Below are positions 1-51,747 of a stretch of 51,747 nt of DNA, piece after piece. A model generated the notes under the pieces. It was given only the letters and a program-made list of their open reading frames with translations. It did no database searches and was not told the origin of the DNA. Location of the stretch: NCBI GenBank assembly GCA_946409435.1, contig CAMJWJ010000005.1:1-51747 (forward strand). The letters run 5' to 3'. Every line of letters begins with the position of its first letter. The first letter of the stretch is position 1. Made by a program: the position numbers and the translations under genes. The DNA is from an uncultured Prevotella sp. GTDB lineage: Bacteria > Bacteroidota > Bacteroidia > Bacteroidales > Bacteroidaceae.

Positions 1-93
1 AGTGGAGCAGGCCATGAAGCACCTTGAAGAACTATGATTAAGGAAATACGCTTTTTTCAATTCTGTTTTCATTGATACGCCAGAGGCATAGCA

Positions 94-1362
94 ATGACGC
101 ATCATTACGACTCTTCCGCATCGGGCTATATCTCGGATTCGTTCGAGGGCATCAGCCAGACGTTTACTGATGTGGAGATTCTGAGCACATCGGAAGTTAA
201 CGTCGTGGCTAAGGCTAAACGCTATGGGCGCTGGTGGCTGCTGAAAGGACTGCGCAAAGAGGTAGCAGCAGAAGCGGGCTATCAACAACGGCTACGCAAG
301 GAACTGGAGATACTGATGCTGCTGCAACATCCGAATGTGGTGGCGGCTTACGGCATAGAGGTTGTTGAAGGGCTGGGACGCTGCATCGTGATGGAGTATG
401 TCGATGGCGTGACACTCAAGGAGTGGCTGGCAGAAAAGCCTTCGCGCCGGATGAGGCTCAGGGTGATGCAGGAGATTGCGGATGCTGTGGCATATATCCA
501 TACGAAAGGCATCGTCCACCGCGACTTGAAACCCACGAACATCATCGTTACGGGCAACGGCAGGCATATGAAGCTGATTGACTTCGGACTGGCAGATACG
601 GACAGCCACACTATCCTGAAACAGCCCGCAGGGACGCCAGACTATATGTCGCCCGAACAGAGGCTAACGGCTGTGGCAGATAGTCGCAACGATATCTACA
701 GCATGGGCGTCATCATGCAGCAAATGGATTTAGGATGGCGTTACCGGTATATTATAAAAAGGTGTACGCTACCCATTGACCGCCGTTATCAGCAGGTGGA
801 GGAACTGCAACAGGCTATCGTATCGACGGAAGGACGTTTCAAGAGATTGATAGCTTGGTTAGGGGGGGTGCTGATCATGCTTCTCCTACTGCTGATAGGC
901 CTGCAAATGCAGCGAAGCAAGGAGCAAGACGAGAGACTGGAGCAGCTGAAAGCATCCTACCAGCAGGAGCAGAGGGAGCAACGCCAGCAAATCAGACAGC
1001 TGACGGACTCGACAACGGTGCTGGGCAACTACAACCAACAACTGAGAGAGAAGGAAGCGGCAATAGTGGCGAAAAGGCGGAAAGTTCAAGATGCCATTGT
1101 AAAGGGCAAAGTCATCATAGACCGCACTATGAGGCAGACGAACATCGACCAGCACCTGGACACGCTGACCAACATGCTCTATATGTGGAGTGACTTTTCA
1201 TACAGAAGTCAGTCGGGCGAAAGAGCCATTGAGCGCTATATGCAGCAAATCAACGCCTCGTTCAGCGAATCCGAGAAGGACGAAATAAGAAGCGCCCTGG
1301 CTCAACATAATAGTGATATCGTCACCCAATGGAGAAACAAAATAGTCAATCTATGCAAATGA
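94..1362 (+). CDS. Hanks-type serine/threonine protein kinase with TM segment and C-terminal extracytoplasmic coiled-coil region
   Basis: Kinase motifs HRDLKPTN, DFGLAD, GTPDYMSPEQ; TM stretch LIAWLGGVLIMLLLLLIGLQM; Q/E-rich coiled coil after it. Confidence 0.92.
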   Translation: MTHHYDSSASGYISDSFEGISQTFTDVEILSTSEVNVVAKAKRYGRWWLLKGLRKEVAAEAGYQQRLRKELEILMLLQHPNVVAAYGIEVVEGLGRCIVMEYVDGVTLKEWLAEKPSRRMRLRVMQEIADAVAYIHTKGIVHRDLKPTNIIVTGNGRHMKLIDFGLADTDSHTILKQPAGTPDYMSPEQRLTAVADSRNDIYSMGVIMQQMDLGWRYRYIIKRCTLPIDRRYQQVEELQQAIVSTEGRFKRLIAWLGGVLIMLLLLLIGLQMQRSKEQDERLEQLKASYQQEQREQRQQIRQLTDSTTVLGNYNQQLREKEAAIVAKRRKVQDAIVKGKVIIDRTMRQTNIDQHLDTLTNMLYMWSDFSYRSQSGERAIERYMQQINASFSESEKDEIRSALAQHNSDIVTQWRNKIVNLCK

Positions 1363-1919
1363 TACCCTACGGACAGCTACGCACCGATATTGAGACAGCC
1401 CTGAAGAAGAAGCTTCAGACGCCGAAGGACTTTGAATTCCTGCGAGAGCGCATCTATGCACGACTGCACATCCTGGTCAGCCGCACCACGCTGATGCGAC
1501 TGTGGGGATATGTCGATGAAGACGTGAAGCCCAGAAAGGCAACGCTCGACATCCTGTCGCATTTCTTAGGCTATGAGGATTGGGACGCATACTGCCAGAA
1601 CAGCCGCCTGCCCAAGGAGCAGCAGAGTGCCCCTGTCATGAGCCGACGCCTGAGTGTTGCCAACGAGTTGGTGAGCGGCGACCGGCTGCGACTGACATGG
1701 CAGCCCGACAGAACCTGCGACGTCAAATACTTAGGCGATCAGCGTTTTGTCGTAACGGCATCGGAGAACACGCGGTTGCGTGAGGGCGACACCTTTGAGT
1801 GCAGCCTCATCATAGAAGGCGAGCCTTTGTATCTCGACAACCTGAAACAGGGCGAGCAACCAGCCATTGCCTACGTCTGCGGAAAGAAGACAGGGGTATT
1901 CTTTGAATACAAAAGGTGA
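1359..1919 (+). CDS. Conserved hypothetical protein coupled to the kinase gene
   Basis: ATGA overlap: ATG at 1359-1361 overlaps kinase stop TGA 1360-1362; ORF track starts earlier (1329) but the ATGA start is more likely. Confidence 0.65.
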   Translation: MIPYGQLRTDIETALKKKLQTPKDFEFLRERIYARLHILVSRTTLMRLWGYVDEDVKPRKATLDILSHFLGYEDWDAYCQNSRLPKEQQSAPVMSRRLSVANELVSGDRLRLTWQPDRTCDVKYLGDQRFVVTASENTRLREGDTFECSLIIEGEPLYLDNLKQGEQPAIAYVCGKKTGVFFEYKR

Positions 1920-2125
1920 AACACGGGCAATTCGGCAAATAATTTGCCTCACTGGGAAATGTAAGGTTTTCTTCTGACGAGCCGTACTCTCGAAGGTGCG
2001 AGGATATGTGAGCGCTAGTTTAGTATGTCTGCAGAAAGTGTTATTGTGCAATCTGCGCCTCCTGCTCACGTACTTGTTCGCGCCATTTTTTACGAGCATC
2101 TATCATCTGCTGGAAAGCTTTAGTC

Positions 2126-2161
2126 AAAAAAGGAACGGGCCAAATGGCTCGTTCCTTTTTT
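2126..2161. terminator. Intrinsic bidirectional terminator hairpin
   Basis: aaaaaaggaacgggcc-aaat-ggctcgttcctttttt between convergent genes. Confidence 0.8.
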
Positions 2162-2181
2162 GATTGTTGTTGTGAGCTGGC

Positions 2182-2805
2182 TTAGAAGAGGTAGGCAGCA
2201 GAGATCTGCCATGAGTTCGTCTTCATCTTGCCAGTAAAGATGTCGGTAGCTGTGCTGGTAACAGCGCCTACTCCGAAGTCACCTGTCTTGCCGAGGGCGA
2301 AGTTATAGTTGACGGTGGCCTGGAGATGACCGAGGATGGTAGCACCGATACCTACGTTGGCACTCAGGTTGCTGCTCTTCAGCGTCCATCCACCAACAAC
2401 ATTCTGGGCGTTGTTGAAGGTAAACGACTTGTCCTTGCTGCCCAGATTGAAGCCAAACTGCGGACCGGCAAAGGCGAACAGGTTGACCACGCTGCTGAGA
2501 CCTATGCCATAACGGACGTTGATAGGAACCTGAATCGACTGAACCTTAATGCTCTTGTCGGCACCTTCTACATCCATGTTACGCTGGTCGTACAGCGCAG
2601 AAGCGTCAAAGCTGAGACCTACTACAGGAAGTGTGTATTTCACCGTAGGGCCAACAAAGAAACCGGCCTTGTTCTTCAAGGCATCCTTGGCGTTGCCAGT
2701 CACTTTGGTCAGGTTGAGACCACCCTTCAAGCCAAACTGAAACTGGGCCTGTGAGGGTATTGCCATGGCAGCCATCATCACGAAAAGCACAAAAATCTTC
2801 TTCAT
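2182..2805 (-). CDS. Outer membrane beta-barrel protein (PorT-like family)
   Basis: Signal peptide MKKIFVLFVMMAAMAIPSQAQ, FGLKGGLNLTK, C-terminal aromatic; start moved to the MKK codon. Confidence 0.75.
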   Translation of the reverse strand: MKKIFVLFVMMAAMAIPSQAQFQFGLKGGLNLTKVTGNAKDALKNKAGFFVGPTVKYTLPVVGLSFDASALYDQRNMDVEGADKSIKVQSIQVPINVRYGIGLSSVVNLFAFAGPQFGFNLGSKDKSFTFNNAQNVVGGWTLKSSNLSANVGIGATILGHLQATVNYNFALGKTGDFGVGAVTSTATDIFTGKMKTNSWQISAAYLF

Positions 2806-2930
2806 AATTCTATCTTTTAGTGTGTTAATACTTTGTTTTCTGTTGGCAAATTTACAAATAATAATTGAAATAACCAACGATTCTGACACATTTTTTTATA
2901 ATTCGCACCACTTTTTAACTTTTAGCGCGA

Positions 2931-4097
2931 TTAATGGCGCTCTCGGCGCACGGAAATACGACCGCTGCCAGACGACGAACTGCTGCGCTGGCGCACCCGC
3001 TTGGGCTTCTTGGCCTTGGTGGCCTTCTGCTCGACGGCCTCCTCGTTGGCGGCATTGTCCTGAGCGTCTTCAGCCTGCTCGCCCTTGCCCTTACGGCTGC
3101 GGCGTGACTTCTTGCCCGACTTGGCAGCCTGAGCCTTCTTGGCAGCGGCAGCTATGGAGTCCTTGCGCTCTTGGTCACCGAAGAGGTTCTTCTCAAAGGC
3201 GGTTAGCTCGTTCTCTATCTTCTGCTGCTCCTTGGCCATGGCAGAGTCGGTAGGACAGTACTGGGCCAGCGTACGGCCGAGCATGTTGTTGGTCTTGTAG
3301 ATCTTACCCTCGTAGCGGTTCAGCGTGAAGAAGTCCTCCATCGACATGGTGGCGGCATTGTTCAGGTTAGACGTCATGACCGTCTGCCGACCGAGGTATG
3401 GAGCCAGGTCGCTGTACTTTACCCAGAAGAGTGGGTACTTCGAGGCCTCGCCGCCAAAGTCATCCTCGCGCATCATGACGGGACAGACGGCCAGCACCTT
3501 GCGGCGGAACGACGAGTTCGCCTGGTCGTAATAGGCACTCTCCTTCAGGTAGTACAGCTTGACCTCTGCAGAAGGGATGTCGCTGTTGTCGACACGCAGC
3601 TTGCCGTCCTTCTCTTCGTAGTAGATGTGGAAGTTGTCGAGGATGGTCTTGATCTGCACGCGGGCTGAGTCGGTGAACGACTCGTTGCCGTCAAGGCGGT
3701 ATTCATAGACGGGGATGTAGTTGTTCAGGGCCAGCTTGAAGACGTAGGTGAACAGGTTCACCTGACGGTCCATCGGCTCCACGGGATAGTAGAGGCCGCC
3801 ATTGGCATCCTGGCTCAGGTCTATCTCGCGGTAGATGTCGCGTCGCCATACCACGTCCTCGGGCATGTCGAGCGATGTGGGAAACATCAGCTTGGCACGC
3901 ATCGACACACCCTGGTTCTGGTTCTGTGTCTGCTTCCGCTGCTGAGCCTGCTGCTGAGCCTGCTGGCGACGAGCTTTCGGCTGAGCCTGTACGGCAGAAA
4001 TGAAGAATAAAGAATGAAGAATGAAGAATGCTGCGCACAGTAACATCCTTGACACACTCAGACATTCATTCTTTCGCTTATCGATATTCGTTGTCAT
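2931..4097 (-). CDS. gldN: Type IX secretion system protein GldN/PorN
   Basis: Position after gldM; VWRRDIYREIDL, NxxxYPV, VKYSDLAPYL motifs; basic C-terminal tail. Confidence 0.9.
   Translation of the reverse strand: MTTNIDKRKNECLSVSRMLLCAAFFILHSLFFISAVQAQPKARRQQAQQQAQQRKQTQNQNQGVSMRAKLMFPTSLDMPEDVVWRRDIYREIDLSQDANGGLYYPVEPMDRQVNLFTYVFKLALNNYIPVYEYRLDGNESFTDSARVQIKTILDNFHIYYEEKDGKLRVDNSDIPSAEVKLYYLKESAYYDQANSSFRRKVLAVCPVMMREDDFGGEASKYPLFWVKYSDLAPYLGRQTVMTSNLNNAATMSMEDFFTLNRYEGKIYKTNNMLGRTLAQYCPTDSAMAKEQQKIENELTAFEKNLFGDQERKDSIAAAAKKAQAAKSGKKSRRSRKGKGEQAEDAQDNAANEEAVEQKATKAKKPKRVRQRSSSSSGSGRISVRRERH
3998..4030. repeat. Degenerate 7-bp array (aaatgaa gaataaa gaatgaa gaatgaa gaatg) inside gldN
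   Basis: Direct reading; reverse strand encodes FFILHSLFFI of the GldN signal peptide. Confidence 0.85.
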
Positions 4098-4174
4098 AGT
4101 CTCGTATATTATATTTTATAATAGTTTCGTATATTATAATTGTTGTTTCTTTTCTGTTTAGAATGGCAGAAGCA

Positions 4175-4200
4175 AATTCTTCATTCTTCATTCTTCATTT
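4175..4200. repeat. 7-bp tandem array (attcttc x3) at the gldM 3' end
   Basis: Direct reading; gldM stop TGA lies inside the array. Confidence 0.85.
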
Positions 4201-5760
4201 CACGATGACCTCCATCGAGGTGTTCAGCTTACGCTGTATGCCGTCGGGGCCGGTGGCCGTTACGCGGGTGATGTAGAAGCGCTTGTTGCGTTGCAGCTTG
4301 CGGAAGGTGTCCTTCTGGCGGGCCGAGAAATTGGCACCGTCGCTGACCATGGGTACGGCATTACCCATGTTGTCGAAGAAGACGGTCTCGAAGCTATGTA
4401 CCTTGAAGGCAATGTCGAGAATGCCGTCGTCGATGGCAGCACCGATGCCGTCGATGACCATCAGCTGGGCCTTCGACAGACCGCCACCCTTGTAGCGAAG
4501 CGGGTTGCCCTGCTCATCCTTCATGGCGATGTATGGAGTGGGGTCGGGCAGACGGCGCACACGGAACGTGAACTGACCCATCTGCTGGGCACGGCCCGTG
4601 TTGGTGCTGGTCACCGTGATGGTGACGTTCTGCCCTACAGCCGTCGGACGGGCGATGTAGCGGCCGGGGCCTACGGGCTGCAACGTGCCGCCGGTCATGG
4701 TGGCCTGTACCTTGTTGACAGGTACGCCCGGCACCGAGACGCTCAGCGGGTTGGAGTAGCCGGCATACAGCACGTTCATGAGGTCGGCCGATACAGTGGC
4801 CGACGGGTCTACCACGGTGTATTTCTGCTCAAACTCGCGCTTCAGTAGTTCACCGTTACCATTCTCTACCTGTATGTAGCCTGTCAGCGTGAAGTCGCCC
4901 GTACGTCCTGTGACGGTCTCGTAGAGCCCGTCGGGCAGGTTCATCTCCTTGCCGCCGATGAATATCTGCGGCTGTTGAGTGGTGTCGACAGCAGCCATGA
5001 CGATGCGTGCCGAGAACTTGTCGCCACGTACGATGGTCTGCGAGTTGGGAATGACGAAGGCATTCAGCGCGTTGACACGGATATCCTTCACGTCGATGTT
5101 GCTCACCAGTGTGTGAAGTACGGCACCTTCGGCATAGCGCACGTCGTTCTGCAACTTAGAGAGCAGGGTGACTGCGGCTGCCGTAGGCATCGACTCGAAC
5201 AGGTATTCCTGCCAGTTCTTGCCCATGGCCTGAGCGTCCTTGGGTATTTCGGTAGTCAGGTTCGAGGCTATCAGCTTCTTCTGGTTGTAGTCGGTCACCA
5301 TGCCGAGCAGCGCTACCCTGTACTTGTTGATGGCGTCGTACAGCTCCTTGCCACGGCCGCGACCGGGAGCCAGCATCACCTGTGTGGCAGCCTCCAGGTC
5401 CTCCTTGTTGCGGATGTTGCGCACGTCGCCGTCCTTTCCGTCAGCCTCCTTTACGATAGCCAGTTTCAGCTCGTCGGCCAGATTGTAGAGGTGGTTGCTC
5501 ATCTCTTTCACCTTCTGCGACTTGTCGTACCATTGTTTCACCTTCTGAGGGTTCTTCTTCATCTGTACGGCAAAGTCGTCATATATGGCCAGGTTCTCCT
5601 TGGTGGCGTTGACGGTAGTACGCTTCAGGCTTTCCTCAACCAGCGAGAAACCATTGAGCACCTCGGTCGAGACGTTCAATGCCAGCATGGCCATCAGTAC
5701 GACGTACATCAGGTTGATCATCTTCTGGCGGGGAGAAACCGGTCTTTTCTTGATTGCCAT
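4195..5760 (-). CDS. gldM: Type IX secretion system protein GldM/PorM
   Basis: MAIKKRPVSPRQKMINLMYVVLMAMLALNVSTEVLNGF N-terminus typical of GldM; neighbours gldL and gldN. Confidence 0.95.
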   Translation of the reverse strand: MAIKKRPVSPRQKMINLMYVVLMAMLALNVSTEVLNGFSLVEESLKRTTVNATKENLAIYDDFAVQMKKNPQKVKQWYDKSQKVKEMSNHLYNLADELKLAIVKEADGKDGDVRNIRNKEDLEAATQVMLAPGRGRGKELYDAINKYRVALLGMVTDYNQKKLIASNLTTEIPKDAQAMGKNWQEYLFESMPTAAAVTLLSKLQNDVRYAEGAVLHTLVSNIDVKDIRVNALNAFVIPNSQTIVRGDKFSARIVMAAVDTTQQPQIFIGGKEMNLPDGLYETVTGRTGDFTLTGYIQVENGNGELLKREFEQKYTVVDPSATVSADLMNVLYAGYSNPLSVSVPGVPVNKVQATMTGGTLQPVGPGRYIARPTAVGQNVTITVTSTNTGRAQQMGQFTFRVRRLPDPTPYIAMKDEQGNPLRYKGGGLSKAQLMVIDGIGAAIDDGILDIAFKVHSFETVFFDNMGNAVPMVSDGANFSARQKDTFRKLQRNKRFYITRVTATGPDGIQRKLNTSMEVIVK

Positions 5761-5817
5761 CTTGGTATTTTACAATTTGACGATTTACTATTTGGATTTG
5801 TTTACCGATAAGAGAAA

Positions 5818-6777
5818 CTAAGGATTCTGTGGAGCGACGGGCATGCGTACTTGCATGGCCTCTATCATACGGGCATATATCCTGTTCAGTTCCTGTATCT
5901 GCTCGGCCATGTGGCGCGTCTGTTCGTTGATCTCGTCGATGGTGGAGATTTGCGACGAGGCACTCTTCAGCTGCATCTCGTAGACGCGGCTAATGCCTGT
6001 CAGCGTACGGTTCAGGTTCTCCATCTCCTCGGAGTCGCGCGTCAGCCGCTGACTCTGCTCGGACACCTGTGTCAGCATCTCGGTCAGACGGTTCAGCTCG
6101 TCGATATAGTTCGAGGTAGCCTCCTTCAGCTCCTCGCCCATGGGCAGCGTCTCGGGCTGCTGGACAGCTTGCTCGCCGCCGGCAACACCTGCGACCACAG
6201 GTCCGCCAATGACTCCGCCGCCGAAGCTGATGGTACCACCGGCAGGAACCTCGCCACCTTCCGTGGCAACAGCCTCACCGTCAGTGCCTGCACCACCGCC
6301 AATGACAATGGTTCCGCCACCTCCGCCGATGACACCGCCTCCGCCGATGACTCCGCCACCGCCGATGACACCGCCACCGCCGATAACTCCGCCGCCACTG
6401 ACAGCAGCACCGTCGCCGATGACATCCCCGTCACCGCTTACCGATTCACCTCCGCCGATGACAGGAGCACCGCCGCCAACAACTACCGGGGCAACATGGG
6501 CGCCCTCTTCGCCGACATGGATGTCGAGGTCCATGCCGTCGGTCGTCTTGTCGAACGGACGGTCGAAGGCCGACAGGAAGAACACAAATACCTCGGTGCC
6601 CATTCCTAAGAACAGGAAGAAGTTAGCACCAGGCAGGTGGGTCAGCTTGAAGAGCGTACCCAGAATCACAATAGAGGCACCCCATGAGTAGGCATAGTTC
6701 AGGAACGTCTGTCCGGGGACACTGTCCATCCACTTCTGCAAGCGATAGACGACATTCAGTTTGCTGTATCGAGTCAT
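5818..6777 (-). CDS. gldL: Type IX secretion system protein GldL/PorL with Gly/Val-rich linker
   Basis: Two N-terminal TM segments, C-terminal coiled coil, operon position. Confidence 0.92.
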   Translation of the reverse strand: MTRYSKLNVVYRLQKWMDSVPGQTFLNYAYSWGASIVILGTLFKLTHLPGANFFLFLGMGTEVFVFFLSAFDRPFDKTTDGMDLDIHVGEEGAHVAPVVVGGGAPVIGGGESVSGDGDVIGDGAAVSGGGVIGGGGVIGGGGVIGGGGVIGGGGGTIVIGGGAGTDGEAVATEGGEVPAGGTISFGGGVIGGPVVAGVAGGEQAVQQPETLPMGEELKEATSNYIDELNRLTEMLTQVSEQSQRLTRDSEEMENLNRTLTGISRVYEMQLKSASSQISTIDEINEQTRHMAEQIQELNRIYARMIEAMQVRMPVAPQNP

Positions 6778-6783
6778 TGTTGT

Positions 6784-6850
6784 TATTCGGTTTTACGATG
6801 TTTCGTTATTTCGTGTTATCGACATTCCCGTGTTACGGCATGTCGTGTCA
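6784..6850. repeat. Degenerate 8-bp CG-phased array filling the gldK-gldL spacer
   Basis: CG dinucleotides at 6788, 6796, 6804, 6812, 6820, 6836, 6844. Confidence 0.75.
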
Positions 6851-8362
6851 CTTTTTCTTTCCCTTCTTGGTCTTCACCTTGTCACTCGTGGTGTTGGCCA
6901 GCGAACGTACACAGCGGAAACCAATGTACGAACGGGGCTGGTTCTGATACTCGTACGAGCGCCAGGCAGAGCGGATATACGACTCAGGGTCTTTCCACGA
7001 ACCGCCACGTACGCTCTTCTTCTTCAGCCTGTAGGGGTCTTCCTTGGCGGCGTTGTAGCTCAGCTGTGGGTTGATGTCGTTCATGGCCTGCACACCAGCC
7101 TCGGTATAGATGGTGCTGCACCACTCAGCCACGTTGCCGGCCATGTCGTATAGTCCGTTGCTGTTGGCACTGTAGATGCCTGTGCGGCTGGTGATGAGGT
7201 TGCCGTCTTTGGTGTAGTTGCCGTTGTCGGGCTTGAAGTTGGCGTAGAAACAGCCGTTGCCGCTGGCCACGTCTTCATTGTCCCAAGGGAACTCGTTCTG
7301 GTCCTTGCCGCGGGCAGCATACTCCCACTCTGCCTCTGTCGGCAGGCGGTAGCGCTGCACATAGCGTGCTGCCGGACCCAGACCGCGCAGCAGGTACTCC
7401 GTGCGCCAGGCGCAGAAGGCGTTGGCCTGCTCCCACGTCACACCCACTACAGGATAGTCGTTATAGGATGCGTTAGAGAAGTAGTAGCGCATATAGCCCT
7501 CGTTCTCTGCATTGGGGAAGTCGTTCACCCAACAGGTCGTGTCGGGATAGATGTTTACGATGTAGGTGTTCAGGAAGTCATACGGACCAGTGTACTGACG
7601 GTTGATCGTCTCGCGGACAATCTTGCCTTCGTCGTTGATGTACGCCGTATCCTTGGAAATCCATATCTCCTCGTTGGGGTTAGGGCGTATGTCGGTATTG
7701 AGGATACGCTCTTCGGGGTCAGGGCGGTATTTGCGCTTGGCAGCCTCGGTGTAGTCGTAAATCTCGTAGCGGAAGTTCATCTGACGCCAGTCAAGCATCT
7801 TCTCGCCAGTGACGGGATTGGTGACATACAGGCTCTCGAAAGCACGCTGCTCGTCCTCGTTGGGCTTCTTGGGTAGCGCTTTCTTCCAGTTCAGGTGAGG
7901 CTTGATAGGGTCGCCGTTCTTGTCTTCTTCAATTTTGTAGGTCTCGTCGCCGCCGTATGCGGGGTCAGCCAGACGCTCGCGGAGAATGGAGTCGCGGACG
8001 TAGTTGACGAACTGGCGGTACATCGAGTTGGTCACCTCATGCTCGTCCATCCAGAATCCCTCGACGGAGATGTCACGTACGGGTGTCTGTTTGCCCCACA
8101 GCGAGTCCTGCTGCTCAATACCCATTTTCAAGTGGCCGCGCTTGATGAGCGTCATGCCGTAGGGTGCCGGTTCGCTGAAGGCACGACCGCTGACACCCGT
8201 TACCTCGCCGCCTGCAGACGACACATGCTTGCCGCCGAAACAGCTTGTCAGGAGAACGGTAACCAGGACCCACCCCCAAACCCTTCCGCACAGGAAGGGG
8301 CTATGGTTGGCCCCTGTCGTTGTTGCTATACTTCGCATCATATTACTTATCCTCATATACAT
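6848..8362 (-). CDS. gldK: Type IX secretion system lipoprotein GldK/PorK (FGE-sulfatase/SUMF1-like domain)
   Basis: Lipobox-like VLLTSC; RLPTEAEWEYAARG, WCSTIY, VRGGSWKD, IGFRCVRS motifs. Confidence 0.94.
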   Translation of the reverse strand: MYMRISNMMRSIATTTGANHSPFLCGRVWGWVLVTVLLTSCFGGKHVSSAGGEVTGVSGRAFSEPAPYGMTLIKRGHLKMGIEQQDSLWGKQTPVRDISVEGFWMDEHEVTNSMYRQFVNYVRDSILRERLADPAYGGDETYKIEEDKNGDPIKPHLNWKKALPKKPNEDEQRAFESLYVTNPVTGEKMLDWRQMNFRYEIYDYTEAAKRKYRPDPEERILNTDIRPNPNEEIWISKDTAYINDEGKIVRETINRQYTGPYDFLNTYIVNIYPDTTCWVNDFPNAENEGYMRYYFSNASYNDYPVVGVTWEQANAFCAWRTEYLLRGLGPAARYVQRYRLPTEAEWEYAARGKDQNEFPWDNEDVASGNGCFYANFKPDNGNYTKDGNLITSRTGIYSANSNGLYDMAGNVAEWCSTIYTEAGVQAMNDINPQLSYNAAKEDPYRLKKKSVRGGSWKDPESYIRSAWRSYEYQNQPRSYIGFRCVRSLANTTSDKVKTKKGKKK

Positions 8363-8391
8363 ATATATATTATCAGTACTATTCTTCTTCT

Positions 8392-9348
8392 TTAGAGCAG
8401 TCTTACGCTCTGGTGACGGTTACGCCCTTTCTTCTGAAAGTTCAGCTCTGTCTGGTAGCCCACAAACAGTTCGTGAGAACCGTTGCCAATCTTCAGCACC
8501 GAGGTGTAAAACTCGTAGCTGTAGCCCAGTGTCACGCCGTGGAAGTTGCCGCCGATGATTGCTGTCACGCTGTTAGTCGGACTGTAGGCCACGCCACCGT
8601 ACAGCATCTTGTTGTCGTGCGTGTACTTCAGCCGAGCTGTCACGTCAACCCTATAGGCCGTGCCGTCGTAGTGCGCCAACACAGAGGGATGTATTGTAAG
8701 AAACGGATTTCTCAGCTTAATATTGTATCCACCCGTCAAATAATACACTCGGCTGATGTCGTAGATGGTGCGGTCGCCAAGTTCCACGGTAGGTGCTGTG
8801 GCGTGCAGCACCGAGAATCCGGCATACCAGTTGCGGCGCTTGTAGTAGACACCGGCAGAGAGGTCGACCGTCATGCCCGTCTCGTCACCCTGTCCAAAGG
8901 CAGGGTCGCTTGACTGCTCCAGATCAAGGCCTGAGCCTTTGAACTTCTCGCTGAGCATACCGAGCTGTATGCCTACGCTGATAGTTCCCCCCAGCAGGTT
9001 GTGCTTGTAGGCGTACTGTAATGCCAGTTTCTGATGGGTGAAAAGACCTATCTGGTCGTTCATGAGCTGTAAACCCACGCCGTGATAGTTGTTCAGGAAG
9101 AAAAGCGGCATGTCGGCGCCGATGTACATGGTGCGTGGATTGTGCTCAAAGCCCGTCAGCGTCATGTCGTAGGCTCCAGTGATGTTAATCATCGATTCCT
9201 TTCCGACAGCAGCAGGGTTGAACGAAGGCTCCATTGCCCAGTAGTGGGCAAAGGACGGCTCTTGCTGGGCTTTTGCGCTGACAAGCACCTGCAAGGCAAT
9301 GACTAATATGGCGATTCTATGTTTAAACACTTTGTATATAACGGACAA
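8392..9348 (-). CDS. porP: T9SS type B membrane protein PorP/SprF
   Basis: QQEPSFAHYWAMEPSFNPAAVGKESMINITGAY start, beta-barrel; first T9SS gene of the run. Confidence 0.92.
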   Translation of the reverse strand: MSVIYKVFKHRIAILVIALQVLVSAKAQQEPSFAHYWAMEPSFNPAAVGKESMINITGAYDMTLTGFEHNPRTMYIGADMPLFFLNNYHGVGLQLMNDQIGLFTHQKLALQYAYKHNLLGGTISVGIQLGMLSEKFKGSGLDLEQSSDPAFGQGDETGMTVDLSAGVYYKRRNWYAGFSVLHATAPTVELGDRTIYDISRVYYLTGGYNIKLRNPFLTIHPSVLAHYDGTAYRVDVTARLKYTHDNKMLYGGVAYSPTNSVTAIIGGNFHGVTLGYSYEFYTSVLKIGNGSHELFVGYQTELNFQKKGRNRHQSVRLL

Positions 9349-9374
9349 CTGGCAATTTTATTGTGTCAATATGT

Positions 9375-10691
9375 TCAGAACTGTCCATTCCATGCATAGC
9401 TCCCAGGTTTCAGCGTCACTAAAGTACCGTTGTAGGCACTCATCTGTACCACGCCGGGGGCTATTTGGCACACGATATTAAACTGTGTCCAGCCGAGGGC
9501 GTGCAGCGTAGCCCATGCCGTGGCGCCACCCTCAATGATGAGGTGGTCTGGCAGTCGCTGTGCCATCAGTTGCTTGGTCTTTCGGGCCATGACGGAGCGC
9601 AGGTAGACGGCAGCATCCTTTCCTGTGCGGTGGCTATATGGCATCGTGAGAATCAGGCTATGCTTCTCCGGATAGGTGCTGGTGTCCCATAGGCTGATGT
9701 CCTCATTGCCGTCGTATATCTCGCGTGGCATCGGGGCTACGGGGATTCCCAGGTCAAGGAACTTGCTCTGTGTGCTGCCACAGAGAATGAGTGTGGACTG
9801 CGCCTTGTTGAAAAGGGGAGAGGGACTTCCCTGTCCGGCAGGAGAGGCACTTTCCTTTCTAAAAGGAGTGTGGTGCGAGGGTAACCTTTGCTCCAGTAAG
9901 GCAGCAAACAGGTCTGCGGCACCAGCGAAGAGCGTCTCTCCGTCGTCGTATGTAGCCACGACACGGCGTATGTCGTCGGCACACTCGACATCGGGCATGA
10001 TAATGCCTTTTGACTCGGCATCAGGGAAACGCTCGCGTAGCACCGACGTGGTGGCAGGGTATTCTGGATCGTAGCTGAATGCCGTCTGATGGAGTGGGAG
10101 AATCGTCCCCTCTCGCTGTGTAATATAATAGGTACCTGCGCGAATGATACGACCCTTTGAGGGGTTGGCTGGCAGGAATACTGTGCGCCTGAAACCTGCC
10201 CACTCCATGAGTGCTGTCAGTTCTGCAACGACATGGCCACGCAGGGCAGAGTCGGTCTTCTTGAAAATAAACAATGAGGAGTGAGAAATGAGAAATGCCA
10301 GGTGCTTCGTATAGGCAACGGCCTCGGATTCGGTCATGGAGCGGGTGTCGGTAGCTATGACGGTAGCGCGGGCGGTTGCGGTGGGTGGTGTGCCCGTGTT
10401 AGGGGCTAGAGCATTTGTGGGGGTTGCGACGGAGCCGCAACCTACGGCAAAACCACAGGTGAGAGAAGACTGCAGGCCTCGCTCAAAGGCGATGCCTGCT
10501 ATCTCGGCAGCTCCCGTGATGTCGTCGGCTATGACTATAATACTTTCTGCTTGTTGCTTACTTTTCACGGTTGGTTTTGTGCCTTCAGGTTGTTTACTTT
10601 TCACGGTTGGTTTTGTGCCTTCTGCCGGTTGTTTACTTTTCGCGGTTGTTCTTTCCTTTTCTGTAGATAGCCATGCGGGTGGCGTAGTCAA
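9375..10691 (-). CDS. Four-carbon acid sugar kinase family protein (DUF1537)
   Basis: SIIVIADDITGAAEIAG and FKKTDSALRGHVVAEL motifs; C-terminal GATAW; start uncertain because N-terminus is repetitive. Confidence 0.85.
   Translation of the reverse strand: MTTPPAWLSTEKERTTAKSKQPAEGTKPTVKSKQPEGTKPTVKSKQQAESIIVIADDITGAAEIAGIAFERGLQSSLTCGFAVGCGSVATPTNALAPNTGTPPTATARATVIATDTRSMTESEAVAYTKHLAFLISHSSLFIFKKTDSALRGHVVAELTALMEWAGFRRTVFLPANPSKGRIIRAGTYYITQREGTILPLHQTAFSYDPEYPATTSVLRERFPDAESKGIIMPDVECADDIRRVVATYDDGETLFAGAADLFAALLEQRLPSHHTPFRKESASPAGQGSPSPLFNKAQSTLILCGSTQSKFLDLGIPVAPMPREIYDGNEDISLWDTSTYPEKHSLILTMPYSHRTGKDAAVYLRSVMARKTKQLMAQRLPDHLIIEGGATAWATLHALGWTQFNIVCQIAPGVVQMSAYNGTLVTLKPGSYAWNGQF
10272..10298. 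repeat. 7-bp array (caatgag gagtgag aaatgag aaatgc) inside DUF1537 gene
   Basis: Direct reading; encodes FLISHSSLFIF just before the conserved KKTDS. Confidence 0.8.
10550..10640. repeat. Tandem minisatellite, about 36-bp unit, at 5' end of DUF1537 ORF
   Basis: Translated as TKPTVKSKQPEGTKPTVKSKQQ; DNA unit ttgtttacttttcacggttggttttgtgccttc. Confidence 0.8.
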
Positions 10692-11679
10692 TCGACAGCG
10701 TCATGGCTGAGTCGTTGGCAATGTCCTTGCCTGCAACGTCGAAGGCGGTGCCGTGGTCTACAGAGACACGGATGATGGGTAGTCCTAACGTGATGTTCAC
10801 ACCACTGGCAGAATCCATCTTGCCCGTCTCCTTGTTCCAATTGAAGGCACACACCTTCAAGGGAATATGTCCCTGGTCGTGATACATGGCGACACAGCCG
10901 TCGAACTGTCCGCACTTGGCTTTGGCAAAGATACTGTCAGGTGGCACGGGGCCGTCGACGTTGAAGCCACGCTGACGAAGTTCGTCAATGGCAGGTATAA
11001 TCTCCTGTGCCTCCTCCCAGCCAAACATGCCGTTCTCACTGCTGTGAGGGTTTAGACCAGCCACTCCGATGTGCGGATGCTCTATGCCAAACTGCCGGCA
11101 TGCATCGTCGATGAGTTCCACACACTCGATGACGCGGTCTTTCTTCACCAAGTCACAGGCTTTCCTCAGTGGTACGTGGGTAGAGACGTGGATGACGCGG
11201 ATGTTCTCGTCGGCCAGCATCATGGCATACTTCTTCGTATTCGTGAAGGTGGCATAGATTTCCGTATGTCCGTCGTAGTGGTGTCCGGCGAGGTTCAGTG
11301 CTTCCTTGTTTAATGGTGCCGTCACTGTGCCGTCTACCTCGTCGGCCATGGCCAGTTCGATGGCTTTCTTGATATACTGGAACGCCGCATTGCCGCATTG
11401 TGCCTGTACTTTACCAAACTCAAACGTCGCAAGGTCCACGCATTTGAGATCGATGACGTCGATGGTGCCATGTTCAAACTTGGCATCCTTGACCTGCTGT
11501 ATGGCATTTACCTGCAGGCTGAAGCCTAACAGCTGAATGGCCTGCTGCATGATGGCAGCGTCGCCCGTAACGACGGGGCGGCATTTCTCGTAAGTCTCTT
11601 TGCGGTTGAGGGCGCGCACCGTAATTTCTGGGCCTATGCCAGCGGGGTCGCCCATGGTGATGGCTAATATGGGTTTCAT
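10633..11679 (-). CDS. PdxA-like 4-phospho acid dehydrogenase (4-hydroxythreonine-4-phosphate dehydrogenase family)
   Basis: MKPILAITMGDPAGIGPEI, GHTEIYA, YHDQGHIPLK, DHGTAFDVAGKDIAN motifs; adjacent DUF1537 kinase suggests PdxA2 role. Confidence 0.92.
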   Translation of the reverse strand: MKPILAITMGDPAGIGPEITVRALNRKETYEKCRPVVTGDAAIMQQAIQLLGFSLQVNAIQQVKDAKFEHGTIDVIDLKCVDLATFEFGKVQAQCGNAAFQYIKKAIELAMADEVDGTVTAPLNKEALNLAGHHYDGHTEIYATFTNTKKYAMMLADENIRVIHVSTHVPLRKACDLVKKDRVIECVELIDDACRQFGIEHPHIGVAGLNPHSSENGMFGWEEAQEIIPAIDELRQRGFNVDGPVPPDSIFAKAKCGQFDGCVAMYHDQGHIPLKVCAFNWNKETGKMDSASGVNITLGLPIIRVSVDHGTAFDVAGKDIANDSAMTLSIDYATRMAIYRKGKNNREK

Positions 11680-11730
11680 GTTCCTTTATTTCTTTATGAT
11701 GTTTGTGCTATCGCTATATCGTTATGCCGG

Positions 11731-12876
11731 TTAATATAATGAATTATAGATATCGCGAGCATCTTGCTCGGTGACTGGTCTCGGGTTGTTTTTCAGTAGG
11801 CGTTGCACCTCCATGGCAGCCTTGGCCATGTCGTCGACGGCTGTCTGAGGGATGCCCAGGTTGGCCAGTCTCTTGGGTATGCCGACGGTGTCGGCCAACT
11901 GGTAGATGAAGTTGATACCGGCAGCAGCCGTCTCGTCGGCACTGCTGCCTGGCGTCACGCCACAGGCCACGGCCACGTCGGCGTAACGCTCCGGACAGGC
12001 TGGTTGGTTGAACTTCATGACCGGTGGCAGCAGGATGGCGTTTGACAGACCATGAGGTATGTGGAACTCACCGCCGAGTGGGTAAGACAGGGCGTGAACG
12101 GCTGCCGTGTTGACAGGTCCGAGGCACAGTCCGCCGTATAGCGAGCCTAATGCCAGAGCCTCGCGGGCATCCCGGTCGTCGCCGTTCTTGACGGCACGCA
12201 CCAAATTGGCAGCAATCAGCTGAATGCCCTTCAGTGCATAGATGTCCACGGCCGGGTGGGCAAATCGGTTGGTGTAGGCTTCAATGCAGTGTGTCAGTGC
12301 ATCCATGCCTGTGTCGGCCGTCACCTTGGCGGGTACCGTCCATGTCAGTTTTGGGTCGACGTATGCAGCGTCGGCTATCAGGTAGGGTGATACGATGCCT
12401 TTCTTCAGGTGGTCGCGCTCGTCCAGGAGTATGGCGTTGGGCGACACCTCGCTGCCCGTGCCAGCTGTTGTGGGCAGACAAGCAAACCAAAGGCCCTTCT
12501 GTCTTACGAAACCTGTACCGAAGCAGTCCTCGGCCTCTTGGTCGCTGTTGATGAAGGCTGCCACAAGCTTAGTGACGTCGAGCACACTGCCGCCTCCTAT
12601 GCCCACCACGCTGTCGGCGCCGAAGGTGCGAGCCATCTCCAGGATGGCCTTGAAGTCACCTACCGTCGGTTCGGCAAGGATGTTCTGGCATGTCTCAATG
12701 GCGACGCCGCTTTCCTTTAGCCTTGTCAGGGCTGGTTCGATGAGTGGTACGATGGGAGGTGCTGTCAGCACAAACAGCCGCTGATGGCCTGACATCTTAT
12801 AGTCTTCAACTAACGTGTCTATGCAGCCTGTTCCGAAGACAATTTTCTGGGGCTGCAGGAGTGTGATTGCTTTCAT
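11731..12876 (-). CDS. Iron-containing alcohol dehydrogenase
   Basis: GIGGGSVLDVTK, PTTAGTGSEVSPNA, HALSYPLGGEFHIPHGLSNA metal-binding motif. Confidence 0.92.
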   Translation of the reverse strand: MKAITLLQPQKIVFGTGCIDTLVEDYKMSGHQRLFVLTAPPIVPLIEPALTRLKESGVAIETCQNILAEPTVGDFKAILEMARTFGADSVVGIGGGSVLDVTKLVAAFINSDQEAEDCFGTGFVRQKGLWFACLPTTAGTGSEVSPNAILLDERDHLKKGIVSPYLIADAAYVDPKLTWTVPAKVTADTGMDALTHCIEAYTNRFAHPAVDIYALKGIQLIAANLVRAVKNGDDRDAREALALGSLYGGLCLGPVNTAAVHALSYPLGGEFHIPHGLSNAILLPPVMKFNQPACPERYADVAVACGVTPGSSADETAAAGINFIYQLADTVGIPKRLANLGIPQTAVDDMAKAAMEVQRLLKNNPRPVTEQDARDIYNSLY

Positions 12877-12984
12877 AATATTTACCTATTATTATATTTA
12901 ATGACGTTTCTCCTCCCGTTTTGTCATCTTCTGCCGACAATCTTCTATTGATATTACATCCCTGTTAAAAAAAATGTCTAAATA

Positions 12985-13016
12985 TTTGGAAGAAATAGAA
13001 TTATTGCTTACCTTTG
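12985..13016 (+). promoter_or_regulatory. Bacteroidetes-type promoter upstream of caspase gene
   Basis: TTTG (12985-12988), 20-nt spacer, TAccTTTG (13009-13016). Confidence 0.75.
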
Positions 13017-13049
13017 CCCATTATTACCTTTCGTCAACAATATTAGGAA

Positions 13050-14018
13050 ATGAATAGATTACTACTTTTGCTAATCCTTGTAAGTGTGGCTGTGCTTGGA
13101 AAAGCCCAGGAAAATTTGGATACTTACGTGCCAGTGACTGACGAGCAAGCGTCGGACACATATGCCGTCATCATTGCCAACGAACACTATGAGTTTGAGG
13201 TTCCTGTGCCCTATGCACTCAACGATGGCGCTATCTTCAAGCGCTATTTGGAGAAGACATTGGGCGTGCCCGACAAGAACATCCGCTTCGTGCCTGATGC
13301 TACGCTTAACAAGATGCGACGCAACCTTCAGTGGCTCAGCGATATGGTGAGTGTGACCGATGGCCATTCGCGAGTCATCGTCTACTACAGTGGCCACGGC
13401 ATGCCTGACGAGGAAAGCAAGAGTGCCTACCTGTTGCCAGTCGATGGGTACAGCACTGATACACGCAGCGGTGTGAGCACTTCTGACTTCTACAAGTTGC
13501 TTGGCAGCATGAAGACTCGTCAGACGCTGGTGTTCCTCGATGCCTGTTTCAGTGGTGCCAAGCGTGAGGGCGGCATGATGCAGCAGGCGCGAGGTGTGGC
13601 CATCAAGGTGAAGAATACGCCTGTGGCTTCCGACAACATGGTCGTGTTCTCGGCAGCAACAGGCGACGAGACCGCCTGGCCCCTGAAGGATAAAGAGCAT
13701 GGTTTGTTCACCTATTACGTGCTACAGCAGCTTAACGAGCATAACGGTTGTGTGTCACTTGGTGACCTGACCGACAAGGTGATGGCTGAGGTGAAGCTGG
13801 TGTCTATGCGTGAGAATGGCAAGATGCAGACCCCCACCGTTGTTGCACCTCAGGGGTCGACGGGCTGGCGCGACTGGATGTTTGTGTCGGAGCCCGCCAA
13901 GTGCTACGAGACGATGCCGAAACCTAAGTTCACTACGGTTGCCCCTGCCGCAGCTGGCTCTGAGAAGGAGGATACTCAAGGCAAGCCTCACCCTAAAACG
14001 TTCCTAAGACGCAGATAA
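13050..14018 (+). CDS. Secreted caspase family protein (peptidase C14-like)
   Basis: Signal peptide; catalytic His YYSGHGMPD and Cys DACFSG. Confidence 0.92.
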   Translation: MNRLLLLLILVSVAVLGKAQENLDTYVPVTDEQASDTYAVIIANEHYEFEVPVPYALNDGAIFKRYLEKTLGVPDKNIRFVPDATLNKMRRNLQWLSDMVSVTDGHSRVIVYYSGHGMPDEESKSAYLLPVDGYSTDTRSGVSTSDFYKLLGSMKTRQTLVFLDACFSGAKREGGMMQQARGVAIKVKNTPVASDNMVVFSAATGDETAWPLKDKEHGLFTYYVLQQLNEHNGCVSLGDLTDKVMAEVKLVSMRENGKMQTPTVVAPQGSTGWRDWMFVSEPAKCYETMPKPKFTTVAPAAAGSEKEDTQGKPHPKTFLRRR

Positions 14019-14044
14019 CAAGAATAACATTAAGTAATCAAAAA

Positions 14045-14887
14045 ATGAGAAAAATGATGATTGTGGCAGCACTATTGCTGTCGGTGCTACCTATTGTGGC
14101 ACAAGAAGACAAGCCCAACGTGTTGGTTGAGGCTTTTGTGAACAAGAGTAATGCCAGTAATGTGGCCTGTAACAACCTCAGACAAGAGATTATGGCTGGA
14201 CTGACCGACACTGAGCGACTCACCATAGTAGATGCTTCGCTCGTCAGCGATCTGCCGGCGGCAAAGAACGACCGCTTGGTAGCGTTGGGTGATATGGGCA
14301 TTCAGTACTATATTGAAGGAACACTCAACTCGATTGATACGAAGAAGACGCAGTCGACCAGTGGTGGAAAGACCACTACGCAGTATGAGGCCACCATCAA
14401 TTACACGCTCACCGTCATTGACGTTGCATCTGGTGTCATCAAGACGACGGAAACCTACAAGGACTCCTACTTGGTAGGTGCCACACAGGATGAGGCCATC
14501 CTCAAGTCTATCGAGTATGCCAAGAAGCGCATGAAGCGCTTTGTCGACGAGAACTTCAAGGTGGAAGCCGTCATCAAGGCGCTTGACGAGGTTGACAAGA
14601 AGGGCGTAAAGAGCTGCTATATTTCTGTTGGTTCCAATCTTGGCATTATCAAGGGGCAGATCTTCGAGGTGTTCAGCAAGATTGAGATTGCAGGCGAGAT
14701 GATCGACAAGAAGATTGCCGAGCTGAAGGCCGAGGAGGTGCTGAGTGGCACGCTGACGAAGTGCTCGGTCAAGAGCGGTGGTGCTGAGATCAAGTCTTGC
14801 TTCGAGAAGAAGATAGTGATGAAGGTAGTCACACGCGCCAAGAAGCCCGGTGCTCTTGAGCGACTGAACAATGCCTTGGGCATTTAG
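14045..14887 (+). CDS. CsgG/FlgT-like secreted protein
   Basis: Signal peptide; CsgG-like N-terminal half (VLVEAFVNKSNASN...LRQEIMAGLTDTERLTIVD); FlgT_C-like SVGSNLGIIKGQIFEVF. Confidence 0.65.
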   Translation: MRKMMIVAALLLSVLPIVAQEDKPNVLVEAFVNKSNASNVACNNLRQEIMAGLTDTERLTIVDASLVSDLPAAKNDRLVALGDMGIQYYIEGTLNSIDTKKTQSTSGGKTTTQYEATINYTLTVIDVASGVIKTTETYKDSYLVGATQDEAILKSIEYAKKRMKRFVDENFKVEAVIKALDEVDKKGVKSCYISVGSNLGIIKGQIFEVFSKIEIAGEMIDKKIAELKAEEVLSGTLTKCSVKSGGAEIKSCFEKKIVMKVVTRAKKPGALERLNNALGI

Positions 14888-14908
14888 CAATACATAGGTA
14901 ACACACAG

Positions 14909-14948
14909 CATAAGCGGGTCATTCATGAAGTTGAGTGACCCGCTTATG
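14909..14948. terminator. Hairpin terminator between convergent genes
   Basis: cataagcgggtca / tgacccgcttatg, 13-bp perfect stem. Confidence 0.75.
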
Positions 14949-14953
14949 ATATA

Positions 14954-15016
14954 GTGAATTATGAACTATGAATTATGAACTATGAACTATGAACTGTGAA
15001 CTATGAACTGTGAACT
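14954..15016. repeat. 7-bp tandem array, consensus ATGAACT, 9 units
   Basis: gtgaatt atgaact atgaatt atgaact atgaact atgaact gtgaact atgaact gtgaact. Confidence 0.95.
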
Positions 15017-15022
15017 AAACCA

Positions 15023-16570
15023 TCACTTTCTGTCTTCCAGGTATCCCCAGACGGTCAGCTCCTTGTCGGCCAGTGGGGTTTTGAATAGGAAACTGGCCAG
15101 ATAGCCTACGACGAGGACGATGAGGTGAGAGTAGACACCTAACATGTATTTGTGGTGAGTGAAGTTCCATTCGCCCAGGTCGAGCAGCGTCTCCTTGACT
15201 CCCGTGCCGTGGATGTCGACCTTGGTGGATGTCAGCACGGCGTAGGCGGTAAACAGTACTGCGGCGGCAATGCCGATGTACAGTCCCTGCCAGTTGGCAC
15301 GTAGTGAAAACAGTCCCAGCATGAAGATACCCACGATGCCTGCCGAGAAGATGGCATAGAGCGAGAACAGTGCTCCCAGTACACCCTCGCCGCCCCATGT
15401 GATGTACAGGCAGGCCACGCCGATGGCTCCCACGCCTGCCAGTACCACCATCCATCGTCCGAAGCGTAGCTGCTGGCTGTCGGTAGTATGCTTGTTGAAG
15501 CGCATATAGTAGTCCTGCACGGCAATAGCCGACAGACAGTTCAGGTCGCTGTCCAGCGACGATATGGCGGCAGCGGCGAGTGCTGCGATGATGAGTCCGC
15601 GGATGCCTACAGGCAACTCGTGTGCGATGAAGTAGGGGAATACCTCGTCAGCCTTGATGCCTTCGGGCAGCAAGGGAGCTCCCGGTGCATGATAGTAGGC
15701 AAAGAGTGCTGTGCCGATGAACATGAACAGTGCCCAGATGGGTACCGACATCAGCACACCGATGTATGCCGCCTTCTTGGCCTCATGGTCGTTCTTGGCC
15801 GCAAGGTAGCGCTGTACGATGGTCTGGTCGGTGCCGTACTTCTGCAGTGCATAGAAGATGCCGTTGAGTACCATGACCAGGAAGCATAGCTCCGACAGGC
15901 TCCAATCGTACGGTCCGAAGTCTATCTTGTTGTACTCCGATGCTATGCGGAACGTCTCTGTCGGTCCGCCCTCGATGCCGAACAGGAGGATGCAGATACA
16001 GATGATGCCGCCTCCGATGAGCAGGAATCCTTGCGCTACATCCATCCAAACGATGGCCTCCATGCCGCCGAACAGTGTCAGGATGATGATGGTGACGCCG
16101 AGAATAATCACGATGGTGTAGATGTTGATGTCGAGGAATGTGGCCAACGCCATGGAGACGAGGAAGAACACCGTGCCGGCTTTGGAGAAATGCCCTAAGG
16201 TAAAGGCCAGCGAGGAGTAAAGCCGTGCGAAGACGCCGAAGCGGCGCTCGAAATATTCGTATGTCGACAGTCGGATGACCTTACGGAACAGTGGCACGAT
16301 GACGCCAATCAGCAGCACGAGCACGATGGGCACCATCAGTCCCTGCACCAGCAGTATCCAGTTGCCAGCATAGGCTGCTCCGGGGTAGGCAAGGAACGTG
16401 ACACTGGAGATGAGCGTGGCAAAGATGCTAATGCCTACTGCCCATGCCGGTATCTTGCCGCCTCCGGCGAAGTACTGCGACGTGTCTTTCTGCTTGTGGG
16501 CGAAAACGATACCTGTCCCTATGGCTGCGAGTATCGACAGCAGGACGATGATGTAGTCAATCCAGTGCAT
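15023..16570 (-). CDS. Sodium:solute symporter (SSS family)
   Basis: Multi-TM; YFAGGGKIPAWAVGISIFATLISSVTFLAYPG motif. Confidence 0.92.
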   Translation of the reverse strand: MHWIDYIIVLLSILAAIGTGIVFAHKQKDTSQYFAGGGKIPAWAVGISIFATLISSVTFLAYPGAAYAGNWILLVQGLMVPIVLVLLIGVIVPLFRKVIRLSTYEYFERRFGVFARLYSSLAFTLGHFSKAGTVFFLVSMALATFLDINIYTIVIILGVTIIILTLFGGMEAIVWMDVAQGFLLIGGGIICICILLFGIEGGPTETFRIASEYNKIDFGPYDWSLSELCFLVMVLNGIFYALQKYGTDQTIVQRYLAAKNDHEAKKAAYIGVLMSVPIWALFMFIGTALFAYYHAPGAPLLPEGIKADEVFPYFIAHELPVGIRGLIIAALAAAAISSLDSDLNCLSAIAVQDYYMRFNKHTTDSQQLRFGRWMVVLAGVGAIGVACLYITWGGEGVLGALFSLYAIFSAGIVGIFMLGLFSLRANWQGLYIGIAAAVLFTAYAVLTSTKVDIHGTGVKETLLDLGEWNFTHHKYMLGVYSHLIVLVVGYLASFLFKTPLADKELTVWGYLEDRK

Positions 16571-16586
16571 AAGCCTTGTTTTTGAT

Positions 16587-16697
16587 GAGTAATTAGTAAT
16601 TAGAAATTAGTAATTATGATTAGTAACTCCACAGGAGTGAAGCGACAGGAAGTGGACTGTATGAGGTAATCATAATTAGCCGTTACTCATTACTGAT
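16587..16697. repeat. Intergenic repeat element with terminal inverted repeat (taattatgatta / taatcataatta)
   Basis: Shares the exact 22-mer aattagtaattatgattagtaa (16605-16626) with 20036-20057. Confidence 0.8.
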
Positions 16698-17575
16698 TTG
16701 ATAATGAGCTGTTCTTCTTCGGCCGACAGCCGGGTGAGCGGCATGAGCATCCACGGCTCGCACAGTCCTTTCGTGCTCATCATCACCTTTAGGGCGGTGA
16801 GGCTCTGCCCGAGCGTACGGTCTTTCTGGTAGATCTTAGCTACCTTGTCCGTCTCTTCCTGCAGCCGGTTAGCCTCCTCGGTGTCACCATGCACGGCAGC
16901 CTCGAAAAGCTGGCTGAACATGCCGGGCACGTAGTTGCCCGTTGATGGCACGATGCCGTTGCCACCGAGCTCCAGCGAGTGTGCACTCTGTGCTGCCCAA
17001 CCGCAGAAGTATGCGAAGTCGTCGCGTCCCTGGGCTATTTCGATGCACTGGGCCATACGCTCCATGTCGCGCTCAGAGTCCTTTAGTCCTACGATGTTGG
17101 GATGGTCGGCCAACTGGCGTATGATGTCTACAGGTATCGACATGTGTGTCGTTGCCAGGATGTTGTAGAGCATCAGCGGGCCGGTGATGCAGTCGGCCAG
17201 CGTCTTGTAGTAGTCGTACATCTGCGCTTCTGTCAGCGCATAGTATGTCGGCAGCGTAGCCACGATGACGTCGGCCCCCAGGGCTGTGTACACCTCCGCC
17301 TGCCTTACCTGTTCTGTGAAGCAGTTGCCTGTCAGTCCGGCATAGATGAGCATCTGTCCGCTGCGGGCTGCCACCGCCGTCTCGACCAGTAGCTGGCCGT
17401 CGGCCTGCGACACGGAGTTGCCCTCTCCGGTAGTTCCCATGAGCAGTGGCGACACGTTGTGTTCGCCAAAGAAAGTGATTATACGCTTCACGGCTTCCAC
17501 GTCGAGCCGCCCGTCCTGTGTGACGGGTGTCACCATTGGCACCACAACGCCACGATACTTACTGTTGTTCATCAT
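16676..17575 (-). CDS. Dihydrodipicolinate synthase / N-acetylneuraminate lyase family aldolase
   Basis: YRGVVVPMVTPVTQDG, MGTTGEGNS, MLYNIL, VGLKDSERD motifs. Confidence 0.9.
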   Translation of the reverse strand: MMNNSKYRGVVVPMVTPVTQDGRLDVEAVKRIITFFGEHNVSPLLMGTTGEGNSVSQADGQLLVETAVAARSGQMLIYAGLTGNCFTEQVRQAEVYTALGADVIVATLPTYYALTEAQMYDYYKTLADCITGPLMLYNILATTHMSIPVDIIRQLADHPNIVGLKDSERDMERMAQCIEIAQGRDDFAYFCGWAAQSAHSLELGGNGIVPSTGNYVPGMFSQLFEAAVHGDTEEANRLQEETDKVAKIYQKDRTLGQSLTALKVMMSTKGLCEPWMLMPLTRLSAEEEQLIIKSVMSNG

Positions 17576-17784
17576 CTTGTTTGTTTACCTTATTATAATA
17601 TAGACGCACAGGATGTGAAAACGTCATCATTATGTCACGCTCTTCAAGTAATACCGCATTGTTTTTACCGTAACATGCGCTCGCTGTGGAGGTTGCGGCG
17701 GCTCTTGACGACGGAAGGCGTGACTTTAACTATTTTTTGCAAACTTTTCTTGCAGTTTTTTTCGTATAGTTCTGGTATATTTCG

Positions 17785-17792
17785 TATCTTTG
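17785..17792 (+). promoter_or_regulatory. Putative -7 element TAtcTTTG of nrdD
   Basis: cgTATCTTTGcag; -33 box weak. Confidence 0.55.
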
Positions 17793-17803
17793 CAGTCGCT
17801 AAG

Positions 17804-17867
17804 AGTTTCCCAAAACGGGAAACTTTTTGTGGGAAAAAATCAAAAAAGTTTTCCAAAACGGATAACT
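17804..17867. promoter_or_regulatory. Duplicated 21-bp palindrome upstream of nrdD
   Basis: agtttcccaaaacgggaaact (17804-17824) and agttttccaaaacggataact (17847-17867), 18/21 identical. Confidence 0.7.
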
Positions 17868-17918
17868 TTTGACGATAGAAAGAGCACACAGCAACTAAAG
17901 ATATAGAGATATAAAGCA

Positions 17919-20012
17919 ATGGAAATCAAGAATTTTACCATTACGAAGCGTGACGGTAGCAAAGACCGTTTCTCGTTAGACAAGATTATGAACGCAATTG
18001 TAAAAGCGTTCGAGAGTGTAGGAGAGCCAGCCGACTTGAGCACCGTGTCGAAGATACTGAGCCATCTCGACATGCACGACGACATCAAGGTGGAGGACAT
18101 CCAGAACCAGGTGGAAGAGGCGCTGATGCGTGAGGGCTTCTACAAGGTTGCCAAGTCGTTCATCCTCTATCGCCAGCAGCACACCGAAGACCGTGAGACG
18201 CTGGAGAAGATGACGTTCCTGTCGGAGTACATGGAGTCGGTGAATGCCGCCACTGGTTCCAAGTACGACGCCAACGCCAATGTGGAGCACAAGAATATTG
18301 CCACGCTCATCGGCGAGCTGCCGAAGTCGAACTTCATCCGGCTGAACCGCCGTCTGCTTACCGACCGCATCAAGAAGATGTACGGCAAGCAGCTGGCCGA
18401 CAAGTACATCGACATGCTGACCCACCACTTCATCTACAAGAACGACGAGACGTCGCTGGCCAACTACTGCGCCAGCATCACGATGTACCCCTGGCTCATC
18501 GGTGGTACGACGTCAATCGGCGGTAACTCGACGGCTCCCACCAACCTGAAGTCGTTTGCCGGCGGTTTCGTCAACATGGTGTTCATGGTCTCGTCGATGC
18601 TCAGCGGTGCCTGTGCCACCCCCGAGTTTCTGATGTACATGAACTACTTCATCGGCAAGGAGTGGGGCCTCGACTACTGGAAGCACCCCGAGCAGCAGGC
18701 TGACCTCTCGCTGAAGAAGCGCACCATCGACAAGATCATCACCGACTACTTCGAGCAGATTGTCTATACGCTGAACCAGCCCACCGGTGCCCGCAACTAC
18801 CAGGCTGTGTTCTGGAATGTGGCCTACTACGACAAGTACTACTTCCAGAGCATCTTCGGCGAGTTCTACTTCCCTGACGGCTCACAGCCCGACTGGGACG
18901 GACTGTCGTGGTTGCAGAAACGTTTCATGAAATGGTTCAACCAGGAGCGCACCAAGACCCTGCTGACGTTCCCCGTCGAGACGATGGCCTTGTTGGTCGA
19001 CGAGAACGGCGAGTGCAAGGACAAGGAGTGGGGCGACTTCACTGCCGAGATGTACAGCGAGGGCCACTCGTTCTTCACCTACATGAGCGACAATGCCGAT
19101 TCGCTCAGTTCGTGCTGCCGTCTGCGCAACGAGATTACCGACAACGGCTTCAGCTACACGTTAGGTGCCGGTGGTGTCAGCACGGGTTCTAAGTCTGTGC
19201 TCACCATCAACCTGAACCGCTGCATCCAGTATGCCGTCAATCACAAGATGGACTATCTTGAGTATTTAGGCGACGTCATCGACCTCTGCCACAAGGTGCA
19301 GCTGGCCTACAACGAGAACCTGAAGGAGCTGCAGGCCCACGGCATGCTGCCGTTGTTTGACGCCGGTTACATCAACATCTCCCGTCAGTATCTGACCATC
19401 GGCATCAACGGACTGGTTGAGGCAGCCGAGTTTATGGGACTGAAGATCACACCTAATGACGACTACAAGAAGTTCGTGCAAGGCATCCTCGGCCTTATCG
19501 AGCAGTACAACAAGCAGTACCGCACAAAGGATGTCATGTTCAACTGCGAGATGATTCCTGCCGAGAATGTCGGTGTGAAACATGCCAAGTGGGACCGCGA
19601 GGACGGCTACTTCGTGCCGCGCGACTGCTACAACTCCTATTTCTATGTGGTGGAAGACGACTCGCTGAGCGTCATCGACAAGTTCAAGCTGCACGGCACT
19701 CCCTACATCGAGCATCTCACCGGTGGTTCTGCTCTTCACATGAACCTCGACGAGCACCTGTCGAAGCAGCAGTACCTGCAGCTGCTGAAGGTTGCTGCAC
19801 AGGAGGGTTGCAACTACTTTACGTTCAACATTCCCAACACTGTATGCAACGACTGTGGCTATATCGACAAGCGTTACCTGAAAGAGTGTCCGCACTGCCA
19901 CTCCAAGAATGTGGACTACATGACTCGCATCATTGGTTACCTGAAGCGCGTCAGCAACTTCTCGCAGGCCCGCCAGGAGGAAGCATCAAGGAGATATTAC
20001 GCTCATGCCTAA
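17919..20012 (+). CDS. nrdD: Anaerobic ribonucleoside-triphosphate reductase
   Basis: N-terminal ATP-cone; CNDCGYIDKRYLKECPHC zinc site; TRIIGYLKRV glycyl-radical region. Confidence 0.95.
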   Translation: MEIKNFTITKRDGSKDRFSLDKIMNAIVKAFESVGEPADLSTVSKILSHLDMHDDIKVEDIQNQVEEALMREGFYKVAKSFILYRQQHTEDRETLEKMTFLSEYMESVNAATGSKYDANANVEHKNIATLIGELPKSNFIRLNRRLLTDRIKKMYGKQLADKYIDMLTHHFIYKNDETSLANYCASITMYPWLIGGTTSIGGNSTAPTNLKSFAGGFVNMVFMVSSMLSGACATPEFLMYMNYFIGKEWGLDYWKHPEQQADLSLKKRTIDKIITDYFEQIVYTLNQPTGARNYQAVFWNVAYYDKYYFQSIFGEFYFPDGSQPDWDGLSWLQKRFMKWFNQERTKTLLTFPVETMALLVDENGECKDKEWGDFTAEMYSEGHSFFTYMSDNADSLSSCCRLRNEITDNGFSYTLGAGGVSTGSKSVLTINLNRCIQYAVNHKMDYLEYLGDVIDLCHKVQLAYNENLKELQAHGMLPLFDAGYINISRQYLTIGINGLVEAAEFMGLKITPNDDYKKFVQGILGLIEQYNKQYRTKDVMFNCEMIPAENVGVKHAKWDREDGYFVPRDCYNSYFYVVEDDSLSVIDKFKLHGTPYIEHLTGGSALHMNLDEHLSKQQYLQLLKVAAQEGCNYFTFNIPNTVCNDCGYIDKRYLKECPHCHSKNVDYMTRIIGYLKRVSNFSQARQEEASRRYYAHA

Positions 20013-20014
20013 CT

Positions 20015-20200
20015 AATTTGTAATGAGTAATGAGTAATTAGTAATTATGATTAGTAATGAGTGATGAGGAATGAGTAGTGGGTGATGAGGAATGAGAAAT
20101 GATGATTACATTTCGTCGTGAAAGAGACCCTTGAAAACAACGACATTTGCAGCACACAGACTAATCATAATTACTCATTACTCATTATTCATTACTAATT
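20015..20200. repeat. 41-bp inverted repeat (38/41) flanking 104 bp in nrdD-nrdG spacer
   Basis: Left arm 20015-20055, right arm 20160-20200; arms and part of the loop are built from 7-bp units (taatgag-like). Confidence 0.9.
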
Positions 20201-20214
20201 GGATTATCAGCAGT

Positions 20215-20697
20215 ATGCTCAAGTACGTAAACACCGGTATTGTATTCCAGGAGATACCCGACGAGGTGACGCTGGCCATCAACATCTCGAACTGTCCGTG
20301 CCGTTGTCCGGGATGTCACAGCCATTACCTGTGGGAGGACATCGGCTTGCCGTTGAATACCGATGCACTCGACGATTTCGTCTCGCAGTATGGTACCGAC
20401 ATCACCTGCATCGCATTCATGGGCGGTGATGCCGACCCCGTCAGTGTCAACCAGCTGGCCCAGTATATCCACGAGTATCACCCGCAGTTCCATGTCGCAT
20501 GGTACAGCGGGCGAATCCGTGTTCCCTCCGTCGTCAACAAGCTTGATTTCGACTATATCAAGATTGGCCCGTATATTCGCCACTTGGGTCCTCTCAAGTC
20601 CGTCACTACCAACCAGCGTCTGTACCGCCAAAACATCAACGGCGAGTTCGAGGACATCACCTACCGTTTCTGGCGCAAGACCGACATTGCCATTTAG
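20215..20697 (+). CDS. nrdG: Anaerobic ribonucleotide reductase activating protein
   Basis: CPCRCPGC (CxxxCxxC) radical SAM motif; FMGGDADP; start at MLKYVNTG. Confidence 0.92.
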   Translation: MLKYVNTGIVFQEIPDEVTLAINISNCPCRCPGCHSHYLWEDIGLPLNTDALDDFVSQYGTDITCIAFMGGDADPVSVNQLAQYIHEYHPQFHVAWYSGRIRVPSVVNKLDFDYIKIGPYIRHLGPLKSVTTNQRLYRQNINGEFEDITYRFWRKTDIAI

Positions 20698-20716
20698 AAC
20701 TAACTAACAATAAGAG

Positions 20717-22744
20717 ATGAAACAGAACTGGCTATCACTATTCGTACTGATGATGATTCCCTGGCTGACCGTCACAGCCCAGGGAGAAGTGAACATGAAG
20801 TTTGGCAAGCCCACCAAGGAGGAGATGCAGATGACGGTATATGCTCCCGAGCCCGATGCCGACGCCGTGGTGCTGTGCAGGCTGACCGACGTCAGCTATA
20901 CCATCCAAAGCAGCGGCTATTTTGTCGACTATCGCGAGAAAATCCGCATCAAGGTGCTGCGTCCCTCCGGTGTGCGCCATGCCACCGTTACCGTACCTTG
21001 TATCATCAATGAGCAGCAGAAGGGCACCGTCTCCGTGGTGAAGCGCCGGCTGACGCTCAACGCTTTCGGTGGTGGCGATATGTTCAACGACGACGAGACG
21101 GGTTCTTCGACGAGCACCCTCTCCGACAATTATATCGACGAGAGTGTCGAGGACCTGAAGGCCACAGCCTACAACCTGGTTGACGGCAAGGTGGTGAAGA
21201 GCAGGCTCAAGAGCAGCGATGTCGTCAACGAGAAGGTGAGCGACGAGTTGCGCCTGGTGCGCTTCACCGTTCCCGACGTCAGGGAGGGCACCGTCATTGA
21301 GTACGAGTACTGTCTGCATAGCGAGCTGTTCTATCAGCTGCACGACTGGTATGCACAGTGCGAGATACCTGTCGCTTTCGCCCGTCTTGACATGGTTATC
21401 CCTACGTACCTTATATATAATATAGAGGAGCAGGGCATCCAGCGGCTGACGGGCACCTGTGTCACCAACTCCATGCGCTACAAGCTGGAGAGTGACCCGC
21501 TGGCAGCCCCCAAGGTGGTCAACACCAACCACTACACCTACGTAGGCCGCCAACTGAAAGGCCTGCCCAAGGACGACTACGTATGGACAATCAACAACTA
21601 CTGCGCCGGTATCACTGCCGAACTGAAGACCTTCTGTCTGCCTACTACCATGCACATGCCGTATGTCACGACATGGGAGCAGGTTGACCGCATCCTGCTC
21701 GAAGACCCCGACCTGGGTGGTCAGCAGGCCGACCACAGCCCGTTGCGCGACGAGTTGACCGCCGCCAAGGTGGCCGACATCGCCGACGAGCAGCAGCGCG
21801 CTGCCGCCGTCTGCCAGGTGGTCTTGGGCAAGATGAAGTGGAACGGCAAGTACAGCCTGTGGCCGCAAAGCACCAAGGAGACCATGAAGGCCGGCGGTGG
21901 CTCGAATGCCGACATCAACATGCTGCTCATCCAGTCGCTGCGCGATGCCGGTCTGAAGGCTGCCCCCGTGGTGCTGCGTGAGCGCGACAAGGGCATGCTG
22001 CCCTATAATTTCGCTTCCATCCACAAGCTCACCACCTTCGTTGTAGGTATCACGCTGTCGAATGGCAAGACCTGCTGCGTCGATGCCTCGTCGGGTGGTG
22101 GCTACCTGAACGTGCTGCCCGAGGTGCTGCTCGTCGACCGTGCCCGTCTGGTGAGCAAGGAGCGCGTCAGTCCATGGGTGAATCTGCAACAGCTGTCACG
22201 CTCGCAGATTACCACTGTCGTGGACGGTACGCTGACAGCCGACGGCATGTTCAAGGGCACGCAGACCACACTTCTCAAGGGTAATGCCGCCCTGGCTTAC
22301 AACCAGCAGAAAGGCCAGACGCAGGCCTTCGTCGCCGAAGTGAAGGATGAGGGTACCTTCGAGCACCAGTGCGAGGTGAGTGGCGGTACCATCAGCATGC
22401 TGCCGTTCGTCACGCCGCCCTTGCCTGAGAATCCCTTTACGGCCGAGAAGCGCACGATGCCCGTGGAGTTCCCGTCGCAGAAGACCCATCAGATTGTTGT
22501 CAACATCACGCTGCCTGACGGCTACCAGCTGGTCGAACAGCCTGAGCAGGTGTCGGCAACGACCCCCGACAAGGGTGTCAGCGGCCGCATGATGGTCTCC
22601 GGTCTCAGTGGTAAGGTACAGGTGAAATACGAGCTTAGCATCAACAAGGTGGCCCATGCCGACAAGAACTACGACGAGCTGCGCGGCATCTTCGACCTGC
22701 TGTCGAAGCGCAGCCAGCAGAAACTGACGTTCAGGAAGCAGTAG
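20717..22744 (+). CDS. DUF3857/transglutaminase-like domain secreted protein
   Basis: Signal peptide; YTIQSSGYFVDYREKIRIKVL; VRFTVPDVREGTVIEYEY; transglutaminase-like region DINMLLIQSLRDAGLKAAPVVL. Confidence 0.85.
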   Translation: MKQNWLSLFVLMMIPWLTVTAQGEVNMKFGKPTKEEMQMTVYAPEPDADAVVLCRLTDVSYTIQSSGYFVDYREKIRIKVLRPSGVRHATVTVPCIINEQQKGTVSVVKRRLTLNAFGGGDMFNDDETGSSTSTLSDNYIDESVEDLKATAYNLVDGKVVKSRLKSSDVVNEKVSDELRLVRFTVPDVREGTVIEYEYCLHSELFYQLHDWYAQCEIPVAFARLDMVIPTYLIYNIEEQGIQRLTGTCVTNSMRYKLESDPLAAPKVVNTNHYTYVGRQLKGLPKDDYVWTINNYCAGITAELKTFCLPTTMHMPYVTTWEQVDRILLEDPDLGGQQADHSPLRDELTAAKVADIADEQQRAAAVCQVVLGKMKWNGKYSLWPQSTKETMKAGGGSNADINMLLIQSLRDAGLKAAPVVLRERDKGMLPYNFASIHKLTTFVVGITLSNGKTCCVDASSGGGYLNVLPEVLLVDRARLVSKERVSPWVNLQQLSRSQITTVVDGTLTADGMFKGTQTTLLKGNAALAYNQQKGQTQAFVAEVKDEGTFEHQCEVSGGTISMLPFVTPPLPENPFTAEKRTMPVEFPSQKTHQIVVNITLPDGYQLVEQPEQVSATTPDKGVSGRMMVSGLSGKVQVKYELSINKVAHADKNYDELRGIFDLLSKRSQQKLTFRKQ

Positions 22745-22793
22745 CCCTCCGTGCGTGCTACAGGCAATAACCCTCCAAACATTTTAGCCAGAC

Positions 22794-23804
22794 ATGAAGA
22801 TACTCATCACAGGAGCCAGCGGATTTATCGGCTCGTTTATCGTGGAAGAGGCCCTGCGCCGGGGCATGGAAACGTGGGCCGCCGTGCGCAGGAGCAGCTC
22901 GAAGGAGTTTCTGCGCGACGAGCGCATCCACTTCATCGAGCTGAACCTCTCGTCGGAGGAGCAGCTGAGGAAGCAGCTGAAGGACTGCCAGTTCGACTAT
23001 GTGGTGCATGCCGCCGGCGTGACGAAGTGTCTGGACAAGCGTGACTTCCGTCGTATCAATACCGAAGGGACGCGTAACCTGGTACGTGCCATCAGGGCGT
23101 TGCAGATGCCCATCCGCCGCTTCGTCTTTATCAGCAGCCTGAGTATCATGGGAGCCATACGCGAGCAGCAGCCCTATACCGAGATTCAGGAGGACGACAC
23201 CCCTCAGCCCAACACGGCCTACGGGCGTAGCAAGCTCGAGGCCGAGCAGGTGCTGGCAACGCTCACTCCCTTGCCATCTTCTCCCGCCTTCCCCTACGTC
23301 ATCCTGCGGCCGACGGGGGTCTACGGTCCGCGTGAGCGCGACTACTACATGATGGCCAAGAGCATCAAGGCTCACACCGACTTCGCCGTAGGCTTTAAAA
23401 AGCAGGACATCACCTTCGTCTACGTGACCGATGTCGTACAGGCCGTTTTCCTCGCCTTGGAGAAGGGGCAGACAGGCCGCCGCTATTTTCTCAGCGATGG
23501 CGAAGTGTACCAGTCGTCTACGTTCAGCGACCTCATCCGCAGCGAGTTGGACAACCCCTGGTGGATACGCATCACGGCACCGCTGTGGCTGCTGCGCATC
23601 ATCACCTGCTGTGGCGAGTACATCGGCCGGCTGACGGGTAGGGTGACGGCGCTGAACAACGACAAGTACCACATCATGAAGCAGCGCAACTGGCGGTGCG
23701 ACATCCGGCCGGCACAGGAGGAGCTGGGCTACCAGCCGCAGGTCAAGCTGGCTGAGGGTGTGCGGCGCAGCATCCAGTGGTACAAGGAGCAGGGGTGGCT
23801 GTAG
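22794..23804 (+). CDS. NAD-dependent epimerase/dehydratase (SDR)
   Basis: ITGASGFIGSFIVEEAL Rossmann motif; YGRSKLEAE. Confidence 0.92.
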   Translation: MKILITGASGFIGSFIVEEALRRGMETWAAVRRSSSKEFLRDERIHFIELNLSSEEQLRKQLKDCQFDYVVHAAGVTKCLDKRDFRRINTEGTRNLVRAIRALQMPIRRFVFISSLSIMGAIREQQPYTEIQEDDTPQPNTAYGRSKLEAEQVLATLTPLPSSPAFPYVILRPTGVYGPRERDYYMMAKSIKAHTDFAVGFKKQDITFVYVTDVVQAVFLALEKGQTGRRYFLSDGEVYQSSTFSDLIRSELDNPWWIRITAPLWLLRIITCCGEYIGRLTGRVTALNNDKYHIMKQRNWRCDIRPAQEELGYQPQVKLAEGVRRSIQWYKEQGWL

Positions 23805-23862
23805 GATGCTGCGTGTTGAGATGTGCAAGAAAACAACAGGAATTTGAATTGAACGTATAGCA

Positions 23863-24861
23863 TTGAGCAAGACAACGAAGAAACATAACGGCAGGGCCTT
23901 CAAGGTCGCCGACCTCTTCATCCGCGAGAAGGATGCCACGAAGGGGCTGCTCACCGTCGAGTGGGTGGCCATGGGTTACCTGTTGCTCACCGTGGTCATG
24001 ATGGCTTTCCTGTGGGACAAGTTGCCCAACACTGGCGAGATGATACGTGGCCGCCTGCAGTTCCTCGTCGTGACGCTGGCCGTATGGGGCGTCTACATAC
24101 TGTGGCCTTGTCGGCTGACCATGTTCGGGCGCATCCTGGTCCAGATGCTGTTCCTCGGCTGGTGGTACCCCGACACCTACGAGCTGAACCGTGCGCTGCC
24201 CAACCTCGACCATGTCTTCGCCTCCTGCGAACAGTGGCTGTTTGGCTGTCAGCCGGCCCTCGTCTTCTCGCAGCGGGTGCCCTACGGGTGGTTCTCCGAA
24301 CTGATGTGTCTCGGCTACGTCAGCTACTTCCCGCTGATGCTCCTTGTCTACCTCTACTACTTCTTCCGCCGCTACGATGAGTTCCAGCAGACGGCTTTCG
24401 TCATCCTGACCACGTTCTTTGCCTACTATGTCGTCTTCGTGTTGCTGCCCGTTACCGGTCCGCAGTTCTACTACCTCGCTGCCGGTACCGAGCAGATAGC
24501 CGACGGAGTGTTCCCGTCGTTGGGCGATTGGTTCCTCACCCATTCCGAGCGCATGGCCGCACCTGGGTGGGCCGACGGTTTCTGGTACCACATGCTCGAC
24601 CTGACCCACGATGCCGGCGAGCGTCCCACGGCCGCTTTCCCCAGCAGCCATGTCGGTGTGACGACCGTCGTGCTGCTCTTGGCGCTGCGCACCCGCTGCC
24701 GCCCGCTTTACCTCACCGTCTTGGTCTTCTATCTGCTGATGTGCCTGTCCACGGTATATATCCTGGCCCACTATGCCATCGACGCCATGGCCGGCCTCGT
24801 CACCGGTGTCGTGCTCTACTACTGTCTGCTGTTCGTTTACGGCCGTTTCATCGGCAAGTAG
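23863..24861 (+). CDS. Membrane PAP2-like phosphatase / inositolphosphotransferase-like protein
   Basis: Multi-TM; AAFPSSHVGVTTVV and HYAIDAMAGLVTG phosphatase motifs; TTG start. Confidence 0.85.
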   Translation: MSKTTKKHNGRAFKVADLFIREKDATKGLLTVEWVAMGYLLLTVVMMAFLWDKLPNTGEMIRGRLQFLVVTLAVWGVYILWPCRLTMFGRILVQMLFLGWWYPDTYELNRALPNLDHVFASCEQWLFGCQPALVFSQRVPYGWFSELMCLGYVSYFPLMLLVYLYYFFRRYDEFQQTAFVILTTFFAYYVVFVLLPVTGPQFYYLAAGTEQIADGVFPSLGDWFLTHSERMAAPGWADGFWYHMLDLTHDAGERPTAAFPSSHVGVTTVVLLLALRTRCRPLYLTVLVFYLLMCLSTVYILAHYAIDAMAGLVTGVVLYYCLLFVYGRFIGK

Positions 24862-25000
24862 CGGCGGTTATAGCGTCGCTTGCCCGTAAAGGCTATTCTT
24901 TTCTTCTACTTTATTGGGAAGAAAGGAATATTTTACTGTTCTTTGCAGCTGACTACCAGTACGCAATGCAGATAATCAATTGTTGATAATATAAAACGAA

Positions 25001-25427
25001 AAACCCTTCACCAACGCTGTAATATGTTGCACGACAATGGTTTGCGGTGAAGGGTATCGGTGGGACAACGTGAAGGGTGTCGGTGTGGCAATGTGAAGAG
25101 TTGACGGGATAACGCCCTTCGCAAGTTCTTCCAATCATTTTCAGCTCTGTGAGTGGCCTTCTCAGCTCAGTGAGTGGCCCTCTCACGATCGTGAGTGGCC
25201 TACTTATTGCAATTAGTAGGCCACTAACTGAAATTACCCATAGAGTAAATCCGGAAATGCAATGAGTAAATGCAAAGACCAGCGATGGTGCACTCACCTC
25301 TTCCATCATCCATCATCCATCTTCCATCATCCATCACACATCATCCATCACACATCACACATCCAACCCTTCACCTTATCTTGTTGTATCATAGTGTGTT
25401 ACCCGTCTGGTGAAGGGTTTTGTTGCA
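25001..25427. repeat. Repeat-dense intergenic island: two acccttcacc...ggtgaagggt hairpins, 3 x 21-bp repeats, 7-bp catcatc array
   Basis: Hairpins 25003-25055 and 25366-25418; units 25142-25162/25163-25183/25184-25204; array about 25305-25364. Confidence 0.85.
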
Positions 25428-25481
25428 TGACAATCTCTCCTTTATTATAACAGATTTGTGCCTTTTGGCTGCTCCTTTCTG

Positions 25482-26018
25482 CTACTGCAGCTTAGTATAT
25501 TTCCTGATTTTCTCCAGCATCTCATTGCACCACGCCACAGAGCCTGGTTTCTGATAGCGGTCGTTGCCTGTGGCCGACGGTGAAAAGACGGTCCCGATTG
25601 CAGGGGTGAGGCTGACGATGCCACGCTCAGAGAGTGAGAAGACGGCATCGCCCTCTACGGCATTGATGACGGTCAGCGGATCCCACATCTTTTGCCCTGT
25701 GTTGCAGTCGTATTTCATATAGACCTGCTTGATGGGGTGAATGTCCGTCCAGTTGATGTCGCTGATTACTGTTTCAGGCTTGTATTCGATCTCGTTGCCC
25801 ACTTCCATCGGTGAGTATACGACATCGACATCGCGAGGCCACAGTTCATAGAACAACTGGGCTCGTGTGGGATCCTGAAGGAAATTATATTCGGGTTCAT
25901 CAGAGGATGTGAATATACCAGCCATCAGGTAAAGGCATTTCACCTTGCTACGCACCAGTTCTACACCCGAGAGCGGTGAGATGTCGTCGGGCTCTGAGGC
26001 CAGCAGTTGGGCCAGCAA
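25482..26018 (-). pseudogene. Truncated nucleoside hydrolase (C-terminal half only)
   Basis: LLASEPDDISPLSGVELVRSKVKCLYLMAG, EYNFLQDPTRAQLFYELWP, YKPETVISD; no N-terminal half; in-frame TAA immediately upstream of the TTG. Confidence 0.7.
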
Positions 26019-26090
26019 ATACTGTTAACATTCTATAATAAGCCGGCTGGCCGTTAAACTATTGCATGGTTTTCCGTCTAACGTGATGTT

Positions 26091-26405
26091 ATGCATAACC
26101 ATAAAATACTTATTTTATTCTTTTTGCTGTTAGTCAGCGTCGGCCTGCAAGCGCAGGACAACGACCGGCGGCTGACCGTCAGCGGACAGTTCCTGGTGAG
26201 ACTGCCCTACAACTTCGAGGTCAGTATGAACCTCCACGAGCGCTGGGTTAATGCATCGGGGCGTAGCGACACACAGTACAATAGCGTCAACTCGTATGCC
26301 ATGCTCCACGTACGCTACCGTCTGAACATCTTCGGAGGAAAAGCCGACACTGAGGGCCGCTACGACAAGAAGTGGGGCGGCCGCGACCAGCAGTGGAGAA
26401 GATAA
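26091..26405 (+). CDS. Small secreted protein, possibly remnant of an outer membrane beta-barrel C-terminus
   Basis: Signal peptide then VSMNLHERWV...YAMLHVRYRLNIFGGK resembling terminal beta strands. Confidence 0.5.
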   Translation: MHNHKILILFFLLLVSVGLQAQDNDRRLTVSGQFLVRLPYNFEVSMNLHERWVNASGRSDTQYNSVNSYAMLHVRYRLNIFGGKADTEGRYDKKWGGRDQQWRR

Positions 26406-26439
26406 ACGACAACATCATGTAACATCAACAGATACGACA

Positions 26440-27627
26440 ATGAAAGACTTTAATTACTATGCGCCGACGGAAGTAGTGTTCGGCGAACATTCAGAAGAGC
26501 AGGTGGCTCGACTGGTGAAGAAATACGGTGGCACGAAGGTGTTGGTACATTACGGCGGACAGAGTGCCGTGCGCTCAGGACTGCTCGACAAGGTGTGCAA
26601 CCTGCTCAACGAGGGCGGCGTGGGCTATGTCACGCTGGGTGGCGTAGTGCCAAACCCGCGGCTGTCGCTGGCCCGGCAGGGTATTGAGCTGTGCCGCCGC
26701 GAGGGGGTAGACTTCATACTCGCTGTAGGTGGCGGTAGCGTCATCGACTCGGCAAAGTGCATCGCCTACGGCGTCTGCATGGAGGGCGACGTATGGGACC
26801 TCTACCTCGGCAAGGCCGAAGCTCCGACGACGATGCTGCCCGTGGCTTCGGTGCTCACTATCCCCGCTGCTGGCAGTGAGATGAGCGAGGCCAGTGTCAT
26901 CACCAACGAGGATGGTGATGTGAAGTTAGGCTACGGCAACAATATGTCGCGCCCGAAGTTTGCCATCATGAACCCACGCCGTACCATGACGCTGCCGCCA
27001 TACCAGACAGCGGCTGGCGTGACGGACATGATGATGCACACCATGGAGCGTTACTTTACAAAGGATGATGATATGGATCTGACCACTGAGGTGGCCGAGG
27101 CCGTGCTGCGTAGCATGATGACTGCCGTCTTTGAGGTGCTGCGCCGTCCCGACGACTACCGCTATCGTGCACAGATCATGTGGGGTGGCAGCATAGCACA
27201 CAACGGACTGACTGGCTGTGGCGTCAGCGACGACTGGGCCACCCACCAGCTGGAGCACGAGCTGAGCGGAATGTTCGACGTGACGCATGGTGCAGGACTG
27301 GCAGCCGTCTGGCCCAGCTGGGCACGCTACGTGATGCACGAGAATCTCTCGCGCTTCGTTCGCTTCGCCGTCAATGTGATGGATGTACCTAACGACTTCA
27401 CCGACCCCGAGGCTACAGCTCTTCGCGGCATCGAGGCCATGGAGCGCTTCTACCATGCCATCGGTATGCCTGTCAACATCCGCGAGCTGATTGGCCGAGA
27501 CATCACCGACGACGAAATCCGCGAGATGGCTCGTAAGTGCAGCCGCAACCATACTGCCACCTGCGGATGCCTGAAGGTGCTCACGGCCGACGACATGGAA
27601 GCCATCTACCGCATGGCAAGGGGATAG
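26440..27627 (+). CDS. Iron-containing alcohol dehydrogenase (butanol dehydrogenase-like)
   Basis: FNYYAPTEVVFGEHSEEQ, AVGGGSVIDSAKCIAYG, LEHELSGMFDVTHGAGLA. Confidence 0.92.
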   Translation: MKDFNYYAPTEVVFGEHSEEQVARLVKKYGGTKVLVHYGGQSAVRSGLLDKVCNLLNEGGVGYVTLGGVVPNPRLSLARQGIELCRREGVDFILAVGGGSVIDSAKCIAYGVCMEGDVWDLYLGKAEAPTTMLPVASVLTIPAAGSEMSEASVITNEDGDVKLGYGNNMSRPKFAIMNPRRTMTLPPYQTAAGVTDMMMHTMERYFTKDDDMDLTTEVAEAVLRSMMTAVFEVLRRPDDYRYRAQIMWGGSIAHNGLTGCGVSDDWATHQLEHELSGMFDVTHGAGLAAVWPSWARYVMHENLSRFVRFAVNVMDVPNDFTDPEATALRGIEAMERFYHAIGMPVNIRELIGRDITDDEIREMARKCSRNHTATCGCLKVLTADDMEAIYRMARG

Positions 27628-27668
27628 GACACTATGCACCGTAAGGCGCTTTGCTTGGAAGCATACAA

Positions 27669-27707
27669 AACAAACTGTCGTGAGTGGATTGCTCACGACA
27701 GTTTGTT
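27669..27707. terminator. Bidirectional hairpin terminator
   Basis: aacaaactgtcgtgag / ctcacgacagtttgtt, 16-bp perfect stem, between convergent genes. Confidence 0.88.
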
Positions 27708-27732
27708 ATATGTAGAATGCAGGCAGCAACAA

Positions 27733-29196
27733 CTACTCCACGGTAATGTGGACATTACGCTGCTTGATGTTCTGGCAGTTGTTGAAGACGGCATCGCTCT
27801 TGGCCTTGATCTGGATGTTCTGCAGACGGATGCCGTTGATGGGCATCTCAGGCAGTCCGTTGAACTCCATGGCACGGCCGGCACCGTTGCAGACGATGTT
27901 TTGGATGTCGATGTTGCGGAAGATGGGAGTCTCTTCGGTGACTGGCTGCTTGGTGACGTTGTCAGGGTTGTCGCCGTCAGCCAGCATCTCGGCCACCGAC
28001 TTGCCGCCGTAGTACATATTGAATGTGATGGCATCGGTCTTGATGTCGGTCATCGAGACTTTGTTGACGAAGATGTTCTCGACGATGCCGCCACGGCCAC
28101 GCGTCGACTTGAAGCGAAGACCCACGTCGGTGCCTAAGAACTGGCAGTTCTCAACCAGGATGTTACGCACACCACCGCTCATCTCGGAGCCTACGACGAA
28201 GCCACCATGTCCGGCGAAGACGGTACAGCCGTCAACGACGACATTCTCGCAGGGGCGACCGCGACGGCGTCCGTCGGCATCCTTGCCACTCTTGATGCAG
28301 ATGCCGTCGTCGCCTGCATCAAACTTCGAGTTGACTATCAGCGCGTTCTTGCAAGACTCCAGGTCCAGTGCGTCGCCGTTCTGGGCATAGGCGGGGTTGC
28401 GGGCCAGCACGTCGTCGATGATGATGTTCTCGCACATCAGCGGGTGGAGATTCCATGCCGGCGAGTTCTGGAAGATGACACCCTGCAGCAGCACGTTCTT
28501 GCAGTTGACGAGGCTGACCATCACGGGGCGAAGGAAACGGCGGATGGCGTTCCACTCGGCATCGGTCGTCGCCTTGGGCACGTTCATGTTGGCATTCTTC
28601 TCAGCGTCGGCATAGGCCTGGTTGGGTACCCAGTAGCCCTTCTTCGACTCCACACCACCGGGGCGGTCCAGCACTTCCTTCCACTGGCTGTCGGTCATCT
28701 TCGACTTCTTCACCGGGCGCCAGAACTGACCGTTGCCGTCGATGACGCCACGGCCGGTGATGGCGATGTTATCGCAGCCGACAGCCGACAGCGGTGACTG
28801 ACAGCGCCGCGTGTCGAGGCCTTCGAAGGAGGTTCTGATGACGGGGTACAGCGACTCGTCGCCAGAGAACTGAATGACGGCACCCACCTCCAGGTGCAGC
28901 TCGATGTTCGAGTGGAGCACGATGGGGCCTGTGAACCACACACCGGCAGGTACCACAAGGCGGCCGCCGCCTTTCTTGGTCAAGGCGGCAATAGCCTTCT
29001 CGAAAGCCTTCGTGTTCAGTGTCACACCGTCGGGAACGGCACCGAACTTCTTCAGGTTCACCGTGTAGTTGGGAATAACGGGAGCAGCAACCTCAGCCAT
29101 CTGGAAGGGCAGATTGTCGGTGTACTTCTTGTACGGGTTCTGTGCCTGTACCGTTACAGCGACGGCCAGCAGCAGCATGCAGATCATTTTCTTCAT
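27733..29196 (-). CDS. Glycoside hydrolase family 28 (polygalacturonase-like)
   Basis: NGDALDLESCKNALIVNSKFDAGDDGICIKSGKD, GHGGFVVGSEMSGGVRNI, RFKSTRGRGG. Confidence 0.93.
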   Translation of the reverse strand: MKKMICMLLLAVAVTVQAQNPYKKYTDNLPFQMAEVAAPVIPNYTVNLKKFGAVPDGVTLNTKAFEKAIAALTKKGGGRLVVPAGVWFTGPIVLHSNIELHLEVGAVIQFSGDESLYPVIRTSFEGLDTRRCQSPLSAVGCDNIAITGRGVIDGNGQFWRPVKKSKMTDSQWKEVLDRPGGVESKKGYWVPNQAYADAEKNANMNVPKATTDAEWNAIRRFLRPVMVSLVNCKNVLLQGVIFQNSPAWNLHPLMCENIIIDDVLARNPAYAQNGDALDLESCKNALIVNSKFDAGDDGICIKSGKDADGRRRGRPCENVVVDGCTVFAGHGGFVVGSEMSGGVRNILVENCQFLGTDVGLRFKSTRGRGGIVENIFVNKVSMTDIKTDAITFNMYYGGKSVAEMLADGDNPDNVTKQPVTEETPIFRNIDIQNIVCNGAGRAMEFNGLPEMPINGIRLQNIQIKAKSDAVFNNCQNIKQRNVHITVE

Positions 29197-29221
29197 AAGC
29201 AGTTTGTTTTTGTTTTTTTTA

Positions 29222-29277
29222 TTCTTATTTCTTATCTCTTACATCTCTTACCTCTTACCTCTTACCTCTTACCTCTC
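29222..29277. repeat. 7-bp array (ctcttac x about 5-8) overlapping the folK 3' end
   Basis: ttcttat ttcttat ctcttac atctcttac ctcttac ctcttac ctcttac ctcttac. Confidence 0.9.
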
Positions 29278-29716
29278 CAAGCGGTATCATGACGAAGTCG
29301 CGCTGGTGCATCATCGGATGGGGTATCTTCAGACCTGGTTCGTCTACCGTGAGGTCGTCGTAGAGCAGGATGTCAATGTCTATCGGACGGTCTTTGTAGC
29401 TTGATACTTCATGCCCGGTAATGGTTGAATGGCTGCGCACGGTGGCGTGGCGCTGGTTTTTGCCCATGTCGCGCTCTATCTGCTGAGTAGTCGCTAAAAG
29501 CTGGCGAGGAGACAGGGAGGTCTTACAGAAGATGACGGCGTTCAGGAACTTGTTGGCAGTCTCGAAGCCCCATGGCTCCGTCTCGATGACTGACGACTGG
29601 CGCACCACGCGGCCTACCCGCTCGCCGACGAGACGGATGGCCTGTCGGATGTGCTCCTCCCTGTTGCCCAGGTTTGTGCCCAGTCCCAGATACACGTCGT
29701 GTGTCCCGTCGCTCAT
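29255..29716 (-). CDS. folK: 2-amino-4-hydroxy-6-hydroxymethyldihydropteridine diphosphokinase
   Basis: YLGLGTNLGNREEHI, PRQLLATTQQIERDMG, RPIDIDILLYDD. Confidence 0.94.
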   Translation of the reverse strand: MSDGTHDVYLGLGTNLGNREEHIRQAIRLVGERVGRVVRQSSVIETEPWGFETANKFLNAVIFCKTSLSPRQLLATTQQIERDMGKNQRHATVRSHSTITGHEVSSYKDRPIDIDILLYDDLTVDEPGLKIPHPMMHQRDFVMIPLGEVRGKR

Positions 29717-29723
29717 ATCCTTG

Positions 29724-30866
29724 CTAATCGTCCAGTATCAGCATGCAGTCGCCATAGCATCCGAACTTGTAGCCGTTGTCGATAGCCTGCTGGTAAGCAC
29801 CCATCACGAGGTCGTAGCCACCGAAGGCTGCCGTAGCCATGAGCATCGTCGACTCGGGATGGTAGAAGTTAGCCACGAGGGCATCAGCCAGCCCGAAATC
29901 GTAGGGAGGGAAGATAAACTTGTTGGTCCAGCCGGTATACTCCTTCAGCATGCCGTCGGTGCTGACGGCAGACTCGGCAGCTCGTAGCGAGCTGACACCG
30001 ATGGTGCACACGCGGTGGCCTTCAGCCTTAGCGCGGTTGACGATGTCGCAAGCCTCGGGAGTGACGGTCATCTGCTCGGAACCCATCTTGTGCTTTGTCA
30101 GGTCCTCCACCTCGATGGGGTCGAAGCAACCCAGGCCGAGGTGCAAGGTGACGTAGGCAAAGTTGATGCCGAGTATCTCAAGACGCTTCATCAGCTCGCG
30201 GCTGAAGTGCAGTCCAGAGGCAGGCACCGTGACGGCTCCCTCGTGGCGGGCATAGATGGTCTGGAAGTTCTCGTTGTCGTCGGGGGTAGACTCGCGGCGG
30301 TTCACGATGTAGCGGGGCAGCGGGGCAGAACCCAGTCCGAAAAGCTCGCGCTTGAACTCGTCGTGGGGACAATCATAGAGGAAACGCAGCGTACGGCCGC
30401 GGCTCGTCGTGTTGTCGATGACCTCGGCAACCATCGGACCGTCGTCCTCGAAGAACAGCTTGTTGCCGATGCGTATCTTGCGGGCCGGCTCCACCAGCAC
30501 ATCCCACAGGCGCAGCTCTTCGTTCAGCTCGCGCAGCAGGAATACCTCTATCTGGGCATCGGTCTTCTCCTTCGTACCAAAGAGCCTGGCAGGAAACACC
30601 TTCGTGTCGTTGAGCACCATGACATCGCCCTCGTCGAAGTAGTTGATGATGTCGCGGAAGGTGATGAAGCGGTCGGTGTCCTTCCCGTCATCATCCTTGG
30701 CGTACATGTCGATGGTCTGGCTCTTGCGGTGAATCACCATCATGCGGGCCTCGTCGCGGCGATAAACCTTCTCGACGGTGCCGTCCTCGTTCTCAAATAC
30801 CTTGTGCGGTGGCTCCAGGGCCACCGACTCGTCAGGTAACCTGAATTTGAATTGTGACAGTTTCAT
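29724..30866 (-). CDS. queA: tRNA preQ1(34) S-adenosylmethionine ribosyltransferase-isomerase
   Basis: [66 protein letters not shown]. Confidence 0.94.
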
Positions 30867-30869
30867 TTG

Positions 30870-30950
30870 TTATTTCGATGTTTCGTTGTTTCGGTGTGGT
30901 ATTGTTTTGGTTTCTCGTTGTCTCGTTATCACGATATTACGTTGTCACGA
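30870..30950. repeat. Degenerate 8-bp CG-phased array filling the truB-queA spacer
   Basis: CG at 30876, 30884, 30892, 30916, 30924, 30932, 30940, 30948, all in one 8-bp phase. Confidence 0.85.
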
Positions 30951-30955
30951 AAGAA

Positions 30956-31657
30956 TTATCTCTCAATCTCCTGCTGTTCCAGCCAGGCGGGGAAGTCGTC
31001 GATGGTGATGCAGTCCTCGATATGCACGTTGCCGAGGCGTGTGCGACAGAGAGCCGTCAGATAGGCACCGCTGTTCAGCGCACGTCCAATGTCACGGGCC
31101 AGTGAGCGGATGTAGGTGCCCTTGCCGCAGCTGACGCGGATGCTCAGCTGCATCGTAGCGGGGTCGAAGGCGGTCAGCGCTATCTCGTCGATGTGTATCG
31201 TCTTGGCCTGTAGCTTCACATCGATGCCCTTACGCTTCAGGTCGTAGGCACGGTCGCCGGCAATCTTGCACGCAGAATACTGTGGAGGCACCTGCTGGAT
31301 GTCGCCGACGAAGTCTTTCAGCACGTCGAGTATCAGTTCGCGGGTGATGTGTTCAGTAGGGTATGTCTGGTCCACCTCGTGCTCCATGTCGTAGCTGGGC
31401 GTCGTGGCACCGAGCTGTAGCGTGGCGGTATATTCCTTGGAGTCAAGCTGCAGGCGCTCTATCTCCTTGGTCTTTTTGCCGGTACACAGTATCAGTACAC
31501 CAGTAGCCAGAGGGTCGAGCGTACCGGCATGGCCTATCTTCACACGGCGTACGCCGATTTTCCGCGACACCCTTGTGCGGACAAAGGCCAGCGCACCGAA
31601 CGACGTCATGCCGTAGGGCTTGTTGATGTATATGTACTCGCCTTCTGTGAAATTCAT
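30956..31657 (-). CDS. truB: tRNA pseudouridine(55) synthase
   Basis: INKPYGMTSF, KIGHAGTLDPLATGVLI, SCGKGTYIRSLARDIG. Confidence 0.95.
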   Translation of the reverse strand: MNFTEGEYIYINKPYGMTSFGALAFVRTRVSRKIGVRRVKIGHAGTLDPLATGVLILCTGKKTKEIERLQLDSKEYTATLQLGATTPSYDMEHEVDQTYPTEHITRELILDVLKDFVGDIQQVPPQYSACKIAGDRAYDLKRKGIDVKLQAKTIHIDEIALTAFDPATMQLSIRVSCGKGTYIRSLARDIGRALNSGAYLTALCRTRLGNVHIEDCITIDDFPAWLEQQEIER

Positions 31658-32515
31658 TTAGTCTACCATAGCAAGTGAGTGGCCTGTCAGCAACAGCAGG
31701 ATGATGATGCTGCCGACGATGATGCGATAGATGCCAAAAGCCTTGAAGCCGTACTTGGTCAGGAAGGATACAAACCACTTCATGGCCAGCAGGGCTACAA
31801 TGAAGGCCACGGCACATCCCAGCAGCAGCATGGTGATGTTGTGGGTGGTGGCCCATGCCGTGTCTTCCTTCAGCAAGTCCAGCAGGTCGAGTAGGGTGGC
31901 ACCGGCCATGGTGGGCACGGCCAGGAAGAACGAGAACTCGGCAGCACGCTGGCGTGTCAGTCCTTGTGTCATGCCGCCTACGATGGTTGCCATAGAGCGC
32001 GACACGCCCGGTATGACCGAGATGCACTGATAGAGTCCGATGTTGAAGGCACGCCGCTCGTTCAACTTGTTGGCGTCAGTGCCTTTATTGAACAGCTTGT
32101 CGCAGTAGAGCATGAAGATACCACCGACGACAAGCATGATGGCTACGACCTCCACACTGTCGAGCAGCCAGTCGAGCAGTCCCGACTTCTTGGCCAGCAG
32201 TCCGATGACCACGGCAGGCAACACGCCAATGATGAGCAACCAGTAGAAATAAAAACGGTGCTTCAGTCGGCCGAACAGTGAACTGCCTTCGGGAGCCGGC
32301 GTGTTGTCAAAGTGGAAGAAGCGCTTCCAGTAGAGGCATACCACCGACAGGATGGCACCGAACTGGATGATAAATGTGAAGGCATGAACGAACGGGTCGC
32401 CCTGCTGTATGCCTAACAGGTTCTGTGTAATAATCATGTGGCCGGTGGACGATACGGGCAGAAACTCCGTCAGTCCCTCGACAATGGCGATGATAACCGT
32501 CTCTAACCATGTCAT
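31658..32515 (-). CDS. uppP: Undecaprenyl-diphosphate phosphatase
   Basis: IVEGLTEFLPVSSTGHMI, ISVIPGVSRSMATI. Confidence 0.95.
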   Translation of the reverse strand: MTWLETVIIAIVEGLTEFLPVSSTGHMIITQNLLGIQQGDPFVHAFTFIIQFGAILSVVCLYWKRFFHFDNTPAPEGSSLFGRLKHRFYFYWLLIIGVLPAVVIGLLAKKSGLLDWLLDSVEVVAIMLVVGGIFMLYCDKLFNKGTDANKLNERRAFNIGLYQCISVIPGVSRSMATIVGGMTQGLTRQRAAEFSFFLAVPTMAGATLLDLLDLLKEDTAWATTHNITMLLLGCAVAFIVALLAMKWFVSFLTKYGFKAFGIYRIIVGSIIILLLLTGHSLAMVD

Positions 32516-32757
32516 GCCTGTTCCTCCTTTTCGTTACTTTTCGGACGACGCACGACGGCATATATCATTGACACGAAGCCTGCCAGACAAACCAGCGGAG
32601 CCACCTTGATGCGACGGGCACTGAAGATGTCGGGGTTGTAGGCCGTATCCGTAGAACCAGAACCGCTCATTAGCAGGAAACCGATGATGACAACTACCAT
32701 GCCGACAGCCAGCAGGATGTAGTTCAAACGGTCGAATGCAAAATCTTTCTTTTCCAT
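32512..32757 (-). CDS. DUF3098 family membrane protein
   Basis: KKDFAFDRLNYILLAVGMVVVIIGFLLMSG; 4-bp overlap with uppP. Confidence 0.85.
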   Translation of the reverse strand: MEKKDFAFDRLNYILLAVGMVVVIIGFLLMSGSGSTDTAYNPDIFSARRIKVAPLVCLAGFVSMIYAVVRRPKSNEKEEQA

Positions 32758-32817
32758 ATCTCTTTTCTCTCTTTTCTGTAAGGTTGCAGATTGTTTCTTT
32801 TTACTATTCCTTTTGCC

Positions 32818-33696
32818 TTATATTTTATACAGTTCTCCAGCTGTCATGCGCAGGAACTTGTTGACAGCCAACCATGCACAAAGCAGCGTGATGACGATGC
32901 CGAACACGACGATGCTGGCTGCAGTCAGCACCAGCACCTCCCATGTGATGATGTCGAGTATGGCTGGTTCGGTCAGATAAAGACCGTAGATGCATGCAGC
33001 CAGTACGCCACAGGCCAGCACGGCAGCTATCAGACCTACCGTGACGGCCTGACGAAGGAACGGACGGCGGATGAATCCCCACGATGCTCCTACTAACTTC
33101 ATGGTGTGGATAACGAAACGGCGGGCATAGACGCTCAGCCGTACCGTGTTGCTGATCAGTGAGAACGATACGAATGTCAGCAACACTGCCAAGCCAAGGA
33201 GCAACAGACTGATGCGGCTCAGGTTCGTGTTTACCTTGTCCATCAGGTCCTCTTGATAGGCCAAGTCGCTCACTCGCTTGTCTTTTCTTATCTCGCTGGC
33301 TATCACCTTGAGCGAATCGCTGTTGACGTAGTCCGCTTTCAGCTGCACCTCCAGGGTGGCAGGGAAGGGGTTGAAACCAAGGAATTCAGAAGGGTCGCTG
33401 CCCAGCTCCTTGCTTTGCTCGCGCTGGGCCTGCTCTTTGCTGATGTAGTCGATGTTACGACTGTAAGGGCGGTGGTATAGGTCACGGCAGAAACGGTGGG
33501 CGTCGTTGACTGTTACCGTGTCTTTCAGCATGATTGTCACAGTCAGGTTCTCCTTCATGTGGGCTGACAGGTTACGAGCCGACAGCACGAAGAATACCAC
33601 CATACCCAACAATATCAGCACCATCATGGTGCTAATACATAGCGTAACAACCTGCATGCCACCTCGACTGCGGGGTTTGTTTTTCTTTTTACTCAT
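32818..33696 (-). CDS. ftsX: Cell division protein FtsX-like permease
   Basis: Four TM topology; FLGFNPFPATLEVQL, MKLVGASWGFIRRPFLRQA; start set at MSKKKNK. Confidence 0.9.
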   Translation of the reverse strand: MSKKKNKPRSRGGMQVVTLCISTMMVLILLGMVVFFVLSARNLSAHMKENLTVTIMLKDTVTVNDAHRFCRDLYHRPYSRNIDYISKEQAQREQSKELGSDPSEFLGFNPFPATLEVQLKADYVNSDSLKVIASEIRKDKRVSDLAYQEDLMDKVNTNLSRISLLLLGLAVLLTFVSFSLISNTVRLSVYARRFVIHTMKLVGASWGFIRRPFLRQAVTVGLIAAVLACGVLAACIYGLYLTEPAILDIITWEVLVLTAASIVVFGIVITLLCAWLAVNKFLRMTAGELYKI

Positions 33697-33842
33697 TGTT
33701 GTGTACACCTAACCGACAGAGAGTTCAATCTGCCAGTTTTTTACCAATTTCGTGCAAAGGTACGAAATAAATAAGAAATAAGGCATAAAAATACAAAAAT
33801 ATTTTGGTTTCTTACTTTTTCTTCTTACTTTTGCTCCTCGTT

Positions 33843-34646
33843 ATGAGTACAGTAATCTATCCTTCGCCCATTTTCGGCCCGGTTCATAGCCGCCGTCTGG
33901 GCATCTCGTTAGGTATTAACCTGCAGCCAGGAGACGGCAAGGTATGTACGTTTGACTGCATCTATTGTGAGTGTGGCTTCAACGGCGACCGCTTGCCCTG
34001 GGAGCAGCGCCCCTCGCGGAAGGAGGTTGCCAGCCGCCTGGAGCAGCAACTGCAGCAGATGACTGTCGAGGGGCAGCTGCCTGACGTGCTGACCTTTGCA
34101 GGTAATGGCGAACCGACGACTCATCCTCACTTTGCCGAGATTATCGGCGACACCATCCGTCTGCGCGACCAGTATTGTCCGAAGGCGAAAGTCTGTGTGC
34201 TGAGCAATTCTACGATGATACACCGTCAGTCAGTACGCGATGCGCTCATGCTGGTTGACGACAACATCCTGAAACTGGATACTGTCGACGAGGAGTATAT
34301 CCGTACCGTCGACCGTCCTGCGGGCCACTACCATGTCAGCAACATCATTGAGGACATGAAGGCCTTCAACGGGCATGTCATCATCCAGACTATGTTTATG
34401 CGGGGCACGGTGCAACAGACGACTGAGTCGGGCGAATGCAGGGAGGTGAGCGTCGACAATACCGGCGAACAGTATGTCGGCCCGTGGCTGGAGGCTGTCA
34501 AGGACATCAAGCCGCAGCAGGTCATGGTGTATACCATCGATCGGGAGACACCGGCCAAGGGGCTGGAAAAAGCCAGTCACGAACAGCTTGATGCCATTCG
34601 CGACCGGGTGATTGCTGCCGGCATTCCCTGCACGGCCAGTTATTAG
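33843..34646 (+). CDS. Radical SAM protein
   Basis: CTFDCIYCECG, TFAGNGEPTTHPHF; start set at MSTVIYPSP. Confidence 0.9.
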   Translation: MSTVIYPSPIFGPVHSRRLGISLGINLQPGDGKVCTFDCIYCECGFNGDRLPWEQRPSRKEVASRLEQQLQQMTVEGQLPDVLTFAGNGEPTTHPHFAEIIGDTIRLRDQYCPKAKVCVLSNSTMIHRQSVRDALMLVDDNILKLDTVDEEYIRTVDRPAGHYHVSNIIEDMKAFNGHVIIQTMFMRGTVQQTTESGECREVSVDNTGEQYVGPWLEAVKDIKPQQVMVYTIDRETPAKGLEKASHEQLDAIRDRVIAAGIPCTASY

Positions 34647-34694
34647 TCTCAGCTAATGATGCGCCTGACACCGATGGTGTTGAGTGCAGTACGC

Positions 34695-35855
34695 TTAGTT
34701 TTCCTTCACGAGCAGGTCTTTGGTCACCGTGTGCTGGCGCCCATCCTTGAAGAACAGCGTCACCTTGTGAATCTTCAGGTCGGTAGCTGTGGAGGGTACC
34801 GTCTTCTGCTCCTCGTTCCACGACCATTTCTGAGTGTGGAAAGGTTCCAGCGGTGTCGTGCTGCGCAGGTGGTTGACCTTGAGCACCTTGCCGGTGGCGT
34901 CTAACAGTTTGTAGGATACGTCGACAGACTTGATGGGCCGTGCCGTTGTGTTGGTATAGGCAAAGTCGAGCACCACGTGTCCGTCCTGGATGTCGTAGCC
35001 CCAGCTCTCCACATAGCCGTAAGGTATCTGTTCGCTCAGCGTCTTGAGGTATTCAGCGAAGGCGCGTTCGTTCTCGGCTATCGCGTATTCATAACATAGG
35101 TATTTGGGCGACGACAAGCTGTCGGCAAACACACGGGTGTGGTACTGGTATTCTTCGACATTGTTCAGCTGGCGGTTGTACATGCTGACGTGGATGACGG
35201 GATAGACATCCTTGTTGATGCCTATTGCTTCCTCCTGATAGTAAATGCTATCACGGACGATACCCAGACAGTACACGGTCTCGTCAATGGCATGGTGGCC
35301 GCAGATGGTACATACCAGCGGAGTGTTGCGCGTAGGCAGCTGGTGCCAGTCTGTCTCTCGACGGTATTGCAGCAGCTGGTTGTGTTCCAGTACACGCTGG
35401 ATAGAGTCGTGGCGCACCCTGGCAATGGAGTCGTCACGCACCTTCTTGGCAGCGTCGTCAATAGCTTTCTGACGCTCGTCGTTCAAGGCCTGATAGCGCT
35501 TGGCCAGTATTTCGGAGTTTTGTCTGATCATGTCTTCCAACACCTGACCCTCTACGATGGGAGCCAGCTTGCTACTCTTGTAGATTTTGGCAAACTCCTT
35601 GGTAAGCACAATCTGATAATTGGCATCGTCGGTTCGTACGTACGCACAACCGGTCTTCTTCTCAAAAGCATAGACATTGCCGCCTTCGTCTATCTTGTCT
35701 ACCAGCACGTCTTCGACAGAATGCCAGAAACCCTTGCTGTCCTTGCTGTATGAAACAAGGGCTTTGCGCACCAGCGAGTTCTGACCGTCGAATTGTGCCA
35801 AAGCGACAAGACACGGTACGGCCAGCAGCACAGTAAGTAATAATCTTTTTATCAT
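34695..35855 (-). CDS. Secreted hypothetical protein
   Basis: Long ORF with signal peptide MIKRLLLTVLLAVPCLVALAQ. Confidence 0.7.
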   Translation of the reverse strand: MIKRLLLTVLLAVPCLVALAQFDGQNSLVRKALVSYSKDSKGFWHSVEDVLVDKIDEGGNVYAFEKKTGCAYVRTDDANYQIVLTKEFAKIYKSSKLAPIVEGQVLEDMIRQNSEILAKRYQALNDERQKAIDDAAKKVRDDSIARVRHDSIQRVLEHNQLLQYRRETDWHQLPTRNTPLVCTICGHHAIDETVYCLGIVRDSIYYQEEAIGINKDVYPVIHVSMYNRQLNNVEEYQYHTRVFADSLSSPKYLCYEYAIAENERAFAEYLKTLSEQIPYGYVESWGYDIQDGHVVLDFAYTNTTARPIKSVDVSYKLLDATGKVLKVNHLRSTTPLEPFHTQKWSWNEEQKTVPSTATDLKIHKVTLFFKDGRQHTVTKDLLVKEN

Positions 35856-35868
35856 TTGAACTTACCTT

Positions 35869-36528
35869 TTAGAAGTTGACACCGGCGTTGATGAAGAAGT
35901 TGCGAGTGTGAACGGCATCGAAGTCGCCCTTGTTGATATTGGCCAGACCGAAGTCAAAGCCCAACTCGGCATATACCATTTTATATTCGGCACCACAACC
36001 CAGGCGCAGGCCGCTGTCAAAGCGGTTGAAATTGTTGAAACTTTTCTCTGAAATGCGCTCGCCGTAGTATTTTGTCTTACCGCCAATGCCCAGAGAGAGG
36101 TAGCCGCCTAAGAACGGCTGGACAGTAAATTCGTCGGCCAATTCAAATGCATATTTCACCACGACAGGCAGCTGCAGGTAGCACAGGCGGGTGGTCACCT
36201 TTTGACTCCGCTCTAAGTTGGGGTTCAATGGGTCGGCATACAGCACATGTGTCTTTCCACCCTTCTCCGAGTAGTACAGGCCCGTCTCCAACCATAGCGG
36301 CATGTTGTTAGCCAGCTGGAAACCAAAGATGCCGCCGATGGCCAGCCCTGTGCGTGAGTCCATGTCGAAGTCGACGGTCTCGCTGCTCAGTGATGCTATG
36401 TTCAAACCTAATCGGATGCCGTAGTAGTGCTCCATATTGAAGTGGCTGAATTTGCTGTGCGTCTTGTTCTGTGCGAAGACTGGTACGGTCAGTACAACCG
36501 ACAATATCAGTGTGATTAGTTTTTTCAT
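35869..36528 (-). CDS. Outer membrane beta-barrel protein (PorT-like family)
   Basis: Signal peptide; YGIRLGLNIASLSSE, FQLANNMPLWLETGLYYSEKGG, terminal INAGVNF. Confidence 0.8.
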   Translation of the reverse strand: MKKLITLILSVVLTVPVFAQNKTHSKFSHFNMEHYYGIRLGLNIASLSSETVDFDMDSRTGLAIGGIFGFQLANNMPLWLETGLYYSEKGGKTHVLYADPLNPNLERSQKVTTRLCYLQLPVVVKYAFELADEFTVQPFLGGYLSLGIGGKTKYYGERISEKSFNNFNRFDSGLRLGCGAEYKMVYAELGFDFGLANINKGDFDAVHTRNFFINAGVNF

Positions 36529-36632
36529 ATTGCTTGAATGTTACAATGTTGTTGTTTTCGGCGGCAAAGGTAAGTATTTTTAATGAAATAAAAAAAGGAA
36601 AAGTAAAGAAAAACAAGTGTGAGTTGTTTTTT

Positions 36633-37496
36633 TTAGTCATTTAGCATCTGTTGAACCTGATTGGTCAAATCCACAAACTCAGCTATCGTCAGCTGTTCGG
36701 GACGACGCGTCATGACGGGCAGCTGGTAGAAACTGTCGGTGGCAGGATGCTGGCTGTCGAATATCTGGCGCAGCGAGACGCGCAGCATCTTGCGTCGCTG
36801 GTTGAACACCGTCTTGACGACACGCCGGAACAGCTGTTCGTCGCAGTCTAAGTGCTGTACGCTGTTGCGTGTCATGCGGATGACGGCACTCTGCACCTTG
36901 GGCGGCGGATTGAATACCGACGGCTCGACGGTGAACAGGTATTCCACGTCGTACCATGCCTGGATGAGTACCGACAGGATGCCGTACTGCTTGTTGCCTG
37001 GCTTGGCAGCCATACGAATGGCCACCTCGTGCTGTATCATGCCCGTACAGCAGGGGATGAGGTCGCGGTTGTCGAGCATCTTGAAGAAAATTTGCGACGA
37101 GATGTCGTAGGGGTAGTTGCCGGTCAGCACAAAGGGCTGTCCGCCGAACACCGTCGTCAGGTCCATCCGTAGGAAGTCACCTTCAATAATCACGTCGCTG
37201 CCGCTGTTGCGTGGCGTCGCTGTCGGCACAGATTCATCCGGCGTCTGCTCTTGCCCAACTGGTCTTTCTGCAAACAGCGTCTTCTTCAGGTAGGCCACGC
37301 TCTCGCGGTCTATCTCCACCACCTTCAGCGGGCGTGGCTTGCCGACTAAGAACTGTGTCATGACACCCATGCCAGGCCCTACCTCCAATACGGGCAGGTC
37401 CGGGCATGCGTCCACCGTGTCGGCTATGCGGCGTGCTATCGTCAGGTCGGTCAGGAAGTGCTGGCCGAGATTCTTTTTAGGTCGTACTTGTTTCAT
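36633..37496 (-). CDS. rsmA: 16S rRNA (adenine(1518)-N(6)/adenine(1519)-N(6))-dimethyltransferase
   Basis: KKNLGQHFLTD, VLEVGPGMGVMT, LTGNYPYDISSQI, FNPPPKVQSAVIR. Confidence 0.94.
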   Translation of the reverse strand: MKQVRPKKNLGQHFLTDLTIARRIADTVDACPDLPVLEVGPGMGVMTQFLVGKPRPLKVVEIDRESVAYLKKTLFAERPVGQEQTPDESVPTATPRNSGSDVIIEGDFLRMDLTTVFGGQPFVLTGNYPYDISSQIFFKMLDNRDLIPCCTGMIQHEVAIRMAAKPGNKQYGILSVLIQAWYDVEYLFTVEPSVFNPPPKVQSAVIRMTRNSVQHLDCDEQLFRRVVKTVFNQRRKMLRVSLRQIFDSQHPATDSFYQLPVMTRRPEQLTIAEFVDLTNQVQQMLND

Positions 37497-37499
37497 TCT

Positions 37500-40400
37500 T
37501 CAGTCATCTTTTAGTTCAAATCTTCTGGCTTCCGTTGCGGCTGCAATATTAATGACCTCTTGAATATCCAAAGCATTTATCTTGCCGTCACCGTTGATGT
37601 CATACTTGCTTTCTGCTGATTCGACTACGGCAGCATTGATGATTTCCTGAACATCCAGTGCATTGACGATGCCGTTGCAGTTGACATCACCTTTTTGCAA
37701 TATCATGGCTGCACAATTTTCTGTGACGTCTGCAGGTCCATAAGTATTATTAGTCGAATCATAGCTCCATACACCGCGAGGTGTCGACCCATCATAAGTT
37801 TGGCTTCCTACAATAAGTACGACATCAGGAGTATAGAAATTATTCGAACATATACTTGATCCGATAGACCAACCTATAACACCTGCTCCAAAACTGCTTG
37901 ACCCCGAACCTATAGTACTATTTATGGTGCAACCAGAAACCATATTGTCACATATAATTGTAGACGGATATGTATTACTTCCGAAAATGCCGCCAACGTC
38001 ATACGGACCTGTGACATCACCCTGATTCTGACAATTCTTGACGGAGCTATTTTGTCCTGTTATCAGTCCGACAATACCTCCAATCCAAAAGCCGTCAGAG
38101 ACAACGTTACCATAATTTTCGCAATTCAGTATATTACCTGCATCAAGGTCACCGGCAATACCACCTGTCATTCCATTCTCCGATTCGCAAGTAATTGCAC
38201 CATAGTTCTTGCAATTACTGATAGTACCCATGTTATCTCCGCATATACCTGCGACATGATACTTTGTGCATGAAACAGCGGCGAAATTGACACAATTGTC
38301 AATAGTTCCCTTATTTGATCCGGCAATACCTGCAACATTACTCGTGTAACCATTAATCTTGCAGCTCTCATCAATGGTGACGTTAGCTACTAAGCCATTC
38401 TTACCGATATAGCCAAACAGAGCCTTGTCTGTCGACAAGTTCATGATGCTGACCCCGTTACCGTCAAAATTGCCAGAGAAACCAATGACCACTTCATTAC
38501 CATTTGTATCGTATTCACCTCTTCCTATGGCCGTATAAGTAATGCCGCTGAAATCTATTTCAGCCTTGCCTACCTTAAAGTATGTGCCACTGTACGAATT
38601 TCCGTTATTGACATCTCTTGCCAACACCTTGAAATCTCCTATAGTATTAATGATGTATGGTGAATCGGCTGTCCCATCTCCTCCGCTAAACATTTCTGGG
38701 TCTGAGATCTGCTTGATACACAGGAAATCCTTCCAAACGTCAGCTTTCAAATAGAGATCAACACATCCTTCTGGTACGTATAAATACATGTTTTCAACAT
38801 TCGTAAATGTTGACGAACTGATTATAACTGGCTCAGCCATTCCTACCTTTACCTTCTCCATGTTCGAGCAACCGCTAAAACACCATTCGCCGATAGAGGT
38901 GATGCTTTGCGGAAGACTAATCTCTACGAGATTCGAAATGTTACTAAAAGCTCCTGGGGAAACGGATATAGTACCCTCGTCAATGGTAATAGCACTTCGT
39001 TCGGGCATTTCTCCCTTATATTTATAGGCTATTTTCCCAACATAGACGATGCCGTCTTCTTTGTCATTATACCACTGGGTATAATCAAAAGCCTGACTTC
39101 CAATATAATTGATAGTACTTGGGAAATCAATAGAAGCCAGATTTGTGCAGATAGAGAAAGCTGCCGCTCCTATTGAATGTACATTCTCTGGGATAACTAT
39201 AGACGTAAGACTGGTACATCCGCTAAACGAAGAATCTTCTATCTTGTCAATGGCTGAGGGAATAGTAAAAGATGTCAACGCTGTGCAGTTGGCAAATGCT
39301 GAACTGCCTATATAAGTAACGGTTTGTGGCAATGAGATAGTTGTAATACTGCTACATCCGGAAAATGTTCCCCATCCTATGGATTCGATACTATTGGGGA
39401 TGTCGACAGTTACCAAGTTCGAACAGCCTTCAAACATTGAACTACCTGTCTTTGTGAATCCATCTTTCAAAATAACAGTCCGTAGTTGTGAACAATTCTT
39501 GAAAACTTCGCTATAAATAGTTCTAACGCTACCGGCGATTTCTACGCTTTCCAAACCGGTACACTTCTTGAAAGCCTCATCGTATATTTCTGTTACACCA
39601 TCAGGAATAATTGCGGAAGTCAGTTTGTAGCATTGCTCAAAAGCCTCGGTTCCAATTGCATCTATTGATGAGGGTATTACTACGGAAGTGATATTAGTCC
39701 TTCTAAACGATCTATAACCGATACTTATAACTCTATAGCCATAAACAACAGACGGAATGGTCACATTACCTTCATAACTTGTAGAAATAGCTGCCGAGGA
39801 GCCATTACCAACCATACAAGTTCTTTCCGTGTTGCTTATGACTTTAAATGTCATGTCAATATCTTCTAAAGTCTTTGCTGAAAATGTATCTCCGTCCTGG
39901 AGCTGTGAAGGCATTTCAATGATCTCCATAAACTCCTTCCAGTAGTCGGCAGCCTCGTAGGCTGCCTTGCAGCCTGCGGGAACATAGAGCGTAGCGTTAG
40001 CACGATTGGAGAAAGTGAAAGAAGTGATTGCTATTGGCTCTGTTGCCTCGACAGTTACAGCACTTAGGTTGCTACAACCCCAGAAAGCAGAACTGCCAAT
40101 AAAGATCACACTACTTGGTATGACCACCGATTCTAAACTCTCCAATTCATAAAAAGCATAAATGCCTACAGTGGTGATATCGTCTGGAATCACCAAATGC
40201 CTGATGGCAGAGATGTTACCATCTGAAGTCTGCAGTAATAAGCTCTTAGCAAAAGATAACGGATTAGAACGAGTATAAGAAAATGAGGATTTGCACCAGG
40301 CACTGACGTCAGTGATGACTACTTGCTTCAATGCGTTACAATCTCGAAATGCATCTTCTCCGCTGAAATAGCATTTCGTTCCATCAAAAGTAATAGAAGT

Positions 40401-40892
40401 CAATCCTATACAATCTCGAAATACGTTTTTGCCAAATACCACAGAGTTCCGCCCTATCTTGACACTTTCCAATGAAGTACAATTGCGGACTGCACTGTTC
40501 CCGATGGAGGTCACATTGTCAGGAAATACCAAGTTTTTGAAACCAGAGTTATATAATGCATATCTATCAATGGTCGTCAGACTCGAAGGGAATTCTATAG
40601 TAGCCAGGTTAGTACAGCCAGATAATGCATATTGGTCGATAGCAGTCACACCAGTAAAGTACTTGAACTCGCTGAAGCTTGAAATCTCTGTATTGTTTTG
40701 GAATACGGTCCCTATACTTGTAACGGCTGCCGCTTCCTCTTCGCTGAGTTCACCATCACTGTTGCTGTCCCAGTTTGCTACACATATTGCTTTCACGTTG
40801 TCGTCTGCAAAGGTGACATTCTGTGCAAAAACATTTGTTGTAATCATGCTGATGATTACTGCATACAGGAACGTTAATCTTACTTGTTTCAT
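37500..40892 (-). CDS. BspA-type leucine-rich repeat protein with GLUG-like repeats and C-terminal dockerin-like domain
   Basis: Many LTSITIPxxVTSIGxxAFxxCxxL repeats; GIVG/GIAG GLUG-like block; GDVNCNGIVNALDVQEIINAA...YDINGDGKINALDIQEVI. Confidence 0.92.
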   Translation of the reverse strand: MKQVRLTFLYAVIISMITTNVFAQNVTFADDNVKAICVANWDSNSDGELSEEEAAAVTSIGTVFQNNTEISSFSEFKYFTGVTAIDQYALSGCTNLATIEFPSSLTTIDRYALYNSGFKNLVFPDNVTSIGNSAVRNCTSLESVKIGRNSVVFGKNVFRDCIGLTSITFDGTKCYFSGEDAFRDCNALKQVVITDVSAWCKSSFSYTRSNPLSFAKSLLLQTSDGNISAIRHLVIPDDITTVGIYAFYELESLESVVIPSSVIFIGSSAFWGCSNLSAVTVEATEPIAITSFTFSNRANATLYVPAGCKAAYEAADYWKEFMEIIEMPSQLQDGDTFSAKTLEDIDMTFKVISNTERTCMVGNGSSAAISTSYEGNVTIPSVVYGYRVISIGYRSFRRTNITSVVIPSSIDAIGTEAFEQCYKLTSAIIPDGVTEIYDEAFKKCTGLESVEIAGSVRTIYSEVFKNCSQLRTVILKDGFTKTGSSMFEGCSNLVTVDIPNSIESIGWGTFSGCSSITTISLPQTVTYIGSSAFANCTALTSFTIPSAIDKIEDSSFSGCTSLTSIVIPENVHSIGAAAFSICTNLASIDFPSTINYIGSQAFDYTQWYNDKEDGIVYVGKIAYKYKGEMPERSAITIDEGTISVSPGAFSNISNLVEISLPQSITSIGEWCFSGCSNMEKVKVGMAEPVIISSSTFTNVENMYLYVPEGCVDLYLKADVWKDFLCIKQISDPEMFSGGDGTADSPYIINTIGDFKVLARDVNNGNSYSGTYFKVGKAEIDFSGITYTAIGRGEYDTNGNEVVIGFSGNFDGNGVSIMNLSTDKALFGYIGKNGLVANVTIDESCKINGYTSNVAGIAGSNKGTIDNCVNFAAVSCTKYHVAGICGDNMGTISNCKNYGAITCESENGMTGGIAGDLDAGNILNCENYGNVVSDGFWIGGIVGLITGQNSSVKNCQNQGDVTGPYDVGGIFGSNTYPSTIICDNMVSGCTINSTIGSGSSSFGAGVIGWSIGSSICSNNFYTPDVVLIVGSQTYDGSTPRGVWSYDSTNNTYGPADVTENCAAMILQKGDVNCNGIVNALDVQEIINAAVVESAESKYDINGDGKINALDIQEVINIAAATEARRFELKDD

Positions 40893-40978
40893 ATCAATTG
40901 TTTTTTATATCTCTAAATTCTATGTCAGAGTTTCCACTTTCCTTGGTGTATTATAGGACAAAAACATCAATGACATGG

Positions 40979-40986
40979 CAAAGGTA
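40979..40986 (-). promoter_or_regulatory. Putative -7 element (TAccTTTG on minus strand) for LRR gene
   Basis: CAAAGGTA on + strand; -33 box not clear. Confidence 0.5.
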
Positions 40987-41063
40987 AGCATTAAATCTGA
41001 AACAATCACTCTTTTCGGAAGTTTTTTTTGTATTTGCGTGGTTGAAATGTCTTCAGTAAATTT

Positions 41064-41102
41064 TGTTTCTGTCACAGAAACACTCTGTTTCTGTGGCAGA
41101 AA
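41064..41102. promoter_or_regulatory. Two palindromes with centres 22 bp apart
   Basis: tgtttctgtcacagaaaca (9-bp perfect arms) and tttctgtggcagaaa (6/7). Confidence 0.6.
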
Positions 41103-41219
41103 TTCCAGTAAGTTCGCATCGTACTGAAAGACATTGTCACCCTCTGCCGTTTCAGATTGACATGAAACCGTAATGAAAAGCACTACTACGCGCGTATAGT
41201 TGTCTTTTGCACTTTTTGA

Positions 41220-41320
41220 CCCTCACCCGACGCACCCGCAGCACCTAAACTTTATCTGATGTAACATGCCGGATGTTACGCCACGCAAAGTATAGGTGCT
41301 GCGGGTGCGTCGGGTGAGGG
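41220..41320. repeat. 27-bp perfect GC-rich inverted repeat with nested hairpin
   Basis: ccctcacccgacgcacccgcagcacct (41220-41246) / aggtgctgcgggtgcgtcgggtgaggg (41294-41320); inner gtaacat-gccgg-atgttac (41261-41279). Confidence 0.95.
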
Positions 41321-41437
41321 CTGTTTTCCCCTTTCGCTATTATAATACGCGCGCGTACAGACATCGCCTTTGTCGGGCTAAACCTTTGAATATCTCTTTG
41401 AATATCCGGTGCGATACAAACAAAAAGCCGTTTTCCT

Positions 41438-41468
41438 TTTGTATTTCTCTCACTTTTTCGTATCTTTG
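41438..41468 (+). promoter_or_regulatory. Bacteroidetes-type promoter of metH
   Basis: TTTG (41438-41441), 19-nt spacer, TAtcTTTG (41461-41468). Confidence 0.75.
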
Positions 41469-41507
41469 CACGCAAAAACCAATAGACACATTGAAGGCTA
41501 AACGACC

Positions 41508-44500
41508 ATGAATATAGACGAACTGTTAAGTCAGCGGATTCTAATACTCGACGGTGCCATGGGTACAAAGATACAGTCGCTCGGACTGTCAACCGATGCT
41601 TACCACCGCGGACGCTTTACACAGTGGCCGGTATCGCTGACGGGCAACAACGACGTGCTGTGCCTGACGGCTCCCGATGTCATTGCCGACATCCACCGGC
41701 TGTATATCGAGGCAGGTGCCGACATCATCACCACCAACACCTTCTCGGCTAATCGTATCAGTCAGCATGAGTACGGCTGTGAACAGTTGGCCCGTGAGAT
41801 GGCCCGAGAGGGCGCGCGCATTGCCCGAAAGGTTGCCGACAGCTATTCTCTCGCCTCTAAAAAGATTTGGGTTGCTGGCTCCATGGGACCGACGTCGAAG
41901 TCGCTGTCGTTGGCCTCCGACATGAACGACCCTGCCTCGCGCAGCATCGGCTTCGACGAGATGGCGACAGCATACGGCGAACAGGCTGAGGCGCTAATGG
42001 ACGGTGGTGCCGACATGTTGCTGCTGGAGACCTGCTTCGATGCCCTCAATGCCAAGGCCGCGCTCTATGCTATTCAGCAACTGAACGAGCGGCTACACAC
42101 GGAGATACCTGTCATGGTGTCGGCCACCATCAACGACCGTAGCGGCCGCACGCTGACGGGTCAGACCCTGGAAGCCTTCTTTGTCAGCATCGCCCACTAT
42201 CCGCGGCTGCTCAGCTTCGGACTGAACTGCTCGTTTGGTGTCACCGAGCTGCGGCCCTTCGTGGAACAGCTGTCTGAGCGCATTCCTGTCAACCTGTCGC
42301 TGTACCCTAATGCCGGACTGCCTAACGAGATGGGCGAGTACGAAGAACTGCCGGAGTTTACCGCCAGCCACCTGCGCCAGATGGGCGAGGCCGGTTTGCT
42401 GAACATAGCCGGAGGCTGTTGTGGCACTGACGAGCATCACATCCGTGCCATCAGCACCGCCCTCCGTGGACTGCCGCCCCGTCGGTTGCCTGCAGTTGAC
42501 CGCCGCCTTTGGCTGAGCGGACTGGAGCCGTTGCTCGTCGACCGTGAAACCCAGAACTTCACCAATATCGGCGAGCGTACCAACGTGGCCGGCTCACGCA
42601 AGTTTGCCCGCCTCATTGTCTCCAAGCAGTACGACGAGGCCCTCGCCGTGGCCCGTCACCAGATAGAGGGTGGGGCGGCCATTATCGATATCAATATGGA
42701 TGATGCCATGCTCGACAGTCGCCAGGAGATGCAGACTTTCTGCCGCTGCGTCAGCAACGACCCTGCCGTCTGCCGCTCCGTGCTGATGGTTGACTCCAGC
42801 GACTGGTCCACCGTGCTGGCTGGTCTGAAGAACGCACAGGGTAAGTGCATCGTCAACTCCATCAGTCTGAAAAACGGAGCCGACGACTTCCTCCTCAAGG
42901 CCCGCGAGCTGCGCCGACTGGGTGCTGCCGTTGTCGTGATGGCCTTCGACGAGGAAGGTCAGGCGACGACTTACGAGCGCAAGACGGCCATTGCCAAGCG
43001 TGCTTACGACCTGCTGACCGGCATCGGTTTCCCACCGCAGGATATCATCTTCGATGTCAACATCCTCTCTGTCGGTACAGGTCTCAGAGAGCATCAAGCC
43101 TACGCCGTCGACTTCATCCGTGCCGTTGCATGGATCAAGCAGCACCTGCCGTTGGCTAAGACCAGTGGCGGCGTCAGTAACCTGTCGTTTAGCTTCCGTG
43201 GTAATAATAAGGTACGCGAGGCCATGCACTCCGTGTTCCTCTATCATGCCATCCGAGCCGGTCTCGACATGGCCATCGTCAACCCTACCATGCTACAGGT
43301 CTACGACGACATTGACCCGCAGTTGCTGAAGGCCGTTGAGGACGTTGTGCTCAACAGCGACGACGAGGCCACCGAGCGACTTATCTCACTGGCCGCCGAA
43401 TACAATAACTCCCAAAGCACTCAGACAGCCACCCTAACACCCACCCCCTGTTCCTCCCGAGGGGAGGAGGTGAGTGATCGCCTTGCTGCCGCCCTGATCA
43501 AGGGTGTCAGCGACCACCTGGCAGTTGACATACCAGAAGCCCTGCAGAAGTACGGGCGCCCCATCGACGTCATCGAGGGACCGCTCATGCAGGCCATGGA
43601 GCACATCGGCCAGCTGTTTGGCGAAGGTAAGATGTTCCTGCCCCAGGTAGTCAAGTCGGCGAAGGTCATGAAGGATGCCGTGGCCCTGTTGCAGCCCTAC
43701 ATTGATGCCGAGGGTACTGCGGCCACCGACCGTCCCTGCGTGGTGATGGCGACGGCCAACGGCGACGTTCACGACATCGGCAAGAATATTGTCAGCATCG
43801 TGCTGGGCTGTAACGGCTTCGATGTCGTCGACCTCGGCGTGATGGTGCCCTGCGAGACCATCCTGCAGGAGACCCTCAGCAGGCACCCCAGTCTGGTGGG
43901 CATCAGCGGACTTATCACGCCGTCGCTGAAGGAGATGGAGCAGCTATGCCGTCTCTTCCAGCAGCATGCCTTGCAAGTACCCATCGTGGTGGGTGGAGCC
44001 ACCACGTCGGCCGTGCATACCGCTGTCAAGCTGGCTCCGCTCTACGACGGCTGTGTAGTCTATGGCGGCGATGCCTCGCAGACGTCGCTGCTGGCCAAGC
44101 GCCTGCAGATGGATGCTGCGGCCACTATCGCCCAGATCAAGGACGAACAGGCCCGACTGCGTAGTGCCTACGAGGGACATCATGCTGAAATAGTCAGTTA
44201 TGAGGAGGCGAATAAGAAACGGCTGTTGCAGCGGCCCCACGCCCAACACCCAATTTATACGGAGGGGAGTGGTTACACTCAAGGGGCGAGTATGTCGCAA
44301 CATGAGAAATCAGACGGTGTAGCTCTGTCGAGGTATGGGCAGCTGTATGGAGCGCCTAAACTATATACTCCTCTCCCCACAAAGGGTGGGACGGGGGATG
44401 GTCTTCTTTCCCACATCGACTGGCGTATGTTCTTGCTGTTCTGGGGTTTCAAGGGAGAGACGCTACAGCAGCTGCTGGTTAATCCCGAGGCAGAGCGCAC

Positions 44501-45191
44501 GCTGGCCGAAGGTAAGCAGTATCTGCAAGACGCTATTGCACGTGGCACCATCCAGGTGCAGGCCCTCTGTCACTATGAGCCGGCTACGAGTCGTGGCAAC
44601 GACATCGTGCTCAGCGACGGCACCGTGTTGCCCATGCTGCGGAGTCAGAGTGCAGCAGGTCATTTCCTTTGTCTTTCCGACTACTACGACGAGCAGCAGC
44701 CGTCGCCCATAGGCCTGTTTACCGTTGTGGCACGTCCCATTGTACAGCCTGCCGACGAAGCCGAACGGCTGATGTGTCATGCCATCTGTGCCCGACTCGC
44801 TGAGGCTGCGGCAGTATGGTTGCAAAGCCTGCCCTCATCCCCTCAAAAAGAGACAGGAGACTGTTGCCAGCCTTGTTGTGCCAACGATGGTGAGCGGGTA
44901 GGACCGTGTCTCCGTGTGGCCTTTGGCTATGCCACCTGCCCAGACCACTCGCTGAAGCGCATTGTCTTCGACCGTCTTGATGCCGAGCGGCAGTTAGGCA
45001 TCACGCTCACCGACCACTATTCCATTCAGCCTTCTACGTCGGTCTGTGGTCTCTTCATCTGCCATCCCGAGGCGCGCTACTTCCCAGTCGGACGCATCGA
45101 CCAGGCTCAGTTTGCCGACTACTGCCGCCGTCGTGGCATTACGCAGGATGAGGGGGAGAAGCTGTTACAGTTCATAGTTCATAATTCATAG
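41508..45191 (+). CDS. metH: Methionine synthase, cobalamin-dependent
   Basis: LDGAMGTKIQ, GGCCGT, NIGERTNVAGSRKF, VHDIGKNIVSIVLGCNGFDVVDLG cobalamin-binding motif, FGYATCPDHS. Confidence 0.96.
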   Translation: MNIDELLSQRILILDGAMGTKIQSLGLSTDAYHRGRFTQWPVSLTGNNDVLCLTAPDVIADIHRLYIEAGADIITTNTFSANRISQHEYGCEQLAREMAREGARIARKVADSYSLASKKIWVAGSMGPTSKSLSLASDMNDPASRSIGFDEMATAYGEQAEALMDGGADMLLLETCFDALNAKAALYAIQQLNERLHTEIPVMVSATINDRSGRTLTGQTLEAFFVSIAHYPRLLSFGLNCSFGVTELRPFVEQLSERIPVNLSLYPNAGLPNEMGEYEELPEFTASHLRQMGEAGLLNIAGGCCGTDEHHIRAISTALRGLPPRRLPAVDRRLWLSGLEPLLVDRETQNFTNIGERTNVAGSRKFARLIVSKQYDEALAVARHQIEGGAAIIDINMDDAMLDSRQEMQTFCRCVSNDPAVCRSVLMVDSSDWSTVLAGLKNAQGKCIVNSISLKNGADDFLLKARELRRLGAAVVVMAFDEEGQATTYERKTAIAKRAYDLLTGIGFPPQDIIFDVNILSVGTGLREHQAYAVDFIRAVAWIKQHLPLAKTSGGVSNLSFSFRGNNKVREAMHSVFLYHAIRAGLDMAIVNPTMLQVYDDIDPQLLKAVEDVVLNSDDEATERLISLAAEYNNSQSTQTATLTPTPCSSRGEEVSDRLAAALIKGVSDHLAVDIPEALQKYGRPIDVIEGPLMQAMEHIGQLFGEGKMFLPQVVKSAKVMKDAVALLQPYIDAEGTAATDRPCVVMATANGDVHDIGKNIVSIVLGCNGFDVVDLGVMVPCETILQETLSRHPSLVGISGLITPSLKEMEQLCRLFQQHALQVPIVVGGATTSAVHTAVKLAPLYDGCVVYGGDASQTSLLAKRLQMDAAATIAQIKDEQARLRSAYEGHHAEIVSYEEANKKRLLQRPHAQHPIYTEGSGYTQGASMSQHEKSDGVALSRYGQLYGAPKLYTPLPTKGGTGDGLLSHIDWRMFLLFWGFKGETLQQLLVNPEAERTLAEGKQYLQDAIARGTIQVQALCHYEPATSRGNDIVLSDGTVLPMLRSQSAAGHFLCLSDYYDEQQPSPIGLFTVVARPIVQPADEAERLMCHAICARLAEAAAVWLQSLPSSPQKETGDCCQPCCANDGERVGPCLRVAFGYATCPDHSLKRIVFDRLDAERQLGITLTDHYSIQPSTSVCGLFICHPEARYFPVGRIDQAQFADYCRRRGITQDEGEKLLQFIVHNS

Positions 45192-45266
45192 TTCATAATT
45201 CATAGTTCACAGTTCATAGTTCACAGTTCATAGTTCATAATTCATAGTTCAAAGTTCATAGTTCAT
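45169..45266. repeat. 7-bp tandem array, consensus AGTTCAT, 14 units, metH 3' end/metF spacer
   Basis: Direct reading; reverse complement of the array at 14954-15016; metH stop codon lies within it. Confidence 0.97.
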
Positions 45267-45281
45267 AATACATATATTATC

Positions 45282-46238
45282 ATGAAAGTCATCGACATCC
45301 TGAACAATAGCCAGCGACCATTTGCCAGTTTCGAGTTGGTGCCACCCCTGAAGGGCAGCGACGTCACACGGCTGTACGACAGCATCGACCCGCTGATGGA
45401 GTTTGTACCGCCCTTCATCAATGTTACGTGCCACCGCGACGAGGTGGAGTACGTGCTGAATGCCGACGGTACCTACACCAAGATGACGCTTGCCAAGCGA
45501 CCGGGCACCGTAGCCATCGTGGCAGCCATCATGCGCCGCTATCCCACGCTGGAGATCGTGCCGCACGTCATCTGTGGCGGTGCCTCGCGCTCCAAGGTAG
45601 AGAGTGAGCTGCTCGACCTGCACTTTCTCGGTGTGCAGAACGTGGTAGCCCTGCGTGGCGATGCCATTCCCGGCCAGCGTTTCTTCATCGCCGAGCCCGA
45701 CGGCTTCAGCCACAGCTCCGAGCTGGTGGCCATGATCAGCAGTCTTAACCGCGGCCAGTATCTTGACCCCACAGTGAAGAACGGCTTGTCCACCGACTTC
45801 TGCGTCGGTGTGGCTGCCTACCCTGAGAAGCACTACGAGGCAGCCAATCTCGACACTGACATACAGTATCTCAAGCAGAAGGTGGAGGCCGGAGCCGACT
45901 ACATCGTCACCCAGATGTTCTTCGACAACAGCCAGTACTTCCGTTTCGTCGACCGGCTGCGCGAGGCTGGCATCAAGGTACCTGTCATCCCTGGCTTGAA
46001 GCCCATCTCCAGTCAGCGACAGATTGACCTGCTGCCCCGCTCCTTCCACATCGACATTCCGCAGCCGCTGGTCAGCGAGCTCCGTAAGGCGAAGAGTGCT
46101 GATGCTGCCTACCAGATCGGTATCGAGTGGGCCATCCAGCAGAGCCGTGAACTGCTGGCTCACGGTGCTCCTGCCGTTCACTACTATACGATGGCCAAGA
46201 CCGACAACGTACGTCAGATTGTCAAGGCTGTCTTCTGA
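45282..46238 (+). CDS. metF: Methylenetetrahydrofolate reductase
   Basis: FASFELVPP, VPHVICGG, GVQNVVALRGDAIPG, QMFFDNSQYFRFVDRLREAGI. Confidence 0.94.
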   Translation: MKVIDILNNSQRPFASFELVPPLKGSDVTRLYDSIDPLMEFVPPFINVTCHRDEVEYVLNADGTYTKMTLAKRPGTVAIVAAIMRRYPTLEIVPHVICGGASRSKVESELLDLHFLGVQNVVALRGDAIPGQRFFIAEPDGFSHSSELVAMISSLNRGQYLDPTVKNGLSTDFCVGVAAYPEKHYEAANLDTDIQYLKQKVEAGADYIVTQMFFDNSQYFRFVDRLREAGIKVPVIPGLKPISSQRQIDLLPRSFHIDIPQPLVSELRKAKSADAAYQIGIEWAIQQSRELLAHGAPAVHYYTMAKTDNVRQIVKAVF

Positions 46239-46284
46239 CCTATCGAACACACATTATTATCTAACTTACCAATTATCAATATTT

Positions 46285-48960
46285 ATGAAAAAACAACGCA
46301 TCCAAATGCTTGCCGTAAGCCTCTTACTGGCAGCCAGTAGTATCACCCTCTCTGCCCAGACCACCTATCTGTGGCAGGATCCTAAACAGCCCATCGACCA
46401 GCGTGTGGAAAACCTGCTGCAGATGCTGACACCCGAAGAGAAAGTAGGGCTGATGATGAACAAGTCAGTCTCTATCGACCGGCTGGGCATCCCGTCGTAC
46501 AACTGGTGGAGCGAGGCCTGCCATGGTGTCCGCCAGGGAGGCTATACGGTTTATCCCCAGCCTATCGGCATGGCGGCAGCCTTCAACGCCCAGCAGGTGT
46601 ACGATGTCTTCTCGCAGGTGTCTGACGAGGCCCGTGCCAACTGGAACCGCACCGACCACAGCGACCCCAAGCTGTTCAATGTCCCCATGGGTGTCACCTA
46701 CTATCCCGGCAACCCCGAGCTGACGTTCTGGTGCCCGAATGTCAACATCTTCCGTGACCCCCGCTGGGGGCGTGGCCAGGAGACGTGCGGCGAGGACCCC
46801 TACATGAATGCCGTGCTGGGTGTGCAGACAGTATTGGGCATGCAGGAGCCTGCCAGTTCCAGTCTTTCATTATCTGGTTCCCAGCAGTACTTTAAGACTC
46901 ATGCCTGTGCCAAGCACTATGCTGTACACAGTGGTCCGGAGCCTCTGCGCCACTCGATGAACGTAGACCCCACGAACCGTGACCTCTGGGAGACCTACTT
47001 GCCAGCCTTCAAGGCATTGGTGAAAAAGGCCAATGTCCGCGAGGTGATGTGTGCCTACCAGCGTTTCGAGGGTAAGCCCTGCTGTACCAGCGACCGCCTG
47101 CTCATCGACATCCTGCGCAACAAGTGGGGCTACGATGGTATTGTATTGACTGACTGCGATGCTATCAACAACTTCTTCAACCGTGGCCAACACGAGACCC
47201 ACAAGGACGGCCTCTCCGCTTCGGTGGATGCCGTGCTGAATGGTACCGACCTGGAGTGCGGCAAGGTGTTCATGTCGCTCGTCGAAGGACTGAAACGTGG
47301 ACTCATCACTGAGGACGAGCTGGACAAACACCTGCGCAAGACGCTGAAAGGACGCTTTGAACTAGGCATGTTCGACCCTGCCGACATGCTGCCGTGGGCC
47401 AAGATACCTGCGTCGACCATTTCCTGCGAGAAACACGATGCCCTCGCCACGCAGGCAGCCCGCGAATCAATGGTGCTGCTGGAGAACAAGCAGACTGTCG
47501 TGAATGGCTCGGCGAAGCCGGTACTTCCACTCTCGAAGAACCTGAGAAAGCTGGCCGTCGTCGGCCCGAACATCGCTGACGTGGAACTGCTCAACGGCAA
47601 CTATGGCGGCACGCCTACTGAGGCCCACCAGCACTCGCTTGTCGAGGGCATCCGGAACGCCTTCCAGGGCACTGAGCTGGTCAGCGAGAAGGCCTGCGAG
47701 CTGAACGACGAGTACGAGACCATCCATCACCTGCAGGACTTCAATGGCGGCAAGGGCGTACAGGTGGAGTTCTATAATAATAAGGAGTTGAGCGGCGACC
47801 CCGTCAAGACAGCCTACTATAACGAGCTGAACTTCTCGACCTTTGGAGCCTGGGGCTTTGCCGAGGGCGTCAGCAACGACAACCTGTCGGTGCGCATCAG
47901 CGGCAAGTACACCGCCACGTTTACCGGCGAGATGAAGTACACGCTTTCGACCGACAACGGCTACGTGCTGAAGGTCAACGGCGCGGTGGTGGAAGAAAAC
48001 CATGGCGGCGACCGCCGCAGAGGCTTCGGCTTTGGCCGCAGGGTGGAGTACAAGTCGTTCCCCGTTGAGGCAGGCCGTGACTACGATGTCGTCATCGAGT
48101 ACCGTCGCGGCAACGGCAACTTCGCCATGCTGCGTGGCGACATCTGCGAGCGCAAGCTGGTCGATTTCACCGAACTGGCCAGTAAGGTTGCTGATGCCGA
48201 TGCCATCATCATCATTGGTGGCATCTCGGCCCGTATGGAGGGCGAGGGCGGCGACAAGCAGACCATCGAACTTCCCAAGGTACAGCAGATGCTGGTTAAG
48301 GCCATGCACCAGACCGGTCGCCCCGTCATCTTCGTCAACTGCTCCGGCTCGGCCATTGCCTTTGGCAGTGTCGAGGGTCAGTACGACGCCCTGCTGCAGG
48401 CCTGGTATCCCGGTCAGGGTGGTGCCAAGGCGCTGGCTGAAGTGCTCTTTGGCGACTACAATCCCGGCGGCAAGCTGCCCGTCACCTTCTATCGCTCGAA
48501 CGACGACCTGCCTGACTTCCTCGACTACTCGATGAAGAACCGCACCTACCGCTATTTCACGGGTGTTCCCCAGTATGCTTTCGGCTATGGTCTGAGCTAT
48601 ACCACCTTCCGTGTCGGACAGGCTAAGCTCTCAAAGAAGTCGATGAAGAAGAATGGCACCGTCACGCTGACCGTTCCTGTCACCAACACCGGACAGCGAG
48701 AGGGTACCGAAACCGTACAAGTGTACGTCAAGGCACTCGACGATGCCGGTGCACCCATCAAGTCGTTGAAGGGATTCCAGAAGCTGGCGCTCAAGGCCGG
48801 CGAGACGCAGACGGCCACCATCCAGCTCGACGGTGAGGCCTTTGAGTACTACGATGAGGCTATCGACGAGCTGTCTGTCAAGGCTGGACGCTACCAGATA
48901 CTCTACGGCACCTCGTCGCTCGACAGTGACCTACAGCGTCTTGACTTCACCGTCAAATAG
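46285..48960 (+). CDS. Glycoside hydrolase family 3 (beta-glucosidase/xylosidase) with PA14-like insert
   Basis: Signal peptide; NIFRDPRWGRGQETCGEDPYMN, GIVLTDCDAI, PA14-like TFTGEMKYTLSTDNGYVLKVNG, C-terminal fibronectin III-like domain. Confidence 0.95.
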   Translation: MKKQRIQMLAVSLLLAASSITLSAQTTYLWQDPKQPIDQRVENLLQMLTPEEKVGLMMNKSVSIDRLGIPSYNWWSEACHGVRQGGYTVYPQPIGMAAAFNAQQVYDVFSQVSDEARANWNRTDHSDPKLFNVPMGVTYYPGNPELTFWCPNVNIFRDPRWGRGQETCGEDPYMNAVLGVQTVLGMQEPASSSLSLSGSQQYFKTHACAKHYAVHSGPEPLRHSMNVDPTNRDLWETYLPAFKALVKKANVREVMCAYQRFEGKPCCTSDRLLIDILRNKWGYDGIVLTDCDAINNFFNRGQHETHKDGLSASVDAVLNGTDLECGKVFMSLVEGLKRGLITEDELDKHLRKTLKGRFELGMFDPADMLPWAKIPASTISCEKHDALATQAARESMVLLENKQTVVNGSAKPVLPLSKNLRKLAVVGPNIADVELLNGNYGGTPTEAHQHSLVEGIRNAFQGTELVSEKACELNDEYETIHHLQDFNGGKGVQVEFYNNKELSGDPVKTAYYNELNFSTFGAWGFAEGVSNDNLSVRISGKYTATFTGEMKYTLSTDNGYVLKVNGAVVEENHGGDRRRGFGFGRRVEYKSFPVEAGRDYDVVIEYRRGNGNFAMLRGDICERKLVDFTELASKVADADAIIIIGGISARMEGEGGDKQTIELPKVQQMLVKAMHQTGRPVIFVNCSGSAIAFGSVEGQYDALLQAWYPGQGGAKALAEVLFGDYNPGGKLPVTFYRSNDDLPDFLDYSMKNRTYRYFTGVPQYAFGYGLSYTTFRVGQAKLSKKSMKKNGTVTLTVPVTNTGQREGTETVQVYVKALDDAGAPIKSLKGFQKLALKAGETQTATIQLDGEAFEYYDEAIDELSVKAGRYQILYGTSSLDSDLQRLDFTVK

Positions 48961-48995
48961 TCTGCATGCCTCATTAAAAGAATAAGCAGGAAAAT

Positions 48996-49033
48996 GTACA
49001 TTGATCTGTGCGCTACAGCACAAATCAATGTAC
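48996..49033. terminator. Hairpin between convergent GH3 and DUF4384-like genes
   Basis: gtacattgatctgtgc / gcacaaatcaatgtac, 15/16. Confidence 0.8.
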
Positions 49034-49051
49034 CTATTTAGTCAGAAACCT

Positions 49052-49933
49052 TTAGGGTTTAATCTTGAGCCGCAGCACCTTGCGGCTCATTTTCTTGTCG
49101 CGTGCATATACCTTCCGCATCCAACTCGAAAAGTCCTTTAGGCTGAGCTGGCGCGGCAGCATCAGGTTGTCGTGACCCAGCGACACCATGCCCTGGTCGA
49201 CAGGCTTCACAAAGGGGTTGGCCGAGAAGATGACGTAGATGCGGTTCATCTCAACACGTTCGTCACTGCACGTGATGACGAGGCCCTCCTCGTTGCTGTT
49301 GCTGAAGGCAGCATCGGCTTTCGAGAAGAAGACGTACTCCTGGTTGTGCTTGACGGGCTGCAGACCGTCGGCACTGCTCTCGTGGGGCAGCAGACAGAAC
49401 ACCTGCTGCTGGTCGTCTATCAGGTAGGCGGCCACATAGCCGTCGGCCGGAGACTTGAAGTAGAGGTACAGCTTGTCGTCGGCCTGGAAGTCGGTGCTGG
49501 CAAAGCGGCGCTTGTCCGTTCCGTTGCGCAGCGCCAGTGCCTCAAACTCGGCAGCCTCGTTCTTCAGCGCCTGAGCCTTGCCTTTCACGGTAGCCTCGAT
49601 GACCAGCACACCCTCGGGTGTCGTGTCCACTATCCTTGCCTTTGGTTTCTCCGTGTCTTCTATCCATTCGCCCTTCACCTCTGAACCGCTCAGTTGCATG
49701 AAGTAGCTGTTCTCGTTGTCCTCCTGGCTGAGGATGTCTTGCGTAATCAGTGTGCCAAACTCCTTGCCGATAGCCGACACACGTGCCTGCTCGATGGCTG
49801 CCGCAGTAGCCTCCTTCGGCGATACGTTCGGGTCGCCGTAGTAGGTGATGGTGGCACTCACTTCTTTGGTCTGGGCTGTTGCAATCAGGCAGAAAGCACT
49901 CAACAGTATGATACCTACGTTTCTTTTCATCAT
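49052..49933 (-). CDS. Secreted DUF4384-like domain protein
   Basis: Signal peptide; KLYLYFKSPADGYVAAYLIDDQQQVFCLLP; ITCSDERVEMNRIYVIFSANPF. Confidence 0.75.
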   Translation of the reverse strand: MMKRNVGIILLSAFCLIATAQTKEVSATITYYGDPNVSPKEATAAAIEQARVSAIGKEFGTLITQDILSQEDNENSYFMQLSGSEVKGEWIEDTEKPKARIVDTTPEGVLVIEATVKGKAQALKNEAAEFEALALRNGTDKRRFASTDFQADDKLYLYFKSPADGYVAAYLIDDQQQVFCLLPHESSADGLQPVKHNQEYVFFSKADAAFSNSNEEGLVITCSDERVEMNRIYVIFSANPFVKPVDQGMVSLGHDNLMLPRQLSLKDFSSWMRKVYARDKKMSRKVLRLKIKP

Positions 49934-49968
49934 TTCTTCTTAGTTTGACGGTTTTAAGTATGCCCTGC

Positions 49969-49998
49969 AAAGGTAAGTACTTTTTGCGAAATATCAAA
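49969..49998 (-). promoter_or_regulatory. Bacteroidetes-type promoter for the DUF4384-like gene
   Basis: Minus strand TTTG, 19-nt spacer, TAccTTTG. Confidence 0.72.
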
Positions 49999-50020
49999 AC
50001 TTTCTGACGATAATGTGTCA

Positions 50021-51568
50021 TTACGGAGCAAAGACGAGTGAGAGGCCGACGCTGAAGATCAGGTTGGTGTTTGCCAGTGTTCCGCTTAGGTCCCAGTCGT
50101 TGTGATACTCGTCAGAGGGTTTGTGGTACCAAACGGGCATGGGGTATTTGTTTGGGCGGGTCGGATCTACGGGCTTCAGGCCGTTCTCCACCACGACAGC
50201 ACGTACACCCTTTTTCACAAAGTTATAATGGTCGGAACGAAAGAACCAGCCGTCGGAGTTGTCATCGTCGAAGAAGATCGTCCTGCCTTGAGCCGCAGCT
50301 GCCGCCACGTAATACTGGTCAAGGTCGGACGCTCCGCCACCTAAGATCACTACATCGTGGGTCAGCTCGGCAGGACCGATGCTCTCGAAGTTCAGACAGG
50401 CCGAGGTCTTCTCCATGGGAATGGCAGGATGGTTGCAGTAGTACTCTGAGCCGAAGAGTCCACTCTCCTCGGAAGAGGGGAAAAGGAAGATGACGCTGCG
50501 ACGGGGACGCTGAGGCAATGCCTTGAACTTCTTAGCCACCAGCAATGCGCTGGCCATACCTGAGGCATTATCGGCCGCACCGTTATAGATAGAGTCGCCA
50601 TGTTCATCGGGTTTGCCGATGCCGAGGTGATCCCAGTGTGCATTCATCACCACCACCTCGTCGGCTTTGTCTGTTCCTCGGAGGATAGCTCCCACATTGC
50701 GCGTCTGCTGAATATCATAGGAGACAGCCATCCTGACATCGCCTTTCACTTTGAGTGAGAAACCCTTAAACCCGGGACGTTTGGCAGCGGCCAGCGCCTC
50801 GGACATATTCATATCGGCAGCAGCAAACAGCTTGCTGGCACCTTCCTCACGCAGCCAACCCTTGATGGCCAGCTCGTCGGCATTACGGGTATCGGGGTTG
50901 TAGAGGGCGAGATTGTTCTCCAAATGACCATTCACACACACATGCCAGCCATAGCTGGCGGCCTCGGTGTTATGCAGCACCAGACAGCCTGCGGCTCCCT
51001 GACGATGAGCCTCCTCGAACTTATAGAGCCATCGCCCATAATAGGTCATGTTGCGACCTCGGAAGAGCTGGGCATTGTAGTAGCCAGGATCGTTTACCAT
51101 CGCAATCACAATCTTGCCCTTCACATCGATGTCGGCATAGTCATCCCAGCCATACTCAGGAGCATGAATGCCAAAGCCTACGAACACATATTCCGCCTTT
51201 GGCAGTACCACCTTGTCGGTAGCGCGAGCTGTCCACACCACCACATCGTCCGGATAGCGTAGCTCTGCCTGCCGTCTGCCTTTTACCGCCAGTTTGCTGC
51301 CTTGAGGCTTGGCAGTGACAGCAATCATGTCAAAGGGTTGGAACCAGCTGCCGTTGAAAGCAGGCTCCAGACCAATCTCTTCTAACTGCTGGGCCAGATA
51401 GTTCACCGTCTTATCCTCGAAAGGAGTCATCGGCTTTCGCCCACCAAACTCGTCGGAGGCAATCACCTTTATCCAGTCTCTCAACATCTGCTCATCGTTC
51501 TTCGACGAGGCTGCTGCTTCAGTAAACAGTGCCATCAACAGCCCTATCATCATGATTTGTTTTCTCAT
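50021..51568 (-). CDS. M28 family metallopeptidase
   Basis: NAHWDHLGIG, NGAADNASGMASALLVAK, FLFPSSEESGLFGSEYY; start set at MRKQIMM. Confidence 0.93.
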   Translation of the reverse strand: MRKQIMMIGLLMALFTEAAASSKNDEQMLRDWIKVIASDEFGGRKPMTPFEDKTVNYLAQQLEEIGLEPAFNGSWFQPFDMIAVTAKPQGSKLAVKGRRQAELRYPDDVVVWTARATDKVVLPKAEYVFVGFGIHAPEYGWDDYADIDVKGKIVIAMVNDPGYYNAQLFRGRNMTYYGRWLYKFEEAHRQGAAGCLVLHNTEAASYGWHVCVNGHLENNLALYNPDTRNADELAIKGWLREEGASKLFAAADMNMSEALAAAKRPGFKGFSLKVKGDVRMAVSYDIQQTRNVGAILRGTDKADEVVVMNAHWDHLGIGKPDEHGDSIYNGAADNASGMASALLVAKKFKALPQRPRRSVIFLFPSSEESGLFGSEYYCNHPAIPMEKTSACLNFESIGPAELTHDVVILGGGASDLDQYYVAAAAAQGRTIFFDDDNSDGWFFRSDHYNFVKKGVRAVVVENGLKPVDPTRPNKYPMPVWYHKPSDEYHNDWDLSGTLANTNLIFSVGLSLVFAP

Positions 51569-51598
51569 ATCTCTATAAATATGGTTTGTTCTCGGTTG

Positions 51599-51630
51599 CA
51601 AAGTTACGAAATAAGTGAGCGAAACACAAA
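51599..51630 (-). promoter_or_regulatory. Bacteroidetes-type promoter for the M28 peptidase gene
   Basis: Minus strand TTTG, 20-nt spacer, TAacTTTG. Confidence 0.75.
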
Positions 51631-51747
51631 GAAAACACCTGTTTTCTTTTGCGTCCGAGCGAAAAGTAAGTTTGGCGCAGCCAAAGTTACACTACTCAAG
51701 TTTCCCACCTTTTATAATAATCAAGAATTAGAGAATTAGAGAATTTC

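What the first reader, a model, noticed from the sequence alone, without database searches (positions are those of the whole stretch)
41220..41320. 27-bp perfect GC-rich palindrome with nested hairpin upstream of metH
The arms are perfectly complementary, extend about 7 bp further with one mismatch, and enclose a separate 7-bp hairpin. Outside are alternating CG tracts tacgcgcgta (41187 region) and acgcgcgcgt (41347 region), themselves self-complementary. Far larger and more GC-rich than a normal terminator; could be a MITE, a cruciform, or an excision scar beside the AT-rich LRR gene.
Basis: partly seen in the sequence, partly recalled or inferred. Interest (0 to 1): 0.7.

Follow-up and report, generated by a model that had tools for sequence, protein, structure and literature searches.

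The report
High-copy hairpin repeat in Prevotella-like bacteria
The palindrome is one copy of an apparently undescribed family of non-coding repeats scattered between genes in some Prevotella-like bacteria; each copy is a long hairpin whose arms are built from tandem 9-base units that differ between copies yet stay complementary, flanked by unusual alternating C-G-rich stretches.

Summary
The palindrome is real and far beyond chance: 28-bp perfect arms, one mismatch, 5 more pairs, and a nested 7-bp hairpin (DNA fold z = -13.6). It is not single-copy. It belongs to a high-copy, non-coding, intergenic repeat family: about 40 places in its own genome, mostly at contig ends, and 26 of 300 sampled same-genus species, but no other genus of the family that was sampled. 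I found no description of it. Members share three things. (1) An alternating purine-pyrimidine (CG)n-type tract of 12 or more bases in 48 of 51 copies. (2) A conserved TATAATAG-type, A-rich flank. (3) A hairpin whose arms are 2-3 tandem 9-mers: self-identity at lag 9 is 0.71, against 0.25-0.37 at other lags. Arm sequence changes between copies and species, yet pairing is kept: 22 of 26 pairs show double changes and 94% of cells pair. The window copy differs from the main family of its genome at 11 arm positions, all compensated. RAYT linkage, a dedicated terminator role and metH regulation were tested and not supported. Best reading: a REP/MITE-like interspersed element whose hairpin is the maintained functional part. 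The mobilising enzyme and any host function are unknown.

The parts
41183..41359 (-). whole element as matched by the family model (reads left-to-right on the minus strand)
   Evidence: cmsearch with R1: 109.1 bits, E 6e-17, model positions 1-132; the window copy was one of the 11 sequences used to build R1
41346..41359 (.). alternating pyrimidine-purine tract TACGCGCGCGTACA (14 nt), outer end 1
   Evidence: sequence; same class of tract in 48 of 51 family copies
41321..41347 (-). conserved flank TATTATAATAGCGAAAGGGGAAAACAG
   Evidence: flank-only pattern finds 18 sites in 4 genomes, reversed control 0; 14 of the 16 with enough sequence carry a palindrome scoring 18 or more, at offset 0-6 from the motif
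41293..41320 (.). palindrome arm 2 (28-bp perfect complement of arm 1)
41261..41279 (.). nested hairpin GTAACAT-GCCGG-ATGTTAC inside the loop; module GATGTAACAT..ATGTTACRCCACGCAAA shared with other copies in the genome
41220..41247 (.). palindrome arm 1; diverged tandem 9-mers CCCTCACCC GACGCACCC GCAGCACC
   Evidence: lag-9 periodicity of family arms
41199..41219 (.). opposite flank (GTTGTCTTTTGCACTTTTTGA); TATAGTTGTC-type end motif together with the adjacent tract
   Evidence: same motif at ends of copies in G013, G022, G097, G099
41187..41198 (.). alternating tract TACGCGCGTATA (12 nt), outer end 2

Best explanation
This is one copy of an interspersed, non-coding, high-copy palindromic repeat family restricted, as far as sampled, to some species of one Prevotella-like genus. 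SHOWN: a shared layout (alternating Y-R tract, conserved flank, hairpin with 2-3 tandem 9-mer arms, opposite flank, and then an alternating tract or a tail with about 20-nt tandem repeats); dispersal in intergenic gaps; arms that diversify between copies but stay complementary. INFERRED: the family behaves like a REP/MITE-type non-autonomous element. Copies are made at new intergenic sites by a factor acting in trans that recognises the hairpin, in single-stranded or cruciform form, and possibly the terminal tracts. The arms stay complementary because the hairpin is the recognised part, helped by template-switch correction between the arms. Any effect on metH or the LRR gene is incidental.
For: Copies at about 40 places in the window's genome, mostly at contig ends, as dispersed repeats that break an assembly would be. 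Family in 26 of 300 same-genus species; only G000 itself matched among 101 genomes of the family. Near-identical copies at unrelated loci: L106/L107/L109 about 97-98% over ~300 bp, L099/L103 98.8% over 166 bp. Flank-only recruitment: 14 of 16 sites with enough sequence carry a palindrome scoring 18-32 against shuffled maxima of 7-11, with differing arms. Covariation: 22/26 pairs with double changes, 94.0% paired against 73.0% shuffled and 35-48% slid. Lag-9 self-identity 0.71. Alternating tract of 12+ nt in 48/51 copies against about 0.02 expected per copy. Palindromes changed less than their own flanks between two close species, 2/456 against 33/1040. Window copy: 11 arm differences from the genome's main CCCACACTT family, all compensated. 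metH upstream regions in two relatives lack it.
Against: No transposase or integrase is tied to the family. RAYT genes in G031 and G090 carry different palindromes; only one RAYT (G099, L117) has a copy nearby. No clean empty site with both flanks intact and no target-site duplication was found: the G051 loci that lack the element in G313 also have different neighbouring genes. Several copies sit at the same place in G051 and G313, so turnover is not fast. Arm complementarity could partly come from gene conversion rather than selection. Most copies were found with a pairing model, which favours paired arms; the flank-only test is small.
Confidence: 0.6

Rival explanations
1. A chromosome-structure element, like the gyrase- and IHF-binding BIMEs of E. 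coli. The Z-prone alternating tracts and the cruciform-prone palindrome absorb supercoiling between transcription units or are bound by a nucleoid or topoisomerase protein; the 9-mers are its binding units.
For: The alternating pattern is kept while its letters vary (runs up to 36 nt); very stable fold; one position of each 9-mer is almost invariant (alignment columns 53, 62, 71 are C-G in 98-99 of 99); intergenic placement.
Against: No significant excess of convergent gaps over background (16/43 against 3/11, p 0.73). One sampled species (G189) has the hairpin without the tract. Not detected in most species of the genus.
Confidence: 0.2
2. An RNA element: a strong intrinsic terminator or 3' stabiliser of neighbouring transcripts.
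For: GC-rich hairpin with T-rich stretches on one or both sides in many copies; covariation would suit an RNA stem.
Against: In co-directional gaps the more T-rich side points with transcription in 11 copies and against it in 9. The window copy lies between divergent genes. Loops run up to about 80 nt. No Rfam family reached its gathering score.
Confidence: 0.12
3. A mutational by-product: 9-mer slippage plus template switching between arms keeps making neat palindromes without function.
For: 9-mers within one arm are near-identical; arms are homogenised; one chimera with unmatched arms exists (L102).
Against: Conserved flanks at fixed spacing, about three units in many species, near-invariant unit positions and conserved outer tracts are not expected from slippage alone.
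Confidence: 0.08

Closest known systems
REP / REPIN elements with RAYT transposases (PMC3733652, PMC2817692, PMC3116915)
   Same: High-copy, extragenic, palindromic, non-coding; families differ by species
   Different: REPs are 20-40 bp with stems of mostly 6-9 bp and a GTAG or CGTC tag; here the stem is 18-28 bp of tandem 9-mers with alternating tracts, and no RAYT linkage was found
BrickBuilt MITE of Porphyromonas gingivalis (PMC4596501)
   Same: Intergenic non-coding repeat in Bacteroidales; contains tandem units (23 nt there; an about 20-nt array in the tail of some copies here)
   Different: BrickBuilt has IS5-type terminal inverted repeats (GAGACC...), a TSD and 19 copies; in the passages read no 9-mer palindrome or CG tract is described
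PINSR of Prevotella intermedia (PMC4755523)
   Same: Intergenic, high-copy (177-184), Prevotella-lineage-specific, non-coding
E. coli BIMEs (from general knowledge)
   Same: Extragenic palindromes proposed to interact with topology proteins
   Different: Different sequence, size and host phylum; interaction untested here

Membership tests
REP/REPIN with RAYT | Short palindrome ending in an unpaired GTAG or CGTC tag | tested here: not met
   Window copy read directly: stem foot is ...GAAAACAG|CCCTC and GAGGG|TCAAAA on the minus strand, no such tag; stem 28 bp
REP/REPIN with RAYT | RAYT gene flanked by the same palindrome | tested here: not met
   30 Y1_Tnp loci: one (G099, L155/L117) has a copy close by; RAYTs in G031 and G090 are flanked by unrelated palindromes. 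The window genome had only a sub-threshold hit, but it is 78% complete
MITE | Short, non-coding, high copy number | tested here: met
   about 130-340 bp, no ORF tied to it, about 40 places
MITE | Terminal inverted repeats | tested here: inconclusive
   Outer tracts are inverted copies (TACGCGCG), but alternating CG tracts are self-complementary by nature
MITE | Target-site duplication / empty site | tested here: inconclusive
   No clean empty site in G051 against G313
MITE | Cognate autonomous IS with matching ends | not tested
   Only the Y1_Tnp/RAYT family was searched for
Intrinsic terminator | Hairpin followed by a T tract in the direction of transcription | tested here: not met
   11 with, 9 against, 1 tie in co-directional gaps
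PINSR | Sequence identity to the 188-bp consensus | not testable with these tools
   Consensus is in a figure; the named-genome scans returned no answer
Known RNA family | Rfam gathering score | tested here: not met
   Only sub-threshold hairpin hits

The most novel reading that the evidence does not exclude
The arms carry a modular 9-base recognition code read by an unknown protein that evolves quickly. Several codes coexist in one genome and both arms change together, while Z-prone alternating tracts act as a second, structure-based recognition signal: a mobile or chromosome-organising system defined by DNA shape and unit code rather than fixed sequence.
Probability: 0.15. Interest if true: 0.85.

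Novelty: new variant of a known kind. Interest (0 to 1): 0.6.

Why it matters
If right, a set of Prevotella-like genomes carries an unnoticed repeat class that breaks draft assemblies, preserves DNA structure while its letters change, and offers a natural test of what keeps long palindromes and Z-prone tracts in bacterial chromosomes.

Tried and rejected
RAYT as mobiliser: PF01797 survey and palindrome scan around the genes; not supported. Dedicated terminator: T-rich side not aligned with transcription. Preference for convergent gaps: suggested by a raw count (21 of 49) but not significant against background. metH leader or regulator: the metH loci of G007 and G006 lack it and have other upstream genes. 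Plasmid or phage origin: no match. Known RNA: none. Transition-only test of the tracts: abandoned because odd-length indels shift the phase. Named-species scans of genome contigs gave no answer, so species names are missing and 'Prevotella-like' is my inference from gene content, promoter style (TATCTTTG at 41461-41468) and general knowledge.

Full report
OBSERVATION. Arms 41220-41247 and 41293-41320 pair perfectly over 28 bp, followed by one mismatch and five more pairs, with a 7-bp hairpin nested in the loop. It is by far the strongest palindrome of the 51.7-kb window (score 30, next 16). Both RNA and DNA folds lie more than 11 standard deviations below dinucleotide shuffles. The flanking alternating tracts are TACGCGCGTATA (41187-41198) and TACGCGCGCGTACA (41346-41359).

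IT IS A REPEAT. A search of the window's own genome (190 contigs, 78% complete) with the element found partial relatives. One of these, used as query, found 102 matching pieces at about 40 places, most within a few hundred bases of a contig end. A copy can be split over two contig ends, so the number of physical copies is probably lower than 40. The breakage itself is what a dispersed repeat does to a short-read assembly.

ANATOMY. Copies from several same-genus genomes (G022, G034, G051) have one layout. From outside in, on the minus strand of the window: an alternating pyrimidine-purine tract; a flank of the type TATTATAATAGNGAAAGNGGAAAACA; a C-rich arm; a variable loop; the complementary G-rich arm; a second flank, often ending ..ACTATA; and often a second alternating tract. 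The arms are tandem 9-mers: CCCACACTT (main family of this genome), CCTACCTAT, CCCGCTTAT, CCCATGTCG, GACCCTTCT, GTGTCCTAT and others. Over 85 arms, identity at a lag of 9 is 0.71, and 0.25-0.37 at lags 1-8 and 10-15. In G051 and G040 one side runs on into a tail with an about 20-21-nt tandem array, and the other side ends at the tract.

THE PAIRING IS MAINTAINED. A covariance model was built from 11 copies. On 99 matches (both strands of many copies, so not independent), 22 of 26 pairs show changes on both sides. 94.0% of cells pair, against 73.0% when partners are shuffled and 35-48% when slid. Because that set was found with a pairing model, I also recruited sites by the flank alone. The pattern gave 18 hits in four genomes and none with the reversed control. 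Of the 16 with enough sequence, 14 had palindromes scoring 18-32 against shuffled maxima of 7-11; the other two scored 11 and 9, little above their shuffles. The window copy is a good single case: its 26-nt arm differs from the main family of its genome (CCCACACTTCCCACACTTCCCACACC) at 11 positions, and all 11 are matched in the other arm. Unmatched arms do occur (L102 in G022 is a chimera).

ALTERNATING TRACTS. Within about 45 bases of the element ends, 48 of 51 copies have an alternating run of at least 12 bases, up to 36; the background predicts about 0.02 per copy. The letters vary (CG, CA, TG, TA) while alternation is kept, the pattern expected for Z-DNA-prone sequence. The model contains a short CG stretch, so detection is somewhat biased towards tracts, and G189 copies lack them.

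DISTRIBUTION. 26 of 300 same-genus genomes have hits at E <= 1e-4. In a sample of 101 genomes of the family covering 30 genera, only the window's own genome hit. Large surveys score few candidates per genome, so these are lower bounds. There was no match in plasmid, phage or viral collections (the viral scan used one short exact pattern).

DOES IT MOVE? For: near-identical copies at unrelated loci and many copies per genome. Against or open: two close species, G051 and G313, share eight copies at the same place. Where a G051 copy has no counterpart in G313, the neighbouring genes differ too, so there is no clean empty site. About five informative loci show such a break of gene order at the gap holding the element; without a genome-wide baseline this is only a hint of recombination. 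Between those species the palindromes changed less than their flanks (2/456 against 33/1040, one outlier locus left out). The nominal p of 0.0006 overstates this, because 18 of the 33 flank changes lie in one locus.

FUNCTION TESTS. RAYT: genes exist in many of these genomes, but with other palindromes or none; one is near a copy. Terminator: the direction of the T-rich side is random with respect to transcription (11:9). Gene-orientation preference: not significant. metH: the loci of G007 and G006 lack the element and have other upstream genes. A Bacteroidota-type promoter motif TATCTTTG (41461-41468, from general knowledge of such promoters) lies about 100 bp beyond the element on the metH side, so the element does not overlap it.

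CONCLUSION. The family and its maintained hairpin are well supported. That it is REP/MITE-like and moved in trans is the most likely mechanism (about 0.6), with a chromosome-topology role as the main rival (0.2). The literature searched gave no description of it; the nearest are REP/RAYT elements (PMC3733652), BrickBuilt (PMC4596501) and PINSR (PMC4755523). Subscription literature was not searchable and PINSR could not be compared by sequence, so novelty is provisional.

Noticed in passing
window 41066-41102: A second, separate palindrome (TTTCTGTCACAGAAACA ctc TGTTTCTGTGGCAGAAA) between the LRR gene and the element; it overlaps the only terminator-like call of the gap.
   Followed up: no
G051 loci L121, L123, L125, L132, L136 against G313 loci L233-L245: Gene order differs between two close species right at gaps that hold the element in G051; possible recombination hot spots.
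   Followed up: partly
L160 2125-2203 (G090) and L174 762-833, 1735-1808 (G031): RAYT-type transposase genes flanked by their own, unrelated palindromes (e.g. ATGTAACAGGGGGACGGTTCTTTTGTTACATCG).
   Followed up: partly
L105-L109 (G040), L125-L137 (G051): Elements run on into an about 20-21-nt tandem array (GTGAGTGGCCTCCTCACGACC; TCTCGTGAAAAAATATAAGCC), different in each species.
   Followed up: partly
L009, about 40-140 bases upstream of its match (G000:C4): The window's genome also has a palindrome of GACCCTTCT-type 9-mers, the unit typical of G040, so unit types are shared across species.
   Followed up: no
window 37500-40892: BspA-type LRR protein with a C-terminal dockerin type I domain.
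   Followed up: no
G189 loci L221-L223: Perfect 9-mer hairpins without the alternating tracts, with A-rich TTAAC/AAAAAA-type flanks: possibly a second sub-family.
   Followed up: no
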